Of a stretch of 64,000 bases of DNA, positions 1 to 64,000 are shown in pieces. Position 1 is the first letter of the stretch, and each line of letters begins with the position of its first letter. This DNA is from Longimicrobium sp. (lineage in GTDB: Bacteria > Gemmatimonadota > Gemmatimonadetes > Longimicrobiales > Longimicrobiaceae): contig NZ_DATIND010000022.1 of assembly GCF_035474595.1 (NCBI RefSeq), forward strand, positions 1 to 64,000, written 5' to 3'. Below the pieces are notes generated by a model. That model was given only the letters and a program-made list of their open reading frames with translations, did no database searches and was not told where the DNA came from. A program made the position numbers and the translations under genes.

Positions 1-178
1 TCCTCCGCTTGGGGTGGAGGAGCCAACCTGTGGGATCGGCCGCCCGCGCGCTCACCTCACGCGCAGACCGCCACGAGTGCGATGCCGACTGTCAGATTTT
101 CGCCCGCCGAAAGTGTCAGATTTACGCCCGCCGCTAACACCGCACGTCCGTTGCGGGAACGCGTCGATCGTAGGATGC

Positions 179-215
179 AATCGCCCCCGCGCCTGGCTCA
201 GGCGCGGGGGCGATT
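179..215. terminator. Strong perfect hairpin, terminator-like
   Basis: A 16-bp perfect inverted repeat (179-194 and 200-215) with a 5-base loop, beginning AATCGCCCCC. It is followed by TCTCTT rather than a clean U-tract. It could terminate transcription entering from the left or the minus-strand gene at 410-1231. Confidence 0.6.
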
Positions 216-305
216 CTCTTGCGGCTCGCCGCGCTCGCGGAGCCCTCATGCGAGATCCGGGAGAAGGATTGGTGCATCCGACCCACTCACGTGCTGCCGC
301 ACCCA

Positions 306-385
306 CAGATCCTTCGGCCTGCAAGGTGTTGTGCTGATGCGAGTTGCGGTGTGGCCCGCCTCAAGATGACGTCGGGGGGGGGCAG
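306..385 (+). repeat. Dispersed repeat E, copy 1
   Basis: This segment contains ATCCTTCGGCCTGC and, about 45 bases on, GCCTCAAGATGACGTC. The same two blocks with similar spacing recur at about 55531-55625, and an inverted partial copy starts near 55438. It is non-coding and intergenic. Confidence 0.6.
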
Positions 386-409
386 TGCGTAAGCACAACC
401 GCGCGGCCG

Positions 410-1231
410 CTACCTGCGGTTCGTGAAGGGGTGCTCGAAGCTGAGGTAGAGAAAGAGCGAGCGCTCGCCCGCGCTGGGACCGATGCCGATGGGGACGGCG
501 ACGCCGGGGACGACCTGCAGCCCGTGCGGCAGGTTCCACCCGAAGCGCACGCCGGGCGAGATCGTGGCGCTGTTGCCCGAATCGGTGCTCCCCGGCCCGG
601 CTACCGACTCGTCGCGCGTCCACACCCCTTCGACGAAGAGGTTGAACATCGGCCGCACCAGCCAGACGGCGCTCTGCGCGAGCGAGACCGAGGTCGTGGC
701 GGCGCGGTTCCCGGCCGCGTCCCGCGCCCGCGGCGTCCACGTGACCCCGGCGTTGGAGTGGGCGACGAGGCGGTCCTTCACCACCACCCAGCTCAGCGGG
801 ACCGCGCCCTGGATGCCGGCTCCGCCGCTGCCGAATCCCCGGTCCGCATCGCCCGTGGGAAGGATGGCGGTGAGGCGCGGGGAGATGGCGAGCGCCGCAT
901 CTCCATCTCCCACAAGCTGGTAGCGATAGTTGACCGCGATGTCGCCGATGCCCGTCTCGCCCGGCGTGTGGGCGAGCGGGAGGGTGTAGCTGAGCTGATG
1001 CCTGATCCCCCCGAGCGGCCACTCCTGCGTGAACGTGTACATCCACGCGCCGCCGCGGTCGCGCACGAAGTTGCTGATGTGCTGCACCACGCCGCGCTCC
1101 TGGTTGTACGCCTCTTCGACGAGAAAGCTGTTGTCCTGGATGGGTCCGGCGGCTTCTGCGGAATCGGTCTGCGCGTGGAGCGGCGCGGCGGCGGCCAGCG
1201 CGGCGGCCAGGACGAGGAGGTGTGTGCGCAC
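410..1231 (-). CDS. Putative outer-membrane beta-barrel protein
   Basis: A 273-residue exported protein. It starts at a GTG and has a signal peptide ending APLHAQ at about residue 21. The mature part is a series of alternating amphipathic strands (for example SWVVVKDRLVAHSNAGVTWTP) ending in an aromatic strand LFLYLSFEHPF, as in outer-membrane barrels that insert through their C-terminal strand. The pattern resembles the family loosely named after the MetA phenol-degradation locus, but the substrate cannot be told. No operon partner overlaps it. The next gene upstream on the same strand (1371-1937) is also a barrel and is separated by a hairpin. Confidence 0.65.
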   Translation of the reverse strand: MRTHLLVLAAALAAAAPLHAQTDSAEAAGPIQDNSFLVEEAYNQERGVVQHISNFVRDRGGAWMYTFTQEWPLGGIRHQLSYTLPLAHTPGETGIGDIAVNYRYQLVGDGDAALAISPRLTAILPTGDADRGFGSGGAGIQGAVPLSWVVVKDRLVAHSNAGVTWTPRARDAAGNRAATTSVSLAQSAVWLVRPMFNLFVEGVWTRDESVAGPGSTDSGNSATISPGVRFGWNLPHGLQVVPGVAVPIGIGPSAGERSLFLYLSFEHPFTNRR

Positions 1232-1312
1232 GGGGACTTGGACGCGGGGGGAGGGGAACCTCGGGACCGCGCCAGTCTACGTCCCCGCCGCATCTCCGCG
1301 CCAGACAAACGG

Positions 1313-1350
1313 ACGAGCCCGCCCCCGCGGGGTTGCGGAGGCAGGCTCGT
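1313..1350 (-). terminator. Hairpin terminator after the 1371-1937 gene
   Basis: Ten paired bases with one mismatch (ACGAGCC.GCC / GGC.GGCTCGT). On the minus strand they are followed by CCGTTTGTC. The hairpin lies just downstream of the barrel gene at 1371-1937. Confidence 0.6.
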
Positions 1351-1370
1351 TCGCTGGACTGCCCGGGCGA

Positions 1371-1937
1371 TCAGAAGAGGGTGATGCCGAGCATGAACTG
1401 GTTGCGCTCCAGGTCCGGGCTCTGGCTCTCGGACGACGAATCGCTGACGTGGCGGTACTGTCCGTCCACGCCGATCATCGGCGTGAGCTGCAGGCGCAGG
1501 CCGGCCTGGTAGCCCAGCTGCGTGCGGCTGTCCTCGATCTTCGGAGACGTCGCGCCGCTGCGCACGTCCTCGATGGTGTAGCGCCCGAGCCCCGCGTGCA
1601 CGCCCACGTACGGCCGCACGGGGATCACCGGGATGCGGAAGAAGTAGTTGGCCTCGCCGATGACCGAGAAGGCGGTGGTCTGCGCGTTCACGTCGGTGGC
1701 CTTGCCCTCGGTGTACGCGCTGACGCCCACGCCGATGCCCATCGGCAGCACGTACTCCGCGCCGACGCTGAACCCGTCGGGCGAGGGCACGTCGTTGAAC
1801 CCCGACGAGCGTGCGTCCTGCACGTTGGACGAGTTGAAGACGTAGCTCCCCTTGAGCGCGAACCCGGACTGCGCGTGCAGCGCGGGCGCCGCGGCGAAGG
1901 CCGCCAGCGCGGCCAGTGCGAACGTGGTGTTCTTCAT
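1371..1937 (-). CDS. Outer-membrane beta-barrel protein, OmpA-like N-domain fold
   Basis: A 188-residue protein with a cleavable signal peptide (MKNTTFALAALAAF, ending ALHAQ). The mature protein opens SGFALKGSYVFNSSNVQD and alternates strands and turns up to the C-terminal NQFMLGITLF. That is the usual pattern of 8-stranded porin-like or opacity-like barrels. The start is set by an AGGAG about 11 bases upstream of ATG 1937. A longer reading frame upstream lacks a signal peptide and a ribosome site. The role is probably structural or adhesive; the sequence gives no substrate clue. Confidence 0.7.
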   Translation of the reverse strand: MKNTTFALAALAAFAAAPALHAQSGFALKGSYVFNSSNVQDARSSGFNDVPSPDGFSVGAEYVLPMGIGVGVSAYTEGKATDVNAQTTAFSVIGEANYFFRIPVIPVRPYVGVHAGLGRYTIEDVRSGATSPKIEDSRTQLGYQAGLRLQLTPMIGVDGQYRHVSDSSSESQSPDLERNQFMLGITLF

Positions 1938-2098
1938 CCCTGCGTCATCTCCTGCTGTAGTGTTTGATGCGGCACCGCTCCACCGGCGGCCGCGAGCCCG
2001 GTGCCGCCCTGCCCGGCCGCCGTTGCACCTCGCGTCTACCCACATGAAGTGCAACAAGATCCACTTGGAACGTTTGGAGTTGGATGCCGATTCTCCGG

Positions 2099-2126
2099 TT
2101 GACTGGGTGCGGATTGCTGTTATGTA
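2099..2126 (+). promoter_or_regulatory. Candidate sigma-70-type promoter for the 57-residue gene
   Basis: TTGACT (2099-2104), 16 bases, then TATGTA (2121-2126), about 36 bases upstream of ATG 2162. The match to TTGACA/TATAAT is good for this GC-rich DNA. Confidence 0.5.
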
Positions 2127-2161
2127 TTCAGGGCGGTGACACCCAGCGCCCAGGCTATCCT

Positions 2162-2335
2162 ATGGATGAGCGGCAGTTGAAGCATCTGGCCAACGTGGTG
2201 GATCTCCCGCCGCCTCCAGAGGACGACGAGGACGATGACGATCCGCCGCCGGACCATCCGGGTTTCCTGGAAGCCCGCGCGGCGGGCTTTCGCTCCCTGC
2301 GGCAGCAGCTTGCGCGGAGAAGGAAGAAGAAGTAG
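2162..2335 (+). CDS. Small acidic/basic mini-protein, possible antitoxin
   Basis: A 57-residue protein of striking composition. A short N-terminal helix-like segment (MDERQLKHLANVVDL) is followed by a proline/aspartate block (PPPPEDDEDDDDPPP), and it ends in a strongly basic tail (LARRRKKK). It has no recognised family. It lies 69 bases upstream of a probable MazF/PemK-fold gene in the same direction and has its own promoter-like sequence. An acidic, probably disordered partner would suit an antitoxin, but this is inference. No clear Shine-Dalgarno sequence precedes ATG 2162. An upstream ATG at 2084 would add 26 residues. Confidence 0.5.
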   Translation: MDERQLKHLANVVDLPPPPEDDEDDDDPPPDHPGFLEARAAGFRSLRQQLARRRKKK

Positions 2336-2360
2336 ACAAAGTGATCTACCTGTGTTATCT
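2332..2360 (+). promoter_or_regulatory. Promoter/operator-like segment before the MazF-like gene
   Basis: TAGACA (2333-2338), 16 bases, then TTATCT (2355-2360) resembles a promoter. The -35 region lies inside a small dyad (GTAGA 2332-2336 / TCTAC 2345-2349) that could be an operator. It overlaps the stop codon of the preceding mini-gene. Confidence 0.35.
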
Positions 2361-2361
2361 T

Positions 2362-2393
2362 GCCGGGGTCGACTTATCGATCCCGGCCTTTTT
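2362..2393 (+). terminator. Hairpin plus T-tract between mini-gene and MazF-like gene
   Basis: An 11-bp stem with one G-U pair (GCCGGGGTCGA 2362-2372 / TCGATCCCGGC 2377-2387), a CTTA loop, then CTTTTT. It has the canonical form of an intrinsic terminator. It would cut most read-through from the mini-gene into the downstream toxin-like gene. It could instead be a leader attenuator if transcription starts near the TTATCT box. Confidence 0.65.
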
Positions 2394-2404
2394 CATATCT
2401 TCCG

Positions 2405-3139
2405 ATGCGCTATCCTGGCGAGGTGTGGTATCTCCCCCGCGAAGCTCGCGACGAGGGAGATACCAAAGGACGACGGCATGTCCTGCTCACTCCGTGCCGC
2501 GAAGCAGGCGACGAGGCCACTCTTGCGTATGCGAGCACGCAAGCGACCGACGCCCGCCGTGGCGGAGCCCACGTGCGGATCGATCCCGCGCGGACGCGGT
2601 ACGGCGCGGCCGGACTCACCGGCTTCAACCGGCCGACCTTCGTCTACCCCTGCCGATTGATCAGCGCCGTCTCCGAGGACATGGACCGGATGGTCGGGCG
2701 GCTGATCGACGAAATGGCGGAGGTCAGATCGGCGCTTGCCGACGCCTTGGGTCTGAGAACCGGAACCTGCGACGGAAGTGGCGCCGCGGCCGGGAGCTGG
2801 CGCGGCCGTGTGGTGCGGGTGACGGATGGGGTGGCCGAAGAAGCCGGGTTCTTGTACGGCGTCGTGGTCACGGAACCACGATATTCCCGGCGCCGGCGTT
2901 ATCAGCTGCTGATCCCGCTATTAAACGAAGACGAGTTCGAGCATGATGCGCTTGACGTCCGGGTGGCGGATCCGGCGGTTGCGCTTCTCGGAGCGGAATG
3001 GACCACCGCGCTCATTGCGACTCGGCTGATCCAGACCGCGTTTCATAAACACGAGATCAATGCGTGGACCGAGCTTGTGGTCAGTGAGACGATAATGACG
3101 GAGATCGACGACGCTCTGCGCAGCCTCTTCGCCCTGTAG
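2405..3139 (+). CDS. Probable tandem PemK/MazF-fold toxin
   Basis: A 244-residue protein. Residues 1-105 read like a PemK/MazF endoribonuclease: an opening PGEVWYLP strand, a KGRRHVLLT strand, then a YASTQAT segment and a closing TGFNRPTFVYPCRLI strand with a C-terminal helix. Residues 120-244 repeat the same general order (WRGRVVRV, GFLYGVVVTEPRYSRRRRYQLLIPLL, ALIATRLI, final helix). This suggests two MazF-like domains in one chain; normal MazF is about 110 residues and dimeric. MazF toxins cleave mRNA. A 57-residue acidic mini-protein lies upstream as a possible antitoxin. Start ATG 2405 is chosen because it begins exactly at the domain. The family call is by pattern only. Confidence 0.55.
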   Translation: MRYPGEVWYLPREARDEGDTKGRRHVLLTPCREAGDEATLAYASTQATDARRGGAHVRIDPARTRYGAAGLTGFNRPTFVYPCRLISAVSEDMDRMVGRLIDEMAEVRSALADALGLRTGTCDGSGAAAGSWRGRVVRVTDGVAEEAGFLYGVVVTEPRYSRRRRYQLLIPLLNEDEFEHDALDVRVADPAVALLGAEWTTALIATRLIQTAFHKHEINAWTELVVSETIMTEIDDALRSLFAL

Positions 3140-3154
3140 CTCCGAAACGGACAG

Positions 3155-3187
3155 GCCCCCGCCGGTCGCTTGGACCTGCGGGGGCTC
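3155..3187. terminator. Convergent hairpin terminator
   Basis: GCCCCCGC.GGTC pairs with GACC.GCGGGGGC around GCTTG, giving about 12 pairs with one mismatch. It lies between the MazF-like gene (plus) and the anti-sigma gene (minus) and probably serves both. Confidence 0.65.
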
Positions 3188-3211
3188 TGGTCGCATCCAT
3201 CTCGCGCGCGG

Positions 3212-3616
3212 CTACGAGCCGATGGCGGCGTCGAGAAGGTCGTCGCCGGCGCCCTGGCCGGCGAGCATCTCGCCGGGGGAGGGGAGCGACTCGTTCAGGA
3301 TCTGCTCCACCTGCGCGCGGTCGGCGGCGGAGACCTCGCGGTCGCGGCGCGGGGCGGCGGGCTGGTGAAAGGTGAGCGCCAGCGCGGTGCCGGCCACGCC
3401 CGCGGCGGCCGCGAGCGGCACCAGCGCGCGGAAGCGGCGGCGCGCCGGCTGGACGCGCTGCTCGCGGCGCAGCCGCGCCAGCGGAAGCTCGGCCCGCGCC
3501 ATCAGCGCGCCGCGCATGCGGCCGAAGTCAGGCTCGGGGACCTCGCCGTACGCGTCGCGAAGCGCGGCGGAGAGGACCGGGTCCCGGTCGGGGTCGTGCG
3601 TGAAGGTCTCCATCAT
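3212..3616 (-). CDS. Single-pass membrane protein, probable anti-sigma partner
   Basis: A 134-residue protein with one membrane segment (about residues 67-85, ALVPLAAAAGVAGTALALTF) between a charged cytoplasmic N-terminus and a short outer tail. No zinc-binding HxxxCxxC is visible. Its start overlaps the sigma-factor stop by four bases (ATGA), so translation is coupled. That position and topology fit a membrane-tethered regulator of the sigma factor. An AAGGAG lies just upstream, best spaced for the second of two consecutive ATGs (3613). It is third in a three-gene unit with the Spy-like gene and the sigma factor. Confidence 0.6.
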   Translation of the reverse strand: MMETFTHDPDRDPVLSAALRDAYGEVPEPDFGRMRGALMARAELPLARLRREQRVQPARRRFRALVPLAAAAGVAGTALALTFHQPAAPRRDREVSAADRAQVEQILNESLPSPGEMLAGQGAGDDLLDAAIGS

Positions 3617-4218
3617 GAACTCCTTTCGTACGGCGCCAGCGCCTTCTTCAGCGTCTTGCGCGCCTCGTGCAGGTGCCAGCGCACGGTCCCGTCGCTGATC
3701 TCCAGGATCTCCGCGATCTCGGGTCCGCCAAAGCCTTCCAGCTCGAACAGCTCCACGATCACGCGCTGCCGCTCGGGAAGCGCGTCCATCGCGCGCCGCA
3801 GCCGCTCGCGCAGCTCGGTGCGCTCGGCCTCGCGCTCGGGGGTGGGGCCATGCGCGGCGGTGCCGTCGGGGATCTGGTCGACCGCGCGGAGCGAGCGTGC
3901 CTTGCGGGCGTTCAGCCCGCGGTTCACCAGGATGCGGAAGAACCAGGGCGCGAACGGGCGGCCGGGCTCGAAGGTGCCGATCCGCTGCAGGACCGCCATG
4001 TACGTCTCCTGCACCAGGTCTTCCGCGTCTTCCTTCTGTCCCATCAGCCGGTAGGCGACGGCGAACGCGCGGCGCATGTAGCGGGTGACGAGGGTCTCGA
4101 ACGCCGCCGCGTCGCCGGCGCGGACGCGCTCGACCAGCGCGGGCTCGTCGTCCGGCGCGGCCTGCGGCGGCGGGCGGCTGGGTGCTTCCACGCGCAGCGG
4201 CGCGCCCGCGGTGCTCAA
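3613..4218 (-). CDS. RNA polymerase sigma-70 family (ECF) factor
   Basis: About 193-201 residues. Region 2 is clear (FETLVTRYMRRAFAVAYRLM, then EDAEDLVQETYMAVLQRI and PFAPWFFRILVNRGLN). Region 4 is a helix-turn-helix ending in DGTVRWHLHEARKTLKKAL. It directs polymerase to a stress or envelope regulon. The start is uncertain. A TTG at 4218 overlaps the upstream gene's TGA (TTGA); a GTG at 4191 gives a shorter protein beginning VEAPSRPPP. No ATG is available in a sensible place. The operon order is Spy-like, sigma, membrane regulator, with overlaps at both junctions. Confidence 0.85.
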   Translation of the reverse strand: MSTAGAPLRVEAPSRPPPQAAPDDEPALVERVRAGDAAAFETLVTRYMRRAFAVAYRLMGQKEDAEDLVQETYMAVLQRIGTFEPGRPFAPWFFRILVNRGLNARKARSLRAVDQIPDGTAAHGPTPEREAERTELRERLRRAMDALPERQRVIVELFELEGFGGPEIAEILEISDGTVRWHLHEARKTLKKALAPYERSS

Positions 4219-4778
4219 GGCAGGCCCGCGCGCACCCTGCCGCGCCCGCGCATTCCGCCGCCCATCCGCCCCCCGCGCCCGCCCTGCAGGCGCCCCTGCC
4301 GCCGCTCGCGCAGCAGCTCGCGGGCGCGCGCCTTCTGCCCCGGCGTGAGCACCGTGCGCGCCTCGCGCATGGCCCCGGCCACGTTGCCGCGGATGCGCTG
4401 CACCAGCGGACGCAGCTCGTCGGGCACCGGCGGGCGGCCCTGCGCGCGGACGCGGGCGAGCTCGGCCTGCCGCTGCTCCGGCGTCATGCGCAGGAGCGCG
4501 GCGCGGCGCTGCTCGCGGTACACCTGCCAGCGCCGCATCAATTCCTCGCGGAGCGGGCGATTCGTGGCCTCCAGCCGCGTGGCGATCCCCTGCAGCCGCG
4601 CCACCTGCGCGTCGCTGAGCTGCAGATCGCCGCGTACCTGCATCAGCGCGTCGAACGGGCGCTGGTCGTTGCGGTCCAGCAGCTCGGCCCCGGGCTGCTG
4701 CTCCGCCGCCTGCGCCATCCCCGGCGCGGACGCCAGCAGCAGCGCGCACAGGCCGAGGAGAATCGGGTGGGTTCTCAT
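4215..4778 (-). CDS. Periplasmic Spy/CpxP-like protein
   Basis: A 187-residue exported protein with a signal peptide ending PGMAQA. The mature protein is helical and basic. It has LxLSDAQVARLQGIATRLE near the start and LTPGQKARARELL later, the LTxxQ-type repeats seen in Spy/CpxP/CnrX-family proteins. Relatives sense envelope or metal stress or act as periplasmic chaperones. The C-terminus is an unusual glycine/arginine stretch (GGRGGRMGGGMRGRGRVRAG). It is the first gene of an overlapping set with a sigma factor and a membrane regulator, so it may be the sensor or a target of that system. ATG 4778 is chosen because it begins the signal peptide. Confidence 0.6.
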   Translation of the reverse strand: MRTHPILLGLCALLLASAPGMAQAAEQQPGAELLDRNDQRPFDALMQVRGDLQLSDAQVARLQGIATRLEATNRPLREELMRRWQVYREQRRAALLRMTPEQRQAELARVRAQGRPPVPDELRPLVQRIRGNVAGAMREARTVLTPGQKARARELLRERRQGRLQGGRGGRMGGGMRGRGRVRAGLP

Positions 4779-4964
4779 CTCACGAATCACCGCTCGTCGT
4801 CTTCCATCTCCATCGCGCCGCAGTCGACCCATCCCCCTCCGCGGCGCCGCTGACCGTTATACCACCGGACCACGCAAAACGTTGGGGGAATGGGGATAAA
4901 GATCTTCATCCCCATTATATTGCATCTTCGGGATGGAGATGGGATTCGTCGTTTCGCCCGATCC

Positions 4965-5025
4965 CCTCACCGGCGACTGAAGTCGCAGCAACAACTACGG
5001 GAAGCCTCGCAAACCGCGCGAGGCT
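4965..5025 (-). repeat. Dispersed repeat A, copy 1 (shorter)
   Basis: Contains CACCGGCGACTGAAGTCGCA, CGGGAAGCCTCGC and GCGCGAGGC; the last two form a GCCTCGC/GCGAGGC hairpin. Copies 2-4 are at 9021, 35364 and 55286. This copy lacks the outer GATCCGCTCG block. Confidence 0.75.
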
Positions 5026-5081
5026 GTTCGAGTCGGAACTCGGTTCCGGCTCGGAGGGCGTGGGCTCGAGCGAAGGCCCCT

Positions 5082-5117
5082 CACTTTCGCACTTTCGCAC
5101 TTTCGCACGTTCGCACT
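5082..5117 (-). repeat. Octamer tandem array C6 (CACTTTCG)
   Basis: About four units of CACTTTCG, with one CACGTTCG variant. Read on the minus strand the unit is AAAGTGCG, related to the AGTGCGGG arrays elsewhere. It does not abut a gene end. Confidence 0.7.
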
Positions 5118-5181
5118 TCCTCTCGGGCAACCCTCTGCCACCGCGCGGCATCCATCTACCGGACACCGCGCGCGGAGCCGC

Positions 5182-5736
5182 ATGGAGGACAACGAGCTCG
5201 TTCAACTCGCCCGCCAGGGGGACGGCGGCGCCATCCGGACGCTGTACCAGCGACACGCGCGCCGCGTGTTCGCCGTGGTGCGGCGCCTGGCCGGCGACGA
5301 CGCCCTGGCCGAGGACTGGGCCCAGGAGGCGTGGGTGCGCGTGATCCGCGCGCTTCCCGCCTTCCGCGGCGACAGCCAGTTCTCCACCTGGCTGCACCGG
5401 GTGGCGGTGAACAGCGCGCTGCACGGCCGCCGCAGCCGCGAGCGCAAGGCGGGGCGCGAGACGCTGATCGACGACTCGCACGAGGGGCGCGGCGGCGCGG
5501 GCGACCCGCTGCTGAAGATGAAGCTGGAGCGGGCGATGGAACGCCTTCCCGAGGGAATGCGCCGCGTGCTGGTGCTGCACGACGTGGAAGGCTACACGCA
5601 CGAGGAGATCGGGGAGATGCTGGGGATCAACGCGGGCACCTGCAAGAGCCAGCTCTTCAAGGCGCGCGCGAAGATGCGGGCCATGCTGAGCCCCGTGCCC
5701 GAACGGATGGAGGAGGTGCAGGCATGCAACACCTGA
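5182..5736 (+). CDS. ECF RNA polymerase sigma factor (RpoE-like)
   Basis: A 184-residue sigma-70 family protein. Region 2 includes LYQRHARRVFAVVRRL, DDALAEDWAQEAWVRVI and FSTWLHRVAVNSALHGRR. Region 4 (about residues 120-170) is GMRRVLVLHDVEGYTHEEIGEML, then a helix-turn-helix GTCKSQLFKARAKMR. It is about the usual ECF length. ATG 5182 begins just before the conserved N-terminus (MEDNELVQLARQGDGGAIRT). It overlaps the following zinc-finger anti-sigma gene by 13 bases, so the pair forms a sigma/anti-sigma switch. Confidence 0.9.
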   Translation: MEDNELVQLARQGDGGAIRTLYQRHARRVFAVVRRLAGDDALAEDWAQEAWVRVIRALPAFRGDSQFSTWLHRVAVNSALHGRRSRERKAGRETLIDDSHEGRGGAGDPLLKMKLERAMERLPEGMRRVLVLHDVEGYTHEEIGEMLGINAGTCKSQLFKARAKMRAMLSPVPERMEEVQACNT

Positions 5737-6539
5737 CGCTGGAGGCGCTGGCCCGCCTGGTGGACGAGCCGCCGCTGGCCGACGAGGCGATCCACCTGGG
5801 CACGTGCCTGGCGTGCCGCCGCGAGCTGGCGGAGATGCGCGGCCAGACGGCGGCGCTGGGCTCGCTGGCCGACCCCGAGCCGCCCGCCGGCGCGTGGACG
5901 GCGCTCGAGGCGGCGCTGCGCGGCGAGGGGCTGATCGCCGACATCCCGCGGCGGGCGGAGATCCCGTTCTGGCGCCGGCCGCAGGTGCTGCGCGCGGCCG
6001 CGGCGCTGGCACTCTTCGTCCTGGGCGGCGCCGCGGGAATGGCGCTGCGCGGGCGGACGGCGCAGGTCGCCGCGGGGCCGGAGACGGTGCGCGGGCTGCC
6101 GGTCACCGTCCATCCCACCGCCGCCGGGGGAGACGGGGCGCTGGCGTCGCTTCCCTCCACCCCGGCGCCGGAGGCACCGTTCGCGGCGGAGCCGGACGCG
6201 GGAGCGGGAAACGGCGCGCGGCTGGCGTCCAACGCCGCCGCGCCGCCGGCGGCGCGGCGGCCGGTGAGCCCCGAGGTGCGGCGCGCGGCGCGCGAGCTGG
6301 CGCAGGCCGAGGCCGCGTACCTGACCGCGCTGCAGCGCTACGCGGCCATCGCCGACCCGCAGTCCGGCGCGGACGCGGACACGCGGATGGCGGCGCTGGA
6401 GCGGATGCTGTCCACCACGCGCCAGGCGCTGGAGCGCGCGCCCGACGACCCGGTCATCAACGGGTACCACATGGCCGCCCTGCGCGAGCGCGACGCGCTC
6501 CGCCGCGAGATGGCGGCCGGCGACAAGGACTGGTTCTAG
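5724..6539 (+). CDS. Anti-sigma factor with zinc-finger-like N-terminus
   Basis: A 271-residue protein. The N-terminus has H-x3-C-x2-C in HLGTCLACRRELAEM, typical of zinc-containing anti-sigma domains that hold ECF sigma factors. One membrane helix follows near residues 90-110 (VLRAAAALALFVLGGAAGMAL). The outer part is Ala/Pro-rich and ends in a helical segment (VRRAARELAQAEAAYLTALQRY). The start codon lies inside the end of the sigma gene (13-base overlap), pointing to coupled translation. The sigma factor is presumably released when the outer domain senses stress. A repeat array begins directly after the stop. Confidence 0.8.
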   Translation: MQHLTLEALARLVDEPPLADEAIHLGTCLACRRELAEMRGQTAALGSLADPEPPAGAWTALEAALRGEGLIADIPRRAEIPFWRRPQVLRAAAALALFVLGGAAGMALRGRTAQVAAGPETVRGLPVTVHPTAAGGDGALASLPSTPAPEAPFAAEPDAGAGNGARLASNAAAPPAARRPVSPEVRRAARELAQAEAAYLTALQRYAAIADPQSGADADTRMAALERMLSTTRQALERAPDDPVINGYHMAALRERDALRREMAAGDKDWF

Positions 6540-6660
6540 AAAAAAGTGCCAAGTGCCTAGTGCCCAGTGCCAGGTAACTCAGCTCGGATGGAGATTTCGT
6601 CTCAGCACTCAGCACTCAGCACTAGGCACTTGGAACTAGGCACCAGGCACTTTTTTCCCA
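6540..6660 (+). repeat. AGTGCC tandem array D3 forming a large hairpin
   Basis: It starts one base after the anti-sigma stop. The left half is AAAAAAGTGCC, then AAGTGCC, TAGTGCC and CAGTGCC heptamers. The right half (about 6598-6655) is three CAGCACT units and an inverted GGCACTT...GGCACTTTTTT. The arms can pair over most of their length, ending in A- and T-tracts. Confidence 0.75.
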
Positions 6661-6676
6661 CAGGAGCACGACTGAC

Positions 6677-7669
6677 GTGAAGATTCGCATCTGGCTGGCG
6701 GCGCTGGTGATGGCCGCCTCGCTCCCCGCCGCCGCCCGCGCGCAGGACCGCGGCAACGGCTACATGGGGATTCTGTTCGGCAGGGACGACGACAACGTGG
6801 CGCGGGTGGAGGAGGTGCTCCCCGGCTCGCCCGCGGACCGCGCCGGGATCCGCGCGGGCGACGTGGTGGTGCGGCTGAACGGCCGCGCCGCGACGGAAGA
6901 GGCGGTGGAATCGCTGCGCGAGCACCTGGCCGCCGGCGAGACCGTACGGCTGCGCGTGCGCCGCGACGGCCGCGAGGAGGAGCGCGTGGTGGTGGCGGGC
7001 GAGCGCCCGCGGCGCATCACCGGGAACTTCCCGGGCGGGGTGGACGTGCCGGGCGGCGTGATGGTGATTCCGCCCGACGGGCGGCGCATCGTCATCCGCA
7101 TGGACACCATGGCGGTGCACATGGACAGCCTGCTGTCGCGGATGGATTCGCTGCGCGTGCACCTGCGCCGCTTTCAGGGCGACAGCATCGTCATCCGCAT
7201 GGACACCATGATGCGCGTGTGGCGCGACTCGCTGGTGCGGGTGATGCCGCGCGCCGGGGCGGAGCTGGACCGCCTGCGCGGGCGGATGGGGAGCCTCCCG
7301 TTCATCGTCGGCATGGGAGCGCGCTCCATCGCCGGGGCCGAGTTCGCGGAGATGAACGCAGGGCTGGGCCGCTACTTCCACACCACCCAGGGGCTGCTGG
7401 TGCTGCAGGTGGGATCCGGGACGCCGGCGGCGCGCGGCGGCCTGCAGCCGGGCGACGTGGTGCTCGACGCCAACGGGCGGCGGGTGGAAGACGTGGACGA
7501 CCTGCGCCAGGCCTTCGTGCGCGGCAACGGCCAGGAGGTGCGGCTGAACGTGATGCGCGACGGCGCGCGCCGGCAATTGTCGGTGCGCTGGGAGCCGCGC
7601 GACGAGGTCCGCACCTTCCGCGTGGAGCGCAGCCGCCGCGACGAGGAGCGCCGCCGCGAGCGCCCCTGA
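6677..7669 (+). CDS. Exported protein with two PDZ domains
   Basis: A 330-residue protein with a signal peptide ending PAAARAQ (about residue 23). PDZ 1 covers about residues 25-105 (GYMGILFG, GSPADRAGIRAGDVVVRLNG). PDZ 2 lies near the C-terminus, about 225-310 (LLVLQVGSGTPAARGGLQPGDVVLDANG). Between them a methionine-rich segment repeats IVIRMDTM and MDSLLSRMDSLRVHL. There is no protease domain, so it probably binds peptides or unfolded proteins in the periplasm or acts as an adaptor. The start is GTG 6677. The gene follows the sigma/anti-sigma pair across a repeat array, so it may belong to the same regulon. Confidence 0.75.
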   Translation: MKIRIWLAALVMAASLPAAARAQDRGNGYMGILFGRDDDNVARVEEVLPGSPADRAGIRAGDVVVRLNGRAATEEAVESLREHLAAGETVRLRVRRDGREEERVVVAGERPRRITGNFPGGVDVPGGVMVIPPDGRRIVIRMDTMAVHMDSLLSRMDSLRVHLRRFQGDSIVIRMDTMMRVWRDSLVRVMPRAGAELDRLRGRMGSLPFIVGMGARSIAGAEFAEMNAGLGRYFHTTQGLLVLQVGSGTPAARGGLQPGDVVLDANGRRVEDVDDLRQAFVRGNGQEVRLNVMRDGARRQLSVRWEPRDEVRTFRVERSRRDEERRRERP

Positions 7670-7690
7670 CGCGATCCGGATCGGGACGAA

Positions 7691-7725
7691 GACGAAGGGG
7701 AGGCCGCTCGGGCCTCCCCTTCGTC
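7691..7725 (+). terminator. Intrinsic-type hairpin after the PDZ gene
   Basis: A perfect 15-bp stem (GACGAAGGGGAGGCC / GGCCTCCCCTTCGTC) with loop GCTCG, followed by GTTCC. It lies 21 bases past the stop codon. Confidence 0.75.
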
Positions 7726-7751
7726 GTTCCGTCGCGAATCGATCGCTGGAT

Positions 7752-7824
7752 CTCACGCAGAGACACGGAGTCGCGGAGAACTCATCGCCGCACCGAGCTC
7801 CCCGCGTCTCCGCGTGAGATTCAG
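7752..7824. repeat. Dispersed inverted repeat G, copy 1
   Basis: ATCTCACGCAGAGACACGG and the opposing CCGCGTCTCCGCGTGAGAT form a long imperfect hairpin. Relatives are at about 15119, 23413, 39343 and 52845. It lies at the convergent ends of two genes. Confidence 0.65.
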
Positions 7825-8963
7825 GACTGGCCGTCGCGCGCGAGCGTGCGCTTGCGGGCGAGGAAGGCGGCGACCTGCAGAGTGATGATGCCGCTCAGGA
7901 GCATCAGGGGGATGAGGAGGAGAAGAAGCATGGTGGAGCCGTAGGAGAGCGAGCGGACGGCGTACTCGCCCACGTACGGCCCCGCCTGCCACTCGACGAG
8001 ATTGGGGATGAAGGACCAGCCGATGGCCGCGGCGATGGTCCACGCCACCGTCATCCCCGCCGACGCGGGAAGCGCCCACGCGCTGCTCTTGCCGCGCCGC
8101 CCGAGCGAGCCGCCCACCCGCCACGCCGCCCACGCGCAGAGCCCCAGCACCGCCGTGGCGAACACGAACCAGAGCAGGTACCACACCCCCGACGCCGGCT
8201 CCGGCTTCTGCACGCTGAGCGCGATGGCGTCCGCCGGAACGCCGCGGAAGGTGCCGGCGAGCGCGCTGCCCTCGCTGCGGAGGGTGAGATTGCTCTCCGC
8301 CTTCCACCCGCGCGGCAGCTCCACCCGCACGTCCAGCGCGCCGAAGCCCGCCCAGTCGCGCGCGGGCGCCAGCACGTACCCCAGCTGCCAGACGGGGGTG
8401 AGGTCGTTGTCCTGGAAGGCGCTGGCCTCGGCCGGGTAGCGCACGCGGATCTCGTGGCGGCCGGCGGGAAGGGAGACGCGGAACGCCAGCGTTCCCTCGT
8501 TGCGCGGCTCGTACGGGAGCTGCGCGTTCGCCGTATCTACCTCCGCGAGCGACGGCGTGGTGGCGGGCGCGCGCCAGCTGGCCGGCAGCGAGGCGGCGGC
8601 CCCCGGCGTGGCGGCGACGGCGCGCCCGTCGACGGAAACGGTCGTGGCGCCCTTCGCCAGGCCGTTGGCGACGAAGACGAGGTCGAGCGTGCGCGCCGCG
8701 CCGTCGTTGCGCACGCGGTAGACGGCTTCGACGATGGCGGGCCTGGCTTTCGCGAGCGGGCGCAGGTCCATCCGCAGCGTCTCGTGCTCGATGAACACGT
8801 CGCGCAGCCCGCCCGCCGGCTCGCCGAGCGGCGACCCGCGGTGCACCGTCTGCGGCTCGGGCGGCGCGGCCATGTTCCCCCACGCGCTGCCGACGGGAAG
8901 CGCCGCCATCGCCGCGGCCACGGTGAGGGTGAGGATGCGGGGCTTCGGGACAGTACGGATCAT
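7821..8963 (-). CDS. Exported membrane-anchored protein of unknown function
   Basis: A 380-residue protein with a signal peptide (ILTLTVAAAMAALPVGSAWG). A long outer domain, probably beta-rich, covers about residues 30-250 and includes TLDLVFVANGLAKGATTVSVDG and RHEIRVRYPAEASAF. Three or more membrane helices follow (VWYLLWFVFATAVLGLCAW; MTVAWTIAAAIGWSF; STMLLLLLIPLMLLSGIITLQVAAF), ending in a basic tail. I do not recognise the family. ATG 8963 is chosen because it begins the signal peptide; in-frame sequence upstream is dispersed repeat A. It stands alone. Confidence 0.6.
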   Translation of the reverse strand: MIRTVPKPRILTLTVAAAMAALPVGSAWGNMAAPPEPQTVHRGSPLGEPAGGLRDVFIEHETLRMDLRPLAKARPAIVEAVYRVRNDGAARTLDLVFVANGLAKGATTVSVDGRAVAATPGAAASLPASWRAPATTPSLAEVDTANAQLPYEPRNEGTLAFRVSLPAGRHEIRVRYPAEASAFQDNDLTPVWQLGYVLAPARDWAGFGALDVRVELPRGWKAESNLTLRSEGSALAGTFRGVPADAIALSVQKPEPASGVWYLLWFVFATAVLGLCAWAAWRVGGSLGRRGKSSAWALPASAGMTVAWTIAAAIGWSFIPNLVEWQAGPYVGEYAVRSLSYGSTMLLLLLIPLMLLSGIITLQVAAFLARKRTLARDGQS

Positions 8964-9020
8964 CGGGTGGGCGATGCGTGGGGCGGAGATGTGGATCTTG
9001 GAGAGTTCCGGGCGCGGCCG

Positions 9021-9102
9021 GTCACCGGCGACTGAAGTCGCAGCAACAACCACGGGAAGCCTCGCAAAATGCGCGAGGCTGATCCGCTCGCTACGCGGCA
9101 TC
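9021..9102 (-). repeat. Dispersed repeat A, copy 2
   Basis: A full-length copy of about 82 bases. CACCGGCGACTGAAGTCGCA, GCAACAACCACGGG, a GCCTCGC/GCGAGGC hairpin, then GCTGATCCGCTCG and GGCATCGG. Its complement matches the copy at 55286-55372 almost base for base. Confidence 0.85.
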
Positions 9103-9191
9103 GGCGCTCACAGCCGAGTCTCCTTTCATCCTTCCTGAACGCGCGCAGCTCGGGGACGACTCAGGATCACGTCGCCGAGGAATCCTGCCGT

Positions 9192-9249
9192 TGAAGTCCG
9201 CGAAGGCGGACTGCGTGCCGTTGTAGCCGCGAGTTCACTCGCATTTTTG
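9192..9249 (+). repeat. Dispersed repeat B, copy 1
   Basis: GAAGTCCGCGAAGGCGGACTG (a GTCCGC/GCGGAC hairpin), then CGTGCCGTTGTAGCCGCGAG and TTCACTCGCATTTTTGG. The second half is a GCGA...TCGC dyad followed by a T-run. Copies are at 22179, 22323 and 33965. Confidence 0.8.
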
Positions 9250-9299
9250 GCATCTTCGGCATCATCTCATCTTCCTGATCTTCCCTATCTTCATCCCCC

Positions 9300-9345
9300 G
9301 AAACAAACAAATCGGGCGCGGGGAAGATGCTCCTCCGCGCCCGAT
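9300..9345 (-). terminator. Terminator of the M16 peptidase operon
   Basis: A perfect 11-bp stem (9311-9321 / 9335-9345, ATCGGGCGCGG). On the minus strand it is followed by TTTGTTTGTTT. It lies directly downstream of the gene at 9364-10800. Confidence 0.8.
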
Positions 9346-9363
9346 CCGGTCAACCGCGTGCGG

Positions 9364-10800
9364 TCAGCGGACCTTGGTGCCGCTCGCGTCCCACACCTCC
9401 ACGGTGCCCAGGTTCAGCGCGCGGATCGGCGCCTCGATCTTGGACAGGTCGCCCGCCACCACCACCGTGACCGCGTTGGGCGTGAGCTTCTGCTGCCCCA
9501 CCCGCGCGATGTCGGCGGGGGTGACGGCCGTGAGCCGCTCGCGGTAGGTGGTCCAGAAGTTCGTCGGCAGGCCGTACAGCAGCATCGTCTCGTACCGCTG
9601 CGAGAGGCCCTGCACCGTCTGCACCGTGTTGGGGAACGAGCCGACGAGGTTGCTCAGCCCTTCCGACAGCTCGCCCGCCGGCACCGGCTCGGTGGCGATG
9701 CGGCGGTACTCGCGCACGATCTCGGCAACCGCGCTGTCGGTGGCGTTGGTGCGGATGGACGACGACACGAAGAAGGTGCCCGTTCCCTGCAGCGCGTTCA
9801 GCCCGCTGAAAGCGCCGTAGGTCCAGCCGTGGCGCTCGCGCAGGTTGCTGTTCATCCGGGCACGGAACCCGCCGCCCAGCACCTGCGACAGCCCGGTGAA
9901 CGGGAAGTAGGCCGGGTCGCCGTAGCCGATCGCCGCCTGCCCCGCGAACACTCCCGACTGCACCGAGCCGGGGCGGTCCACCAGGATGATGCGCGTGCCC
10001 TGCGGCGCCTGCGGCAGGTTCTGCACCGCGGGAAGGGAGACGGAGGCGCCGCTCCACGACCCCAGCGCCTGCGTGGCGAACTGCCGCGCCTCGGGCACCG
10101 TCACGTCGCCCACCAGCAGGAGGATGGCGTTGGACGGCGCGTAGGTGCGGCGGTGCCAGTCCTGCACGTCCTGCAGCGTGAGCTTCTCCAGCGTGCCGCG
10201 CGTGCCCCCCGACGGGCGCGAGTACGCCGCCGTGGGCTGGAACACCGCGCGGCTGAACGTCTCGAAGGCCAGCCCCTCGACCGTGCTCTGGTTCTGCACG
10301 TAGCCGGCGATGGCCTGCGTGCGCACGCGGTTGAACTCGCTCTCGGGGAAGGTGGGGTGCATCACCGTGCGGGCCGCCAGCGCCAGCGCCTCGCCGAACA
10401 CCGGCTTCAGCGCCGTGACCGTGGCCGACGCGCTGGCGTACCCGGCGCCGGTCTGGAACTGCGCGCCCAGGCGCTCCATGCGCGTGTTCAGCTCGCTGGC
10501 CGTGATTCCCTCGGCGCCCTCGCGCAGCAGCGTGGCGGTGAGCTGGGCAAGGCCGTTCTTCTCGGCCGGCTCGTACACCGCGCCGGACTTGAGGATGATG
10601 CGGCCGCTCACGATGGGGAGCGCGGCCTGGCGGACCACCACCACGCGCAGCCCGTTGGGCAGGGTGAACTCCTGCGGCGCCGGCACCTGGAAGGGGCGCA
10701 GCGGGCCCGGGGGCGGCGGCGTGGTGCCGTGCTGCGCCGCGGCCGGGGTGGCGGCGGCCGCGAAGGCCGCCGCGAAAGCGAAGGTCTGAAGGCGGTTCAT
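9364..10800 (-). CDS. M16-family protein, probably non-catalytic subunit
   Basis: A 478-residue exported protein with a signal peptide ending ATPAAAQ. It has the two-domain M16 fold: FTLPNGLRVVVVRQAALPIVSG and VGDVTVPEARQFATQAL in the N-half, and a C-half with RARMNSNLRERHGWTYGAFS. The zinc motif HxxEH is absent; the corresponding segment reads NGLAQLTATLLREGAEG. It therefore probably supports the neighbouring active M16 peptidase, as in the alpha/beta pairs of processing-peptidase relatives. Its ATG overlaps the stop of the upstream catalytic gene by four bases (ATGA), consistent with a 1:1 complex. A terminator follows. Confidence 0.85.
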   Translation of the reverse strand: MNRLQTFAFAAAFAAAATPAAAQHGTTPPPPGPLRPFQVPAPQEFTLPNGLRVVVVRQAALPIVSGRIILKSGAVYEPAEKNGLAQLTATLLREGAEGITASELNTRMERLGAQFQTGAGYASASATVTALKPVFGEALALAARTVMHPTFPESEFNRVRTQAIAGYVQNQSTVEGLAFETFSRAVFQPTAAYSRPSGGTRGTLEKLTLQDVQDWHRRTYAPSNAILLLVGDVTVPEARQFATQALGSWSGASVSLPAVQNLPQAPQGTRIILVDRPGSVQSGVFAGQAAIGYGDPAYFPFTGLSQVLGGGFRARMNSNLRERHGWTYGAFSGLNALQGTGTFFVSSSIRTNATDSAVAEIVREYRRIATEPVPAGELSEGLSNLVGSFPNTVQTVQGLSQRYETMLLYGLPTNFWTTYRERLTAVTPADIARVGQQKLTPNAVTVVVAGDLSKIEAPIRALNLGTVEVWDASGTKVR

Positions 10801-12182
10801 CGGCTGCCGGGGGTCTGGGGTTGCGCGCCGGCGGGGGCGCGGTTGGGCACGTAGACCAGGGTCACGCGGTTGCTGGGCACCAGCCGCTCGCGGGCGATGG
10901 CCCGCACGTCGGCCAGCGTCACGCGGTCCAGGGCGGCCACGCGGGTGTTCACGTAGTTGGGGTCGCGGAAGTAGGTCCACCCCTCGGCCAGCATGTCGGC
11001 GCGGCCGCCGAAGCCGCCGGTGCGCTGCAGGCCGTTCACCAGCTGGTAGCGCGCCTGCGCCCTGGCGCGGTCCAGGTTCTCCTGGGTCAGCCCGGCCATC
11101 ACGTTGTCCAGCTCGCGCTTCACGGCGGCCTCGAGCGAGTCGGCGTTCGCGCCGGGCTTGCCGTTGGCGTTCACCACCAGGATGTCGGCGCCCTCCAGCA
11201 GGTCGAAGTTGAACACCGCGGCGTTGGTGGCCACGCCCTGGCGCCGCACCAGCGACTCGTACAGGGGCCCCGAGCGCCCCGACAGCATGGACGACAGCAG
11301 GTCGACCGCGGCGGCGTTGGCGGCGCGCTGCGGGGGCACGCGGAAGCCGATGAACACGGCGGGCACCGGCGCGTTGGCGTCCTGCACCACCTCGCGCTGC
11401 TCGCGGCCCACCACCGCGGGAAGGGTGGCGTCGCGCAGCGCGGGCGGCGGGTCGTGCCGCGGGATGGCGGCGAAGTGCTTGCGGACCAGCGCCTTGGCCT
11501 GGGTCACGTCGATGTCGCCGGCCACCACCAGCACCGCGTTGTTGGGCGCGTAGTAGGTGCGGAAGAAGTTGCGCACGTCCTCGAGCGAGGCGGCGCTCAG
11601 GTCTTCCATGCTGCCGATCACGTCGTGGTGGTACGGGTGGCCCTCGGGGAAGACGAGGCCCTCCATCTTCTCCGTCCACGTGCCGTACGGCTGGTTGTCG
11701 TAGCTCTGCCGGCGCTCGTTCTTCACCACCTCGCGCTGGTTGTCGAGCTTCTCCTGCGTCAGCACGTCGGCCAGGGTGCCCATGCGGTCGGCCTCCAGCC
11801 ACAGCGCCAGCTCCAGCTGGTTGCTGGGAAGCTGCTCGAAGTAGTTGGTGCGGTCCCACGCCGTGGTGCCGTTGATGTCGGCGCCGGCGCGCGCGCCCGC
11901 GCCCTCCAGGAGCGCGAAGTGCTGCCCGTCGGCCACGTTGCGCGAGCCCTTGAACATCATGTGCTCGAACAGGTGGGCGAAGCCGGTGCGGCCGGGCGCC
12001 TCGTTCTTGGAGCCCACGTTGTACCAGATGTCCACCGCGGCAACGGGGGTGGAGTGGTCCACGTGGTAGATCACCTTCAGGCCGTTGGGAAGCGTTTCCT
12101 CCGTGTAGCTGATCGCGGTCTGTGCCGCGAGCGCCGCGGGGAGCAGCGCCGCCAGCGGGAGGGCCAGGACGAGTCTCTTCAT
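10797..12182 (-). CDS. M16 zinc peptidase (insulinase family), catalytic
   Basis: A 461-residue exported protein with a signal peptide ending ALAAQ. The HxxEH zinc motif is present as H70-LFE-H74, in the context GRTGFAHLFEHMMFKGSRNV. The downstream glutamate is probably in the NEAP/NERR region. LPNGLKVIYHVDHSTPVAAVDIWYNVGS is the classic first strand set. It hydrolyses peptides in the periplasm or at the outer membrane. It is the first gene of a two-gene unit with a catalytically dead M16 partner. ATG 12182 is set by the signal peptide. Confidence 0.9.
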   Translation of the reverse strand: MKRLVLALPLAALLPAALAAQTAISYTEETLPNGLKVIYHVDHSTPVAAVDIWYNVGSKNEAPGRTGFAHLFEHMMFKGSRNVADGQHFALLEGAGARAGADINGTTAWDRTNYFEQLPSNQLELALWLEADRMGTLADVLTQEKLDNQREVVKNERRQSYDNQPYGTWTEKMEGLVFPEGHPYHHDVIGSMEDLSAASLEDVRNFFRTYYAPNNAVLVVAGDIDVTQAKALVRKHFAAIPRHDPPPALRDATLPAVVGREQREVVQDANAPVPAVFIGFRVPPQRAANAAAVDLLSSMLSGRSGPLYESLVRRQGVATNAAVFNFDLLEGADILVVNANGKPGANADSLEAAVKRELDNVMAGLTQENLDRARAQARYQLVNGLQRTGGFGGRADMLAEGWTYFRDPNYVNTRVAALDRVTLADVRAIARERLVPSNRVTLVYVPNRAPAGAQPQTPGSR

Positions 12183-12643
12183 GTGGGTTCCTGTGGAAGG
12201 CGGGGGTGCCGCGCGGCGCCCGGATCGCACGCCGCATCGGACAGGATACTACGCTGGGCGACGAATGCAACGGAAGAGAAACATCTGGGACGAAGTGGGA
12301 CGGTGAAGAAAAATGCGAGAGTGCGGGAGTGCGGGAGTGCGGGAGTGCGGGAGTGCGGGGTCGGCGGAATGGGGGATTGGTGTCGGGGGATGATCGGCCT
12401 CGGTCGCGTGGCCCGCATCGCCTTGGCGGCGGGATGCGTGGCGAGGCGCGGGGATGGTGCGGCGGGGAGTCCGCGCAGGCGGGCTTCGGGCCGTTGTTGC
12501 CGCGAATTCATTCGCCCTTCGCCGGCCCCTCGCCACCACCGAACCCCATCGATCCCCGGCCCGTTTGCCTTCGCGCCGCGGCGCTGGTAAGCTGTAGCAC
12601 GTCCGCTACTTGCCTCGTCCGTCCCTTCGTTCCGCATCTCCCC
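12183..12643. other. 461-base divergent spacer with octamer array
   Basis: It lies between the divergent M16 operon and the metalloprotease gene. It holds octamer array C1 (12319-12359) and a fragment of dispersed repeat B (about 12490-12520, CCGCGAATTCATTCGCC). Promoters were not resolved. Confidence 0.5.
12319..12359 (+). repeat. Octamer tandem array C1 (AGTGCGGG)
   Basis: About five perfect AGTGCGGG units in a row. Unlike most other arrays of this type it does not abut a stop codon. Confidence 0.85.
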
Positions 12644-15097
12644 ATGAACCGTCTGGCCCTGACGTTCTGCGGCGCCTTGCTGCTGGCCGCCGCGCCCTTG
12701 CCGTCGCGCGCGCAGCAGCCCCTGCCCTCCATCGCCGAAAAGACGCGGGGGATGGAGAAGAAGGACGGCTTCGTCCCGCTGTACTGGGACGCGGGCGCCG
12801 GCCGGCTGTGGATGGAGATCCCCCGCATGGGGCAGGAGATGATCTACCAGGTCTCGCTCCCCGCGGGGCTGGGCTCCAACGACGTCGGGCTGGACCGCGG
12901 CCAGCTGGGCGACACGCGCATCGTGCGCTTCGAGCGCAGCGGGCCGCGCGTCCTCATGGTGCAGCCCAACCAGAACTTCCGCGCCTCGTCCCCCAACCCC
13001 GACGAGCGGCGCGACGTGGAGGACTCGTTCGCGCAGTCGGTGCTCTGGGGCTTCACCGCGGTGGCCGAATCGGACGGCCGCGTCCTGGTCGACGCGACCG
13101 ACTTCGCGCTGCGCGACGCGCACGGCGTGGTGCAGGCGCTGAAGCGCGCGCGGCAGGGCGACTACAAGCTGGACGCCGCCCGCAGCGCTCTGTATCTCCC
13201 CAACCTTAAGGCGTTTCCGCGCAACAGCGAGATCGAGGTCACGCTCACCTTCGCGGGCGACAACCCCGGCCAGTACGTGCGCGACGTGACGCCCACGCCC
13301 GAGGCCATCACCATCCGCGAGCGCCACTCGCTGGTGCAACTCCCCGAGGACGGCTACGTGCCGCGGCGCAGCGACCCGCGCGGCGGCTTCTTCGGCATCC
13401 AGTACGCCGACTACTCGTCTCCCCTCGGCCAGCCCCTGGAGCAGCGCTTCATCTCCCGGCACCGCCTGCGCAAGCGCGACCCGGCCGCGGCGATGAGCGA
13501 GCCCGTGGAGCCCATCGTGTACTACGTGGACCGCGGCGCGCCCGAGCCGATCCGCACGGCGCTGCTGGAGGGCGCGCGGTGGTGGAACCAGGCGTTCGAG
13601 GCGGCCGGGTACCGCAACGCGTTCCGCGTGGAGATGCTCCCCGAGGGCGCGGACCCCATGGACGTGCGCTACAACGTGATCCAGTGGGTGCACCGGGCCA
13701 CGCGCGGGTGGAGCTACGGATCGAGCGTGGTGGACCCGCGCACGGGGGAGATCATCAAGGGACACGTGTCGCTCGGCTCGCTGCGCGACCGGCAGGACTG
13801 GCTCATCGCCGAGGGGCTGCTGTCGCCCTACACGAACGGGAACGAGACGCCGCCGGAGCTGCAGCGGATGGTGCTGGCGCGCCTGCGCCAGCTGGCCGCG
13901 CACGAGGTGGGGCACACGCTGGGGCTGGCCCACAACTACATCGCCAGCGCGGAGGGGCGGGTCTCGGTGATGGACTATCCCCACCCGCTGGCGCGGCTGA
14001 CGGCGGACGGGCGCGTGGACCTTTCCGACGCGTATCCCGAGGGGATCGGCGCGTGGGATAAAGTCGCCATCATCTGGGGGTATTCCGACTTCGCGCCGGG
14101 GACCAACGAGCCGGCGGCGCTGGACCGCATCCTGGCCGACGCGCGGGCGCGGGGGATCGCGTTCCTGACCGACCAGGACGCGCGGCCCGCGGGGAGCGCG
14201 CATCCCCAGACGCACCTGTGGGACAACGGGACCGACGCGGCGGCGGAGCTGACGCGGGTGATGGGGGTGCGGCGCGCGGCGCTGGCCCGGTTCGGCGAGC
14301 AGTCCATCCGGGCGGGGATGCCGCTGGCGACGATGGAAGAGGTGCTGGTGCCTCTTTATCTCCACCACCGCTACCAGGCCGAGGCGGCCACCAAGATGAT
14401 CGGCGGGCAGTGGTACAGCTACGCGATGCGTGGCGACGGGCAGGACCCGCCGCGCCCCGTCCCGGCCGCCGACCAGCGGCGCGCGCTGGCGGCGGTGCTG
14501 GCGACCGTGAGCCCGGCGGAGCTGGCGCTGCCGAAGACCGTGCTGGACCGGCTCCCGCCGCGCCCCTTCACCTTCGACCCGCACCGCGAGCTCTTTCCGC
14601 ACTACACCGGGCTGGTGTTCGACGCCGTGTCGCCGGCGGCGTCGGCGGCGGACATGACCTTCGGGTTGCTGCTGGACCCGCAGCGCGCCGCGCGGCTGGT
14701 GGAGCAGCACGCGATCGACCCGTCGCTCCCCGGGCTGCGCGAGGTGCTGGACCGCATCGCCTCGTCCATCGCGTCGGACCGGGAGGAAGACCCGTATCGC
14801 CGCGAGGTGGCGCGCGCGGTCCAGCGCTCGTTCGCGGAGCGGCTGATGGACCTGGCCGCCGACGCGCCCATGCCGCAGGTGCGCGCCGAGGCCACGCAGC
14901 GGCTGCGCAGCCTGCGCGACTACTACCGCCGCACCAGCTTCAGCGGCGACGCCGACCAGCGCGCGCACGAGCTGCTCCTGGCCGACGACATCGCGCGCTT
15001 CCTGGACCGCCCGTGGGAGGCCCGCGAGCGCCGCCAGCCCGTAGCGACGCCCCCCGGCTCCCCGATCGGCGACGAGGACGAGCCCGAAGGCTGGTGA
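12644..15097 (+). CDS. Exported zinc metalloprotease, DUF5117/DUF5118-type
   Basis: An 817-residue protein with a signal peptide ending PSRAQ. The extended zinc motif H420-E-x2-H424-x5-H430 is visible in AHEVGHTLGLAHNY (HExxHxxGxxH), a metzincin-like arrangement. A methionine follows in VSVMDYP and could form the Met-turn. The N-half (residues 30-270) carries GFVPLYWDAGAGRLWMEIP and IVRFERSGPRVLMVQPN, typical of the large DUF5117-containing proteases common in this and related phyla. The C-half is helical. It probably degrades or processes proteins outside the inner membrane. ATG 12644 follows no strong ribosome site but begins the signal peptide. No partner overlaps it. Confidence 0.85.
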   Translation: MNRLALTFCGALLLAAAPLPSRAQQPLPSIAEKTRGMEKKDGFVPLYWDAGAGRLWMEIPRMGQEMIYQVSLPAGLGSNDVGLDRGQLGDTRIVRFERSGPRVLMVQPNQNFRASSPNPDERRDVEDSFAQSVLWGFTAVAESDGRVLVDATDFALRDAHGVVQALKRARQGDYKLDAARSALYLPNLKAFPRNSEIEVTLTFAGDNPGQYVRDVTPTPEAITIRERHSLVQLPEDGYVPRRSDPRGGFFGIQYADYSSPLGQPLEQRFISRHRLRKRDPAAAMSEPVEPIVYYVDRGAPEPIRTALLEGARWWNQAFEAAGYRNAFRVEMLPEGADPMDVRYNVIQWVHRATRGWSYGSSVVDPRTGEIIKGHVSLGSLRDRQDWLIAEGLLSPYTNGNETPPELQRMVLARLRQLAAHEVGHTLGLAHNYIASAEGRVSVMDYPHPLARLTADGRVDLSDAYPEGIGAWDKVAIIWGYSDFAPGTNEPAALDRILADARARGIAFLTDQDARPAGSAHPQTHLWDNGTDAAAELTRVMGVRRAALARFGEQSIRAGMPLATMEEVLVPLYLHHRYQAEAATKMIGGQWYSYAMRGDGQDPPRPVPAADQRRALAAVLATVSPAELALPKTVLDRLPPRPFTFDPHRELFPHYTGLVFDAVSPAASAADMTFGLLLDPQRAARLVEQHAIDPSLPGLREVLDRIASSIASDREEDPYRREVARAVQRSFAERLMDLAADAPMPQVRAEATQRLRSLRDYYRRTSFSGDADQRAHELLLADDIARFLDRPWEARERRQPVATPPGSPIGDEDEPEGW

Positions 15098-15118
15098 TCG
15101 GCCTCGCCAACCGATGGG

Positions 15119-15181
15119 TTCACGCAGAGAACCGGAGGAGCGGGAGAGCGAGTCTCTGCTCCTCTGTTTCTATCTATGCGT
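15119..15181. repeat. Dispersed inverted repeat G, copy 2 (weak)
   Basis: TTCACGCAGAGAACCGGAG and a decayed right arm ending in CTATGCGTAGA. It has the same start block as the copies at 7752 and 52845. Confidence 0.4.
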
Positions 15182-15236
15182 AGATTATCTTTGCTGTGTC
15201 GCGCAGGATCCGATTCGGGACGCGAATGGAGGACGT

Positions 15237-15464
15237 ATGCAGAATCCAGGCGGCGGTGAGCCCGACGACGGGATGCTTCCCGAGTACGACTTCTCCGAGG
15301 CCGAAGTGGGGAAGTACGCGGAGCGCTATGCCCGCGCCTTCCGCACCGTGCGGCTCGACCCCGACGTGGCGGAGGTGTTCTCCACCTCCGAGGCGGTAAA
15401 CGACGTTCTCCGCGCGATCGCCGGCGCAATTCGCGCACGCGAGCTCGGGACCCGGCCTGCCTGA
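15237..15464 (+). CDS. Small protein, possible orphan antitoxin-like
   Basis: A 75-residue acidic protein. The segment LPEYDFSEAEVGKYAERYA resembles the EYDFS..GKYA motif of small proteins often found beside toxin genes. The second half (LDPDVAEVFSTSEAVNDVLRAIAGAI) reads like a short ribbon- or helix-type dimerisation element. I cannot name a family. No toxin gene adjoins it; a terminator follows 33 bases later. A GGAGG seven bases before ATG 15237 fixes the start. Confidence 0.55.
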   Translation: MQNPGGGEPDDGMLPEYDFSEAEVGKYAERYARAFRTVRLDPDVAEVFSTSEAVNDVLRAIAGAIRARELGTRPA

Positions 15465-15496
15465 GCGCGGGCGAATCGAGGCTCGCACAAACAATG

Positions 15497-15532
15497 ACGG
15501 CGCCCCGGCGGATGCTTCCGCCGGGGCGCCGT
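15497..15532. terminator. Bidirectional perfect hairpin
   Basis: A perfect 15-bp stem (15497-15511 / 15518-15532, ACGGCGCCCCGGCGG), followed on the plus strand by TTTCTCT. It lies between the convergent genes at 15237 and 15566. Confidence 0.8.
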
Positions 15533-15565
15533 TTCTCTATCTGCCGGATCTATCTGCCGATTGGA

Positions 15566-16429
15566 TCAGGAGACGGTGAAGCTCTGCACCATGCCGTGCA
15601 TGAAGTGCGGCTTGCCGTCGCCCGCGTCGGGGACGAAGCAGATCATCACGTAGGTGCCGGGGGTGAAGCTGGTAGTGAACGACTGCACCTGCCCGCGCTC
15701 CATCCCCGCGATGCCGCCGATGGCGCTGGCGGGGGGCGGGCCCTGCATGCTCTGCATCCACGCCATCAGGTCGTTCACCGTCTTCCCCGGCGCCATGCGG
15801 ATCAGCTCCACCTCGTGCGGCTGCGCGGCGCCGTTGCGCACCAGGATGGTGTGCGTTCCCGCGGTCAGCGGCCTGGACAGCGCGAACGAGTAGTCGTTCA
15901 GCGTCAGCGTCACGTCTCCCGTGGGCACGGCCATCGCCGCCGGGGCCAGCGCGGGGGTGACGGTGAGCAGCCGGGCCATCCCCTTCATCACGTGCGGCAC
16001 GTGGTCGGGGATGTCGACGAAGCAGAGGAGCGCGTACGTGCCCGGCTGCAGCAGCACGGTGGCGTTGGCGTCGGCCCCCGGGTCCGGGGCGTTGGGGCCG
16101 CCCACCTCGTGCAGCCACGCCGGCGGCGGGCCGCCTGCCTGCAGCGAGGCGTACACGTCCTGCAGCGTCTTCCCCCCGTCCAGCCGCATCAGCTGCATGT
16201 GGTGCAGCGCCTGGCCGCGGTTCTCCAGCCGGAACGTCACCAGCCCGGCGGGCACCTGGTCCGGCGCCTCGAACGCGAAGTCGCGCGCCACCACCGTCAC
16301 CACGCGGGGCGCGGCGTCCGCCGCCTTCGCCGGAGTCGCCTCGGCGCGGCCGCACGCCGCCGCCAGCACCGCCGCGGCCGCCGCCGCCGCGGCGCCCCGC
16401 ATCTTCGTCGCCATGCTCATCTTCTTCAT
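15566..16429 (-). CDS. Lipoprotein with two cupredoxin-like domains
   Basis: A 287-residue protein with a lipobox (VLAAAC) at about residue 26. Two repeated domains follow. Domain 1 (about 40-160) has ALHHMQLMRLDGGKTLQDV and YALLCFVDIPDHVPHVMKGM. Domain 2 (about 170-287) has QPHEVELIRMAPGKTVNDL and YVMICFVPDAGDGKPHFMHGM. Each pairs an early His with a later Cys-x-His-Met cluster, the order of type-1 copper ligands in cupredoxins. It could carry electrons or bind copper in the periplasm, anchored by lipid. The duplication within one chain is clear. It has no operon partner. Confidence 0.75.
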   Translation of the reverse strand: MKKMSMATKMRGAAAAAAAAVLAAACGRAEATPAKAADAAPRVVTVVARDFAFEAPDQVPAGLVTFRLENRGQALHHMQLMRLDGGKTLQDVYASLQAGGPPPAWLHEVGGPNAPDPGADANATVLLQPGTYALLCFVDIPDHVPHVMKGMARLLTVTPALAPAAMAVPTGDVTLTLNDYSFALSRPLTAGTHTILVRNGAAQPHEVELIRMAPGKTVNDLMAWMQSMQGPPPASAIGGIAGMERGQVQSFTTSFTPGTYVMICFVPDAGDGKPHFMHGMVQSFTVS

Positions 16430-16799
16430 CTCCAGTTCGTCAGAAGCGGGGGATGGACCCCGCGGATCGTGTCGTGTGGCTCCGCGCCCCCGGCGGATCT
16501 CCGGAAGCGGCCGTCTTTCCCCGTGCCGGGGATACGTCCGGCAGGGGCAGCAAACGGACCGTCCGCGCCCGGAGTTTCAGCGCATTCGCAAGTCGTTGCG
16601 GCGCAAGGTAGATGGAGAGTCCGTCGCCTTCGGGGATGCGGCGCGCGGTCCGCAGATGGGGAGGATGGATGAGGCAGCCCTGTCGCAGCCGGGCGGCGAT
16701 GCGCCGCGGATGGACCGTTCGGGATCGCCACGGAAACGTGGCGCGCCCCGGCGGTGGGCCGGGGCGCGCGGGGGGCGGGATGGTTCGCCGGCGGCTCGA
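16430..16799. other. 370-base spacer
   Basis: It must contain the promoter of the cupredoxin gene (minus strand) and the terminator of the giant membrane protein (16741-16769). I see no gene or repeat here. Confidence 0.5.
16741..16769 (-). terminator. Hairpin after the giant membrane-protein gene
   Basis: A perfect 12-bp stem GCGCGCCCCGGC / GCCGGGGCGCGC with a 5-base loop. There is no T-tract on the minus strand. Confidence 0.55.
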
Positions 16800-19700
16800 T
16801 CAGCCGCCGCCGCCGGAGAGCATGTGGACGATCGGCTGCAGCCAGGCGAACACGTTCAGCCCCGGGATCTCCGAGCCCAGCAGGGTGAGCAGCGGCACCA
16901 CGCCCACCGCCACGGCGTTCATCACGAAGCTGCCGTCCAGGTTCACGCGCCCGGGGTCGCTGCCGGCCACCAGGCTGAGCAGGGTGTCGCGGTTCAGCGC
17001 CGCCATCACGTACAGCACGGTGCAGACGGTGGCCAGCAGCACGAACAGGAACACCAGCTTGGCGATGCTCTGCGGCTGGAACGGGTACGACGACAGCAGC
17101 GCGGTGGTGAGCATCAGCGAGACGAAGAGGAAGAGGGTGAGCGTGCGCAGCTGCTGCAGCACCCACTCCACGTAGTCCACCACCTGCACGGCCGCGAACT
17201 CCTCGGCGGCGCGCAGCCAGAGCCGCACCCTGCCGGGGAAGGCGCGGCGGAACATGGCGCCCGTGCTCTCGTTCGGCGACTTCTGCAGCTCCTCCTTGAT
17301 GGCGTCCACCACGCCCGAATCGGGCTCCATGGCCCACAGCTCCGAGAGGAGGCCGTTCAGCGTGGAGAAGCTGCGGTCCTGCCGGGGCGCGGAAAGGCGG
17401 CGGGGGAAGCGGCTTTCCGGCACGCTGCCGGCGACGTACGCGGCCACCCGGCCGGCGAGCGCCGGGTCGATCTTCTGGAGGTCCGCCTTCGCCTCCTTCT
17501 CCAGCTGCTGCAGGTGGCGCCACTGCTGCGCGCTCACGGTGTCGACCACCTTGCGCGAGGGCGGGCGCCAGAGCGTGAGCCGCGTGAGCGACCCGATGCT
17601 CTCCGGAAGGCGCCGGAACGCGGGAAGGAGCGGCGTCTCGCCCATCTCGCGCAGCACCTGCCGCAGCGCGCTCCACACCGAGAACAGGCGGTACACGGCC
17701 CAGCAGGTGCCCACCAGGCTTCCCGTCACGCTCAGCTTCAGCAGCAGGTCGAACGAGGTCAGCCCGATCATCCCCTCCAGCGTGCCGCCGATCTGCAGCG
17801 CCAGCGCGAAGGCCAGCGCCACGATGGCCGCCAGCACCACCATGCCGGTGTCGTCGGGCACGACCTTGAACAGCCGCATCCGCACGCAGCGCACGTGCTC
17901 GGCCGCGTCGGCGGAAAGGGGGGTGGGCGCGTACGGCTTCAGCGGCGGGTCGGCCGGCCAGTCCCACGCCGCCTCGAACGGCGTGGTGTCGCGCAGCGCC
18001 GCGATCCGCCAGATGTGCCAGGTGCACCACGCGGCGTAGCCCGCCGACGCCAGCAGGAGCGGAAGGAGCGGCGATACGCCGTTGTCGATCTGCGCCGCGC
18101 GCGAGACGAAGAGCGGGAAGGTGACGGGAAGGCGGGACAGCGCCAGCACCTGCACCGTGAACGCCACCGCCAGCGCGAAGAACAGGAACCCGCCGGCGAA
18201 CACCACCCCGCGCAGCACGATCTCCATCCACCACGAAAGCCGGACGCGGCCCCTCCGCGTGCCGAAGAAGGCGTAGATCAGCCCGAGCTCCCGCACCTCG
18301 CCCAGCCGGCGGAGCGCGGCGGCGACCAGGCGCACCACCGCGATCTGGCCGAGGACCAGCACCACGGCCAAAAACACCACCATCAGCACCCGCGGCGTGA
18401 TTCCCGGCCCGTACAGCGGCCGGCGCAGGAGCGCGAAGGCGGTGATCGCCGAGACCGGCATCACCACGCTGAGCCATGCCAGCCCGCGCAGCGCCTGGTA
18501 CGCGTACCCGTGGAAGTTCTGCGACCCCAGCCGCGTCTCGTCCAGCAGCACCTCGTGCCCGGCGCCGAGCGGCAGCGTCTCCGCCGCGCTCGCTGCCTGC
18601 GCCTGCGCCGCCGGGTCCGCGGCGGCCGTGGCCTTCGCCCGCTTCGCCTGCTTCACGCGGCGGTCCCGGAGCCAGCGCATCACCCCCCGCGCGGCTCGCA
18701 CGCGGCGATCGAGCGGCTGGCGGAGGAGGGGCGTGAGCACGCGGACCGGCGGGGCGGCCGCGGGCCCGGCGGGAGTGGCCCCGTCGCCGGGCGGATCCGC
18801 CGCGGCCATGTCCGTCGAAAGCTGGACATCGCCCGCCCCGGGCGGGCCGGGCTTCCGCGGGCGGCGGGGGAGGAGCATGCGGGCGTGGCCGTAGACGATC
18901 CGCCGGCGCGAGCTGCCGTATGCGGGGAGGATGTGCTCCACCTCCTCTTCCCTGCGGAAGGGGAGGAGGATGCGGACCGCGTAGAGCAGGAGCAGCCCGA
19001 GCGTCACCACGGCCACGGCGGTGAAGAACTGGATCGACGGCCACTCGACCGGCCGAGGCGGGACGACGCCCACCGCGCGGGTGAAGCCGTCCTCGCGCTC
19101 GGTGCGCACGGTGATGGGGACGAAGGCGTCGCGCCCCACCGTGCTGATCCACACCGGCGGCGAGAGCGACAGCGAGTCCGGGTGGTCGGCGAACGGCGTT
19201 CCGTAGTCCGCCACCAGCGAGTCTCCGCCCAGCTGCATCAGCACGGCGTTGTGGATGCCGACCGCGCCCTCGTTGGGGAACGAGATCCGCAGCGGCCCCA
19301 GCCCGCTGCGTGTCCACCACTGGCTGCGCACGGTGAGCGGATAGGTGGAGACCACGATCATCCCGCGCAGCGCCCGGTTGTTCTCGGGAACCAGGAAGAG
19401 CGCGTTCCCCTCGAAGGTGAAGAGCTGCACGTCCTGCAGCCGCCGGCGCAGCTCCGACGCCAGGAACAGCTTGTCGCGGACGTCCGAGGCCACGATTCCC
19501 ACCACGCGGATGCGGTGGCTGGTGACCGTGCGCTCGATCTCGTCCAGCAGCAGCTCCAGGGTGGGCGCCGTGAGCTGCGACATGGGAGGCGGCCGGTCGC
19601 CGGGGCGGTCGGGGTCGCGCAGCGTGAGGCGGGCGCGGCTCTGGGCGGCGCCATTCTCGCTCTCCGGCCGCTGCTGCGGGTGCGCCTCGAACTCCGCGCG

Positions 19701-21248
19701 CACGCTGCCGATGTTCATGGGGAAGGGGATCTGCACGAAGCGGGAGGGGTCCATCACCCACCCTCCGCAGTTCACGCCGGCCGGGGCGCCCGCCGTGTCG
19801 GTGCGGGTGAGCGCTTCGCGGCCGTACGCCGTGCCGCTCTCGTGCAGCACCGCCACCTGGTCGTTGCGCAGCCCCAGCGGACAGAGCACGCGGTAGACGA
19901 GGGCGCGGGTGAGCTCCATGTCGCTGTGCACGGTTGCGTGGAACTCCACCGTGTACGCCTGCGATGTGTCCGTCGCCACGGAGTCCGGCGCGGGTGGCGC
20001 GGCGGGCGGTCCGCCCGCGCGGCGCAGGCGGCCCGCGCGCGCCAGCGAGTCGCGCCGCACGGAGTCGCGGCGCACCGAGTCCCGGCGGACTGAATCCCGG
20101 CGGACGGAATCGCGTCGCACCGAATCGCGGCGGGCGGAATCGCGCGCCGTGGCAGGCCGCTTGGTGTAGGGCGCGGGCTTCTCCCCGCGCCGCCGCTGCG
20201 CCGTGTCGCCGGGGGGCGGCGCGGGCTCGCGGTAGCCCAGGAGCGTGGCGTTCTGGCGGCTGGTGGCGGAGCCGGTGATCACATGGACGCGGCGGTCGTG
20301 GCTCCGGTGCGCGGCATCGTCCGCCCGCCACGCTTCCAGCACCAGGGCCATCGAGCGCGCCGATCCGGAGAACGAGGGGCCCACGATCCGCAGTTCGGAC
20401 GAATCGCGGCCCGAGCGGGAGAGCACCAGGTCGCGGTCCAGCAGCGCGCGGTTCAGCGCGTCCTTGTGCACCCCCGCGGTCGGGAGCTCGCCGATGAGGT
20501 AGAGGAGCTGCAAGTCCGGCGTGGCCCCGGCCGAGTCAGGCGGAACGCATTCCGGAGGATTGCGCGCGGGCGTCGCTTCGCGCGCGATGGGGCGCGTGGG
20601 GAGCGCACCTCCGCCGCCCTCCGCCACCTTCTTCTTCCGCCCGGCCGCCGCCCGGCCGGTGTCCACGGCAGCGGAATCGGATGCGCGGGGCCGGCCGACG
20701 CGGAAGCGCGCGTCCGTGTCGCGGCGAAAGAGGACCACGCCGGGGTAGACGTCGCGCACGCGTCGCCCCGAGTTCTCGCTTCCCGCCGCCACCACCGTGT
20801 CGAACTTCTCGCTCCATGGCAGCCAGAAGCGGTCGACCACGTAGCCCATGCGCTCGTAGGCGCGGACGATGGCCTCGTAGTCCGAGTCGAACGCCCAGTC
20901 CAGGTGCGAGTCCACCGGGTCCGGAAGGGTGGCCACCATCGTCCCCACCGTGGGGAAGCAGGCCACGGGCGCGCTCTTCACGGCCGAGTCGCCGGCGAGC
21001 GGGATGCTGCGCTCGCTGTCGGCCGGCGCTTCCGCGGGCTTGCCGGCGCGCAGGAACTCCTGCACCAGGCTCACGCCGGTGGGGTACGCTCGCGGCTTCG
21101 CGTCCTTCCCGTCGCCAGCGCCGCCGCGCACCTCGGTGACGACGGCCGGCCCGTCCTGCTGCTTCTGCGTGGTGGTGAGCTGCACCCCCCGCGCGAGGCC
21201 GACGAGGACGAGGAAGCCCAGGGGGTAGGTGACGGCGCGGTTGCTCAT
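16800..21248 (-). CDS. Giant multi-domain membrane protein, unknown function
   Basis: A 1482-residue protein. An N-terminal membrane anchor (residues 8-22) leads to a periplasmic part of about 700 residues. Near its start is ATLPDPVDSHLDWAFDSDY followed by YERMGYVVDRFWLPW, a block I associate with uncharacterised proteins of other phyla. Further on come alternating strand/helix blocks of Rossmann-like appearance (SHRIRVVGIVASDVRDKLFL). At about residues 365-395 there are five RRDSV repeats plus an RRDSL. The C-terminal half has about ten membrane helices in pairs separated by large cytoplasmic stretches. ATG 21248 begins the anchor. It is divergent from the gene at 21467. I do not know its function. 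A sensor, transporter or assembly scaffold are all possible. Confidence 0.7.
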   Translation of the reverse strand: MSNRAVTYPLGFLVLVGLARGVQLTTTQKQQDGPAVVTEVRGGAGDGKDAKPRAYPTGVSLVQEFLRAGKPAEAPADSERSIPLAGDSAVKSAPVACFPTVGTMVATLPDPVDSHLDWAFDSDYEAIVRAYERMGYVVDRFWLPWSEKFDTVVAAGSENSGRRVRDVYPGVVLFRRDTDARFRVGRPRASDSAAVDTGRAAAGRKKKVAEGGGGALPTRPIAREATPARNPPECVPPDSAGATPDLQLLYLIGELPTAGVHKDALNRALLDRDLVLSRSGRDSSELRIVGPSFSGSARSMALVLEAWRADDAAHRSHDRRVHVITGSATSRQNATLLGYREPAPPPGDTAQRRRGEKPAPYTKRPATARDSARRDSVRRDSVRRDSVRRDSVRRDSVRRDSLARAGRLRRAGGPPAAPPAPDSVATDTSQAYTVEFHATVHSDMELTRALVYRVLCPLGLRNDQVAVLHESGTAYGREALTRTDTAGAPAGVNCGGWVMDPSRFVQIPFPMNIGSVRAEFEAHPQQRPESENGAAQSRARLTLRDPDRPGDRPPPMSQLTAPTLELLLDEIERTVTSHRIRVVGIVASDVRDKLFLASELRRRLQDVQLFTFEGNALFLVPENNRALRGMIVVSTYPLTVRSQWWTRSGLGPLRISFPNEGAVGIHNAVLMQLGGDSLVADYGTPFADHPDSLSLSPPVWISTVGRDAFVPITVRTEREDGFTRAVGVVPPRPVEWPSIQFFTAVAVVTLGLLLLYAVRILLPFRREEEVEHILPAYGSSRRRIVYGHARMLLPRRPRKPGPPGAGDVQLSTDMAAADPPGDGATPAGPAAAPPVRVLTPLLRQPLDRRVRAARGVMRWLRDRRVKQAKRAKATAAADPAAQAQAASAAETLPLGAGHEVLLDETRLGSQNFHGYAYQALRGLAWLSVVMPVSAITAFALLRRPLYGPGITPRVLMVVFLAVVLVLGQIAVVRLVAAALRRLGEVRELGLIYAFFGTRRGRVRLSWWMEIVLRGVVFAGGFLFFALAVAFTVQVLALSRLPVTFPLFVSRAAQIDNGVSPLLPLLLASAGYAAWCTWHIWRIAALRDTTPFEAAWDWPADPPLKPYAPTPLSADAAEHVRCVRMRLFKVVPDDTGMVVLAAIVALAFALALQIGGTLEGMIGLTSFDLLLKLSVTGSLVGTCWAVYRLFSVWSALRQVLREMGETPLLPAFRRLPESIGSLTRLTLWRPPSRKVVDTVSAQQWRHLQQLEKEAKADLQKIDPALAGRVAAYVAGSVPESRFPRRLSAPRQDRSFSTLNGLLSELWAMEPDSGVVDAIKEELQKSPNESTGAMFRRAFPGRVRLWLRAAEEFAAVQVVDYVEWVLQQLRTLTLFLFVSLMLTTALLSSYPFQPQSIAKLVFLFVLLATVCTVLYVMAALNRDTLLSLVAGSDPGRVNLDGSFVMNAVAVGVVPLLTLLGSEIPGLNVFAWLQPIVHMLSGGGG
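20046..20150 (-). repeat. 15-base in-gene tandem repeat (RRDSV)
   Basis: Six or more 15-base units, each encoding Arg-Arg-Asp-Ser-Val/Leu, inside the giant membrane-protein gene. The third bases vary between units (CGG/CGC/CGT), so the peptide repeat is probably selected rather than freshly slipped. Confidence 0.8.
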
Positions 21249-21466
21249 GGGACGGGTGCGGCCGGAGGGAGGTTCGGGGGGCGAGCCGCGGCGGGGTGCA
21301 AAATCTGGCTCCCAAGGTAAGCGCGTTCGCCGGGGGCGAGAAGAGCGCCGGTGCGGGCAGAACGCGCGGCGGGCGTGGAGCCGCACGGGGATTGGAGGGC
21401 CTGGGCCGCGGCGTTTCCCGTTTGCTACATTCACCGGCGGCCCGCGTTTTGCCGTGCGCTCCGCTC

Positions 21467-22093
21467 ATGTTTTCTCCGCGTATCTTCCTGCTCTCGCCCG
21501 CGTTCGCAGGCGGCAAGCGCGGCGAGCTGGTGATGCGCGACGCCGCATCGTTCCCGCTCGCCAGGCAGATCCGCACGCCCGAGGGCGCAGAGCTGGGCGA
21601 CGTCTTTTCCTTCCTGAGCGGCCTGTACTTCCGCGGGAAGATGGCGTACGTGCGCCGCTTTGCCGCGCCACCCGACGGCCTCCCCGGCGCGCTGGTGATC
21701 ACCCCCACGCGCGGGCTGGTGCCGCCGGAGTCGCGCATCTCGCTGGACGTGCTGCGCGAGTTCGCGGCGGGCGCGGTGGAGCTGCACAACGCCGGCTACC
21801 GTGGCCCGCTGGAGGCGCACGCGAAGGCTGTGGCCGAACACGCCGGCGACGCACGGATGGTGCTGCTGGGGAGCATCGCCTCGGGGAAGTACGTGGACGT
21901 GCTGACGGGGATCTTCGGCGAGCGCCTGGTATTCCCGGCCGACTTCGTGGGGCGCGGCGACATGAGCCGCGGCGGGCTGATGCTCCGCGCCGCCGAGTCC
22001 GGCGAGGAGCTGGAATACGTCCCCGTCATCGGCGCGCGCCGCCACGGCGTCCGCCCGCCGAAGCTCGAGCCGAGGCGGTGGAAGAAGGGGTGA
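21467..22093 (+). CDS. Conserved hypothetical protein
   Basis: A 208-residue soluble protein. The N-terminus FLLSPAFAGGKRGELVMRD has a glycine-rich turn. Then come ASFPLARQIRTPEGAELGDVFSFLSGLYFRGKMAYVRRF and a core LLGSIASGKYVDVLTGIFGERLVFPADFVGRGDMSRGGL. The look is of a single compact alpha/beta domain, and the sequence is regular enough to belong to a real conserved family that I cannot name. It may be a nucleotide- or nucleic-acid-related enzyme, but that is not shown. It is divergent from the giant membrane protein. Octamer array C2 begins just after its stop. Confidence 0.65.
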   Translation: MFSPRIFLLSPAFAGGKRGELVMRDAASFPLARQIRTPEGAELGDVFSFLSGLYFRGKMAYVRRFAAPPDGLPGALVITPTRGLVPPESRISLDVLREFAAGAVELHNAGYRGPLEAHAKAVAEHAGDARMVLLGSIASGKYVDVLTGIFGERLVFPADFVGRGDMSRGGLMLRAAESGEELEYVPVIGARRHGVRPPKLEPRRWKKG

Positions 22094-22095
22094 GG

Positions 22096-22157
22096 GTGCG
22101 GGAGTGCGGGAGTGCGGGAGTGCGGGAGTGCGGAAGTGCGGAAGTGCGGAAGTGCGG
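22096..22157 (+). repeat. Octamer tandem array C2 (AGTGCGGG/AGTGCGGA)
   Basis: About seven units starting within five bases of the stop codon of the upstream gene. GGGA units come first, then GGAA units. It reads in the sense of that gene. Confidence 0.9.
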
Positions 22158-22178
22158 CGGCGCAGGTGGAAGGTTTGG

Positions 22179-22240
22179 GCGCGAAAATGCGAGTGAACTC
22201 GCGGCTACAACCTCACGCAGTCCGCCTGCGCGGACTTCAT
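22179..22240 (-). repeat. Dispersed repeat B, copy 2
   Basis: GCGAAAATGCGAGTGAACTC, GCGGCTACAACCTCACGCAG and TCCGCCTGCGCGGACTTCAT: the complement of copies 1 and 3. Confidence 0.8.
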
Positions 22241-22322
22241 CCCGGCGCGTGGATAATACCCGGCGCGCATTCCTGATCATCGCTGCAATGATCTCGGCTC
22301 ACGGCGGGGATGTTCGCGAGGG

Positions 22323-22380
22323 GAAGTCCGCGAAGGCGGACTGCGTGCCTTTGTAGCCGCGACTTCAGTCGCATTTTTCG
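22323..22380 (+). repeat. Dispersed repeat B, copy 3
   Basis: GAAGTCCGCGAAGGCGGACTG, CGTGCCTTTGTAGCCGCGAC and TTCAGTCGCATTTTTCG. Together with copy 2 it forms an inverted pair about 80 bases apart. Confidence 0.8.
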
Positions 22381-22388
22381 CCGCCCAA

Positions 22389-22441
22389 TCTCCATCTCCA
22401 TCTCCATCTTCGCCGTCCCAATTTCCATCTCCATCTCCACC
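22389..22441 (+). repeat. CTCCAT hexamer simple repeat
   Basis: Two short runs of CTCCAT units separated by CTTCGCCGTCCCAATTT. Pyrimidine-rich low-complexity DNA; a similar ATCTCC bias recurs in other spacers. Confidence 0.6.
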
Positions 22442-22575
22442 TCATCTTCACCGCCATCCCACCTCCCGATCTTCACCGCTTCACGGGGAAGACGAGGCAT
22501 CATCATCTCCCCCATCTTTCCCGTTTTGTTGCCCGGGAAGATGAGGAAACGCATGGCGTTGCGCGCGTCCCGGGG

Positions 22576-22604
22576 TTGACGCGGCGGGGTTCGCGTGCCA
22601 GCTT
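22576..22604 (+). promoter_or_regulatory. Candidate promoter for lytic transglycosylase
   Basis: TTGACG (22576-22581), 17 bases, CAGCTT (22599-22604), 26 bases before ATG 22630. The -35 match is good and the -10 is weak. Confidence 0.35.
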
Positions 22605-22629
22605 GGCGCCCCGTACGAACCCCCGTTTC

Positions 22630-23346
22630 ATGGAGGTGACACGCTTGGGTACGACGAACGACTTTGCCGTTCGCCCGCGCCTCGGCGCGCTGCGGCGGCC
22701 GGTGGCGCTGGCCCTGTGCACGCTGCTGGTGGCGGGGTCGGTGGCGCCGGCGGGATCGCAGCAGGGCGGACGGCCGCGGCTGGCCGGCGTACGGGCCGAC
22801 AGCGCGCGGCAGCTGCGCAAGCCCGAGGGCGGCTTCTCGCGCGAGTTCTGGGCGTGGCTGCGCGACGAGGCCCGCCGCTTCCGCGAGCTGAACGGCGGCC
22901 CCTTCGCCTTCGCGGTGCGCTACCGCATCTCCGGCGACCTGGCGCGCGAGATCCACGACGCCGCGCGCGACGAGGGCATCGACCCCGACCTGGCGTTCCG
23001 GCTGGTGCGCGTGGAAAGCATGTTCAACCCGCGGGCGCGCAGCCCCGTGGGCGCGCTGGGGCTCACGCAGCTGATGCCCAGCACCGCCCGCTGGCTGGAC
23101 CGCAGCCTCACCCGCGAGGGCATCCTGGAGCCGCGCACCAACCTGCACGTGGGCTTCCGCTACCTCCGCGGCCTGATCACCAAGTACGACGGCAACCTGG
23201 AGCTGGCACTGCTGGCCTACAACCGCGGAGACGGCGCCGTGGACCGCGACCTGGCCCGCGGCCGCAACCCCGAGAACGGCTACTCGCGCCGCGTTCTGGG
23301 CGTCGGCTTCGAGCGCTACGCCGGGTCCGGGCTGGTCGGGCGCTGA
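22630..23346 (+). CDS. Lytic transglycosylase (SLT domain)
   Basis: A 238-residue exported protein with a hydrophobic segment at about residues 24-44. The catalytic region is RLVRVESMFNPRARS with Glu129, followed by PVGALGLTQLMPSTARWL and the LALLAYNRGDGAV motif of SLT-type enzymes. It cleaves the glycan strands of peptidoglycan, leaving 1,6-anhydro ends. ATG 22630 sits in the M-E-V-T context that begins the exported protein; the in-frame ATG at 22576 adds residues with no function. A terminator follows and the gene is monocistronic. Confidence 0.9.
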   Translation: MEVTRLGTTNDFAVRPRLGALRRPVALALCTLLVAGSVAPAGSQQGGRPRLAGVRADSARQLRKPEGGFSREFWAWLRDEARRFRELNGGPFAFAVRYRISGDLAREIHDAARDEGIDPDLAFRLVRVESMFNPRARSPVGALGLTQLMPSTARWLDRSLTREGILEPRTNLHVGFRYLRGLITKYDGNLELALLAYNRGDGAVDRDLARGRNPENGYSRRVLGVGFERYAGSGLVGR

Positions 23347-23371
23347 TTTCGGTTTTCGGTAGATGGAGAAA

Positions 23372-23405
23372 AGCGGCGCCGTCCCGGCTTCGGGGCGGCG
23401 CCGCT
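23372..23405 (+). terminator. Terminator after lytic transglycosylase
   Basis: AGCGGCGCCG.CCC pairs with GGG.CGGCGCCGCT around GGCTTC, followed by GCTTCGCTGG. It lies 26 bases past the stop. Confidence 0.65.
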
Positions 23406-23412
23406 GCTTCGC

Positions 23413-23470
23413 TGGATCTCACGCAGAGACGCGGAAAAGAGAGGGGCGGAGATGCGAATCGCGTCTCCGC
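23413..23470. repeat. Dispersed inverted repeat G, copy 3 (partial)
   Basis: GGATCTCACGCAGAGACGCGG followed by a GGGGCGGAGA / TCTCCGCCCC inverted repeat. It lies between convergent genes. Confidence 0.5.
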
Positions 23471-23502
23471 CCCGTCGTTCATCGAATCGTTATCGATCGG
23501 CG

Positions 23503-24687
23503 TCAGCCGGCCGCGGGCGCATCTCCATCTCCCGTCGTTGCCGATGCCGATGCCGTCACGGTTGCGCCGTCGCCTTCCGCCGCGGATGCATCTCCATCTC
23601 CCGTCGTTGCCGACACCGTCACGGTTGCGCCGGAGTCATTCGCCGCCGGCGCGTTTTCATCTTCCGATGACGCGGTTGCCGGAGCCTGGGCATCATCTGG
23701 CGACCCGGGTGCGCCGACGATGGGGATGTTGCCGACGGCGATGGTGGTCGCGGGCGGCGCATCAGCGTCGGCGGGCGCGGCCTGCGGCACCAGCCCGTTC
23801 AGGATCGTCTGCAGCTCGCTGGTGATGTCCGCCGCTCCCGCGCCGGTCGAGAGCCGCTGCTGCAGCCGCACGATCTGGCCGGCGAGGGCGACCCGGCTCT
23901 GGCTGTTCTCCTCGTTGGCGCGGACCTGCGCCGCTCGCTCGCGCTGCGCGATCTCGTCTTTCGCGCTGGGACGGAACAGCGATTCCACCGTGTCCACCAT
24001 GCGCATCAGGATGCGGTAGACGGCGGAGGCCGAGAACCCGCCCAGCATGGCCAGCGTGGGCTTGCCCAGCTCCGCGAACGTGCTGTCCTTCGGCACCGGG
24101 ATGAGCGCGGCCAGGATCAGCCCCGCCATGATCCCGAGCAGGAAGCGGATCCAGTAGCCCGGCTCGTGCTTCGGGTCGTAGGTGCGCTTCACGATGTAGT
24201 CGCTCACCTGCATGAGCATGGCGAACGAGGCGCCCATCGCCGCGGCCGAAACCCACCACACCTCGACCGCGACCGCCTGCCACCCCGCGGCTGCCAGCAG
24301 GCTGATCGTGGGGTCGCTGAGCTCCTTGGTGATGCTGACCCCCAGGAACAGCGCGACGGACACGGCCGCCACGAGCATCATCCGCCGCACCACTCCCACG
24401 TGCCCCAGCCAGGCGAACCGCGTGGAGGCGTGGTCCTCGTCGCCCAGCACCAGGAGCGCGCGGGGCGTGGCGGGGGCCACGAGCACGACCAGCTGCGAGT
24501 GGATCCGCACCAGCGCGGCCATCTCCGCGGGTCCGGGCGAGGCGTTCCGGCGGATCTTCTCCAGGTCGCTCATCAGCGACGGCGAGAGCTTCATCCCGGA
24601 TGCGAGCGCGTAACGCGCCATCGAGGCGCACTCGTGCATGACCTGCTCGTGCATGTCCGCGATCTTCGCGGAGGAATGGGCTGCCAT
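23503..24687 (-). CDS. Multi-pass membrane protein with low-complexity tail
   Basis: A 394-residue protein. A cytoplasmic helical N-terminus of about 100 residues precedes four probable membrane helices: MMLVAAVSVALFLGVSI; WWVSAAAMGASFAMLMQV; FLLGIMAGLILAALIPV; and a weaker LAMLGGFSASAVYRILMRM. A coiled-coil-prone segment (SAKDEIAQRERAAQVRANEENSQSR) follows, then a C-terminal tail repeating ATVTVSATTGDGDASAAEGD. No family is recognised. ATG 24687 is preferred because the product then begins MAAHSSAKIADMHEQVMHE. The alanine/glycine/aspartate tail looks like slippage-generated sequence. Confidence 0.6.
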   Translation of the reverse strand: MAAHSSAKIADMHEQVMHECASMARYALASGMKLSPSLMSDLEKIRRNASPGPAEMAALVRIHSQLVVLVAPATPRALLVLGDEDHASTRFAWLGHVGVVRRMMLVAAVSVALFLGVSITKELSDPTISLLAAAGWQAVAVEVWWVSAAAMGASFAMLMQVSDYIVKRTYDPKHEPGYWIRFLLGIMAGLILAALIPVPKDSTFAELGKPTLAMLGGFSASAVYRILMRMVDTVESLFRPSAKDEIAQRERAAQVRANEENSQSRVALAGQIVRLQQRLSTGAGAADITSELQTILNGLVPQAAPADADAPPATTIAVGNIPIVGAPGSPDDAQAPATASSEDENAPAANDSGATVTVSATTGDGDASAAEGDGATVTASASATTGDGDAPAAG

Positions 24688-24915
24688 GGCGATCCGGGGG
24701 GATGCGAGGGAGGAGCGGGAGAGATGGAGGTCGGCTGGAGCCAACAGTCTAGCGCATTTGGGGCCGCATGTGAATACTTTTGTTCCTCAACCCCATGATT
24801 TGCCTGCATTTCGCCATCGTGGGGACAATAAAGAAGATACGCCGCGCCCGCGTTCCGTGTTATCTTGTCCGGCGACGCTCCCGGCGCCCGGTTCCCACTC
24901 TCCCCGTCCCCGCCC

Positions 24916-26277
24916 GTGAAGACACGCCTCCTTCTCCTGCTCGCGGCCGCCGCCGCGATCGCGGCACCCTCGTACGCGCAGGACACCGTCCCGCGCCAGC
25001 CGCCGGCCGACACCTTGCGCGCGGACACGCTCATCGTCGGCGGCGACACGATGATCGTGCGGCGCGCGGCGGGGGCGGACTCGGATGCCTCCCCGCGCCG
25101 GCGCGGCCGGGTGGCGGGGGATTCGGCGCGGCGCGGCAACACGCAGCCCCGCGCCGGGCGGCCGCGGCGGCAGGCGCGCGTGGCGGCGGCGGACACCGCG
25201 CGGCGCGGCCCCCGCGTCTGCGCCGGCGGCGACGTGACGCTGGGGACGAACCTCGACACCACGTGGGTGTCCACCGCGTCGGCGCGGGCGGGGCGGCGGG
25301 TGGCGGCGTTCCCCGATCCGGATTCGATGCTCGCGCCGCTGCGGCCGCTGCTGGACGACGCCGACGCGGTGATGCTGAACGTGGAGAGCGCCATCGGCGA
25401 GGGGCCGCCCGCGCGGCGGAAGTGCGCGCCGAACTCCAATACCTGCTTCGCCTTCCGCTCTCCCGTGGCCGCGGCGGGGGCGCTGCGGCGCGTGGCGGGC
25501 GACGCGCCGTTCGTGGGCAACGTGGCCAACAACCACGCGCGCGACGCGGGCGAGAGCGGCTGGTACGCGACCATGCGCCACCTGCGCGCCGCGGGCGGTG
25601 CCGTCACCGGCGCCGACACGCTGGCGACGGCGGTGGTGACGATGCGGGGAGACACGGTCGCGTTCCTGGGCTTCAGCCCGTGGACGGGGCCGGACCCGCG
25701 CAACCTGGCGGCGGTGCGGCGGCACGTGGCGCGGGCGGCGGCGCGCTACCGGTACGTGGTGGTGAGCGTGCACATCGGCGCCGAGGGGCGGGGCGCGCAG
25801 CACACGTACAACGCCACGGAGATCTTCCTGGGCGAGGATCGCGGCAACTCGGTCGCCTTCGCGCACGCGGCGATCGACGCGGGCGCGAGCGTGGTCTTCG
25901 GCCACGGCCCGCACGTGATGCGCGCGGCGGAGTGGTACCGCGGCGGCCTCATCTTCTACTCGCTCGGCAACCTGCTGACGTACGGCCCGTTCACGCTCTC
26001 CGAGCCGATGAACCGCGGCGCCATCGCCTGCGCGGACCTGCAGCCGGAGGGCGGCGTGGCGGCGGCCGAGCTGCGCTCCACGCGCCAGGTGCCGCCCGGC
26101 CTGGTCCGCCCCGACGCGGCCGGCACCGCCGCGGCGCTGGTGGATGCGCTGAGCGCGCAGGACTTCCCGGCGAGCGCGGGGCGCGTGGCCATGGACGGCT
26201 CGCTGCTGCCCCCCGGCGCCGCCGACGCCGGAGGCGCGCCCGCGGTGACGGGGCCGCGGCGACGCAGGCAGCAGTAG
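24916..26277 (+). CDS. CapA-family (poly-gamma-glutamate type) exported protein
   Basis: A 453-residue protein with a signal peptide ending APSYAQ and a GTG start at 24916. After a Pro/Arg/Asp-rich linker (ADTLRADTLIVGGDTMIVRR) the CapA domain begins near residue 105 with GGDVTLG. Its hallmarks are DADAVMLNVESAIG, GNVANNHARDAGESG, VVSVHIGAEG and VVFGHGPHVMRAAEWYRGGLIFYSLGNLL. The family is a metallophosphatase-like fold tied to capsule or poly-glutamate metabolism, but many members have unknown substrates. No cap/pgs genes adjoin it. A GTGTTATCTT sequence at 24857-24866 resembles a -10 box. Confidence 0.8.
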   Translation: MKTRLLLLLAAAAAIAAPSYAQDTVPRQPPADTLRADTLIVGGDTMIVRRAAGADSDASPRRRGRVAGDSARRGNTQPRAGRPRRQARVAAADTARRGPRVCAGGDVTLGTNLDTTWVSTASARAGRRVAAFPDPDSMLAPLRPLLDDADAVMLNVESAIGEGPPARRKCAPNSNTCFAFRSPVAAAGALRRVAGDAPFVGNVANNHARDAGESGWYATMRHLRAAGGAVTGADTLATAVVTMRGDTVAFLGFSPWTGPDPRNLAAVRRHVARAAARYRYVVVSVHIGAEGRGAQHTYNATEIFLGEDRGNSVAFAHAAIDAGASVVFGHGPHVMRAAEWYRGGLIFYSLGNLLTYGPFTLSEPMNRGAIACADLQPEGGVAAAELRSTRQVPPGLVRPDAAGTAAALVDALSAQDFPASAGRVAMDGSLLPPGAADAGGAPAVTGPRRRRQQ

Positions 26278-26668
26278 CAGAGTTCGGGCACGCCGGAGGA
26301 CAGCGGGGGGCGCTGCGCGCCAAGGCCCTCATCCCCCCCGGCCCCCTTCTCCCGACAGCAGGAGAAGGGGGGAGCACTCCTCGCGCGGCAGCCGTCGGAG
26401 CCACTGCGATGCTTCGCTTGGGCCCCGCATCACACGAAAGCCCGACGAGTGCTCCCCACCCTGCGCGCCGCGCTCGAAGTTACCCCCTCCCGTTATCGGG
26501 AGGGGGTACGCGGCCCCAGCCGCGGGGGGGGAGGGTTCCGGGGCGACGCGGACCCGCATCGAAACTCGGTGATGAAAGCTTTGAACGACCGATGGAAGAT
26601 CTGAACGACAGAAGGGCCCGCGCCTCGATCGAGACGCGGGCCCTTCCGATTTGCCGTCGCGACGGAAT
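26278..26668. other. 391-base spacer with inverted GC-rich repeats
   Basis: It contains a related pair of hairpins (CCCCCTTCTCC...GGAGAAGGGGG at about 26335-26375 and CCCCTCCCGTTATCGGGAGG at about 26490) and the terminator at 26611. The same CTCCCGTTATCGGG block recurs at about 28808-28830. No gene is visible. Confidence 0.5.
26611..26646 (-). terminator. Terminator for the NlpC/P60 gene
   Basis: A 12-bp perfect stem GAAGGGCCCGCG / CGCGGGCCCTTC with a 12-base loop. It lies 22 bases past the stop of the minus-strand gene. Confidence 0.6.
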
Positions 26669-27214
26669 CTACCGGCGATTGCTGCCGGTGTTGGCCGCCA
26701 CCGCGGCGGCGCTGTCGTCGTCGGTGAGGAGGCGGCGGACGCCGTACCAGGCGCGCACCAGGTGCGACGCGGGGCGGTCCAGGTTGGTCTCCACGATGCG
26801 GCCGGCGCCGGTGCTGGCGTGGATGAAGCGGCCGTTGCCCACGTACACGCCCACGTGCGTCACCCGCCCGCCGCGCCCGAAGGTCAGGATGTCGCCCGGG
26901 CGCAGCTGCGACGGGTCGCGCGGCACCTCGCGCCCCACCTGCGCCTGCGCGGCGGCGCTGTGCGGCAGGTCGTACCCCATCGCGCGCATCAGGTACTTCA
27001 GGAAGCCGCTGCAGTCGAAGCCGTTGGGGCTGGTGCCGCCGAAGATGTAGCGGCGCCCGATCTGCTGCCGGGCGAGCTGGACCACCGAGTCGCGCCGGGC
27101 TGCGGCGCGCGGGGCGGCCGGCCGGTTGCCTTCCTGCGCGGCGATCGTGGCGGGGAGCATGAGCATCCCGGCGCAGACGAGCGCGCGCAATACGGTTCCG
27201 CGGGGCTTGGTCAA
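26669..27214 (-). CDS. NlpC/P60 peptidoglycan endopeptidase
   Basis: A 181-residue exported protein with a signal peptide ending ATIAAQ if translation begins at TTG 27214; no ATG lies in a useful place upstream. The NlpC/P60 domain has its catalytic Cys68 in PNGFDCSGFLKYLM, His120 in RVTHVGVYVG and a polar third residue in the FIHAST segment (H132). These enzymes cut cell-wall peptides, usually between D-glutamate and the next residue. It has a single domain and no SH3 or LysM wall-binding module. It is near an L,D-transpeptidase on the same strand but separated by a terminator. Confidence 0.85.
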   Translation of the reverse strand: MTKPRGTVLRALVCAGMLMLPATIAAQEGNRPAAPRAAARRDSVVQLARQQIGRRYIFGGTSPNGFDCSGFLKYLMRAMGYDLPHSAAAQAQVGREVPRDPSQLRPGDILTFGRGGRVTHVGVYVGNGRFIHASTGAGRIVETNLDRPASHLVRAWYGVRRLLTDDDSAAAVAANTGSNRR

Positions 27215-27564
27215 GGCGCTGTGAGATCGGGGGTGACAACGGATCGGCGCTGGTGAACCAGGGGTCCGGGTGGCATCTCCCCGCACGAGGGGAAGACGGC
27301 CGCGGCGCGCCGATACGGAACGAGCACGTTGTGCTTGAGTGGGTCGCAACCTACCCCGCGCCCCATCCTCCGTCAAACCCTTCGGTTCACCCCGCGCCGT
27401 GCGTGTTTTGCAAGTCGCTGCTACGCAACCTGATACGGAATGCGCCGGGAGTGCATCCTAATCGTCTCTTCGGGTGGGGCGGTGGGGAGATCGCCATCTC
27501 CACGACGGAAAAAGACCCCGCGCCGGTTGGGCGCGGGGCCTTGGGTCCGATCGGCAGGCGCCGG
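27215..27564. other. 350-base spacer, no gene seen
   Basis: It contains the upstream region of the NlpC/P60 gene and the terminator of the L,D-transpeptidase gene. I see no repeat family member and no convincing short gene. Confidence 0.5.
27511..27541 (-). terminator. Intrinsic terminator of L,D-transpeptidase gene
   Basis: On the minus strand GGCCCCGCGCC and GGCGCGGGGTC pair and are followed by TTTTTCCGTCG. It lies 24 bases past the stop. Confidence 0.8.
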
Positions 27565-28416
27565 TCAGTAGATGTAGACCGGGGTGCCGACCGCGACCTC
27601 GTTGTAGAGCTCTTCCAGCGGCTCGTCGGCCACGCGGATGCAGCCGTGCGTGGCGGGGAAGCCGATGGCCAGCGGGTCGTCGGTGCCGTGGATCATGATC
27701 CCGCCGCCGGTGTCGAGCTTGAAGTGGCCCAGCACCTCGGGGATCTTGCGGTTCTCGGTGCCGAAGGGCGGGATGTACAGAATCCCCCCGAAGAACAGCG
27801 ACTCGTCGCGCGGGATGGGCGTGAACTCGCCGTCCTGCAGGTAGCCGATCCACGCGCCGCGGCGCACCACACGGCGGCCGTCCTCGAGCGTGAGGCCGCC
27901 CTCGGGGAACTGCCGCACGCGCTGGCCCAGCGAGTAGTAGTGCCAGTCGGGCGGGTTCCACATCGGCTCCTCTTCCTTCAGCAGCACGCGGCGCAGGCCG
28001 CGCGGCGTGTTGAAGTCGTACACGCGCCCGCGGGCCGTGGTCACGCTCCCCATCCCCACGCCCACCTGGGTGGAGAGGAGGGTGTCCTGCCCGTCGATCA
28101 GCCACAGGTGCCGGTCGTAGATGGAGACCACGATCTTGCGGCCGGGGATGGCGTTGGCGGCGCGGCGGTGGCGGAGCCACTCCACGCTGTCGGCGTGGTC
28201 CTTGGGCTTGCGGGGCGCCGGGTCCGGGTTGGGGATGCCCAGCTTGCGCAGCCGGTCCACGATCAGCTCTTCGCGCGTGACCAGGCCGCGCGGCGCTTCC
28301 TCGGCCGAGGCCGTGGTGCCGCCGGTGTCGGCGCGCGCGGCGAGCCGTTCCTGCGCGGCCAGCGGCGCGGCCGCCAGCGCGAGGAGGGCCGCGAGGGCCC
28401 AGCGGGTGTGTCGCAT
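27565..28416 (-). CDS. L,D-transpeptidase (YkuD domain)
   Basis: A 283-residue exported protein with a signal peptide ending AAPLAAQ. The YkuD domain occupies about residues 95-283 and begins RKIVVSIYDRHLWLIDGQDTL. The catalytic motif is GGIMIHGTDDPLAIG...ATHGCIRV, with the conserved His about 15 residues before SHGC-like THGC (Cys about 259). It forms 3-3 cross-links in peptidoglycan or anchors proteins to it. ATG 28416 is chosen from two nearby Mets (MHPMRHTR) because it leaves a standard signal peptide. A terminator with five T follows. Confidence 0.9.
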   Translation of the reverse strand: MRHTRWALAALLALAAAPLAAQERLAARADTGGTTASAEEAPRGLVTREELIVDRLRKLGIPNPDPAPRKPKDHADSVEWLRHRRAANAIPGRKIVVSIYDRHLWLIDGQDTLLSTQVGVGMGSVTTARGRVYDFNTPRGLRRVLLKEEEPMWNPPDWHYYSLGQRVRQFPEGGLTLEDGRRVVRRGAWIGYLQDGEFTPIPRDESLFFGGILYIPPFGTENRKIPEVLGHFKLDTGGGIMIHGTDDPLAIGFPATHGCIRVADEPLEELYNEVAVGTPVYIY

Positions 28417-28978
28417 GGGATGCATCGGGTTTACTGCGGTTGCCGCGTTCTCCCCCGGCGTCTCCGGGGGCCGTCGCCCGTCACCTGCCAGAATCGTGCA
28501 CCACCGTAAATCTGTATCGCCACAAACGTTCACGGTAGATGCACGTACCCGCGGCACCGGACATCGTTGCATCGCGGCGATGTTTTTCAACGGCGGCGGG
28601 ACGCAGGGAGTTTCAAAGGGGGATGAGTCGGGGGAGAAGAAAACCGGTGGCGAGACGAGCGGTGGTTGCGTCTCCTGGCCCCGCGGCCCTCTCCCCCGGC
28701 TCATCGCGAGAGAAGCTTTCGGAGCCGAGAGGATGCTTCATTGGGCATGGCATCACGCAGACGTCCTACGAGTGCGCCGCTGCCCGAGCGCCGCTTTCGA
28801 AGTTACTCCCTCCCGTTATCGGGGGGGGCATGCGGTCTAAGCCGCGCGGGGAGGGCTCCGCAGCGGGCACCGAGCCCGTTCTGCACCAGTCGCGCGGCTC
28901 GCCGATCCCTCGCACTCCCGCACTCCCGCACTCCCGCACTCCCGCACTCCCGCACTCCCGCACTCCCGCACTCCCGCA
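28417..28978. other. 562-base repeat-rich spacer
   Basis: No gene is evident. It contains a degenerate copy of the CTCCCGTTATCGGG block (about 28808-28830), shared with 26490, and the long octamer array C3 at its right end. Confidence 0.5.
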
Positions 28979-28980
28979 CT
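28911..28980 (-). repeat. Octamer tandem array C3 (AGTGCGGG on minus strand)
   Basis: Nearly nine perfect units of CACTCCCG, reaching the stop codon of the minus-strand MoaB gene. It reads AGTGCGGG in the sense of that gene. This is the longest perfect octamer array in the window. Confidence 0.95.
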
Positions 28981-29494
28981 ATCCGTCCACCAGCCACGCC
29001 ACGTGCCCGATCTCCGGCGCGATGAGCTTTTCCCAGGCGAGCTGGACGGCGGCGGGGGAGCCGGGGAGGGAGAAGACCACGCGGCCGCGGTAGACGCCTG
29101 CCGTCGCGCGGGAAAGCATCGCGGCGGCGCCGACCTGCTCCCAGCTGAGCATGCGGAAGAGCTCGCCGAAGCCGGGGAGCGGTTTCTCGATCATCCGCGA
29201 CAGCACGTCGTACGTGGTGTCGCGCGGGGCGATTCCGGTGCCGCCGTTGAACACGATCACGCGCGCCCCGCCGCCCGCCATCTCCTCCAGCGCCGCGGAG
29301 ACCAGTTCCGGCTCGTCGCGGATCACCCGGTAGCTGTCAACGGAATGACCCGCGGCGGCGATGGCGTCGCGGAGCCAGCGCCCGTTCGTGTCCGTCTCCT
29401 CCGTGCGCGAGTCGCTGACGGTCACCACGGCGATGGGGACCGGGCCGCGTCCCCCGGCCGCGCGGTGGTGGCGCTCGCTGCTGGCGCTCGTCAT
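28979..29494 (-). CDS. moaB: Molybdenum cofactor biosynthesis protein MoaB-type
   Basis: A 171-residue protein of the MoCF-binding fold. Signatures are [19 protein letters not shown] near the start, [20 protein letters not shown] and [22 protein letters not shown], plus the closing [21 protein letters not shown]. MoaB/Mog-type proteins adenylylate or bind molybdopterin late in cofactor assembly. AAGGTGGAG directly before ATG 29494 fixes the start. No other moa/moe gene lies in the window. The stop codon overlaps the end of octamer array C3. Confidence 0.9.
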
Positions 29495-29670
29495 CTCCAC
29501 CTTCTCCCTTGATGCGGTTCGCGAATCCGGCGGCGCGGGGGGATGCGTATCACCACGGCCTGCTTTGCGCGGCCCCGCCGCCGCGCTACATTCCGGCATC
29601 AAGCCCCACACCCGAACGATCCCCCCGCCGCGCCGCATCCTCCCGCGCGCGGCGGAACCGGAGCCCGCGA

Positions 29671-31854
29671 ATGAAGCCGTTCTTCCGCGCCGCCGCAAGG
29701 GCGCTCGCCGGTCTCTCGCTGCTCGCGCTCGTCGTCTCCACCGTCACCGCGCTGTTCGGCAGCACGGGGAGCGGCGAGGCGCTGTCCGTGCTGTCGTTCG
29801 CCGCCGTCGCCTACGTCTACCTGCTGGTCGGCTGGTGGGCGTACCAGCGCTCCAGCGGCACCGCGGCCGGGCCGGCGTTCCTGATCCACGCCGCGTCGTG
29901 GGCGCTCCTGCTGCCGGAGGTCGCGCGCTGGAACGCGGCGGGGCCGCAGCCGGCCGGGTGGTACGCGGTTTACGCGCTGGGCGCCTTCCTGAACGGCGTC
30001 TCGCTCATCCACTTCGCCGCCGCGCTGGCGTTCCCGCGCGCGGTGGACCGCTGGCTGCGCGCGTTCGCCGGGGTGTACGCGGCGGCGCTGCTGCTGGCGC
30101 TGGTCTCCGTCGCCGCGGCGTTCGCGGGGGCCGAGCCGGTCGCGCGCTTCCTGGACGTGGGGGTGCGCAAGCACGGGCTGGACCTGGTCGCCTTCTGGGG
30201 ATCGATCCCGCTCCTCGTCTACGGAATCCTGGGCACCCGCGTTCCCCGCGTCCGCAGGCAGCTGGGGTGGGCGGCGGCGTCGGTCGCGGTGGGGCTGGGG
30301 CCCGGGTGGCTGCACAACGTTCCCGGCGTGCACGCGGCGCTGGCCGCGCAGGCGCTGCCGGGACTGGCGGTGGACGCGCTCTTCTGGGTGCTGCTGCCGC
30401 TGGGCTTCGCGTACGCCATCGTGCGCTACAACCTGTTCGACGAGGGGCGGCTGCGGGCGCGGGCGCAGGAGGTGTCGCTGGAGCTGCTGCGCTCGGGAAA
30501 CGTGGACGAGGTCGCGCGCAGGGCCACCGAGGCGCTGCACCACGACTTCGACCTGGCCTCGGCTTCCGTCTGGGTGCTGGACGATGCCGGGCTGCCCGTG
30601 CAGATGGGCGGCGACGCGGGGGCGGGCGATGCGCGGGCGGTGGAGCGCGTGCTGCGCGGGGAGATGGCGGAGACGGATGCGTCGGTCCTCGTCTACCCGC
30701 TCCGCTACCGGGGCGCGGTGGAGGCGGCGCTGTGGATGGAGCGCGGCTTCGGCGAGGGGTTCGAGGAGGGACACCGCAGCTACCTGGGGATGGTGGAGCC
30801 GCAGCTCGCCCTGGCCCTGCACCTGCGCCGCGTGGACGACCGCGTGCGTGTGGCCGCCGAGGAGCTGACGGCGCTGGCGCGTGAAGTCGATCAGGTCGCC
30901 GCCGAGCTGCGGGTGACGGGCGAGAGCGTGACCGCCGCGGTGCAGGAAGTCAGCATGGGATCGACGCGGCAGACGGAGGACTTCCGCCGCATCGCGGGCG
31001 CCATCGCCGGGCTGCGCGCCGCCAGCAAGGAGATCGCGACGCGGCTGTCGAGCGCCGACCGCTTCGGCGGCGAGACGCTGGAGCGCTCGGAGCAGGCCGG
31101 CGCCGACGTGGAGATGCTGGTGGAGCGGGTGAAGGACGGCGCGCGCCGCCTCTCCCTCGTGGCCGGCGAGGTCGTCTCGCTGCGCGAGCGCGGCGGCGAG
31201 ATCGGCTCCATCTCCGACGCCATCCGCGAGGTGGCCGAGCAGACCAACCTGCTCGCGCTGAACGCGGCCATCGAGGCGGCGCGCGCGGGCGAGCACGGCC
31301 GCGGCTTCGCGGTCGTCGCCGACGAGGTGCGCAAGCTGGCGGAGACGAGCGCCGGGAGCGCCGAGCGCATCGGCGTGCTGGTGGAGCAGGTGCTGGCGCA
31401 GATCGGCCGCGTGGCCGACGACGTGACCGGCACGCGCGCCGACATCGTGGAGGGCGCGGAGGGCGCCGACCGCGCCGCCGTGGCGCTGCGCGAGAGCATC
31501 ACCCAGGTGGCCCGTCTGCGCGCGGAGATCGCCGAGGTCGCGTCGCTCACGGCGGGCGCCACGGAGCAGAACGAGACCATCGCGGACGCCGTCACCCGCG
31601 CCACCGACATCAGCGAGCAGAACGCCGCGGCGGCCGAGGAGACCGCGGCGGCCACCGAGCAGCAGCTGGCGTCACTGGAGAGCGTGGCCGCGAGCGTGAA
31701 GGAGCTGTCGACGCTGGGCGGGAAGATGTTCGAGCTGCTGAAGGCCGACGTCCCCCAGCGCGACGCATCTTCGCCTCCGCCTCCGCCGCCGCCGGGGGAG
31801 GACGCGGCGGGCGTGCTGCGCTTCCGGGCGATCCGTCCCGGCGCGCCGGCGTGA
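29671..31854 (+). CDS. Chemoreceptor with seven-helix membrane sensor
   Basis: A 727-residue protein. The N-terminus carries seven hydrophobic segments (residues about 5-255), ending [18 protein letters not shown], a block typical of 7TM sensor modules of histidine kinases. A GAF-like segment follows (about 275-395). The C-terminal half is a methyl-accepting signalling domain with the conserved hairpin tip [21 protein letters not shown] at about 520-545 and [18 protein letters not shown]. It would relay a membrane or hydrophobic signal to a CheA kinase, but no che gene is nearby. It overlaps the next gene (GTGA) and so heads a three-gene unit. Confidence 0.85.
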
Positions 31855-32603
31855 GCGTCCCCGCGGCGGTCGAGACGGACGCGGACGGTCCCGCGGCGGC
31901 ACCCCCGGGCGGCGGGCGGTGGAAGAAGCTCTTGCTCGTTGCCACGATCATCGCCATCGTCGCCGCGTTCTTCCTGCTGGGCGGGCACGAGTACCTGCGC
32001 CTGGGCGCGCTGAAGGCCAACCGCGCGCGGCTGCTGGACTTCACCCACCGCCACTACGCCGCGGTGCTGGTGGGGGCGATGGTGGCGTACGTGGTGCTGA
32101 CGGCGCTCAGCATTCCCGACGCGGTGGTGTTCTCGCTCGCGCTCGGGCTGCTGTTCGGGAGATGGGTGGGGACGGCGATGGTGGTGGGGGCGGCGACGGT
32201 GGGCGCCACGCTGGCGTTCCTGGCCGCACGCTACCTGTTCGCGGACGCGGCGCGGCGGCGGATGGGGCCGCGGATGCAGCGCATCGCGCGGGGGTTCGAG
32301 GAAGATGCGTTCGGGTATCTGCTCTTCCTGCGCATGGTTCCCCTCTTCCCCTTCTGGCTGGTGAACCTGGTGCCGGCCTTCACCCCGGTGACCACGCGCA
32401 CCTACGTGGCCGCCACCGCCGTGGGCATCATCCCCGGCAGCTTCGTGTTCTGCAACCTGGGCGCGCGCCTGGCCACCATCGAGAGCACCGGCGACCTGTT
32501 CGACCGGCAGACGCTGCTGGCGCTGGCGCTGCTCGGGGTGAGCGCGCTGGTCCCCATCGCCTGGAAGAAGATCCGCAACCGACACTCCGGAGCCACACCA
32601 TGA
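31851..32603 (+). CDS. TVP38/TMEM64 (DedA-like) membrane protein
   Basis: A 250-residue multi-pass protein with five to six membrane helices. The family centre is clear: [40 protein letters not shown] and [22 protein letters not shown]38/DedA proteins are linked to lipid transport or scrambling and envelope homeostasis; their exact activity varies. The GTG start at 31851 overlaps the chemoreceptor stop (GTGA). Its own stop overlaps the next start (ATGA), so all three are co-translated. Confidence 0.85.
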
Positions 32604-33403
32604 CCGACGACCTTGCCGCCCGCCCCGCGCCCGGCACCCTGGGGCGCACCCTGGCCATCCTGGCGCTGGTGCTGGGAGCGGCGGGCTTCCTGATGGTGGT
32701 GCTGGCCGGCCCCGGCTCGCGGCTGGGGTGGTGGGACTTCGTCACCGGCCTGCGCACCATGTTCAAGTATGGCGCGTACCTCGGCATCTTCGCCGTGGTC
32801 GTGGCCATCGCGGCCATGCTGGTGGTGCGGCGCGGGCCGGGGCGGGGCGCGCTGGTGATGGCGGCGATCGCGCTGCTCCTGGGGCTGGCGGCGTGGTACT
32901 TCCCGTGGAGCTTCCGGCGGCACGCGATGGGGGTGCCGCCCATCCACGACATCACCACCGACTTCACCAACCCGCCGGATCTCACCTACTCGCGGATGCT
33001 GCGCGACACCAGCGGCGGCAAGCTGAACAACTGGATGTACGAGGGAGATTCGGTCGCCGCGCAGCAGCGGAAGGCGTATCCCGACATCCAGCCGGTGATG
33101 CTGGCGATGAACCCCGACCAGGCCTACCGCGCGGCGATGCGTACCGCGCGCGACATGGGGTGGGAGATCGTGGTGAACGACCCCGCCGGCCGCCGCATCG
33201 AGGCGGTGGACGAGACGCGGTGGTTCGGCTTCAAGGACGACGTCTCCATCCGCGTGAAGCCCGCCTCGGGCATCTCGCGCGTGGACATCCGCTCGGTCAG
33301 CCGCGTAGGCCGCAGCGACGTGGGCAAGAACGCCGAGCGCATCCGCGCGTACATCGCCCGTCTCAAACAGAACAATCGGCGCGAGGTGGCGGATACGGCG
33401 TGA
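32600..33403 (+). CDS. DUF1499 family membrane protein
   Basis: A 267-residue protein. Three membrane helices occupy the first ~110 residues (TLAILALVLGAAGFLMVVLAG; YGAYLGIFAVVVAIAAMLVV; ALVMAAIALLLGLAAWYFPW). A periplasmic-looking DUF1499 domain follows, with IQPVMLAMNPDQAYRAAM and the signature EAVDETRWFGFKDDVSIRV. The molecular role of DUF1499 is not known. It is third in the chemoreceptor/TVP38 unit, with a four-base ATGA overlap. An octamer array begins right after its stop codon. Confidence 0.85.
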   Translation: MTDDLAARPAPGTLGRTLAILALVLGAAGFLMVVLAGPGSRLGWWDFVTGLRTMFKYGAYLGIFAVVVAIAAMLVVRRGPGRGALVMAAIALLLGLAAWYFPWSFRRHAMGVPPIHDITTDFTNPPDLTYSRMLRDTSGGKLNNWMYEGDSVAAQQRKAYPDIQPVMLAMNPDQAYRAAMRTARDMGWEIVVNDPAGRRIEAVDETRWFGFKDDVSIRVKPASGISRVDIRSVSRVGRSDVGKNAERIRAYIARLKQNNRREVADTA

Positions 33404-33406
33404 ACG

Positions 33407-33446
33407 GAAGTGCGGGAGTGCGGAAGTGCGGAAGTGCGGAAGTGCG
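33407..33446 (+). repeat. Octamer tandem array C4 (AGTGCGGA/G)
   Basis: Five units starting four bases after the DUF1499 stop codon, sense orientation. A second short, decayed cluster (CGCACTTCCGCACTCACGCAC, opposite strand) lies at about 33482-33503. Confidence 0.85.
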
Positions 33447-33544
33447 TTGGCTCCGGCGTGATCCACGATCCGCGCATGTGGACGCACTTCCGCACTCACG
33501 CACTAACTCCTACCATCGACATTGACGATCAACCACAGAGTGTG

Positions 33545-33880
33545 ATGCACGAGCACTATTACAACGCGCGGGATTTGCCGCGGTTCGGGGAGATCGGGAG
33601 GGACGCGCCGGAGCTGGCGGAGAAGTTCTTCGCCTGGTACAACGCGGTCTTCGCCGAGGGCGCGCTGACGGAGCGGGAGAAGAGCCTGATCGCGCTGGCG
33701 GTGGCGCACGCGGTGCAGTGCCCGTACTGCATCGACGCGTACAGCTCCGACTGCCTGCAGAAGGGCGCCGACACCGAGCAGATGACCGAGGCGGTGCACG
33801 TAGCGGCGGCCATCCGCGGCGGCGCGTCGCTTGTCCACGGCATCCAGATGCGGAACCGGGCGGAGGGATTGGGGATGTAG
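33545..33880 (+). CDS. AhpD/carboxymuconolactone-decarboxylase-like protein linked to ArsS
   Basis: A 111-residue single-domain protein. The core is LIALAVAHAVQCPYCIDAYSSDCLQKGA, with the CxxC (CPYC) and downstream histidine pattern of AhpD-type peroxidase-like proteins, then VHVAAAIRGGASLVHGIQ. The N-terminus HYYNARDLPRFGEIGRDAPELAEKF is typical of the subgroup found beside the radical-SAM protein ArsS in arsenosugar loci. It could reduce a thiol or peroxide intermediate, or carry out a related dithiol chemistry. ATG 33545 is chosen by similarity of the N-terminus; no strong ribosome site is seen. Confidence 0.8.
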   Translation: MHEHYYNARDLPRFGEIGRDAPELAEKFFAWYNAVFAEGALTEREKSLIALAVAHAVQCPYCIDAYSSDCLQKGADTEQMTEAVHVAAAIRGGASLVHGIQMRNRAEGLGM

Positions 33881-33890
33881 GAGAGGGGAA

Positions 33891-33936
33891 AGTCCTAAGT
33901 CCTAAGTCCTAAGTGCTGAGTGCTGAGTGCTGAGTG
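33891..33936 (+). repeat. Heptamer array D2 (AGTCCTA then AGTGCTG)
   Basis: Three AGTCCTA and about four AGTGCTG units, beginning ten bases after the stop of the AhpD-like gene, sense orientation. Confidence 0.85.
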
Positions 33937-33964
33937 GAAAAGCACGGGATTCCGGACCTGACCG

Positions 33965-34028
33965 TGCGAAAATGCGACTGAAGAAGTCGCGGCTACAACG
34001 GCACGCAGTCCGCCTGCGCGGACTTCAT
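33965..34028 (-). repeat. Dispersed repeat B, copy 4
   Basis: GCGAAAATGCGACTGAAGAA, GTCGCGGCTACAACGGCACG and CAGTCCGCCTGCGCGGACTTCA. An extra three bases (GAA) distinguish it from the other copies. Confidence 0.8.
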
Positions 34029-34164
34029 CGGTGCGGGGAGCGGCAGCGGCGCGGGGTCCGCGATGATGGCGCGGGAGCTACCTCTCCCGGTACGGGAGAG
34101 GTGGACGCCCTCGGGCGGCCGGAGAGGGCGCGATGCGGCGGCCACGCACGACGTCAGGTCAGGA

Positions 34165-34271
34165 CTTAGGACTTAGGACTTAGCACTCAGCACTCAGCAC
34201 TCAGCACTCAGCACTCAGCACTCAGCACTCAGCACTCAGCACTCAGCACTCAGCACTCAGCACTCAGCACT
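34165..34271 (-). repeat. Heptamer array D1 (CAGCACT) abutting arsS start
   Basis: GGACTTA units, then about 12-13 consecutive CAGCACT units running up to the base before ATG 34272. On the minus strand the unit reads AGTGCTG, the same as in array D2. It leaves the arsS start without a recognisable ribosome-binding site. Confidence 0.9.
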
Positions 34272-35327
<1,056 letters not shown>

Positions 35328-35363
35328 TCGGGGTGGATGCCGGCTTCGGTGCGGACTCCGGCT

Positions 35364-35449
35364 CCCTCACCGGCGGCTGAAGCCGCAGCAACAACCACGG
35401 GAAGCCTCGCAAACTGCGCGAGGCTGATCCGGTGGCGACCCGGCATCGG
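35364..35449 (-). repeat. Dispersed repeat A, copy 3
   Basis: CACCGGCGGCTGAAGCCGCA (the small hairpin carries compensatory changes), GCAACAACCACGGG, GCCTCGC/GCGAGGC, GCTGATCCGG and CGGCATCGG. It lies 37 bases after arsS. Confidence 0.85.
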
Positions 35450-35489
35450 ACGCACGATCGGCATCACGCAACGACGGCCTCGTGGGTGG

Positions 35490-35518
35490 TAGACACGATT
35501 GATTCCGCGCGCCATACT
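35490..35518 (+). promoter_or_regulatory. Candidate promoter for serine hydrolase gene
   Basis: TAGACA (35490-35495), 17 bases, CATACT (35513-35518), about 46 bases before ATG 35564. This is one of the better promoter matches in the window. Confidence 0.45.
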
Positions 35519-35563
35519 CTCCGCGTCTCCCCCGCTCCGCATCTCCCCCGATCCCCAACGATC

Positions 35564-36523
35564 ATGCTCCGAACCACGCGCCTGATCGCCGCCGTGCTGC
35601 TGCCGCTGGCGATGACGATTGCGTGCGCCACCGTTCCCGCGCGCGCGGCCACCCCCCGCGCCGGCGCCGCGCCCGCGGACACGACGCAGCTTCGCCGCGC
35701 GCTGGAGGAGGTGATGCGCGGCTACCCGGGCGTGGCCGGCGTGAGCGTGCTGAACCTGGCGACGGGCGAGCACCTCTCCATCCGTGGTGACGAGACGTTC
35801 CCGACGGCGTCGCTGATCAAGGTGGCGGTGCTGGTGACGCTGATGGACGAGGTGAGGCGCGGCAACCTGCGGCTGGAGGAGCGCACGGCGATGATCGCGC
35901 GCGACCGGGTGGGCGGCTCGGGCGTGCTGCAGTACGTGCAGTCGGGGCTGCAGCCCACGCTGGGCGACCTGGCGTGGCTGATGATCACCATCTCCGACAA
36001 CACCGCGACGAACCTGCTGCTCGACAAGCTCAACGTGAAGACGGTGTGGGACAAGATGGACTCGCTGTCGCTGCACCACACCCGCATCCACTCCAAGACC
36101 TTTTTGCGCTCCACCTCCATCGCGGTGGACTCGTCGGTGAAGTACGGGCTGGGTGTGACCACGCCGAACGAGACCGCGCGCCTGTTCGAGCTGCTGTACC
36201 GCGGCCGCGCGGTGTCGCCCGCGCTGGACTCGGCGGCGGTGGAGATGCTGCGCGGCAACCAGGACGCCACCAAGCTGGCCCGCTGGCTCCCCGACACCAT
36301 CCCCGTGGCCCACAAGACCGGCGAGGTGGACCAGTCGCGCAACGACTGCGGCATCCTGTACGGGCCCGATGCGCCAGTCGTCGTCTGCGCCATGACGCGC
36401 GAGAACCGCGACACCTCGTACGCCCCCGACAACCCCGCCAACCTCCTCCTCGCGCGCATCGGGCTGACGGTGTTCCGACACTACAATCCGTCGGTGCGCA
36501 TGCCGGATCCGCCGGGGAGATAG
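35564..36523 (+). CDS. Exported class-A beta-lactamase-like serine hydrolase
   Basis: A 319-residue protein with an N-terminal export signal; an IAC at 19-21 may be a lipobox but is weak. The penicillin-recognising motifs are present: S83-LIK (TASLIKV), S144-D-N (ITISDNTATN) and K251-T-G (AHKTGEVD). The usual class A E-x2-L-N glutamate motif was not seen in the expected omega-loop region (SIAVDSSVKYGLGVTTP). True beta-lactam hydrolysis is therefore uncertain; it may be a D,D-peptidase-like or other serine hydrolase. A promoter-like TAGACA/CATACT precedes it. Short AGTGCG repeats begin right at its stop. Confidence 0.8.
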   Translation: MLRTTRLIAAVLLPLAMTIACATVPARAATPRAGAAPADTTQLRRALEEVMRGYPGVAGVSVLNLATGEHLSIRGDETFPTASLIKVAVLVTLMDEVRRGNLRLEERTAMIARDRVGGSGVLQYVQSGLQPTLGDLAWLMITISDNTATNLLLDKLNVKTVWDKMDSLSLHHTRIHSKTFLRSTSIAVDSSVKYGLGVTTPNETARLFELLYRGRAVSPALDSAAVEMLRGNQDATKLARWLPDTIPVAHKTGEVDQSRNDCGILYGPDAPVVVCAMTRENRDTSYAPDNPANLLLARIGLTVFRHYNPSVRMPDPPGR

Positions 36524-36836
36524 TGCGGAAGTGCGTGAGTGCGTGCGTGGGGACAGGTGCTGGTGCGCGGCCGCGGCATCGCGCCCTCTCCGGCCGGCCT
36601 AGGCCGTCCACCTCTCCCGTACCGGGAGAGGTAGCTTTCCCGCATCACCGGCACACGAAAGTATTAGTGTGAGCGGAGTTTGCAGGTCGTGCCGATGCTG
36701 GACAGCCCCCCTCGCCCGGAACGGGAGAGGGCGAGCGCTCTAAGGCGCGGGGAGAGGGCGGCGCGGATGCCGCGGCGACGCACCTGAGCCGTCCCGCACT
36801 TCCGCACTTCCGCACTTCCGCACTTCCGCACTTCCG
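36524..36836. other. 313-base convergent spacer of repeats
   Basis: It starts with a decayed AGTGCG array (36524-36546) in the sense of the serine hydrolase. Inverted CCTCTCCCGTACCGGGAGAGG (about 36610-36632) and CCCCTCGCCCGGAACGGGAG (about 36706) hairpins follow. It ends in octamer array C5. Confidence 0.6.
36794..36836 (-). repeat. Octamer tandem array C5 (AGTGCGGA on minus strand)
   Basis: Five CACTTCCG units ending one base before the cydB stop codon. It reads GGAAGTGC in the sense of cydB. Confidence 0.9.
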
Positions 36837-37850
36837 TTACCCCGTCACCGGGCCCTTGAACACCCGGAACAGCCACCACAGCGCCGGCAGCAGCAGCGCC
36901 ATCCCGAACGGCGTGGACCACAGCACGAAGCGCAGCGTGGCCTCGTGTGCCGCCGCGCCGTGCACCGTCACGTCCGGGTAGATGATGAACGGGTGCTGCG
37001 CGATCCCCCATCCCGCCAGGAGACAGGCCGTCTGCGCGATCGTCGCCGCGCGGGCGAGGCGCGGGCGGCGGCGCCAGAGCGCCCATCCGCTCAGCAGCGC
37101 GGCGGCCACGCCGACGGCCAGCACCGGCGCGGCGCGCGCGCTCAGCAGCCCGTGCCACAGGTGCGGCGCCTCGACGGCCAGCAGCGGCAGCATCAGCGCG
37201 CTCATCGCCACCACCGCGGTCCCGGCGGCCAGCGCGCGGCGGCGGAAGTCCTCGCGCAGCGCGCCCGCCGTCTCGTTCGCCAGGTACACGGCGGCCAGGT
37301 ACGCGCACACCGCCAGCGCGAAGCCGCCCATCGCCAGCGACAGCGGCCGCAGCCACGGCGCCACGCCCTCGATCTCCACCTGCCCCCCGGCCACGCGCAG
37401 GTTGCCGGCGCTGACCGCGCCCAGGCACATCCCCAGCAGCACGGGGGTGATGACGCTGGCCGCGCCGAACACCGCTCCCCACCGCCGCGCCGCGCGCCCC
37501 GGCCGCCCGGGCCTGCGAATGCTCTGCGGCGAGTACGCGCGGAACACGAACGCCGCGCCGCGCAGGATGATTCCCAGCAGCACCAGGTGGAACGGGGCGA
37601 AGAGGGCGATGGAGAGCGCCGCGTATGCCGCGGGAAAGCAGGAGAAGAGGAGGACGACCACGAAGATCAGCCACACGTGGTTGGCCTCCCACACCGGGCC
37701 CATGGCGTGGGCGATGGCGTCGCGCTGCTCGTCGCGGCGCGGCGCGCGCGCCAGCGCGTCCCATATGCCCCCGCCGAAGTCCGCGCCCGCCAGCACCGCG
37801 TAGGCGATCAGCGCCACGAGGGCGAGCCCCGCCGCCAGGTCAGCGGGCAT
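36837..37850 (-). CDS. cydB: Cytochrome bd-type quinol oxidase subunit II
   Basis: A 337-residue membrane protein with about eight to nine helices. Family marks are AYAVLAGADFGGGIWDALAR near the start, GPVWEANHVWLIFVVVLLFSCFP and the IILRGAAFVFRAY segment. It pairs with CydA to reduce oxygen to water with quinol, without pumping protons. It overlaps the upstream cydA gene by 11 bases. No cydX- or cydDC-like gene is visible nearby. Octamer array C5 directly follows the stop codon. Confidence 0.95.
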   Translation of the reverse strand: MPADLAAGLALVALIAYAVLAGADFGGGIWDALARAPRRDEQRDAIAHAMGPVWEANHVWLIFVVVLLFSCFPAAYAALSIALFAPFHLVLLGIILRGAAFVFRAYSPQSIRRPGRPGRAARRWGAVFGAASVITPVLLGMCLGAVSAGNLRVAGGQVEIEGVAPWLRPLSLAMGGFALAVCAYLAAVYLANETAGALREDFRRRALAAGTAVVAMSALMLPLLAVEAPHLWHGLLSARAAPVLAVGVAAALLSGWALWRRRPRLARAATIAQTACLLAGWGIAQHPFIIYPDVTVHGAAAHEATLRFVLWSTPFGMALLLPALWWLFRVFKGPVTG

Positions 37851-39183
37851 GCGCCACCTCCGCGTCCGCCGCCGGCTTCGTCGCGAAGGCGAGCGGCGCG
37901 CCGGTCGCCAATCTCCTCAGCAGGAGCGCCAGCGCCGTCCCCAGCACCAGGTAGAGGAGCGAGAAGCCGAAGAAGGTCGCCGCCACGCCGCCCACCGGCG
38001 TCACCCCGTCGCGCGTCAGCATCACCCCGCGGACGATCCACGGCTGGCGGCCGACCTCGGTGACGATCCATCCCGCCTCCAGCGCCACGATCCCCAGCGG
38101 CGATCCAGCGACCAGCGCGCGCAGCAGCCAGCGCCCCGGCTCGCACTTCCGCCATCGAACGAACCAGAACCAGATCCCCAGCCCGATCATCGCGAACGCG
38201 CTCCCCACCATCACGTCGAACGCGGTGTGGGTGACCAGCACGTTCGGCCACTGCTCGCGCGGGAAGTCGTTCAGCCCCTTCACCTCCCCGTCGAACCGCT
38301 CCGTCGCCAGGAAGCTGAGGAGCCTGGGGATCCTGATCGCGCCGCGGACCGTCCGCGCCTCCGCGTCCGGCACCCCGCCGACGATGATGGGCGCGCCGCG
38401 CTGCGTCTCGAAGTGCGCCTCGGCGGCGGCGAGCTTGGCGGGCTGGCTGCGGGCAATGTGCTTCGCGCTGATGTCGCCGCTCAGCGGCTGCAGGAGCGCG
38501 GCGGCGGTGCCGAGCGCCAGCGCCAGCGTGAGCCCCGCGCGGTGGTAGGCGTCGCGCCGCCCGCGCAGCATCCCCAGCGCGTACACCCCCGCGGCCGCGA
38601 AGCCGGTGGCGATGTAGCAGCTGAGCGTGGAGTGCAGCGCCATCTGCGGCCACGCGGGGCTCAGGAACGGCGCCAGCGCGTGCACGTCCACGGCCTGCCC
38701 CGCCACGAAGCGCGCGCCCGCCGGCTCCTGCATCCACGCGTTCGCCGCGACCACGAGGATGCCGGAGATCATCCCGCTCACGCCCACGCCCACGCCCGTC
38801 CACAGGTGCGCGCGGGGGGAAAGGCGGTCCCAGCCGTAGAGGTAGAGGCCCAGGAAGATGGCCTCGAGGAAGAAGGCGTAGCCCTCCAGCGCGAAGGCGG
38901 GGCCCACGATGCCGCCCGCCATCGCCATGAAGCGCGGCCACAGCAGCCCCAGCTCGAACGACAGCGCCGTCCCCGACACCGCGCCGATGGCGAAGGTGAG
39001 CGCCGTCGCCTTGGCCCACTTGCGCGCCAGGTCGCGGTACTCGGCGCGGCCGGTGCGCAGCCAGAGCGCCTCGGAGGCCGCCATCAGCGCCGGCATCCCG
39101 ATCCCCAGCGCCGCGAAGACCATGTGGAACGCGAGCGAGACCTCCATCTGCGCCCGTGCCGCCGCCAGCGTCTCCATCGCCAT
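37840..39183 (-). CDS. cydA: Cytochrome bd-type quinol oxidase subunit I (CioA-type)
   Basis: A 447-residue membrane protein. The haem-ligand histidine lies near the start (SLAFHMVFAALGIGMP). GPAFALEGYAFFLEAIFLGLYLYGWDRL and SGILVVAANAWMQEPAG are diagnostic. Its short length and compact quinol loop fit the cyanide-insensitive (CioA) subgroup rather than E. coli CydA. Two Met codons open the frame (MAME); the second, at 39177, has the better-spaced GGGAG. The cydA-cydB order with overlap ensures equal expression, likely under low oxygen or stress. Confidence 0.93.
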   Translation of the reverse strand: MAMETLAAARAQMEVSLAFHMVFAALGIGMPALMAASEALWLRTGRAEYRDLARKWAKATALTFAIGAVSGTALSFELGLLWPRFMAMAGGIVGPAFALEGYAFFLEAIFLGLYLYGWDRLSPRAHLWTGVGVGVSGMISGILVVAANAWMQEPAGARFVAGQAVDVHALAPFLSPAWPQMALHSTLSCYIATGFAAAGVYALGMLRGRRDAYHRAGLTLALALGTAAALLQPLSGDISAKHIARSQPAKLAAAEAHFETQRGAPIIVGGVPDAEARTVRGAIRIPRLLSFLATERFDGEVKGLNDFPREQWPNVLVTHTAFDVMVGSAFAMIGLGIWFWFVRWRKCEPGRWLLRALVAGSPLGIVALEAGWIVTEVGRQPWIVRGVMLTRDGVTPVGGVAATFFGFSLLYLVLGTALALLLRRLATGAPLAFATKPAADAEVAHAR

Positions 39184-39342
39184 CTCCCTCGCCCGCGTGA
39201 ACCTCCGGGACCTGCGCCGTGGCCGCCAATCTCATCCAGAAGCGGAGGACGCGGTGTAGGGCAATCTACCCACGCGGCGGTCCGGCGCACGCTGAACTTC
39301 AGGGGATGGGGATCGGGTTGGAAGGAAAAACCTGGATCACAC

Positions 39343-39413
39343 AAAAGCACGGAGACACGGAGTCACCGAGAAAGACACATGGGCCTCAGTGTCTCCGTGT
39401 GAAATTCGGTTTC
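39343..39413. repeat. Dispersed inverted repeat G, copy 4
   Basis: TCACACAAAAGCACGGAGAC and the opposing GTGTCTCCGTGTGA form the two arms. Confidence 0.6.
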
Positions 39414-39429
39414 CCCATCCGCCAAGGAA

Positions 39430-39457
39430 AACGGCACCCTCGCGCGAGAGTGCCGTT
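39430..39457 (-). terminator. Terminator of the DsbA-family gene
   Basis: AACGGCAC.CTCG pairs with CGAG.GTGCCGTT and is followed on the minus strand by TTCCTTGG. It lies 31 bases past the stop. Confidence 0.65.
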
Positions 39458-39487
39458 GAGACTGGAGATGGGGTCGGGAGATGGAGA

Positions 39488-40126
39488 TCAGGCCGCTTCC
39501 GCCGTTCCGCCGAGCGCGCGGTCGATGGCCAGGTTGAACACCTCCAGCGGCTGCGCGCCGGAAACGCCGAACTTTCCCTCGAAGACGGCCAGCGGCACGC
39601 CGTTCACGCCGGAGGTGTCGGCCACCTCCTGCGTGGCGTCCACGTCGCCGGCGAAGCGGCCGGACGCCAGCATCTCGCGCACGAGCTCCGCGTCCAGCCC
39701 CGCGCGCGAGGCCACGTCCACCAGCACCTCGGGGTCGTTGATGTCGCGCCCCTCGGCGAAGTAGGCGGAGAAGAGCGCGTCGGCCACCTCCCACACGCGG
39801 CCGTGCTCCTGTGCCAGCAGCACTACGCGGTGCGCGTCACGGGTGTTGGGGGCGCGCTGGATGGATTCGAAGTCGTAGCGCAGCCCCTCGGGCGCGCCCG
39901 CGTTCGCGACGTGCGCGAACATCGGCCGGGCGCGCTCCCATCCGCCGAACTTCTTCTCCACCAGCTCGCTCCAGGCGATCCCCTCGGGCGGCAGGTTGCG
40001 CTGCAGCATGTACGGCCGCCACCGCACCGTGGCCTCGACCCCGCGCGCCTCCAGCGCCCGCTTCAGCCGCCGCTCCCCGATCCAGCACCACGGACACGCG
40101 ATGTCCGCGAACAGGTCGATGATCAT
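39488..40126 (-). CDS. DsbA-family (FrnE-like) oxidoreductase
   Basis: A 212-residue cytoplasmic protein. It starts MIIDLFADIACPWCWIGERRL, with the CxxC (CPWC) at the head of helix 1 as in FrnE/2-hydroxychromene-isomerase-like DsbA relatives. Further marks are RWRPYMLQRNLPPEG and VNGVPLAVFEGKFGVSGAQP with the cis-proline turn GVP. No signal peptide is present, so it acts inside the cell, perhaps as a thiol-disulfide or isomerase-type enzyme. GGGGAGCGGAG directly upstream of ATG 40126 fixes the start. Confidence 0.85.
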   Translation of the reverse strand: MIIDLFADIACPWCWIGERRLKRALEARGVEATVRWRPYMLQRNLPPEGIAWSELVEKKFGGWERARPMFAHVANAGAPEGLRYDFESIQRAPNTRDAHRVVLLAQEHGRVWEVADALFSAYFAEGRDINDPEVLVDVASRAGLDAELVREMLASGRFAGDVDATQEVADTSGVNGVPLAVFEGKFGVSGAQPLEVFNLAIDRALGGTAEAA

Positions 40127-40241
40127 CTCCGCTCCCCTGGCTGTCCGGTCGCGCAATCCAGCACGAACCCGGCCACGCTGCCCCGAAACCCGGACGGACG
40201 CTCGTTTTTGATTTAGATTGGAGATGACGAAAGGAGGGTCG

Positions 40242-40469
40242 ATGAACACGCGAATCACGATCGAGATCACCCTTGATCTGCATGAACAGATCGAGGCGGC
40301 TGCGGCTGCGGATGGAGTCTCGTCCGAAGACTGGATCCGCCACCTGATCGAGCATGACGTCTTCCTTCGCCGCTTCCGCGCCGCCCGCGCGGAAATGCTC
40401 CGTATCCTCGACGAACGCGGCATCACGGTGACCGAGGAAGAAGCGCTCGCTCTCCCACGGAAGACTTGA
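40242..40469 (+). CDS. Small CopG/Arc-like protein, orphan
   Basis: A 75-residue protein. The opening RITIEITLDLHEQIEAAAAADG reads as a ribbon strand followed by a helix, and VSSEDWIRHLIEHDVFLRRF as the second helix, the ribbon-helix-helix order. Such proteins are often antitoxins or small repressors. No toxin gene adjoins it. The ribosome site AAGGAGGG, four bases before ATG 40242, is one of the strongest in the window. Confidence 0.6.
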   Translation: MNTRITIEITLDLHEQIEAAAAADGVSSEDWIRHLIEHDVFLRRFRAARAEMLRILDERGITVTEEEALALPRKT

Positions 40470-40537
40470 CTGCATCGTCATTCTGAAGCTGAGGGCGCGC
40501 ATGCGTTAGGCCGATGCTGGCGCGCACCCGGCGACGA

Positions 40538-40574
40538 GCGAGGCCCGGCATCCACGCACGATGCCGGGCCTCGC
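40538..40574 (-). terminator. Terminator of the S41-like gene
   Basis: A perfect 15-bp stem (40538-40552 / 40560-40574, GCGAGGCCCGGCATC) with a 7-base loop. It lies 20 bases from the stop at 40594. Confidence 0.7.
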
Positions 40575-40593
40575 TCTGCTTGCCGGACCCAGG

Positions 40594-42333
40594 CTACGGC
40601 GCGGTTGGAGCCGCCGTCTTCCGCAGCTCGATGAGGCGGTAGATGGCGTCCAGAGCGGGGTCCTGGCCGGCGAAGTAGGCGCGCGCGGTGAGCTGCACCG
40701 GCACCTCGGGGCTGATCTCGCGGCGGCGGTCGCCGGGGGCGCTGAGCTGCCACCGCACCGCCGTCAGCTCGGCCTGCACGCCGCTGTAGGGAAGCGTGAC
40801 GTTGATCGGATCGCCGTACAGGTTGCAGCACTCGCTGCTCGCCTCGCCCACGAAGAACGGCGATGTCAACCGCTCCAGGTCGGTGACGAAGTTCCCCGCG
40901 GCCGAGTACGTGCGCCGCCCCATCAGCACCCACACCTGCCGCCCCGGCACGCGGCTGTACGCCACCAGCGTCCGCAGCAGCTCGGGGTACAGCTGCGTCG
41001 TCCCCCCGTTGTTGTGGCGGATGTCGACGATCAGGTTCTTCGCGTGCGTCGTGTCCACCACGCCCCACAAGCGGCGGCCATACTGCGCGATCGTCTCGTC
41101 CGGCGCGTCCTTCAGGTTGTTGATCTGCACGAACAGCGCGTCGTGCCCGGGGACGGGCTGGTGCCAGAACACCTTGTCCATGTGGCTCAGGAAGAGCGGC
41201 GCGGCGACCCCCGGCGGCGCCACCAGCCGGTCCTGCCGCCCGGCGCGCGCGCTGTCGCGGGTCGGCAGCGTCACCGTCCGCGTCGGCCCTCCCGGCATCT
41301 GCACGGTCAGCCGCACCGAGTCGGTCCGCTGCGTGGCGCCGATCCCCTTCAGCCACATGGTCTCCGCGAGGTTCGACACGCCCCACAGGTACTGCATGTC
41401 GCCGTCGACGCTCACGCCCTCGCTCATCCGCCGCAGCGCCGTGTCCGCCGGCATGGACCCGAACGCGACGACGCGCGCGCCCTCCAGCGAGCGGTACGCC
41501 GAGTCGGCCTCGATGATGAACAGCCCCTCGGGAAAGGCGTAGAGGCGGATGGGGAGATAGTGGTTGTTCCGCTCCGACCAGAGGTCCACGTGGCCCTGGT
41601 GCAGCACGGCCAGCATGCGGTTCATCCCCATGAAGATCTCCTCGTCGGAGAGCCGGGGGACGTCGCGCTTCAGCTGCTCGTAGCGGCGCGTGAGCTCGGC
41701 GGGGAAGGGGACGTCGCGGTAGTCCGGGTTCACGCGCTTGGTCTCGCCGTACAGCATCTCGATGTCGCGCACCCATCCCTCGTCGCGCGACCAGCCGGTG
41801 ACGTCGGGGCGGCCGATGAGGCGCAGGAACTCCGGGTCGCCCTTCAGCGCCGCGAAGCGCGAATCGTCGTACAGCGACCCGCGCAGGAACCCGTGCCGCT
41901 CCTCGATCATCCATCGCAGCGCGTCCAGCGCCCCGCGGCGGTCGCCTGCGGCCAGCCTGGCGGCGGCCATCCGGTAGCCGTTCCAGTGCTGCAGGTCCCA
42001 CCCGATCAGCGGCCCCGCCCGCTCGAACGACACCGCGGCCTCGGCGTCGTGGTGAAGGTTCCGCTGCGCGAACCCCAGCAGGTACCAGTTCTCGGGATCG
42101 CGCGGATAGTCGCGGGCGAGCCGAAGGAGCAGCGGCTCGGCCTCGGCCCACTTCTGCGCGTTGAACAGCTCCCGCGCCCGCGTCTTGGCCTGGAAGTACG
42201 CCACCCCGTCCGCCGGCACCGACAGCAGCGTGAGCGGAGACTCGCCCTTCGCGGGGTCATACGTCTGCGCGCCCGCCGTCCCCGCCAGGAGCAGGGAAAT
42301 GAGGGAGATGGAGAAGGTCGGCTTCAGCTTCAT
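40594..42333 (-). CDS. Exported S41-like protease with TPR-like N-terminus
   Basis: A 579-residue protein with a signal peptide ending TAGAQ. Residues 45-135 are TPR-like (AQKWAEAEPLLLRLARDYPRD, ENWYLLGFAQRNLH). The C-terminal half has S41 (tail-specific/IRBP-type) features: NLIVDIRHNNGGTTQLYPELL, the nucleophile region RRTYSAAGNFVTDL and the closing FVGEASSECCNLYGD. The serine of YSAAG matches the catalytic position. A glycine-rich PDZ domain is not obvious. It probably degrades or processes exported proteins. ATG 42333 is set by the signal peptide. Confidence 0.75.
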   Translation of the reverse strand: MKLKPTFSISLISLLLAGTAGAQTYDPAKGESPLTLLSVPADGVAYFQAKTRARELFNAQKWAEAEPLLLRLARDYPRDPENWYLLGFAQRNLHHDAEAAVSFERAGPLIGWDLQHWNGYRMAAARLAAGDRRGALDALRWMIEERHGFLRGSLYDDSRFAALKGDPEFLRLIGRPDVTGWSRDEGWVRDIEMLYGETKRVNPDYRDVPFPAELTRRYEQLKRDVPRLSDEEIFMGMNRMLAVLHQGHVDLWSERNNHYLPIRLYAFPEGLFIIEADSAYRSLEGARVVAFGSMPADTALRRMSEGVSVDGDMQYLWGVSNLAETMWLKGIGATQRTDSVRLTVQMPGGPTRTVTLPTRDSARAGRQDRLVAPPGVAAPLFLSHMDKVFWHQPVPGHDALFVQINNLKDAPDETIAQYGRRLWGVVDTTHAKNLIVDIRHNNGGTTQLYPELLRTLVAYSRVPGRQVWVLMGRRTYSAAGNFVTDLERLTSPFFVGEASSECCNLYGDPINVTLPYSGVQAELTAVRWQLSAPGDRRREISPEVPVQLTARAYFAGQDPALDAIYRLIELRKTAAPTAP

Positions 42334-42638
42334 GTCACCGGGTCGGATGCGAGGAGATTCGACGGGAGGCGATCGGGAGGTGTGTTGGATTTCCAGCACG
42401 ATGCTGGATTTCTAGCACTCACCCCCTTGCGAGTCAACCGTTCGGTGTGACGGATGCGAGGGTGTGGGACATACTGCATCTTCAGCCGCGAGGTCCACCG
42501 ACCGTCACGCCTGCGCAGCATCCCGCGCGATGCCACGCAAGCGATTTTATTCCGAGGATGCGCTTGCGTCGAAGGAGTTTGCGCGAGCGAAGAATCAAGC
42601 CGACGATGAGCGAACCCCGCCGTGCGCGATCCCAGGCT
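42334..42638. other. 305-base spacer of lower GC
   Basis: GC content falls noticeably here and stays lower to about 43440. It contains CAGCACGATGCTGGATTTCTAG, an imperfect dyad near 42397, but no gene I can support. Confidence 0.5.
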
Positions 42639-42878
42639 TCACTTATTTCGCGAACTACCGCCGCTCGAGTGTTTTTTCGGATTGGGCTTTGTCTTCTTTG
42701 GCGGATTCCCGCTTCGGGACGGGTTTTCGGTTGATTTCTTCTGGCTAGGTGAATTCCCGCCGCTTCCCCGACCCGATCGATTGTTCAGGCTTGTAGTGCC
42801 GACGGCACGATGTTTCAGGCAGTAGAGTCTGCCCGGAAGTGCATTATCGGCACAGCCTGAGGTCGCACATTTCGGCAT
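42639..42878 (-). CDS. Small zinc-finger-like protein with basic tail
   Basis: A 79-residue protein. The N-terminus has a C-x4-C-x11-C-x2-H arrangement (KCATSGCADNALPGRLYCLKH), which looks like one zinc-binding knuckle. The rest is a low-complexity Ser/Gly/Lys/Asn/Pro tail. An AGGGGGGG eight bases before ATG 42878 supports this start. It lies 29 bases downstream of a three-helix membrane protein, and both are in lower-GC DNA. I do not recognise the family; nucleic-acid binding is a reasonable guess. Confidence 0.5.
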   Translation of the reverse strand: MPKCATSGCADNALPGRLYCLKHRAVGTTSLNNRSGRGSGGNSPSQKKSTENPSRSGNPPKKTKPNPKKHSSGGSSRNK

Positions 42879-42907
42879 TGTACCCCCCCTTGCGCGATCG
42901 CCGTGGA

Positions 42908-43441
42908 TCACCGCAACACGATTGCGAGCACGACCGACATTCCGCACATCAGCAACGATGCTGCCATCAGAAAACTTTGGGCGCACCTCAGCCAACGGGC
43001 CTTTCTCTCCACAGAGGCACGCACTCTCAAGTTGACCTCTCGCCATACACCAAATTGTTCGCCGAATAGACCAGGCATCCGCTCCGGTATCTCTTCGACT
43101 GAAAGGCTACAAATATCCAAGACCATGCGCTCTGCCTCTTGCCCAGGCACCGGGTCTTCAATCTCTCGCACACGTAGCGCGAGCACTGCAAGAGCCACCG
43201 TGAGCGCGAGCAACAAGGCCACGAGCACGAGAACCCAGCGCTCCAATGCAGGAGATGTCGCCTTCAGATCACGGATGAACGTGAAAATCCCGGCAAGGAA
43301 AATTCCGGCGATTGCTACCGTTCCTTGAGCTTTGGTCTCGAGTCCCTTCCACCGTTCAACCAGAAGGTCATACTCAGAGCGATACGATTCCAGCGCTTCC
43401 CGGAGGAGCGCGATTCGGAGATCTGCGGCAGGTTCGGGCAT
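42908..43441 (-). CDS. Three-helix membrane protein with coiled N-terminus
   Basis: A 177-residue protein. A helical N-terminus (LRIALLREALESYRSEYDLL) leads into ETKAQGTVAIAGIFLAGIFTF (helix 1), then VLVLVALLLALTVALAVLAL (helix 2), a soluble stretch of about 60 residues, and FLMAASLLMCGMSVVLAIVL (helix 3). The KAQ-rich lead before helix 1 resembles small membrane effectors of some immune systems, but no cyclase or NTPase is nearby. It is in lower-GC DNA with less biased codons, a sign of transfer. It shares the strand and close spacing with its neighbours on both sides. Confidence 0.55.
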   Translation of the reverse strand: MPEPAADLRIALLREALESYRSEYDLLVERWKGLETKAQGTVAIAGIFLAGIFTFIRDLKATSPALERWVLVLVALLLALTVALAVLALRVREIEDPVPGQEAERMVLDICSLSVEEIPERMPGLFGEQFGVWREVNLRVRASVERKARWLRCAQSFLMAASLLMCGMSVVLAIVLR

Positions 43442-43457
43442 TTTGGTCTATCTGCCC

Positions 43458-43991
43458 CTAACTCTGGTCACAGGGGATGCGGCGGTGCTCCTCGCTGAAG
43501 CGCAGCGGGTGCACGGTGTCGGCGGGGATCTTCACCAGCGACTGCGGGAAGGAGGGCTGCAGCGGGCCCGGACAGCCGTCCATCAGCAGCGTGCGGCGGA
43601 TCACCACGATCAGGCTGTCGTTGCGCACCCCGCTTCCGTCGATGGAGATGCGGTCCAGCGGCGTCATCCGCTTCCCGATCGCCGCGTAGACCAGCATCTC
43701 CTTCGCGAAGTCGACGCCGGCGGGCGGGGGCGGCGGGGTGCAGCCGCGCCGCTCGTTGGTCCAGAACGCATCCCATTCCATCCGGCTGTGGAAGACGATG
43801 CGGACCGGCGACGAGTAGCACTTCTCCGACCGCACCGGCGGCTGGAAGCGCGCGGAGGCCGCGATCGGCTGCGTTCCCGGCGGCAGCGGCCCGGTATCGG
43901 CCTCCCTGTCCCCCTTGCCGCACGCGGCGAGCGTCGCGACGATCGCGGTCAGGAGCGTCGAACGGGTCCCGCGGAAGGTGGGGTGGGTCAC
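43458..43991 (-). CDS. Putative lipoprotein of unknown function
   Basis: A 177-residue protein with a lipobox (ATLAAC) at about residue 24 in a GTG-started frame. AGGAG lies eight bases upstream of GTG 43991, and longer forms lack a signal. The mature part has paired Cys residues (KCYSSPVRIVFHSRMEWDAFW, RRGCTPPPPP, MDGCPGPL, RIPCDQS), consistent with two disulfides. The motif MEWDAFWTNE resembles secreted protease-complex-type domains, but this is not firm. High GC sets it apart from the next two genes, although only 16 bases separate it from the first. Confidence 0.6.
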   Translation of the reverse strand: MTHPTFRGTRSTLLTAIVATLAACGKGDREADTGPLPPGTQPIAASARFQPPVRSEKCYSSPVRIVFHSRMEWDAFWTNERRGCTPPPPPAGVDFAKEMLVYAAIGKRMTPLDRISIDGSGVRNDSLIVVIRRTLLMDGCPGPLQPSFPQSLVKIPADTVHPLRFSEEHRRIPCDQS

Positions 43992-44262
43992 GTCGGGCTC
44001 CTGTGCGGTGTGTAGGGATGTAGATGTGACGGAGATGCCGGATTGCATCCCCGGGTGCGTAAGTCGAGGCGGCGCGCGGGGTGTCCGCGAGGGGCGTCCG
44101 GGCCGTGGCGGCATCGGCTCGTTCTCTTCCCAAAAGTGTGACGTGGGAGCATATTCCACGGGTCCCGACGCGACAAGTGCAGGGCGGAGCACCCATCCGC
44201 CAACCCGTTGTTCTTCATCGCGTTACGCAGTCAGCTTCCCGCAGCGTGAATCCCCGGCGCCG
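43992..44262. other. Divergent spacer upstream of dnaE
   Basis: 271 bases between the lipoprotein gene (minus strand) and dnaE (plus strand). It must carry both promoters. No repeat is seen. In-frame codons upstream of dnaE are open but encode nothing sensible. Confidence 0.5.
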
Positions 44263-47200
44263 ATGTCGTTCGTCCATCTCCACTGCCACTCCGAATACTC
44301 GCTCCTCGACGGCGCCAACCGCATCGGCGACCTGATCACGAGGGCCAAGGAATTCGAGCAGCCGGCCATCGCCCTGACCGACCACGGCTGCATGTTCGGC
44401 GCGTGGATCTTCCAGGAGCAGGCCAAGAAGGCCGGCATCAAGCCCATCGTGGGGATGGAGGCCTACGTGGCCCCCAACAGCCGCCACGACCGCGGCAAGG
44501 TGAAGGGCGAGAAGGGCTACTACCACCTCGTGCTGCTGGCGCGCGACTACGAGGGGTACCGGAACCTGTCGAAGCTGACGTCCATCGGCTACACCGAGGG
44601 CTTCTACGGCAAGCCGCGCATCGACCGCGAGGTGCTGGCCCGGCACTCCGAGGGGATCATCGTCACCTCCGCCTGCCTGGCCGGCGAGATCGCGCAGCAC
44701 CTGATGGAGGACCGCTGGGACGCGGCGCGCGAGGCGGTGGCGTGGCACCAGGAGGTGTTCCGCGACCGGTACTACCTGGAGGTGCAGGGGCACGACAGCG
44801 AGGGGCAGGAGGAGCTGAACCGCCGCATCTTCAAGCTGGCGGAAGAGATGGGTGTGCCCATGGTGGCCACCAACGACGCGCACTTCCTGCGCGCGCACGA
44901 CCACCAGGCGCACGACGTCCTCCTCTGCATCGGGCTGGGGAAGGACTTCGCCGACCCCAACCGGATGAAGTACGACGGGCAGCTGTACTTCAAGAACACC
45001 GAGGAGATGCGCGGCCGCTTCCCCGGCCGCCCCGACGTGCTGGAGAACACGCTGCGCATCGCCGACGAGTGCAACTGGAGCTACCCCAAGGGCTACCACG
45101 TTCCCGCCTTCCCCACGCAGGAGGAAGGGTACGCGACGGAGGACGAGATGCTCCGCGCCTGGGTGTGGACCGGCGCAGTCGCCCACTACGCGCCGAAGGA
45201 CACGCCGGCGGACGCGGACCCCAGGACGGTGCTGCCGCAGGACGTGGTGGACCGGGTCGAGTACGAGCTGGACGTCATCACCAAGCTCGGCTATTCGGGC
45301 TACTTCCTGATCACCGCCGACTTCATCCGCTGGGCGCGCCAGCACGACATCCCCGTGGGCCCCGGCCGCGGCTCGGCGGCGGGCTCGATCGTGGCGTTCT
45401 GCATGGGGATCACGGACTGCTGCCCCATCAAGTTCGATCTGCTGTTCGAGCGCTTCCTGAACCCCGAGCGCGTGTCGATGCCCGACATCGACGTGGACTT
45501 CTGCTTCGAGCGCCGCGGCGAGGTGATCGAGTACGTGCGCGAGAAGTACGGGCGCGACGCGGTGGGCCAGATCATCACCTTCGGGACGATGAAGAGCCGC
45601 GCGGTGGTGAAGGACGTGGGCCGCACCCTGGGCTTCCTCCCGGCGGAGACCGACCGGCTCGCGAAGCTGATCCCCAACGCCCCCAACTTCTCGCTCACCG
45701 TGGCCGAGGCGCGCGAGAAGATCCCCGAGGTGAAGGAGCTGTACGAGAAGGACGAGCGCTACCGCCAGCTCCTCGACCACTCCGTCACCCTCGAGGGCCT
45801 CGCCCGCCACTCCTCGGTGCACGCGGCGGGCGTGGTGATCGCGCCGGGGCCGCTGGACGAGTACGTGCCCATCTGCACCCAGAGCACCAAGGGCTCGGGC
45901 GGCAACGGCGAGTCCATCATCGTCACCCAGTACGACATGACCTGCCTGGAAAAGGCGGGGATGTTGAAGATGGACTTCCTGGGGCTGAAGACGCTGACGG
46001 TGATCTACGACGCCGTGGTGGCCATCCGCGCCCGCCACGGCGCGCTCCGCCACCCGGCGACGGGGGAGACGTACGACCGGCCGGAAGACATTCCGCTGGA
46101 CGACCCCGAGGTGTACGCCATGCTGGCGCGCGGCGGCACCGCCGGCGTGTTCCAGTTCGAAAGCCAGCTGGCGACCGAGAAGCTGCGGCAGATGAAGGCC
46201 GACCGCTTCGACGACCTGGTGGCCGCCAACGCGCTTCTCCGCCCCGGCCCGCTGGACATGGGGATGGACATGGTGTACATCCGCCGCAAGCTGGGGCAGG
46301 AGGCGGTGAAGTACCCGTTCCCCGAGCTGGAGCAGGTGCTGGAGCCCACCTACGGCGTGATCGTGTACCAGGAGCAGGTGATGCGCATCGCGCAGATCCT
46401 CTCCGGCTTCTCGCTGGCCGAGGCCGACGTGCTCCGCAAGGCGGTGGGAAAGAAGGACGCCGAGCTGATCGCCAAGGAGCTCGGCAAGTTCGTGGAGAAG
46501 GCCGTCGCGAAAGGGCATGATCGCCACGCAATACAAGATCTCTCGGACCAGATCGAAGCCTTTGGTAGGTATGGCTTTAACAAGTCACATAGCGCCGCTT
46601 ATTCGCTGGTCGCCTACCAGACGGCGTGGCTGAAGTGCCACTACCCGGCCGAGTTCATGGCGGCCCTGATGTCGTCCGTGGTGGACAAGACCGACGACGT
46701 GGTGGCGTACATCGCGCACTGCCGCGAGATGCACCGCTACCTCCCGCGCATCCCGCGCGAGGGGATCGAGGTGCTGGCGCCGCATGTGAACGAATCCAAC
46801 TGGAAGTTCACCGTGGTGGGCCCCGGCGTGGGGCAGATCCGCTTCGGGCTGGGCGCCATCCGCGGCGTGGGCGAGGGCGCGGTGCGCTCCATCCTGGCCG
46901 CGCGCGAGGCCGAGGGGCACTTCAAGAGCCTGTTCGACTTCCTCGTCCGCATCGACCTGCGGCTGTGCAACAAGCGCGTGCTCGAGGCGCTGATCTGCGC
47001 CGGCGCGGCCGACGGCTTCGACGACGGGAGCGGGCGCAGCCAGCTGCTGGCCGGGCTGGACGCGGCGTTCAACAACGCGCAGGCGGTGCAGAAGGAGCGC
47101 GACAGCGCGCAGGACTCGCTCTTCGGCGACTTCGGCGGCGCGGGCGGCACCGCGCTGGTGCAGGCGCCGCCACTGCCGAAGGTGGAGAAGTGGACCGAGA

Positions 47201-47931
47201 GCGAGCGGCTGACGCGCGAGAAGGAGATCCTGGGCTTCTTCATCTCCGGCCACCCGCTGAACCGCTTCCGCGAGGACGTGGCGCTGTTCGAGGGACACAC
47301 CAACACCGTCACGCTCAAGTCCAAGCGCGACCAGAAGGTGGAGCTGGCCTGCGTGGTCACCGAGGCGGCGCGGCAGATCAGCAAGAAGGACGGGAGCGAG
47401 TGGGGGCGCGTGACCGTGGAGGACTTCCACGGCACGGCCACGATCCTGGCCTTCGGCGACAGCTGGGCGAAGTACAAGGAGGTGCTGAAGCAGGACGCGG
47501 CCGTGGTCGTCCGCGGCGCGGTCAGCAGCCGCGAGCGCGACGAGGAGGACCCGCCGATGTTCCTGGACAGCGCCATTCCGCTGGAGCGCGTGCGCGAGAG
47601 CGGCGAGGTAGGGGTGGTGATCGAGCTCGGCTCCGCCGGCCCCGACGCGAAGGCGATCGACGGCGCGAAGAGCCTCCTGGCGGCGTACGCGGGCGAGGGC
47701 CCCGTCTTCGTGCTGTGGAAGAACGGCGGGGGCGAGGGCGAGGCGCCGCGGCTGAAGTCGAAGTCGCTGAAGGTGGCCCCGCGCGACGAGCTTCTGACTG
47801 CGCTGCGCGACGCGCTGGGCGACGACCGCGTGCGCCTGCACCGCGATCCGCCCGCGCTGGGCTCCGTCCCCCAGCGCGACGAGCCGTGGCGCAACCGCCG
47901 CCAGAAGGCCGGCGCCGGCGCGGAGGAATAG
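44263..47931 (+). CDS. dnaE: DNA polymerase III alpha subunit
   Basis: A 1222-residue replicative polymerase. The N-terminal PHP domain begins at once (FVHLHCHSEYSLLDG; H5, H7, H9). The polymerase active site includes GPGRGSAAGSIVAF and the PDIDVDF acids near residue 408. Then come FNKSHSAAYSLVAYQ near 775 and a C-terminal OB fold (about 1010-1090; VELACVVTEAARQI, VTVEDFHGTATILAFGD). Length is normal for DnaE1. ATG 44263 begins the PHP motif; longer in-frame extensions are spurious. Codon use shifts to lower GC at about 46518-46617, at the known DnaE intein insertion site. No intein is present. Confidence 0.97.
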   Translation: MSFVHLHCHSEYSLLDGANRIGDLITRAKEFEQPAIALTDHGCMFGAWIFQEQAKKAGIKPIVGMEAYVAPNSRHDRGKVKGEKGYYHLVLLARDYEGYRNLSKLTSIGYTEGFYGKPRIDREVLARHSEGIIVTSACLAGEIAQHLMEDRWDAAREAVAWHQEVFRDRYYLEVQGHDSEGQEELNRRIFKLAEEMGVPMVATNDAHFLRAHDHQAHDVLLCIGLGKDFADPNRMKYDGQLYFKNTEEMRGRFPGRPDVLENTLRIADECNWSYPKGYHVPAFPTQEEGYATEDEMLRAWVWTGAVAHYAPKDTPADADPRTVLPQDVVDRVEYELDVITKLGYSGYFLITADFIRWARQHDIPVGPGRGSAAGSIVAFCMGITDCCPIKFDLLFERFLNPERVSMPDIDVDFCFERRGEVIEYVREKYGRDAVGQIITFGTMKSRAVVKDVGRTLGFLPAETDRLAKLIPNAPNFSLTVAEAREKIPEVKELYEKDERYRQLLDHSVTLEGLARHSSVHAAGVVIAPGPLDEYVPICTQSTKGSGGNGESIIVTQYDMTCLEKAGMLKMDFLGLKTLTVIYDAVVAIRARHGALRHPATGETYDRPEDIPLDDPEVYAMLARGGTAGVFQFESQLATEKLRQMKADRFDDLVAANALLRPGPLDMGMDMVYIRRKLGQEAVKYPFPELEQVLEPTYGVIVYQEQVMRIAQILSGFSLAEADVLRKAVGKKDAELIAKELGKFVEKAVAKGHDRHAIQDLSDQIEAFGRYGFNKSHSAAYSLVAYQTAWLKCHYPAEFMAALMSSVVDKTDDVVAYIAHCREMHRYLPRIPREGIEVLAPHVNESNWKFTVVGPGVGQIRFGLGAIRGVGEGAVRSILAAREAEGHFKSLFDFLVRIDLRLCNKRVLEALICAGAADGFDDGSGRSQLLAGLDAAFNNAQAVQKERDSAQDSLFGDFGGAGGTALVQAPPLPKVEKWTESERLTREKEILGFFISGHPLNRFREDVALFEGHTNTVTLKSKRDQKVELACVVTEAARQISKKDGSEWGRVTVEDFHGTATILAFGDSWAKYKEVLKQDAAVVVRGAVSSRERDEEDPPMFLDSAIPLERVRESGEVGVVIELGSAGPDAKAIDGAKSLLAAYAGEGPVFVLWKNGGGEGEAPRLKSKSLKVAPRDELLTALRDALGDDRVRLHRDPPALGSVPQRDEPWRNRRQKAGAGAEE

Positions 47932-47986
47932 TCCCCGAATCCGCGGATCGGTAGCCCGAACCGCTGTCTCTGGTGTATCTTACCTG

Positions 47987-48011
47987 ATCCCCCCATATCT
48001 TCTGGGGGGAT
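47987..48011 (+). promoter_or_regulatory. Small hairpin in the dnaE-accA spacer
   Basis: ATCCCCCC and GGGGGGAT form an 8-bp stem with a 9-base loop, about 90 bases before accA. There is no T-tract. It could be a weak terminator of dnaE or part of the accA leader. A GGTGTATCTTA just upstream (47973-47983) resembles a -10 element. Confidence 0.35.
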
Positions 48012-48100
48012 TCGGCTGCGCGGAGGGCTCGTTTGCTCCACCGCGATTTCGACGGGTCGTGTGCTTCGCGCGCTGGCGCGGGGCCTTTGGGGATACGGAT

Positions 48101-49066
48101 TTGGCTACGGTCGCACACCTGGATTTCGAGCGCGCCATCGCGGAGGTCGAGGAGCAGATCGACTCGCTCCGCGGGCTGGCGCGCGAGCGCGGGCTGGACG
48201 TGAGCACCGAGCTGCGCTCGCTGGAGCGCAAGCTGCACGGGCTGAAGCAGGACACCTTCCGCAACCTCTCGCCCATCGAGCGGGTGCAGGTCGCCCGCCA
48301 TCCGCGCCGGCCGTACACGCTGGACTACGTGGAGATGATCTTCACGGACTGGGTGGAGCTGCACGGCGACCGCCAGTTCCGCGACGACGCCAGCATCGTG
48401 GCCGGCTGGGCGCGCCTGGGCGGCGAGACGGTGATGCTGATCGGGCAGCAGAAGGGCCGCGACATGAAGGAGAACCTGCGGCGCAACTTCGGGATGCCGC
48501 ACCCCGAGGGCTACCGCAAGGCGCTGCGGTTCATGAAATTGGCTGAGAAGTTCGGCCGTCCCGTGGTCACCCTCATCGACACTCCGGGGGCGTATCCCGG
48601 CATCGGCGCCGAGGAGCGCGGGCAGGCCGAGGCCATCGCCCGCAACCTGCGCGAGATGTCGGCGCTGAAGGTGCCCACCGTGGCCGTCGTCATCGGCGAG
48701 GGCGGGTCGGGGGGCGCGCTGGCCATCGGCGTGGCGGACCGCGTGCTGATGCTGGAGAACAGCGTGTACTCGGTCATCAGCCCCGAGGGGTGCGCCGCCA
48801 TCCTGTGGAAGGACGGCGCCCAGCGCGACAAGGCCGCCAGGGCCATGAAGATGACGGCCGAGGACCTGAGCGAGCTGGCCGTCATCGACGACATCATCCC
48901 CGAGCCCGCGGGCGGGGCGCATTCGGACTGGGAGGCCACCGGCGCGCGGCTGAAGGAGGTGCTGCAGAAGCACCTGGCCGAGCTGGGGGCGATGGAGACG
49001 GACGCGCTGCTGCAGGCGCGGCTGGACAAGTTCATGGGGATGGGGCAGTGGCGAACCGGCCGCTGA
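48101..49066 (+). CDS. accA: Acetyl-CoA carboxylase carboxyltransferase subunit alpha
   Basis: A 321-residue protein from TTG 48101, close to the 319 of E. coli AccA. It opens with the family's LDFERAIAEVEEQIDSLR and continues HPRRPYTLDYVEMIFTDWVELHGDR and VVTLIDTPGAYPGIGAEERGQ. With AccD it transfers carboxyl from biotin to acetyl-CoA, the first step of fatty-acid synthesis. A GTG at 48059 would add 14 residues that do not match the family start. GGGG lies about ten bases before TTG. accD is not in the window. Confidence 0.93.
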   Translation: MATVAHLDFERAIAEVEEQIDSLRGLARERGLDVSTELRSLERKLHGLKQDTFRNLSPIERVQVARHPRRPYTLDYVEMIFTDWVELHGDRQFRDDASIVAGWARLGGETVMLIGQQKGRDMKENLRRNFGMPHPEGYRKALRFMKLAEKFGRPVVTLIDTPGAYPGIGAEERGQAEAIARNLREMSALKVPTVAVVIGEGGSGGALAIGVADRVLMLENSVYSVISPEGCAAILWKDGAQRDKAARAMKMTAEDLSELAVIDDIIPEPAGGAHSDWEATGARLKEVLQKHLAELGAMETDALLQARLDKFMGMGQWRTGR

Positions 49067-49143
49067 CCCTCCCGTTCCCGATAGATCGTTCCAACTGACC
49101 GTTCCCGCGGCCCGGCCGCGAGGACATAGATGAGGAGGGAGCG

Positions 49144-50130
49144 GTGAGCCTCGAGCTTCCCGTGATCCAGCCTCTTTCATCCCCCGACGCGGAGACCGGC
49201 TTCCTGGTGGAAGTGGGCTTCAAGGGGATGCGAAAGGCTTTCTTCACGTCGCCCGACGTGACTTTGCGCGCGAACGAGTGGGTGCTGGTGGAGGTGGAGC
49301 GCGGCCGCGACGTGGGCCGCGTGAAGAGCGTGGGCGGGGTGGCGCGCAAGAAGTGCGGCAGCGCCCCCGGCGACGTCACCCCCATCCTGCGCCGCGCCGA
49401 CGACGCGGAGGTGCACCAGCTGTACGCCCTGCGCGCCGACGAGGAGCGCGTGCGCCGCCGCACGCGCGAGCTGGTGGAGCAGCACGGGCTGAAGATGAAG
49501 GTCAGCGACGCCGAGTGGCAGTGGGACCGCAACAAGCTGGTCATCTACTTCACCGCCGAGCGCCGCGTGGACTTTCGCCAGCTGGTGCGCGACCTGGCGC
49601 GCACCTTCCGCACCCGCATCGAGCTGAAGCAGATCGGCGTCCGCGACGAAGCCGCGCAGCTGGGCGGGGTGGGCCGCTGCGGCCGCCAGCTCTGCTGCGC
49701 CACCTGGCTGCGCGAGATCAAGCCCATCTCTCTGCAACTCGCAAAAGATCAGAATCTTTCCCTCAATCCGCAGCAGATCTCCGGCACCTGCGGCCGGCTG
49801 ATGTGCTGCCTGACGTACGAGCACGACGCCTATCTCGCGGCGCGCAAGCGCTTCCCGCGCGAGGGGAAGACGCTGCGCACCGTGGTGGGCGCGGAAAAGG
49901 TCGTGGCGATCGACATCTTCCGGAACCTGGTGACGCTGCAGGACGAGAACCGCCAGCGCCGCGTGATCCCGCTCGACCAGCTGAAGGCCGAGACCGTCGC
50001 CGTGCCTGCCGGCGAGCGCCCGGCCGCCGCGCCGCCCGCGCCCGAGGCGCGTCCCGATCTCCCCACGCCGCAGTCGCCGCAGCGGCCGCCGCGCCGCCCG
50101 CGCCGCGCCCCGGAGCGGAGGCCGGAATGA
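49144..50130 (+). CDS. ricT: PSP1-domain protein, RicT/YaaT type
   Basis: A 328-residue cytoplasmic protein. The PSP1 domain covers about residues 1-270. Two cysteine clusters are clear: GVGRCGRQLCCATWL (near 178-190) and GTCGRLMCCLTYEHD (near 215-228). These coordinate iron-sulfur clusters in the RicAFT complex of Bacillus, which helps RNase Y process mRNA. The tail is Pro/Arg-rich. Start GTG 49144 follows AGGAGGGAG. It overlaps metG by four bases (ATGA), a conserved pairing. A short lower-GC tract (about 49716-49790) encodes ISLQLAKDQNLSLNPQQISG. Confidence 0.88.
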   Translation: MSLELPVIQPLSSPDAETGFLVEVGFKGMRKAFFTSPDVTLRANEWVLVEVERGRDVGRVKSVGGVARKKCGSAPGDVTPILRRADDAEVHQLYALRADEERVRRRTRELVEQHGLKMKVSDAEWQWDRNKLVIYFTAERRVDFRQLVRDLARTFRTRIELKQIGVRDEAAQLGGVGRCGRQLCCATWLREIKPISLQLAKDQNLSLNPQQISGTCGRLMCCLTYEHDAYLAARKRFPREGKTLRTVVGAEKVVAIDIFRNLVTLQDENRQRRVIPLDQLKAETVAVPAGERPAAAPPAPEARPDLPTPQSPQRPPRRPRRAPERRPE

Positions 50131-51659
50131 GCCGCCGGTTCTACCTCACCACGGCCATCGACTACGCGAACGGCGACCCGCATCAGGGGCACGCGTACGA
50201 GAAGATCGGCGCCGACGCCATCGCCCGGTACCACCGGCTGCGCGGCGACGAGGTGCGGTTCTGCATGGGGATGGACGAGCACGGGCAGAAGGTGGCCCAG
50301 GCGGCGGCCGCGAACGGGATCCCGCCGCAGGAGCAGGTGGACCGCATCGCCGCGCGCTTCGAGGCGATGTGGAGCAAGCTGGAGATCAGCAACGACCGCT
50401 GGATCCGCACCACGCAGCCGCACCACAGGGCCGGCGTGAAGGCGCTGATCGAGCGCATCCACCAGCGCAGCCCCGACGACTTCTACGAGCAGACGTACGA
50501 GGGGTGGTACTGCGTGGGGTGCGAGCTGTTCAAGCGCGAGGGCGAGATCGTGGACGGGCGCTGCGTCCTCCATCCCACCCGCGAGCTGCAGTGGACGGAG
50601 GAGCGCAACTGGTTCTTCCGTTTGACGAAGTACCAGGATTTCCTGCGGAAGCACTTCGAGACGCATCCGGACTTCCTGCGCCCCGAATCGCGCCGCAACG
50701 AGATGCTGGCGCTGCTGGATTCGGGGCTGGAAGACATCTCCATCACCCGCGCGCGGCTCTCGTGGGCCATCCCCTTCCCCGTCGCCTCGGCCAGCGGCGA
50801 GACGCAGGGGACGTGGGTGTGGTTCGACGCGCTGCCGAACTACCTGACCGACACCGGCTTTCCCGACGGCGACTGGGAGGCGTGGTGGCCGGCGCAGCTG
50901 CACGTCGTCGGCAAGGACATCGTGCGGCTGCACGCCGTCATCTGGCCGGCGATGCTCCAGGCGGCGGGGCTGCCGCTCCCGGAGCACGTGTGGGGGCACG
51001 GCTTCGTGCTGCTGGGCGGCGAGCGCTTCAGCAAGTCCAGCGGCGTGGGGCTGGACCTGAACGAGGCGATCGACCGCTACGGCCCCGATGCGTTCCGCTA
51101 CTTCCTGCTGCGCGAGGTGCCGTGGGACAGCGACGGCAACTTCAGCTGGGAGCGCTTCGCCGAGCGCTACACCGCCGAGCTGGCGAACGGCGTGGGGAAC
51201 CTGGCCAGCCGCACGCTGTCGATGGTGGCCAGGTACCGCGACGGGGAGACCCCCGTGGTCGACGTCCGCGCCGACGCCGCGGTGGACGAGGCGCTGGCGG
51301 CGTACCGCGCGGAGATGGACGCGCTCCTGCTGCACCGCGCCACCGAGGCGGCGATGGGGCTGGTGCGCCACGCCAACGCCTTCGTGGCCGAGACGCAGCC
51401 GTGGGCCATGGCGAAGGAGCCCGGCCGCGCGGGCGAGCTGGACGCCACGCTGAACGCCATGGTGCGCTATGTGGCGCTCGTCTCCGTGCTCCTCTTCCCC
51501 TTCATGCCGGAGAAGATGGGCCAGCTCTGGCGCCGCGTGGCCGGCGAGCGCCCCATGCCGCTGATCGACGAGCTGCCGCTGGTGGACGTCTCCGGCTGGC
51601 GCGTGACCGCCGGCGACCCGCTCTTCCCCCGCCCGGAGCCGGCCAGGGCAATGGCGTGA
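50127..51659 (+). CDS. metG: Methionyl-tRNA synthetase
   Basis: A 510-residue class I synthetase. The HIGH-like signature is PHQGHAYE (residues 18-25) and the KMSKS-like one is RFSKSSG near 300. A zinc-type Cys cluster lies in YCVGCELFKREGEIVDGRCVLHP. The anticodon-binding helical part follows to the end, and the C-terminal tRNA-binding (EMAP-like) extension of E. coli MetG is absent. It charges tRNA-Met. The start ATG overlaps the ricT-like stop, so the two are co-translated. Confidence 0.95.
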   Translation: MSRRFYLTTAIDYANGDPHQGHAYEKIGADAIARYHRLRGDEVRFCMGMDEHGQKVAQAAAANGIPPQEQVDRIAARFEAMWSKLEISNDRWIRTTQPHHRAGVKALIERIHQRSPDDFYEQTYEGWYCVGCELFKREGEIVDGRCVLHPTRELQWTEERNWFFRLTKYQDFLRKHFETHPDFLRPESRRNEMLALLDSGLEDISITRARLSWAIPFPVASASGETQGTWVWFDALPNYLTDTGFPDGDWEAWWPAQLHVVGKDIVRLHAVIWPAMLQAAGLPLPEHVWGHGFVLLGGERFSKSSGVGLDLNEAIDRYGPDAFRYFLLREVPWDSDGNFSWERFAERYTAELANGVGNLASRTLSMVARYRDGETPVVDVRADAAVDEALAAYRAEMDALLLHRATEAAMGLVRHANAFVAETQPWAMAKEPGRAGELDATLNAMVRYVALVSVLLFPFMPEKMGQLWRRVAGERPMPLIDELPLVDVSGWRVTAGDPLFPRPEPARAMA

Positions 51660-51720
51660 GCGGCTTGCGCTGAAAGTGAGTGGAAGGTACAATGTGCCTC
51701 CCTCACTTTCGAGCCGAGCC

Positions 51721-52146
51721 ATGTACTCCTTCGTCGCGGCAACGCGCCCACGGTCCGTGCAGGCGAAAAAGACCCTGCACTACAAGAACGAGATCGTCCG
51801 TGCCTTCCAGCGGTACGTCCCCACCCCCAGGCAGCTGGACGGGCCGCTGTACGGCGTGGTGTACTATTTCCACAACGTTCCCACCGACACGGACGCCGAC
51901 AACATCAGCAAGCCGGTATGGGACTCGCTGGAGGGGATGGCGTTCGCGAACGACCGCCACGTGAAGCTGCGGGTCGCGGGGATCCACGACCTGTCGCAGG
52001 CGGGACTCGAGCGGCTCGACCTGAGCGGGGTGCCGGAAGACCTCGCGCGTGACCTGGACGAGCTCGTCGGCTCGGAGGATCATATCCTCTACGTCGAGGT
52101 AGGAAGGCTTCACGAGTCGATGTACCGCTTCAGCTGCGAGGTTTAG
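51721..52146 (+). CDS. RusA-like Holliday junction resolvase
   Basis: A 141-residue protein. The catalytic RusA pattern is intact: D58-A-D60-N-I-S-K64, then D68 in WDSLEGMAF and D78 in NDRHVK. RusA enzymes are metal-dependent dimers that cut four-way DNA junctions and are mostly phage-derived. Here it stands alone in the chromosome, followed after seven bases by a restriction-endonuclease-fold-like gene. No phage structural gene is near. ATG 51721 begins directly before the first strand; upstream codons carry no conserved sequence. Confidence 0.8.
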   Translation: MYSFVAATRPRSVQAKKTLHYKNEIVRAFQRYVPTPRQLDGPLYGVVYYFHNVPTDTDADNISKPVWDSLEGMAFANDRHVKLRVAGIHDLSQAGLERLDLSGVPEDLARDLDELVGSEDHILYVEVGRLHESMYRFSCEV

Positions 52147-52153
52147 CCAGCCC

Positions 52154-52762
52154 ATGCAGATCCGTAGCGACATCATGAGGCGGCACCTGGAACAGGCCGC
52201 GATCGAGCAACTCACCGCCGAGTACCTGGACAAGGGGTACGCGGTCGTTCCCGCGCCCGAGAACGGCGGCGGCGACGCCGACCTGGTGATGCGGCGCGGC
52301 GATGAGAGCATCTACTTCGAGCTCAGCTCGCAGCCGCCGTCGCCGGAACGGCGCGCGCGGCTTTCGCGGGTGCACCGGCACGTGCGGTCGCGGAAGAATG
52401 CCCGGCTGCAACTGGTGATCGTGCGCAGTCCGGAGCCACCCGAGATCGGTGTCGAGGAGTTCGAGAGCCGGCTCCTGCGCCTGTGCGCCGAGCGTGCCGA
52501 CGTTCTGGGTTTCGCGGCCACCGGCTACTCCGCGCACCCGAAGCGCCTGACGGACGTTCGCTTCGACGCAATCAAGGTCAAACGCGACGGAATCGGCGTC
52601 GAGGGCATGGCGGCTGGACAGTTCGAGCTGGTGTGCGAAGGTTCGTGCGCGTTCACGGACTGGTTCACCCTGCATTTCCACCTCACGCTCGATCACGATC
52701 TGGAGATCGCGTCCGTCGAATCGCTGTCGGCCGACGTGTCGGGGTATGTGGACGCCGGATAG
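52154..52762 (+). CDS. PD-(D/E)XK nuclease-like protein, partner of the RusA-like gene
   Basis: A 202-residue protein. The N-terminal half reads EQAAIEQLTAEYLDKGYAVV, then GGGDADLVMRRGDESIYFELSS. An Asp (GGDADLV) and a Glu about 11-13 residues later (YFELSS) match the D-x(n)-E-x-K/S arrangement of restriction-endonuclease-like folds, with Ser in place of Lys. A second helical/strand unit (RLQLVIVRS) completes a core. The last 80 residues form a separate strand-rich domain. It starts seven bases after the RusA-like stop, and a terminator follows, so the two form a closed module. The function is not known. Confidence 0.55.
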   Translation: MQIRSDIMRRHLEQAAIEQLTAEYLDKGYAVVPAPENGGGDADLVMRRGDESIYFELSSQPPSPERRARLSRVHRHVRSRKNARLQLVIVRSPEPPEIGVEEFESRLLRLCAERADVLGFAATGYSAHPKRLTDVRFDAIKVKRDGIGVEGMAAGQFELVCEGSCAFTDWFTLHFHLTLDHDLEIASVESLSADVSGYVDAG

Positions 52763-52789
52763 GCATCGTTGCCGATCGGGCAGGAGAGA

Positions 52790-52823
52790 CGAAGGGGATC
52801 GGCGGGGGTGCCGGTCCCCTTCG
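52790..52823 (+). terminator. Terminator of the RusA/nuclease module
   Basis: CGAAGGGGA.CGGC pairs with GCCG.TCCCCTTCG around a 6-base loop, then CGCTTCC. It lies 27 bases past the stop. Confidence 0.65.
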
Positions 52824-52844
52824 CGCTTCCTCCAGCATCGTTGG

Positions 52845-52912
52845 ATCTCACGCGGAGACGCGGAGGTGCACGTCGAGCCACCTCCGCGTCTCCGCGTCTC
52901 CGCGTGAGCTAC
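52845..52912. repeat. Dispersed inverted repeat G, copy 5
   Basis: GGATCTCACGCGGAGACGCGG and the opposing CCTCCGCGTCTCCGCGTCTC then CGCGTGAG. This is the most symmetric copy; the arms pair over more than 25 bases. Confidence 0.75.
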
Positions 52913-52964
52913 TTGCCGGGCCGGAGGTCGCGACGCACTTTGGCGGCCCGGCGGACGCAGAGGA

Positions 52965-53786
52965 ATGGAGCGTAAACAGTTGCAGGCACTGATCATCATC
53001 GGGCACGGGTCGCACCTGAACGGGGACTCGAGCGCGCCCGTCTACCGGCACGCGGAGGCAATCCGGCGCGCGGGCGTGTTCGGCGAGGTGCGCGAGTGCT
53101 TCTGGAAGGAAGAGCCGTCCATGCGCGAGGTGTTCGACCTCGTGGAGGCGGACGACGTCTACGTGGTGCCGCTCTTCATCTCCGAAGGCTACTTCACCGA
53201 GGAGGTGATCCCGCGCGAGCTGGGGCTGGCCGGCCCCGCGCCGTCGGTCACCGCCAAGCTGGGGAAGACGATCCGCTACTGCGGTCCCGTCGGCACGCAT
53301 CCGTCGATGTCGGCGATGATCCTGCGCCGCGCGGAGGAGACGGCCGGACTGTCGCACGACGAGGCGCGGCGCGCGGGGCTCGTCATCATCGGCCACGGCA
53401 CGGAGCGGAACAGCAACTCCAGCGAGGTCATCTACCGCGTCACCCGCGAGGCCGCGGCGGCGGGCGTGTTCGGCCACGTGCGCGCCGGCTTCCTGGACCA
53501 GGAGCCCGCGGTCGGCCAGGTGCTGGGGGAGATGGAGGAGCGCCGCATCGTCCTCGTCCCCTTCTTCGTGGCCGAGGGGTGGCACACGCAGGAGACCATC
53601 CCCGACGACCTGGGGATCAACCGCCCGGCCGTGAGCGCCGTGACGGAGCGCGACGGGCGGACGATCTGGTACGCGCCGCCGGTGGGCACCTTCCCCGAGA
53701 TCGCGCGCATCATCCTGCAGCGGGCGCGCGAGGCCGGTGCCGACGTGCCGGACGAGGTGGAGATCGCGGAGCGGGCCGGTGTCTGA
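52965..53786 (+). CDS. CbiX/SirB-type sirohydrochlorin chelatase, two-domain
   Basis: A 273-residue protein made of two related CbiX-type halves. Half 1 has LIIIGHGSHLNGDSSAPVYRHA and VYVVPLFISEGYFTEEVIP. Half 2 has LVIIGHGTERNSNSSEVIYRV and IVLVPFFVAEGWHTQETIP. The His of each IGHG motif and the second-strand His in the latter are metal-handling residues in sirohydrochlorin chelatases. It inserts Fe or Co into the sirohaem/cobalamin ring. It overlaps the next gene by eight bases. That gene encodes a DR2241-like protein, a pairing that in Deinococcus is one fused chain. Confidence 0.85.
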   Translation: MERKQLQALIIIGHGSHLNGDSSAPVYRHAEAIRRAGVFGEVRECFWKEEPSMREVFDLVEADDVYVVPLFISEGYFTEEVIPRELGLAGPAPSVTAKLGKTIRYCGPVGTHPSMSAMILRRAEETAGLSHDEARRAGLVIIGHGTERNSNSSEVIYRVTREAAAAGVFGHVRAGFLDQEPAVGQVLGEMEERRIVLVPFFVAEGWHTQETIPDDLGINRPAVSAVTERDGRTIWYAPPVGTFPEIARIILQRAREAGADVPDEVEIAERAGV

Positions 53787-54669
53787 CCGCCCCGAGGTCC
53801 GCGGCGAGCACGCCCCCGGTGGGGTGGCGGAGGCGCGCCGCGCGCTGGCCGCGTGGGTGGACGAGGCCCGCGAGGCGGGCCGCGTCTTCCTGCAGGCGCG
53901 GCTCCGGGCGACGGCGGAGGGACGCTACGAGATCCGCCATCGCCGCGACGCGCACCGCTCGCTGCAGTCGCTGGAGTGGGTGTCGGGCGACCCGTTCTTC
54001 GCGCGCGAGATCGCGCAGACCACCAACCGCGGCGAGCACCGGCCGCTGAAGACGGCGCCCAACCTGAAGCAGGGATGGGCGCTGGTCGATCTCGACGCGC
54101 GCGGGCTGTGGACGGCGCTCGACTACCTGTATCCCGCCTGCGCCGTGCACTGGCACGCGGGGCGGATGGGAACGCTGCGGGTGACGCACTGGCGCGAGAC
54201 GGCGGCGCGCCAGAGCGGCATCTACTCGTCCGTGAAGCTGCTGCCGGACGACGCGGTGCGGCGGACGGCGCGCGCCTGCTGCGCCGATGCCGTGTGCCTG
54301 CGCCGCGTGGCGTGGGACGTCGACGAGATGACGTTTCTCGACCCGATCGACGAGGGGCCGGTGGATGGCGACGCGGCGGTGCCGTGCCCGGAGGCGTGCT
54401 CGATGTTCGTCTCCCTCGCGCGCCAGGTGCTGAAGATCGAGCGCGCGCCCCGCGCCGAGGTCCCCGGCATCGGCGCGGTGAACGGCGAGGAGCTGGCGCA
54501 GATGCGCGCGCTGGTCACCGCCGCCGCTGCGGAGTCGCTGGGCGAGGCGCGCGAGGGGGATTTCGACGACCCGGCGAACTCGCGGCGCATCCGCTACCTG
54601 GCCGCGCGGCTGGAGGAGATGCGGCCGGAGGGTGGCGATTCCCGCGATGGAGGACGATCGGGCGAGTGA
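53779..54669 (+). CDS. DR2241-like iron-sulfur protein, partner of CbiX
   Basis: A 296-residue protein from GTG 53779, overlapping the CbiX stop by eight bases. Cysteine clusters ARACCADAVCLRRVAW and AVPCPEACSMFVSLAR near residues 170-215 would suit a 4Fe-4S site. The N-terminal half has an alpha/beta unit with GRYEIRHRRDAHRSLQSLEWV. This matches my memory of the DR2241 architecture, where a CbiX-like chelatase is followed by an Fe-S domain and a stabilising domain. Here the two parts are separate genes. The cluster may sense or supply electrons during chelation. Confidence 0.65.
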   Translation: MSDRPEVRGEHAPGGVAEARRALAAWVDEAREAGRVFLQARLRATAEGRYEIRHRRDAHRSLQSLEWVSGDPFFAREIAQTTNRGEHRPLKTAPNLKQGWALVDLDARGLWTALDYLYPACAVHWHAGRMGTLRVTHWRETAARQSGIYSSVKLLPDDAVRRTARACCADAVCLRRVAWDVDEMTFLDPIDEGPVDGDAAVPCPEACSMFVSLARQVLKIERAPRAEVPGIGAVNGEELAQMRALVTAAAAESLGEAREGDFDDPANSRRIRYLAARLEEMRPEGGDSRDGGRSGE

Positions 54670-54693
54670 CCGGAACTCGTTTCCGCGCAAGAA

Positions 54694-54725
54694 GAAGAGG
54701 GCCTCGCAGCAGCGGGGCCCTCTTT
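54694..54725. terminator. Bidirectional terminator between DR2241-like gene and tatA
   Basis: AAGAGGGCC pairs with GGCCCTCTT around a 12-base loop and is followed by TCGTTTG. It serves the plus-strand operon and probably the minus-strand tatA. Confidence 0.75.
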
Positions 54726-54753
54726 CGTTTGCGCGGTCGATGTCAGCGCCGGA

Positions 54754-55083
54754 TCACGCGGTCCGGGCCGCCTCCATGGGCGCGGGCGGTTCCGCGTGGA
54801 CGGGCACCGCGGGCGCGGGCGTCTCGATCACATTGCTGGCGACGGCGTACGGATCGGGGCCGGTGCCGGCCAGCGTGGCGTGCGCGGGCGGCGCGGAGAT
54901 GGTGTTCGCGGGCGCGGCCAGCTCCTCGCCGATGCCGCTCACCGCGCGCTTGAACTCGCGGATCCCCTTGCCCAGCGACGCAGCGGCGTCGGGCAGGCGC
55001 TTGGGGCCGAAGAAGAGCAGGATGACGGCGAGAATCAGCAGCGTCTCGCCGAAGCCGAGTCCGAACGGCACGATGACCTCCAT
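54754..55083 (-). CDS. tatA: Twin-arginine translocase subunit TatA
   Basis: A 109-residue protein. The short N-terminal membrane helix FGETLLILAVILLFFGPKRLPD, followed by the amphipathic helix AAASLGKGIREFKRAV, is the TatA/B signature, with the conserved F-G-P hinge. The tail is Pro/Ala-rich. TatA oligomers form the pore through which folded proteins cross the inner membrane. tatC is not in the window. Start ATG 55083 is at the family position (MEVIVPFGLG). Confidence 0.9.
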   Translation of the reverse strand: MEVIVPFGLGFGETLLILAVILLFFGPKRLPDAAASLGKGIREFKRAVSGIGEELAAPANTISAPPAHATLAGTGPDPYAVASNVIETPAPAVPVHAEPPAPMEAARTA

Positions 55084-55285
55084 CTCAGAGTGCGGGGCCG
55101 TTTCGCGGCGCGCACGCTCCGCGCCACGATCGCCCCGAATGTCGCATCTGCAAGCTGTCTACACGATTACATGCACCACTACGAATCCGCCCGGACAGTG
55201 CTGCTCACATCCACCCCTCTTACGTCATCCTGAGCCGAACACCGCGCTTCGCGCGACCACAGAGGATGAAAGGAGATTGGTCGTG

Positions 55286-55372
55286 AGCGCTGATGCCACA
55301 GAATGAGCGGATCAGCCTCGCGCAGTTTGCGAGGCTTCCCGTAGTTGTTGCTGCGACTTCAGTCGCCGGTGG
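55286..55372 (+). repeat. Dispersed repeat A, copy 4
   Basis: GCTGATGCCACAGAATGAGC, GGATCAGCCTCGCGCAGTTT, GCGAGGCTTCCCGTAGTTGT and TGCTGCGACTTCAGTCGCCG. Orientation is opposite to copies 1-3. Confidence 0.85.
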
Positions 55373-55530
55373 GGGGGCCAGGCCGCGAACTTTCTATTCA
55401 GGCCGGCCTCACCGCACCCCGCCTCCACGCGAGACGTCGCAGGCCGAAGGATCTATCGCCGGATCGCACGTGAGCACGGCATACGCACCGAAGTTTCGGC
55501 GCGGCCTTCCGGTTGACGTGCGTGACCGGC

Positions 55531-55625
55531 TATGGATCCTTCGGCCTGCGGGCACAAGTGCATGCCCCAGCAACGGTTTGGCCGGCCTCAGGATGACGTC
55601 TGCGGGGGAGAGGCATCAGTGCCGA
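55531..55625 (+). repeat. Dispersed repeat E, copy 2
   Basis: GATCCTTCGGCCTGC and GCCTCAGGATGACGTC blocks matching 306-385; a further inverted block GCAGGCCGAAGGATC is at about 55439-55453. Confidence 0.65.
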
Positions 55626-55764
55626 GTGGGAGATGTCTTGCCCGCCTGGCTGGCCCCCTCCCCCGGCCCCGGCCCCCGCCCGCTCCGCGGGGGAGGGGAG
55701 ACGGCGGTTTTGTCTTGTCCTCTCCATTTTTCGGGTGAGGGCCCCAGCAGGTGCCTGCGGGACG

Positions 55765-57126
55765 CTACTCCTTCTCGATGATCCCGTACTCCATCGCCTT
55801 GCGGGAGACGGTGTTGCGGTGCATCTGCAGGACCTCGGAGGCGCGGCCGAAGTGGCCGCCCACGCGCTCCAGCACCCGCGCGATGTGCAGCGCCTCGACC
55901 TGCGCCATCGTCAGCTCGGGGTGCCAGCCGGGGAGCGTCTCCCCCGCGAACTCCGCCGTCTCCGCGCCGGCGCGCGCGTCCAGCTCCAGGTGCTCGGGGA
56001 GAAGGACGTCGCCGGGAGCCAGGAGGACGGCGCGCTCGATCACGTTGCGCAGCTCGCGCACGTTTCCCGGCCACGCGTGCGTCTCCAGCCGCGCCAGCGC
56101 GTCCTCGCTCGCGGCGCGCAGGGGGCGGGCGTACGCGCGGGCGAAGCGGGCGGTGTAGTGCAGCGCCAGCGCGCGGACGTCGCCGCGGCGCTCGCGCAGC
56201 GGGGGGAGGTGGAGGCGGACCACGGCCAGGCGGTAGAACAGGTCCTCGCGGAAGTCGCCCTCGGCGATCAGCGCCGCCAGGTCGCGGTGCGTGGCGGCCA
56301 CGACGCGCACGTCCAGCGGGATGCGCTCCTCGCCGCCCACGCGCTCGATCTCGCGCTCCTGCAGCGCGCGGAGGATCTTGGCCTGCAGCACCAGGCTCAT
56401 GTCGCCGATCTCGTCCAGGAACAGCGTGCCGCCGTGCGCGCGCTCGAAGCGGCCCACCTTGCGCGCCACCGCGCCGGTGAACGCGCCGCGCTCGTGGCCG
56501 AACAGCTCGCTCTCCAGCAGGTCTTCCGGGATCGCCGCGCAGTTCACCGCCACGAAAGGGCCACCCGCGCGCGGGCTGACGGCGTGCACGGCGCGCGCGA
56601 CCAGCTCCTTCCCCGTCCCCGACTCGCCCGTCACCAGCACGGTGGCCGGGCTGGGGCCGATCCGGCCGACGGTCTTGAACACCTCCAGCAGCTCCGGGCT
56701 GCTGCCGACCAGCTCGTCGTCCCCGTCGTCCCGCATCTCCGGGAGCGGCACGGCGGCGCCCGCGGTCCGCGCGCCGGCCAGGACGCGGGCGACGTCCTCG
56801 GCGCGGACGGGGGCGGCCAGCAGCTCGGCGGCACCCAGCCCCGGCGCCTCCATCGCCAGGCGCAGCGAGGGCGCGGTGGCGACGAGGACGAGCGCGCCCG
56901 AGTTGGCCTCGGCGGCGATGCGGCGGATGAGCTCCACGTCCTCGCCCGCCGTCTCCACCGACAGGAGCGTGGCCCGCCAGCGGCGCTCGCCCAGCGCGCG
57001 CAGGCCGTCGGTCAGCGACGCGGCGGCGCGGGCCTCCACCCCCGCCTCGCGCGCGGCCGACCGGACCACCGCCGCCGTCTCCGCGTCTCCGCCGATCAGC
57101 AGCACGCCCTCGCCCCGCTCCGCCAT
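55765..57126 (-). CDS. Sigma-54-dependent transcriptional activator (NtrC type)
   Basis: A 453-residue protein. The N-terminal ~110 residues have a receiver-like layout (GVLLIGGDAETAAVVRSAAREAG, ATLLSVETAGEDVELIRRI), but the phosphorylatable Asp is missing (LLSVETAG at about 54-61), so it is a degenerate receiver. The AAA+ domain has Walker A GESGTGKE (167-174), the sigma-54-contacting GAFTGA loop (214-219) and Walker B GGTLFLDEIGDM. A Fis-type HTH ends it (GHFGRASEVLQMHRNTVSRKA). It activates sigma-54 promoters and is divergent from a gene pair with such a promoter. How it senses is unclear. Confidence 0.92.
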   Translation of the reverse strand: MAERGEGVLLIGGDAETAAVVRSAAREAGVEARAAASLTDGLRALGERRWRATLLSVETAGEDVELIRRIAAEANSGALVLVATAPSLRLAMEAPGLGAAELLAAPVRAEDVARVLAGARTAGAAVPLPEMRDDGDDELVGSSPELLEVFKTVGRIGPSPATVLVTGESGTGKELVARAVHAVSPRAGGPFVAVNCAAIPEDLLESELFGHERGAFTGAVARKVGRFERAHGGTLFLDEIGDMSLVLQAKILRALQEREIERVGGEERIPLDVRVVAATHRDLAALIAEGDFREDLFYRLAVVRLHLPPLRERRGDVRALALHYTARFARAYARPLRAASEDALARLETHAWPGNVRELRNVIERAVLLAPGDVLLPEHLELDARAGAETAEFAGETLPGWHPELTMAQVEALHIARVLERVGGHFGRASEVLQMHRNTVSRKAMEYGIIEKE

Positions 57127-57134
57127 GCCACTCG

Positions 57135-57149
57135 TTTGCAAAATGTAAA
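57135..57149 (+). promoter_or_regulatory. Candidate upstream activator site
   Basis: TTTGCA-AAA-TGTAAA, an imperfect dyad, about 100 bases upstream of the sigma-54 promoter at 57246 and close to the activator start. TGCAAA and TACAAA recur at 57211-57226. AT-rich sequence stands out in this GC-rich DNA. Confidence 0.35.
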
Positions 57150-57245
57150 ATCCGCCTCGTGGCGGCTGCTGGAAAATGTGGCAAGACTTCGGCCACCGGG
57201 AATGCAAATCTCTTACAAAACCAGCAATACCAACGATTCTGGAGA

Positions 57246-57261
57246 TGGCACCGCGCTCGCT
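57246..57261 (+). promoter_or_regulatory. Sigma-54 promoter match
   Basis: TGGCACCGCGCTCGCT has GG (57247-57248), exactly ten bases, then GC (57259-57260), with the TGGCAC half fully conserved. It lies 73 bases upstream of the lipoprotein ATG and beside the gene for a sigma-54 activator. Confidence 0.6.
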
Positions 57262-57333
57262 TTGGAGACCGGCAGACGCGAAGGGCGTGGTGCCCGACGC
57301 CGCTGCACCCCTGCGAAGGCTCTGGAGGAGACG

Positions 57334-57960
57334 ATGAAAAAGACGCATGCGACGCTGTTCGCCGTGGCCGCGGCGGCCGTGCTGGGCGCCTGCTCGGACG
57401 CGACCGGCGTGTCCGGCTCCGGCAACGCCACCATGCAGGCCTCGGCCATCGGCGACAACAACGGGACGACGAACTCGGTGGCCGCCGCGCCCGGCGAGGC
57501 GCCGCGCTTCGCCACCACCACGGCGAACGGGACGGTGGACTTCCGCGCCCGCGTGTACGTGCAGACGCAGGCCGGCGGGTGGGTGGAGCTGACCAACAAC
57601 GCCGCGCAGCACGCGGTCGTCGACGCCTCGGGCCAGGCAGGCGCCGTGGTCCTCGCGAGCTCGCACGTCGAGGCCGGCACCTACACCCGCGTGCGCGTGG
57701 TCTTCGAGCAGGTGAACGCCAGCCTCAGCGGCAGCCTGCAGATCAGCACCGGCCTGCTTTCCGGCAGCGTGAACGTGGACACGCAGGGCGACGGCAGCGT
57801 CACCGTGGAGCGCGCCATCGCCGCGAACGTGAACGCGGGCGCCACGTCGCACCTGCTGATCAACCTGAACAGCGACGTGTGGCTGAACCAGGCGAGCGCG
57901 ACCACGCACACGGTCAGCGAGACGGCGTTCGCGAGCGCGGTGCAGGTGACGGCGAGCTGA
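57334..57960 (+). CDS. DUF4382-like lipoprotein
   Basis: A 208-residue protein with a lipobox (VLGAC) at residue 20. The mature part is strand-rich: TVDFRARVYVQTQAGGWVEL, then VVLASSHVEAGTYTRVRVVFEQ, followed by VNVDTQGDGSVTVERAI. The VYVQ...GTYTRVRV pattern resembles DUF4382 surface lipoproteins. GGAGGAG lies three bases before ATG 57334. A sigma-54 promoter match is upstream and the activator gene is divergent. Tandem AGTGCG repeats start just after the stop codon. Confidence 0.75.
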   Translation: MKKTHATLFAVAAAAVLGACSDATGVSGSGNATMQASAIGDNNGTTNSVAAAPGEAPRFATTTANGTVDFRARVYVQTQAGGWVELTNNAAQHAVVDASGQAGAVVLASSHVEAGTYTRVRVVFEQVNASLSGSLQISTGLLSGSVNVDTQGDGSVTVERAIAANVNAGATSHLLINLNSDVWLNQASATTHTVSETAFASAVQVTAS

Positions 57961-57962
57961 GG

Positions 57963-58010
57963 GGAAGTGCGTGAGTGTGTGAGTGCGGAAGTGCGTGGGT
58001 ACGGAAGTAC
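57963..58010 (+). repeat. Octamer-like array C7 (AGTGCGTG/AGTGCGGA, degenerate)
   Basis: About six diverged units beginning three bases after the lipoprotein stop, sense orientation. Confidence 0.7.
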
Positions 58011-58081
58011 GATGGGATGGCGGTGCGGGGATGGCCGTCGTCCCGCGGGAAGATGATCGTAAACAGCGTTGGGAGATGAAG

Positions 58082-58792
58082 ATGATGAAGCGTATTTCGT
58101 ACGTCGCCGCGATGGCGATGCTGATCGCGCCCGCCATGCTGGCGGCGCAGGCCTCGGCTTCGGTGCGGACGAGCGTTTCGGCGCGCGCGGAGGCGAACGG
58201 GGATTCGCGCGCGGCGGCCTCGGCGGACGTGAGCGTGCGCGCGGCGGCGGATGCGGGGCTCCCGCCGGAGGTCGTCGCCCGCGCGGCGGCGGACGCGCGG
58301 GCACGCGGAGCGTCGGAGGCGCAGGCGGCGCGCGCCGCGGCGGATGCGTACACGCGGCTGGCCGTCTCCCGCGCGGCGCTGGGAGACGGCGGCGAGCGCC
58401 AGCCGACTCAGGCCGAGATCGCCGCCGGCGCGCGGGCAATGGCGGCCGGGGCGCCGCGCGCTGACCTGGCCATGATCGCGGAGCGCGCGCCCGCCCGCCG
58501 CTCGCTTACCGCCTCGCTGGATGCGCTGGCGCGTCTCGGCGCGGAGAGCGGCGACTTCCGCGGCTCCGCGGCGGCCATCGCCGGGCAGCTGGGGCGCAAC
58601 GCCAGCGACCGCGCCATCACGCGCCTGGCCGCCACCGGCAGCGTGGACGCCATGCTGCGCGGCCCCACCGGCGGCGTGAACGCGGCCGGCAGCCTCGGCG
58701 CGAGCGCCACCTCGCAGGCCGGCGGGCTGCTGAACGCGGGCGGCTCGCTCGGCGGATCCCTTTCCGGCGCGGTCGGCGGCATCATCCCGTGA
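58082..58792 (+). CDS. Exported alanine-rich repetitive protein
   Basis: A 236-residue protein with a signal peptide ending MLAAQA. The mature region is rich in Ala/Ser/Arg with repeating SVRTSVSARAEANGDSRAA and ADVSVRAAADAG units. A central helical section has a regular AARAAADA pattern, and the glycine-rich tail includes GLLNAGGSLGGSLSGAVGG. It has no known domain. Start: GGGAG ends six bases before ATG 58082; ATGs at 58076 and 58085 are also possible. It follows the sigma-54-controlled lipoprotein by 121 bases and may share its transcript. It is perhaps a surface or matrix component. Confidence 0.6.
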   Translation: MMKRISYVAAMAMLIAPAMLAAQASASVRTSVSARAEANGDSRAAASADVSVRAAADAGLPPEVVARAAADARARGASEAQAARAAADAYTRLAVSRAALGDGGERQPTQAEIAAGARAMAAGAPRADLAMIAERAPARRSLTASLDALARLGAESGDFRGSAAAIAGQLGRNASDRAITRLAATGSVDAMLRGPTGGVNAAGSLGASATSQAGGLLNAGGSLGGSLSGAVGGIIP

Positions 58793-58836
58793 CCTGAAAA
58801 CCGCTGATCCAGCGATGCCAGGAGACGCGAAGAAGA

Positions 58837-59898
58837 TCAGCGGGATGGAGATGGGCACTGGTTGGGCGCGAGCGTCACCATCTGCCCGTCCTGCCAGTAG
58901 TACAGGGTGCCCGCGTGGGCGACGGCGTCGCGCGGGAGGACGCAGCCGCGGGGGCGGCGGGGGTTCACCGGCGCGCCGCGGAGCCGCACCGTCGCGCCGT
59001 CGAAGTCCAGGCGCTGGCTCGTGCCCGCGCCGAAGACGACGAGCGTGGCTCCGCGCTGGTTGCTGGCGTCGCTGGTGAGCGTGACCACGCGGTCCAGCTT
59101 GCCGTCGCCGTCCAGGTCGGCGGGGCGCACCCACCACGCGCGGCCGCTCCCGAACTCCGGCTCCGCCTCCAGCGGATGCAGCGGCACCGGGCCGCTCAGC
59201 CCGAACGAGTCCGGGCGCATGGTGATCCGGCAGGCGATCTCCATCTCCGTCGCCAGGTGCCATCCGGGCGCGGCGGAGGCCACCATCGCCCCCAGCCCCG
59301 CCGTATCCTCCGCCACCGTCGGCACCTTCGCCGTGAGCTGGTCTTCCGAGCACGAGTAGTGGCGCCGCATCGCCACGTCGCCGCGTGCGGTGGCCAGACG
59401 CCGGACCGCGGCCGCGTTCACATGCGAGAACGCCGCGTGCGCCGCGGTGTCCACCGCGAACGGCACCGCCTCCGCCGCCGCGCGCCGCCAGGTGAAGTCG
59501 CCGATCCGCATCTGCCCGCTGCCGTCGTTCAGCTGCGCCGCCTCGCGGTCGTCGAACCAGCGGAAGGCGATGCTGTCGCCCCGCACCGTCCACGTCCCCC
59601 ACTTCCCGCGCGCCCAGCCGTTGCGCTCCAGGTAGCACAGCACCCGCGCGGAGACGTAGTAGGCCGCGCGTCCGTCCGGCAGGATCAGCAGCTGCCCGCC
59701 GGTGGCCCACGACTGCACCACCTGCGTGTCGTTGCACTCCGCCCACGTAGTCGACGGGCGGATCATGCTCGGCAGCGCCCGCCCTTCGGCCCGCACCAGC
59801 TCCCACGTCCCCACCGGCGACGCGGTCTGCTGCGCGCCGGCGGTGCGCGCGGCGGCGAGGGCGAGCAGCAGGGCGGAGATGCGGCGGCAGGACGGCAT
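58837..59898 (-). CDS. Exported protein with Ca-binding-like loop, unknown
   Basis: A 353-residue protein with a signal peptide ending ARTAGAQ. The first domain reads GTWELVRAEGRALPSMIRP and later GKWGTWTVRGDSIAFRWFDD, like lipocalin-type or DUF-style strands. The second half has DLDGDGKLDRVV, a loop of the EF-hand/FG-GAP type that binds calcium, within VRPADLDGDGKLDRVVTLT. Several Cys residues (ECND, LCYLE, YSCSE, IACRI) may pair. I cannot assign a function. ATG 59898 begins the signal peptide. Confidence 0.6.
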   Translation of the reverse strand: MPSCRRISALLLALAAARTAGAQQTASPVGTWELVRAEGRALPSMIRPSTTWAECNDTQVVQSWATGGQLLILPDGRAAYYVSARVLCYLERNGWARGKWGTWTVRGDSIAFRWFDDREAAQLNDGSGQMRIGDFTWRRAAAEAVPFAVDTAAHAAFSHVNAAAVRRLATARGDVAMRRHYSCSEDQLTAKVPTVAEDTAGLGAMVASAAPGWHLATEMEIACRITMRPDSFGLSGPVPLHPLEAEPEFGSGRAWWVRPADLDGDGKLDRVVTLTSDASNQRGATLVVFGAGTSQRLDFDGATVRLRGAPVNPRRPRGCVLPRDAVAHAGTLYYWQDGQMVTLAPNQCPSPSR

Positions 59899-60057
59899 CG
59901 TCGGAAAGCTGGATGATGAGGTCGATGGAGATGGGGAGACACAGATTAGCATCGCCCCCCGCGGCGCGCCAAGCGTCCTCGCCCGGGGATTGGACGTTTC
60001 GGCGGGGTGATGGAGAAGCGTTGACCGCGCACGAACGTGCGCCCAAGTTGCGTGTCC

Positions 60058-60375
60058 ATGTCCGACGAATCCCCGCCTCCGCATCCGCCCGCGTTCCGCC
60101 GTCTCTGCGCCGAGGCCGTGGAGGGCTTCCGCGCCCTCGCCGCCGCCGATGCGGGCGACCGCGGCCGCATGATCCCCGCGCTCCGCGAGCTGCTGGCGCG
60201 CATCGACCAGCAGGTGGACGAGCTCGACATCGCCCTCCCCGGCTTCGCGCGCGAGCAGGGATGGCTGGTGGACGCGTCCTCCGCGCTGCAGTCCATCGAC
60301 CTGGACCGCGGCGGTCCGCACGTCCCCCGCTACGTCGCCCGCGCCATCGCCGACATCGAGCGCGTGTCGGGGTAG
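60058..60375 (+). CDS. Small conserved-looking protein, unknown
   Basis: A 105-residue soluble, mainly helical, acidic protein (AFRRLCAEAVEGFRALAAAD; IPALRELLARIDQQVDELDI). It has no recognised domain. The start at ATG 60058 is preferred over 60037 because it removes a non-helical leader; no strong ribosome site distinguishes them. It ends 25 bases before a strong hairpin. Confidence 0.5.
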   Translation: MSDESPPPHPPAFRRLCAEAVEGFRALAAADAGDRGRMIPALRELLARIDQQVDELDIALPGFAREQGWLVDASSALQSIDLDRGGPHVPRYVARAIADIERVSG

Positions 60376-60399
60376 GCGAAAGGACGAATTCCACACGGA

Positions 60400-60438
60400 G
60401 AAGCAGGACAGCGGAGAATTCCTCCGCTGCCCTGCTTC
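60400..60438. terminator. Bidirectional hairpin at convergent gene ends
   Basis: GAAGCAGG.CAGCGGAG pairs with CTCCGCTG.CCTGCTTC (16 pairs, one mismatch). It lies between the genes at 60058 (plus) and 60458 (minus). Confidence 0.7.
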
Positions 60439-60457
60439 CTGCGTGAAATCCTTCGAT

Positions 60458-62509
60458 TCAGATCCCGAGCTGCTCCGCCAGGGTGGCCGGGTCCGTCACC
60501 GGCTGCTGGCACGCCAGCCGCTCGCAGACGTACGCCGTCGCGCGGCCGCCGAGTGCCGCGCGGTCGCGGAGGAGGGGGATGAGGTCGTCCGCGCCGCCAT
60601 CCCCATCACCCTTCCCCGCCAGCACGGCGTTGGGGAGATACGCGTGGGAGACGGTGCGAAGCAGCGCCCGCGCCTCGTCCGACGCCGCGTCGCCGACGAT
60701 GGCGATCTCCACCGGCGCGGAGATGGAGAAGTCCAGCGCGCAGAGCAGGTGGCCGAAGCCCATCGGCACGCGCGCCATCAGGTCGCCCATCCCCGCCAGC
60801 ACGCGCTCGGCCACCTCGCGGTAGCGCGCCTCGCCGGTGAGCTCGCCCAGGCGCAGCAGCGCCATCACCGCCGCGGAGTTGCCCGAGGGCGTGGCGTTGT
60901 CGAACACGTCGCGCGGGCGCACCACCAGCGCCTCCGCGTCCGACGCGGTGTCGTAGAACACGCCCTCGCCGTCCTCCCAGAAGTGCGCCAGCATGTCGTC
61001 CGCCAGCGACCGCGCCTCGCGCACCCAGCGCGCGTCCCACGTGGCCTCGTACACGGCGACCAGCGCGTCCACCAGCAGCGCATGGTCCTCCAGGAAGGCG
61101 GGGATCTTCGCCCGTCCGCCCTTGTACGTTCGCAGCAGCCGCCCCTCCGGCCGCAGCGCCGAGGTCAGGAACTCCGCGCTCCGCACCGCGATCGCGCGCC
61201 AGTCCTCGCGCTCGAACACCCGCGCCGCCTCGGCGAAGGCGTGCAGCATCATCGCGTTCCACGAGGCCAGCACCTTGTCGTCCAGCCCCGGCCAGACGCG
61301 CTTGGCCCGGGCCTCGTACAGCACCCGCCGCCCGCGCTCCACCACCGCGCGCAGCCGCTCCGGCGCCACGCCGGCGGCCGGCGCGAGGTCGTCCAGCGCG
61401 TGGGCGGTGTGGAGGATGTTCCTCCCCTCGAAGTTGCCGCCCTCGCTCACGTCGTAGTAGCGCCGGAAGAGCGGTCCGTCCTCCGGGCCGAGGAGCGCGT
61501 CGACCTCGTCCGGCGTCCACAGGTAGAACTTCCCCTCCTCGCCCTCGCTGTCCGCGTCCAGCGCGCTGTAGAAGCCGCCCCCGGGCGAGGTCATCTCCCG
61601 CTCCACCCAGCCCAGCGTCTCCTCCACCACGCGGCGGTGCGCATCGTCGTGCGTGGCCTGCCAGGCGTGCAGGTACGCGCGGGCCAGCAGCGCGTTGTCG
61701 TACAGCATCTTCTCGAAGTGCGGCACCAGCCACTGCGCGTCCACGCTGTACCGCGCGAAGCCGCCGCCCACGTGGTCGTACATCCCCCCCTCCGCCATGC
61801 GCCGCAGCGTGGTCTCCGCCATCCGCAGCGCCTCCGCACCGCCGGTGCGCTTCCACTGGCGCAGCAGGTACTCCAGCGTCATGGCCTGCGGGAACTTGGG
61901 CGCACCGCCGAACCCGCCCCACCGCGCGTCGAAGCGCCCCGCCAGCGACGCCTCCGCCGCGTCCAGCACCGACGCATCGACGCTGGACGCGGCGGACGGG
62001 CGGACAGCGGCGGACTGCGCCAGGGCGTCGCGCATCTCGCCCGCGCTGCGCACCACGTCGTCGCGGCGGTCGCGCCACGCCTCGGCGACGGCACGCAGCA
62101 CCTGGCGGAACGACGGCATCCCGTAGCGTGCCTCGGGCGGGTAGTAGGTGCCGCCGTAGAACGGCTCGCCGGCGGGCGTCAGGAACATGGTCATGGGCCA
62201 GCCGCCGTGCCCGGTCATCTGCTGCACGGCGGTCATGTAGATGGAGTCGACGTCCGGCCGCTCCTCACGATCGACCTTGATGTTCACGAACAACTCGTTC
62301 ATCAGCGCGGCCGTCTCGTGGTTCTCGAACGACTCGCGCTCCATCACGTGGCACCAGTGGCACGCCGAGTAGCCCACGGACAGGAGGATGGGCCGCTCCT
62401 CGGCCCGCGCCCGCTCCATGGCCTCGGGGCCCCAGGGATACCAGTCCACCGGGTTGTGCGCGTGCTGCAGCAGGTACGGGCTCGTCTCGTTCGCCAGGCG
62501 GTTCGCCAT
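60458..62509 (-). CDS. YyaL/DUF255 thioredoxin-domain protein
   Basis: A 683-residue protein. The N-terminal thioredoxin-like domain starts [21 protein letters not shown] and has the active CxxC as C50-HW-C53 in [18 protein letters not shown]. An (alpha/alpha) barrel of glycoside-hydrolase type follows (about residues 200-683) with [15 protein letters not shown] and the [15 protein letters not shown] helices. The family (human SPATA20, bacterial YyaL) is widely conserved with no settled biochemical role. ATG 62509 begins the family N-terminus [12 protein letters not shown]. No partner overlaps it. Confidence 0.92.
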
Positions 62510-62651
62510 CTCGGTCTCCGGCAGGTGAGTGGGTTGTCCCCGCCACCCGCGCCATGTCCATGCCATCACCGGAGGCAGGGCTTGCGCATTCCGTTTGATT
62601 TGATGATCTTCACTCCGTTCATCTGATTTGCACCGGCGCCCGGAGTGTACG

Positions 62652-62933
62652 ATGCCGGATCTTCGCGACATCTACCCGCTCACCGACTTCACGCGCAACA
62701 CGCGCGAACACATCGCCAGGCTTCGGGAGACGGGGCGGCCGGCGGTGCTCACCGTCAACGGGCGTTCCGAGCTGGTGGTCCAGAGCGCGGAAGCGTACTA
62801 CCGGCTGCTGGAGGTTGTAGACCGCGCTGAAACGATCCTCGTCATCCAGCGCGGGCGTGCGGACGTCGCAGCCGGCGAGACGATGCCCCTCGACGAAGCG
62901 TTCGGGGAGATCCGCGCGACCATCGCACCGTAG
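62652..62933 (+). CDS. Phd/YefM-type antitoxin, orphan
   Basis: A 93-residue protein with the Phd/YefM fold: [21 protein letters not shown], then [26 protein letters not shown]. It is a clear paralogue of the antitoxin at 63099 (LRDIY, RLR, VLTVNGR and ELVVQ shared), with a different tail. No toxin gene follows within 165 bases. It may have lost its toxin, or may cross-neutralise or co-regulate the adjacent module. ATG 62652 is preferred over 62628 by family alignment. Confidence 0.85.
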
Positions 62934-63060
62934 CTCGGTCACCCTCTTCCACAAACTGGCGGTAGTGGTCACAAAGCTACACTCTTGCGCGCCTAGGGAG
63001 TGTCGTTTACAATGGGCGCCTCGTGATGGGAGAGTTGACGCGACATCGTGAGATACGCAT

Positions 63061-63090
63061 CTTGTGAGCAGCGAATTCACTGCTCACGAG
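63061..63090 (+). promoter_or_regulatory. 30-base near-perfect palindrome, toxin-antitoxin operator
   Basis: CTTGTGAGCAG and CTGCTCACGAG flank C-GAATTC-A. Only one outer pair (a T opposite a G) breaks symmetry in the arms. It ends eight bases before the antitoxin ATG (63099). A TTGACG at 63035-63040 lies upstream, so the palindrome would sit at or just after the promoter. It is an expected binding site for the antitoxin/toxin complex. As RNA it could also fold and mask the start. Confidence 0.65.
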
Positions 63091-63098
63091 GTGCACCC

Positions 63099-63386
63099 AT
63101 GATCAACCTGCGCGACATCTACTCGCTCACCGAGTTCCAGCGCAACGCCAGGAGCCACCTCGCACGGCTGCGCGACAGCGGCCTCCCGTCGGTGCTGACC
63201 GTGAACGGCCGCGCCGAGCTCGTGGTGCAGGACGCCGCCAGCTACCAGGAACTGCTCGACAAGGTCGAGCGTGCCGAGGCCATCCTGGCCGTGCAGGAGG
63301 GGCTGGCGTCCGTCGAGCGCGGCGAGGGCAAGCCCGCGCGCGCCGCCATCGAAGGCATCCGCAAACGAGCCCGGAGATCCGGTTGA
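63099..63386 (+). CDS. Phd/YefM-type antitoxin
   Basis: A 95-residue protein: INLRDIYSLTEFQRNARSHL, then LPSVLTVNGRAELVVQDAASY and a charged C-terminal tail (AIEGIRKRARRSG) that would wrap the toxin. The stop codon overlaps the toxin's TTG start (TTGA), a coupling that keeps antitoxin in excess. A 30-base palindrome lies directly upstream. It represses the operon and neutralises the ParE-type toxin. Confidence 0.9.
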   Translation: MINLRDIYSLTEFQRNARSHLARLRDSGLPSVLTVNGRAELVVQDAASYQELLDKVERAEAILAVQEGLASVERGEGKPARAAIEGIRKRARRSG

Positions 63387-63694
63387 CCTACTACGGAGTG
63401 ATCGTTCAGCCACGGGCCGAGCGCGACATCGAGCAGGCGTACCAGTATCTGCTGAAGCGCGCTCCGGCGACCGCCGACCGGTGGCTGGACGGGATCTCCG
63501 AGGCGATCCTCTCCCTCGAAGAAATGCCGTCGCGATGCGCGCTCGCGCCGGAGTCGGTGCACGTGTCGCGGGTGGTGCGGCACCTGATGCATGGCGACTA
63601 CCGCATCATTTTTCTGGTCCAGCAGCGGCACGTTCGGGTCCTTACGGTCCGGCATGCCGCACGCAAGCCGCTTCGGAGACTTCCCCGCATCTGA
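63383..63694 (+). CDS. ParE/RelE-family toxin
   Basis: A 103-residue protein from TTG 63383. RelE/ParE fold features are VIVQPRAERDIEQAYQYLLKRA, then TADRWLDGISEAILSLEEMP and VRHLMHGDYRIIFLVQQRHVRVLTVRHAAR, the standard beta-strand pair at the end. Partners of Phd-type antitoxins of this sort inhibit gyrase or translation; which one is not visible. A hairpin follows at 63705-63747. It forms a complete module with the upstream gene. Confidence 0.9.
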   Translation: MTYYGVIVQPRAERDIEQAYQYLLKRAPATADRWLDGISEAILSLEEMPSRCALAPESVHVSRVVRHLMHGDYRIIFLVQQRHVRVLTVRHAARKPLRRLPRI

Positions 63695-63704
63695 TCCTTC
63701 CCGC

Positions 63705-63747
63705 GCACGCCGCGCCGGTGCCCGCTGACGGCACCGGCGTTGCGTGC
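63705..63747 (+). terminator. Hairpin after the toxin gene
   Basis: GCACGC.GCGCCGGTGCC pairs with GGCACCGGCG..GCGTGC around CGCTGAC. There is no T-tract. The start of the next gene follows 27 bases later, so it may also lie in that leader. Confidence 0.5.
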
Positions 63748-63773
63748 TATGTTGTGCTCCCGTTTCCGTTTCC

Positions 63774-64000
63774 GTGGCCTATACGCAGGGCATCTCCGTG
63801 CAGCAGATCTTCCGGCGCCTGTTCAGGCAGAAGTTCGGCAAGAACCCCGTCTCCATCCTTCCGCTGGACGGCGACGGGTCGCAGCGGCAGATGTATCGCA
63901 TGGTCGGCGACGCCATGGAGACGGCGATCGGCGTGGTGGGTCCCGACCGCGAGGAGAACCGCGCGTTCCTGTCGTACACCGAGGCCTTCCGCTCCATCGC
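63774..64000 (+). CDS. Phosphotransferase-like protein, N-terminal part only
   Basis: The gene runs off the right edge. About 75 residues are visible from GTG 63774: VAYTQGISVQQIFRRLFRQK, then PVSILPLDGDGSQRQMYRM and VVGPDREENRAFLSYTEAFR. The last block resembles the N-lobe of aminoglycoside/sugar-phosphotransferase-type kinases (the DxxENxAFxxYxxxF segment). The start is tentative; a GTG at 63804 is also in frame. Confidence 0.5.
   Translation, partial: MAYTQGISVQQIFRRLFRQKFGKNPVSILPLDGDGSQRQMYRMVGDAMETAIGVVGPDREENRAFLSYTEAFRSI

Follow-up and report, generated by a model that had tools for sequence, protein, structure and literature searches.

A RusA-family endonuclease gene and a gene for an archaeal-Holliday-resolvase-like (AHJR-like) protein directly downstream of it form a recurrent module in at least four bacterial phyla. 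We analyzed one copy in the window, a 64,000-nucleotide stretch of contig C22 from a 6.57-Mb draft Longimicrobium genome (G000). This breadth, the location outside phages and, for some copies, antiviral genes next door suggest that the pair is an undescribed conflict or defense module and not a stray phage gene. We lean, by a small measure, toward reading it as a compact, horizontally spread conflict module, most likely anti-phage or anti-plasmid, in which RusA would cut and the product of gene B would act as its partner. The features of the locus are collected in Table 1.

Table 1. Features of the RusA/AHJR-like pair and its flanks, in window coordinates.
Feature	Coordinates	Strand	Description
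Putative promoter/operator of the pair	51662..51712	+	TTGCGC-N17-TACAAT; inverted repeat GTGAG...CTCAC around the -10 element
Gene A	51721..52146	+	RusA-family structure-specific endonuclease, 141 aa
Gene B	52154..52762	+	202 aa; two domains
Gene B, N-terminal domain	52154..52435	+	AHJR-like PD-(D/E)XK fold; about residues 1-94
Gene B, C-terminal domain	52436..52762	+	beta-rich; appears related to PF18166 (pP_pnuc_2)
Terminator-like hairpin 3' of B	about 52791-52822	+	from folding; strong hairpin, poor T-run

Both open reading frames lie where the original prediction had placed them, downstream of metG and on the same strand as it; as predicted, 7 bases separate the stop codon of A (52144-52146) from the B start codon, an ATG at 52154. 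The flanks, ricT-metG and a CbiX-like ORF, were both assigned from the ORF list alone. A second Longimicrobium species (G379) has both genes, with identities of 75% for A and 68% for B, and dN/dS between the window and this species is 0.27 for A and 0.28 for B; we therefore regard A and B as real, selected genes. A GTG at 51676 is a possible longer start for gene A, and conservation with G379 is strong solely from the ATG at 51721. The promoter-like element between metG and A has the same position in the G379 alignment, and its putative assignment as promoter/operator relies on that conservation; a consensus promoter scanner made no call for it. The terminator that had been thought to close the pair stands in part: a hairpin does follow B, but its T-run is poor and it is absent from the list of a consensus terminator scanner, while the equivalent hairpin in G379 ends in a canonical TTTCTTTT tail. 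Directly after the pair, at 52849-52906, is a REP-like palindrome, CACGCGGAGACGCGGAG...CTCCGCGTCTCCGCGTG, one 17-base arm of which occurs 221 times in the genome (reversed control, 0); a palindrome resembling it also follows the pair in G379. Occurrence within the genus is patchy. Among the nine genomes with a readable site downstream of metG, two carry the PF18166-form pair there and the seven others do not, so the islet is indeed missing from relatives at this position.

Gene A is a RusA family member with a complete predicted catalytic set. It scores above the cut-off of the Pfam RusA model (PF05866; E = 1.1e-6, 29.7 bits, cut-off 22.8) and matches PHROG RusA (E = 2e-6). When the RusA proteins of the module were aligned as a profile to E. 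coli RusA (1q8r), the catalytic block matched: D58, D60, K64, and D78 of the window protein fall on the D-x-D-N-x-x-K...D-D core. All 58 relatives keep D58, D60, N61, K64, D68, and D78 unchanged, bearing out the earlier call of a RusA fold with all catalytic Asp and Lys residues. D70N RusA has been described as nuclease-dead (PMC4909299).

Scanning a profile of the window RusA over 84,980 species genomes returned 56 loci, 53 of them testable in that they had enough downstream DNA. An AHJR-like partner lies directly downstream of RusA in all 53, and the two genes overlap by exactly 4 nt in 21 loci and exactly 1 nt in 14 (35/53 for either value); a shortened case (L056) has a 77-nt gap. For the reverse test, PF18743 (AHJR-like) was searched in genomes chosen without reference to RusA. 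New matches above the cut-off numbered three in the alphaproteobacterial sample, one in the Bacteroidota sample, and seven in Gemmatimonadota, and RusA adjoins the PF18743 gene in 9 of these 11 independent matches. The remaining two are L129, which has an XRE-like HTH gene in front of AHJR-HEPN, and L134, a lone 104-aa ORF. RusA is also adjacent in each of three further plasmid copies found from B. This two-way pairing (53/53 starting from RusA, 9/11 starting from AHJR) sustains the predicted module and led us to reject chance neighborhood. Distances among the RusA proteins track those among the AHJR proteins (Mantel r = 0.82, 0/2000 permutations). When all ORFs from about 60 loci were clustered, no third gene recurred beyond close relatives; the widely recurring ORFs were RusA, the partner, and their antisense shadows only. 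Prevalence of PF18743 is low, at 7/390 genomes in Gemmatimonadota, 4/240 in the alphaproteobacterial sample, and 2/345 over the cut-off in the Bacteroidota sample (the seed counted as one in each of the latter two).

Phages and cryptic prophages are the best-known sources of RusA, and PHROG RusA models match gene A, as would be expected of a remnant prophage RusA whose neighbor is unrelated and there by chance. We consider this origin highly improbable and rejected it: the recurrence of the pairing in four phyla already contradicts it, both genes are under purifying selection, the ORF list of the window has no phage genes near the pair, and no relatives of the window RusA were found in 2.9 million viral contigs. 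A single distant phage match to RusA was seen, at 30%, and phage and plasmid searches with B itself gave no match. The location outside any prophage, part of the original prediction, thus holds.

The N-terminal domain of B has an archaeal-Holliday-resolvase-like (Hjc-type PD-(D/E)XK) fold. Residues 10-93 match PF18743 above its cut-off (E = 2.4e-6, 27.5 bits, cut-off 26.1), hhalign aligns the domain with the N-domains of AHJR-HEPN proteins (95%, E = 2.8e-8), and a profile of the module's N-domains matches ST1444 (E = 5e-7) and Sso Hjc (E = 1e-3). An AlphaFold2 model (pLDDT 85) has mostly archaeal Hjc proteins as Foldseek PDB neighbors; their individual E-values are weak, and we take the Hjc-type fold from the agreement among neighbors rather than from any single value. 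With BLASTP, B gave marginal results against two alphaproteobacterial partners, so profiles were needed to link them. The profile and model comparisons agree with the nuclease fold predicted for the second protein, whose 202 residues do contain the D...E-x-S arrangement in the N-terminal half (D43, E56, S58).

A working nuclease is less well supported than the fold. In window B the PD-(D/E)XK catalytic set is incomplete, with D43 and E56 kept and Ser58 in place of Lys, and the sister species G379 has D-H-R where the window has D-E-S (Glu to His, Lys to Arg). Across 59 partners the Asp is retained in 59, the Glu in 48, and the Lys in 28; the Asp is also lost in L130, L132, and L133 (Gemmatimonadota HEPN forms) and in L140. 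The HEPN R and H are retained in nearly all HEPN-type partners. The AHJR site is thus degenerate not only in the window and the sister species but in about half of all partners, while the RusA site is invariant. A second cutting activity in B is therefore unlikely, and we rejected an active second nuclease as the default reading. The dN/dS of about 0.28 nevertheless shows that B is under selection despite its degenerate site; its probable role is that of a subunit for DNA binding or targeting.

The C-terminal half of B is a distinct domain that the original prediction did not describe. A direct Pfam search with window B did not detect PF18166, the C-half being too diverged, and direct hhalign of this half against Lit-associated PF18166 proteins gave no match. 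In Chloroflexota and Bacteroidota, the C-halves of B relatives match PF18166, with E-values down to 4e-23. The relative L051 passes PF18166 (E = 7e-9) and aligns end to end with window B (E = 1e-24), and the window C-half matches a profile of the relatives' C-domains (E = 0.0024, exceeding all 2000 shuffles). Through these intermediates, the window domain appears related to PF18166. It has no HEPN R-x4-6-H motif and is beta-rich, and so it is not of the AHJR-HEPN type; Foldseek of whole B against the PDB gave weak matches for this half.

Partners therefore come in two forms, AHJR-HEPN (the majority, mainly in Alphaproteobacteria) and AHJR-PF18166, the latter in the window, G379, three Chloroflexota MAGs, and three Bacteroidota MAGs. 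One change separates the two partner types on the RusA tree, where branches are long and deep joins unsure. The window genome carries both, a PF18166 pair on C22 and a HEPN pair on C63, and G379 likewise has a HEPN-form pair (C160), as do G251, G273, and G395. In the second pair of the window genome (L002/L127, G000:C63:32.9-34.0 kb), which consists of RusA and AHJR-HEPN, the AHJR catalytic Asp is lost and the HEPN Arg is shifted.

On the conflict-module reading, RusA would be the cutting subunit and would act on branched DNA such as junctions and replication or recombination intermediates. The Hjc-fold domain of B, its catalysis often lost, would probably bind branched DNA or position RusA. 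The exchangeable C-terminal domain may be an effector or adaptor, and in the HEPN form the R-x4-H domain would be a likely RNase effector. The data show the pairing itself, the gene order and overlap, the folds, the pattern of conservation, the absence from viral contigs, and the patchy occurrence; a complex of A with B, the targeting of RusA by B, and invading DNA as the target are what we infer. A fuller version of this scheme, to which we give somewhat less than an even chance, is a previously undescribed two-gene immune family in which a worn Hjc-fold protein would guide an intact RusA to branched invader DNA and a swappable HEPN RNase or PF18166-type effector would decide the outcome.

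Gene neighborhoods bear on this reading in both directions. Neither A nor B matches a system protein of PADLOC-DB 2.0.0 up to E = 1, and no known defense genes lie beside the window pair. The window-type copies with Septu or restriction genes adjoining are L052, with a Septu PtuA downstream, and L053, with a type I HsdR gene just upstream. At the latter locus (L053:3421-7066) the RusA ORF begins 15 nt past HsdR, with HsdS and a PDC-M11A-type gene farther upstream, so that it resembles a member of a restriction operon. CBASS-cyclase and GajA models match among alphaproteobacterial neighbors (by motif, both in L067), AbiEii/DUF6088 is beside the pair in L112, and many alphaproteobacterial copies sit among housekeeping genes; these defense-neighbor counts are raw, without a matched control. 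On two rhizobial plasmids (L108:3530-5187 and L109:3467-5013), a gene for a PF18165-PF18166 protein overlaps a Lit-family peptidase gene by 4 nt, and the L109 copy adjoins AbiEii/DUF6088 and Hachiman. This peptidase pair is possibly an uncatalogued abortive-infection pair. A conflict role for the RusA/AHJR module is favored by its low, patchy prevalence, its plasmid copies, the HEPN form, the restriction, Septu, CBASS, Gabija-type, and AbiE neighbors, and the occurrence of PF18166 in Lit-peptidase pairs within defense clusters.

The many ordinary neighborhoods count against a conflict role, as does a HEPN-form pair on the Ti plasmid pTi_CFBP2177 (L011) that lies beside imuA, a Y-family polymerase gene, and ligD. 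Both would suit an accessory role in host recombination or repair, with RusA and an Hjc-like cofactor resolving host junctions or stalled forks, and both domains do come from junction-resolving folds. We nevertheless think this role unlikely. The pair is found in a few percent of genomes or fewer, some copies are inside defense gene clusters, and the HEPN fusion fits plain repair poorly. A housekeeping repair function is further weakened because the host genome already has RuvC and because 55 upstream regions of relatives contain no proteobacterial LexA box. Gram-positive-type matches turned up in three of these loci only, and SOS regulation was rejected. The choice between defense and repair is one that we infer, with the evidence leaning to defense or conflict.

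The exception at L129 (G180 contig C377) has a toxin-antitoxin-like layout, AHJR-HEPN standing with an XRE-like regulator and without RusA. It counts against our preferred explanation and suggests toxin-antitoxin-like uses, in which B, in its HEPN or PF18166 form, would be toxic and held in check by RusA or by RusA-bound DNA. The small, overlapping genes are consistent with such a pair, and HEPN domains carrying R-x4-6-H make up a known class of toxins (PMC3710099). However, the RusA catalytic residues are invariant, where a mere antidote would need none, and the window form has no HEPN; for the module as a whole we give this arrangement a rather poor chance.

Annotation usually treats RusA as a phage resolvase and considers the gene by itself. 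The subfamily described here is non-phage, and across at least four phyla it is tied to a partner whose resolvase fold is unrelated to its own. If the conflict module is immune, branched DNA would be its signal or target, and to our knowledge few immune systems use branched DNA in either way. The proposal, if true, would also assign a function to PF18743, PF18166, and genes whose present annotation is "hypothetical protein" or "HepT-like." A match is present in Caulobacter vibrioides, which makes the idea testable in a laboratory organism.

RusA, AHJR-like REases, and the AHJR-HEPN fusion were already known, the fusion of an AHJR-like REase to HEPN-M having been named by Anantharaman et al. 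in 2013 (PMC3710099) in a text that makes no mention of RusA. In PADLOC and in the open-access literature searched, we found no account of RusA paired with AHJR, of the two forms of this pair, or of the repeated decay of the AHJR site. Gene A shares its fold family and the complete D-x-D-N-x-x-K...D catalytic set with E. coli RusA (PF05866), but the module RusA is tied to an AHJR-like partner and, in the collections searched, occurs on chromosomes or plasmids and not in phages. PF18743 takes in both AHJR-HEPN-M and the N-domain of B, and the HEPN-form partner is that same fusion, whereas the window partner lacks the catalytic Lys and carries a PF18166-like domain in place of HEPN. The pP_pnuc_1/pP_pnuc_2 proteins paired with a Lit-family peptidase on rhizobial plasmids have the overlapping two-gene layout in common with the module, and a C-terminal domain of the PF18166 type, to which the window domain appears related; they differ in their N-domain (PF18165 rather than AHJR) and in their partner (a peptidase rather than RusA). 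Finally, the archaeal Hjc/Hje resolvases are fold and sequence-profile neighbors of the B N-domain, from which window B and about half of the partners depart in their degenerate active site.
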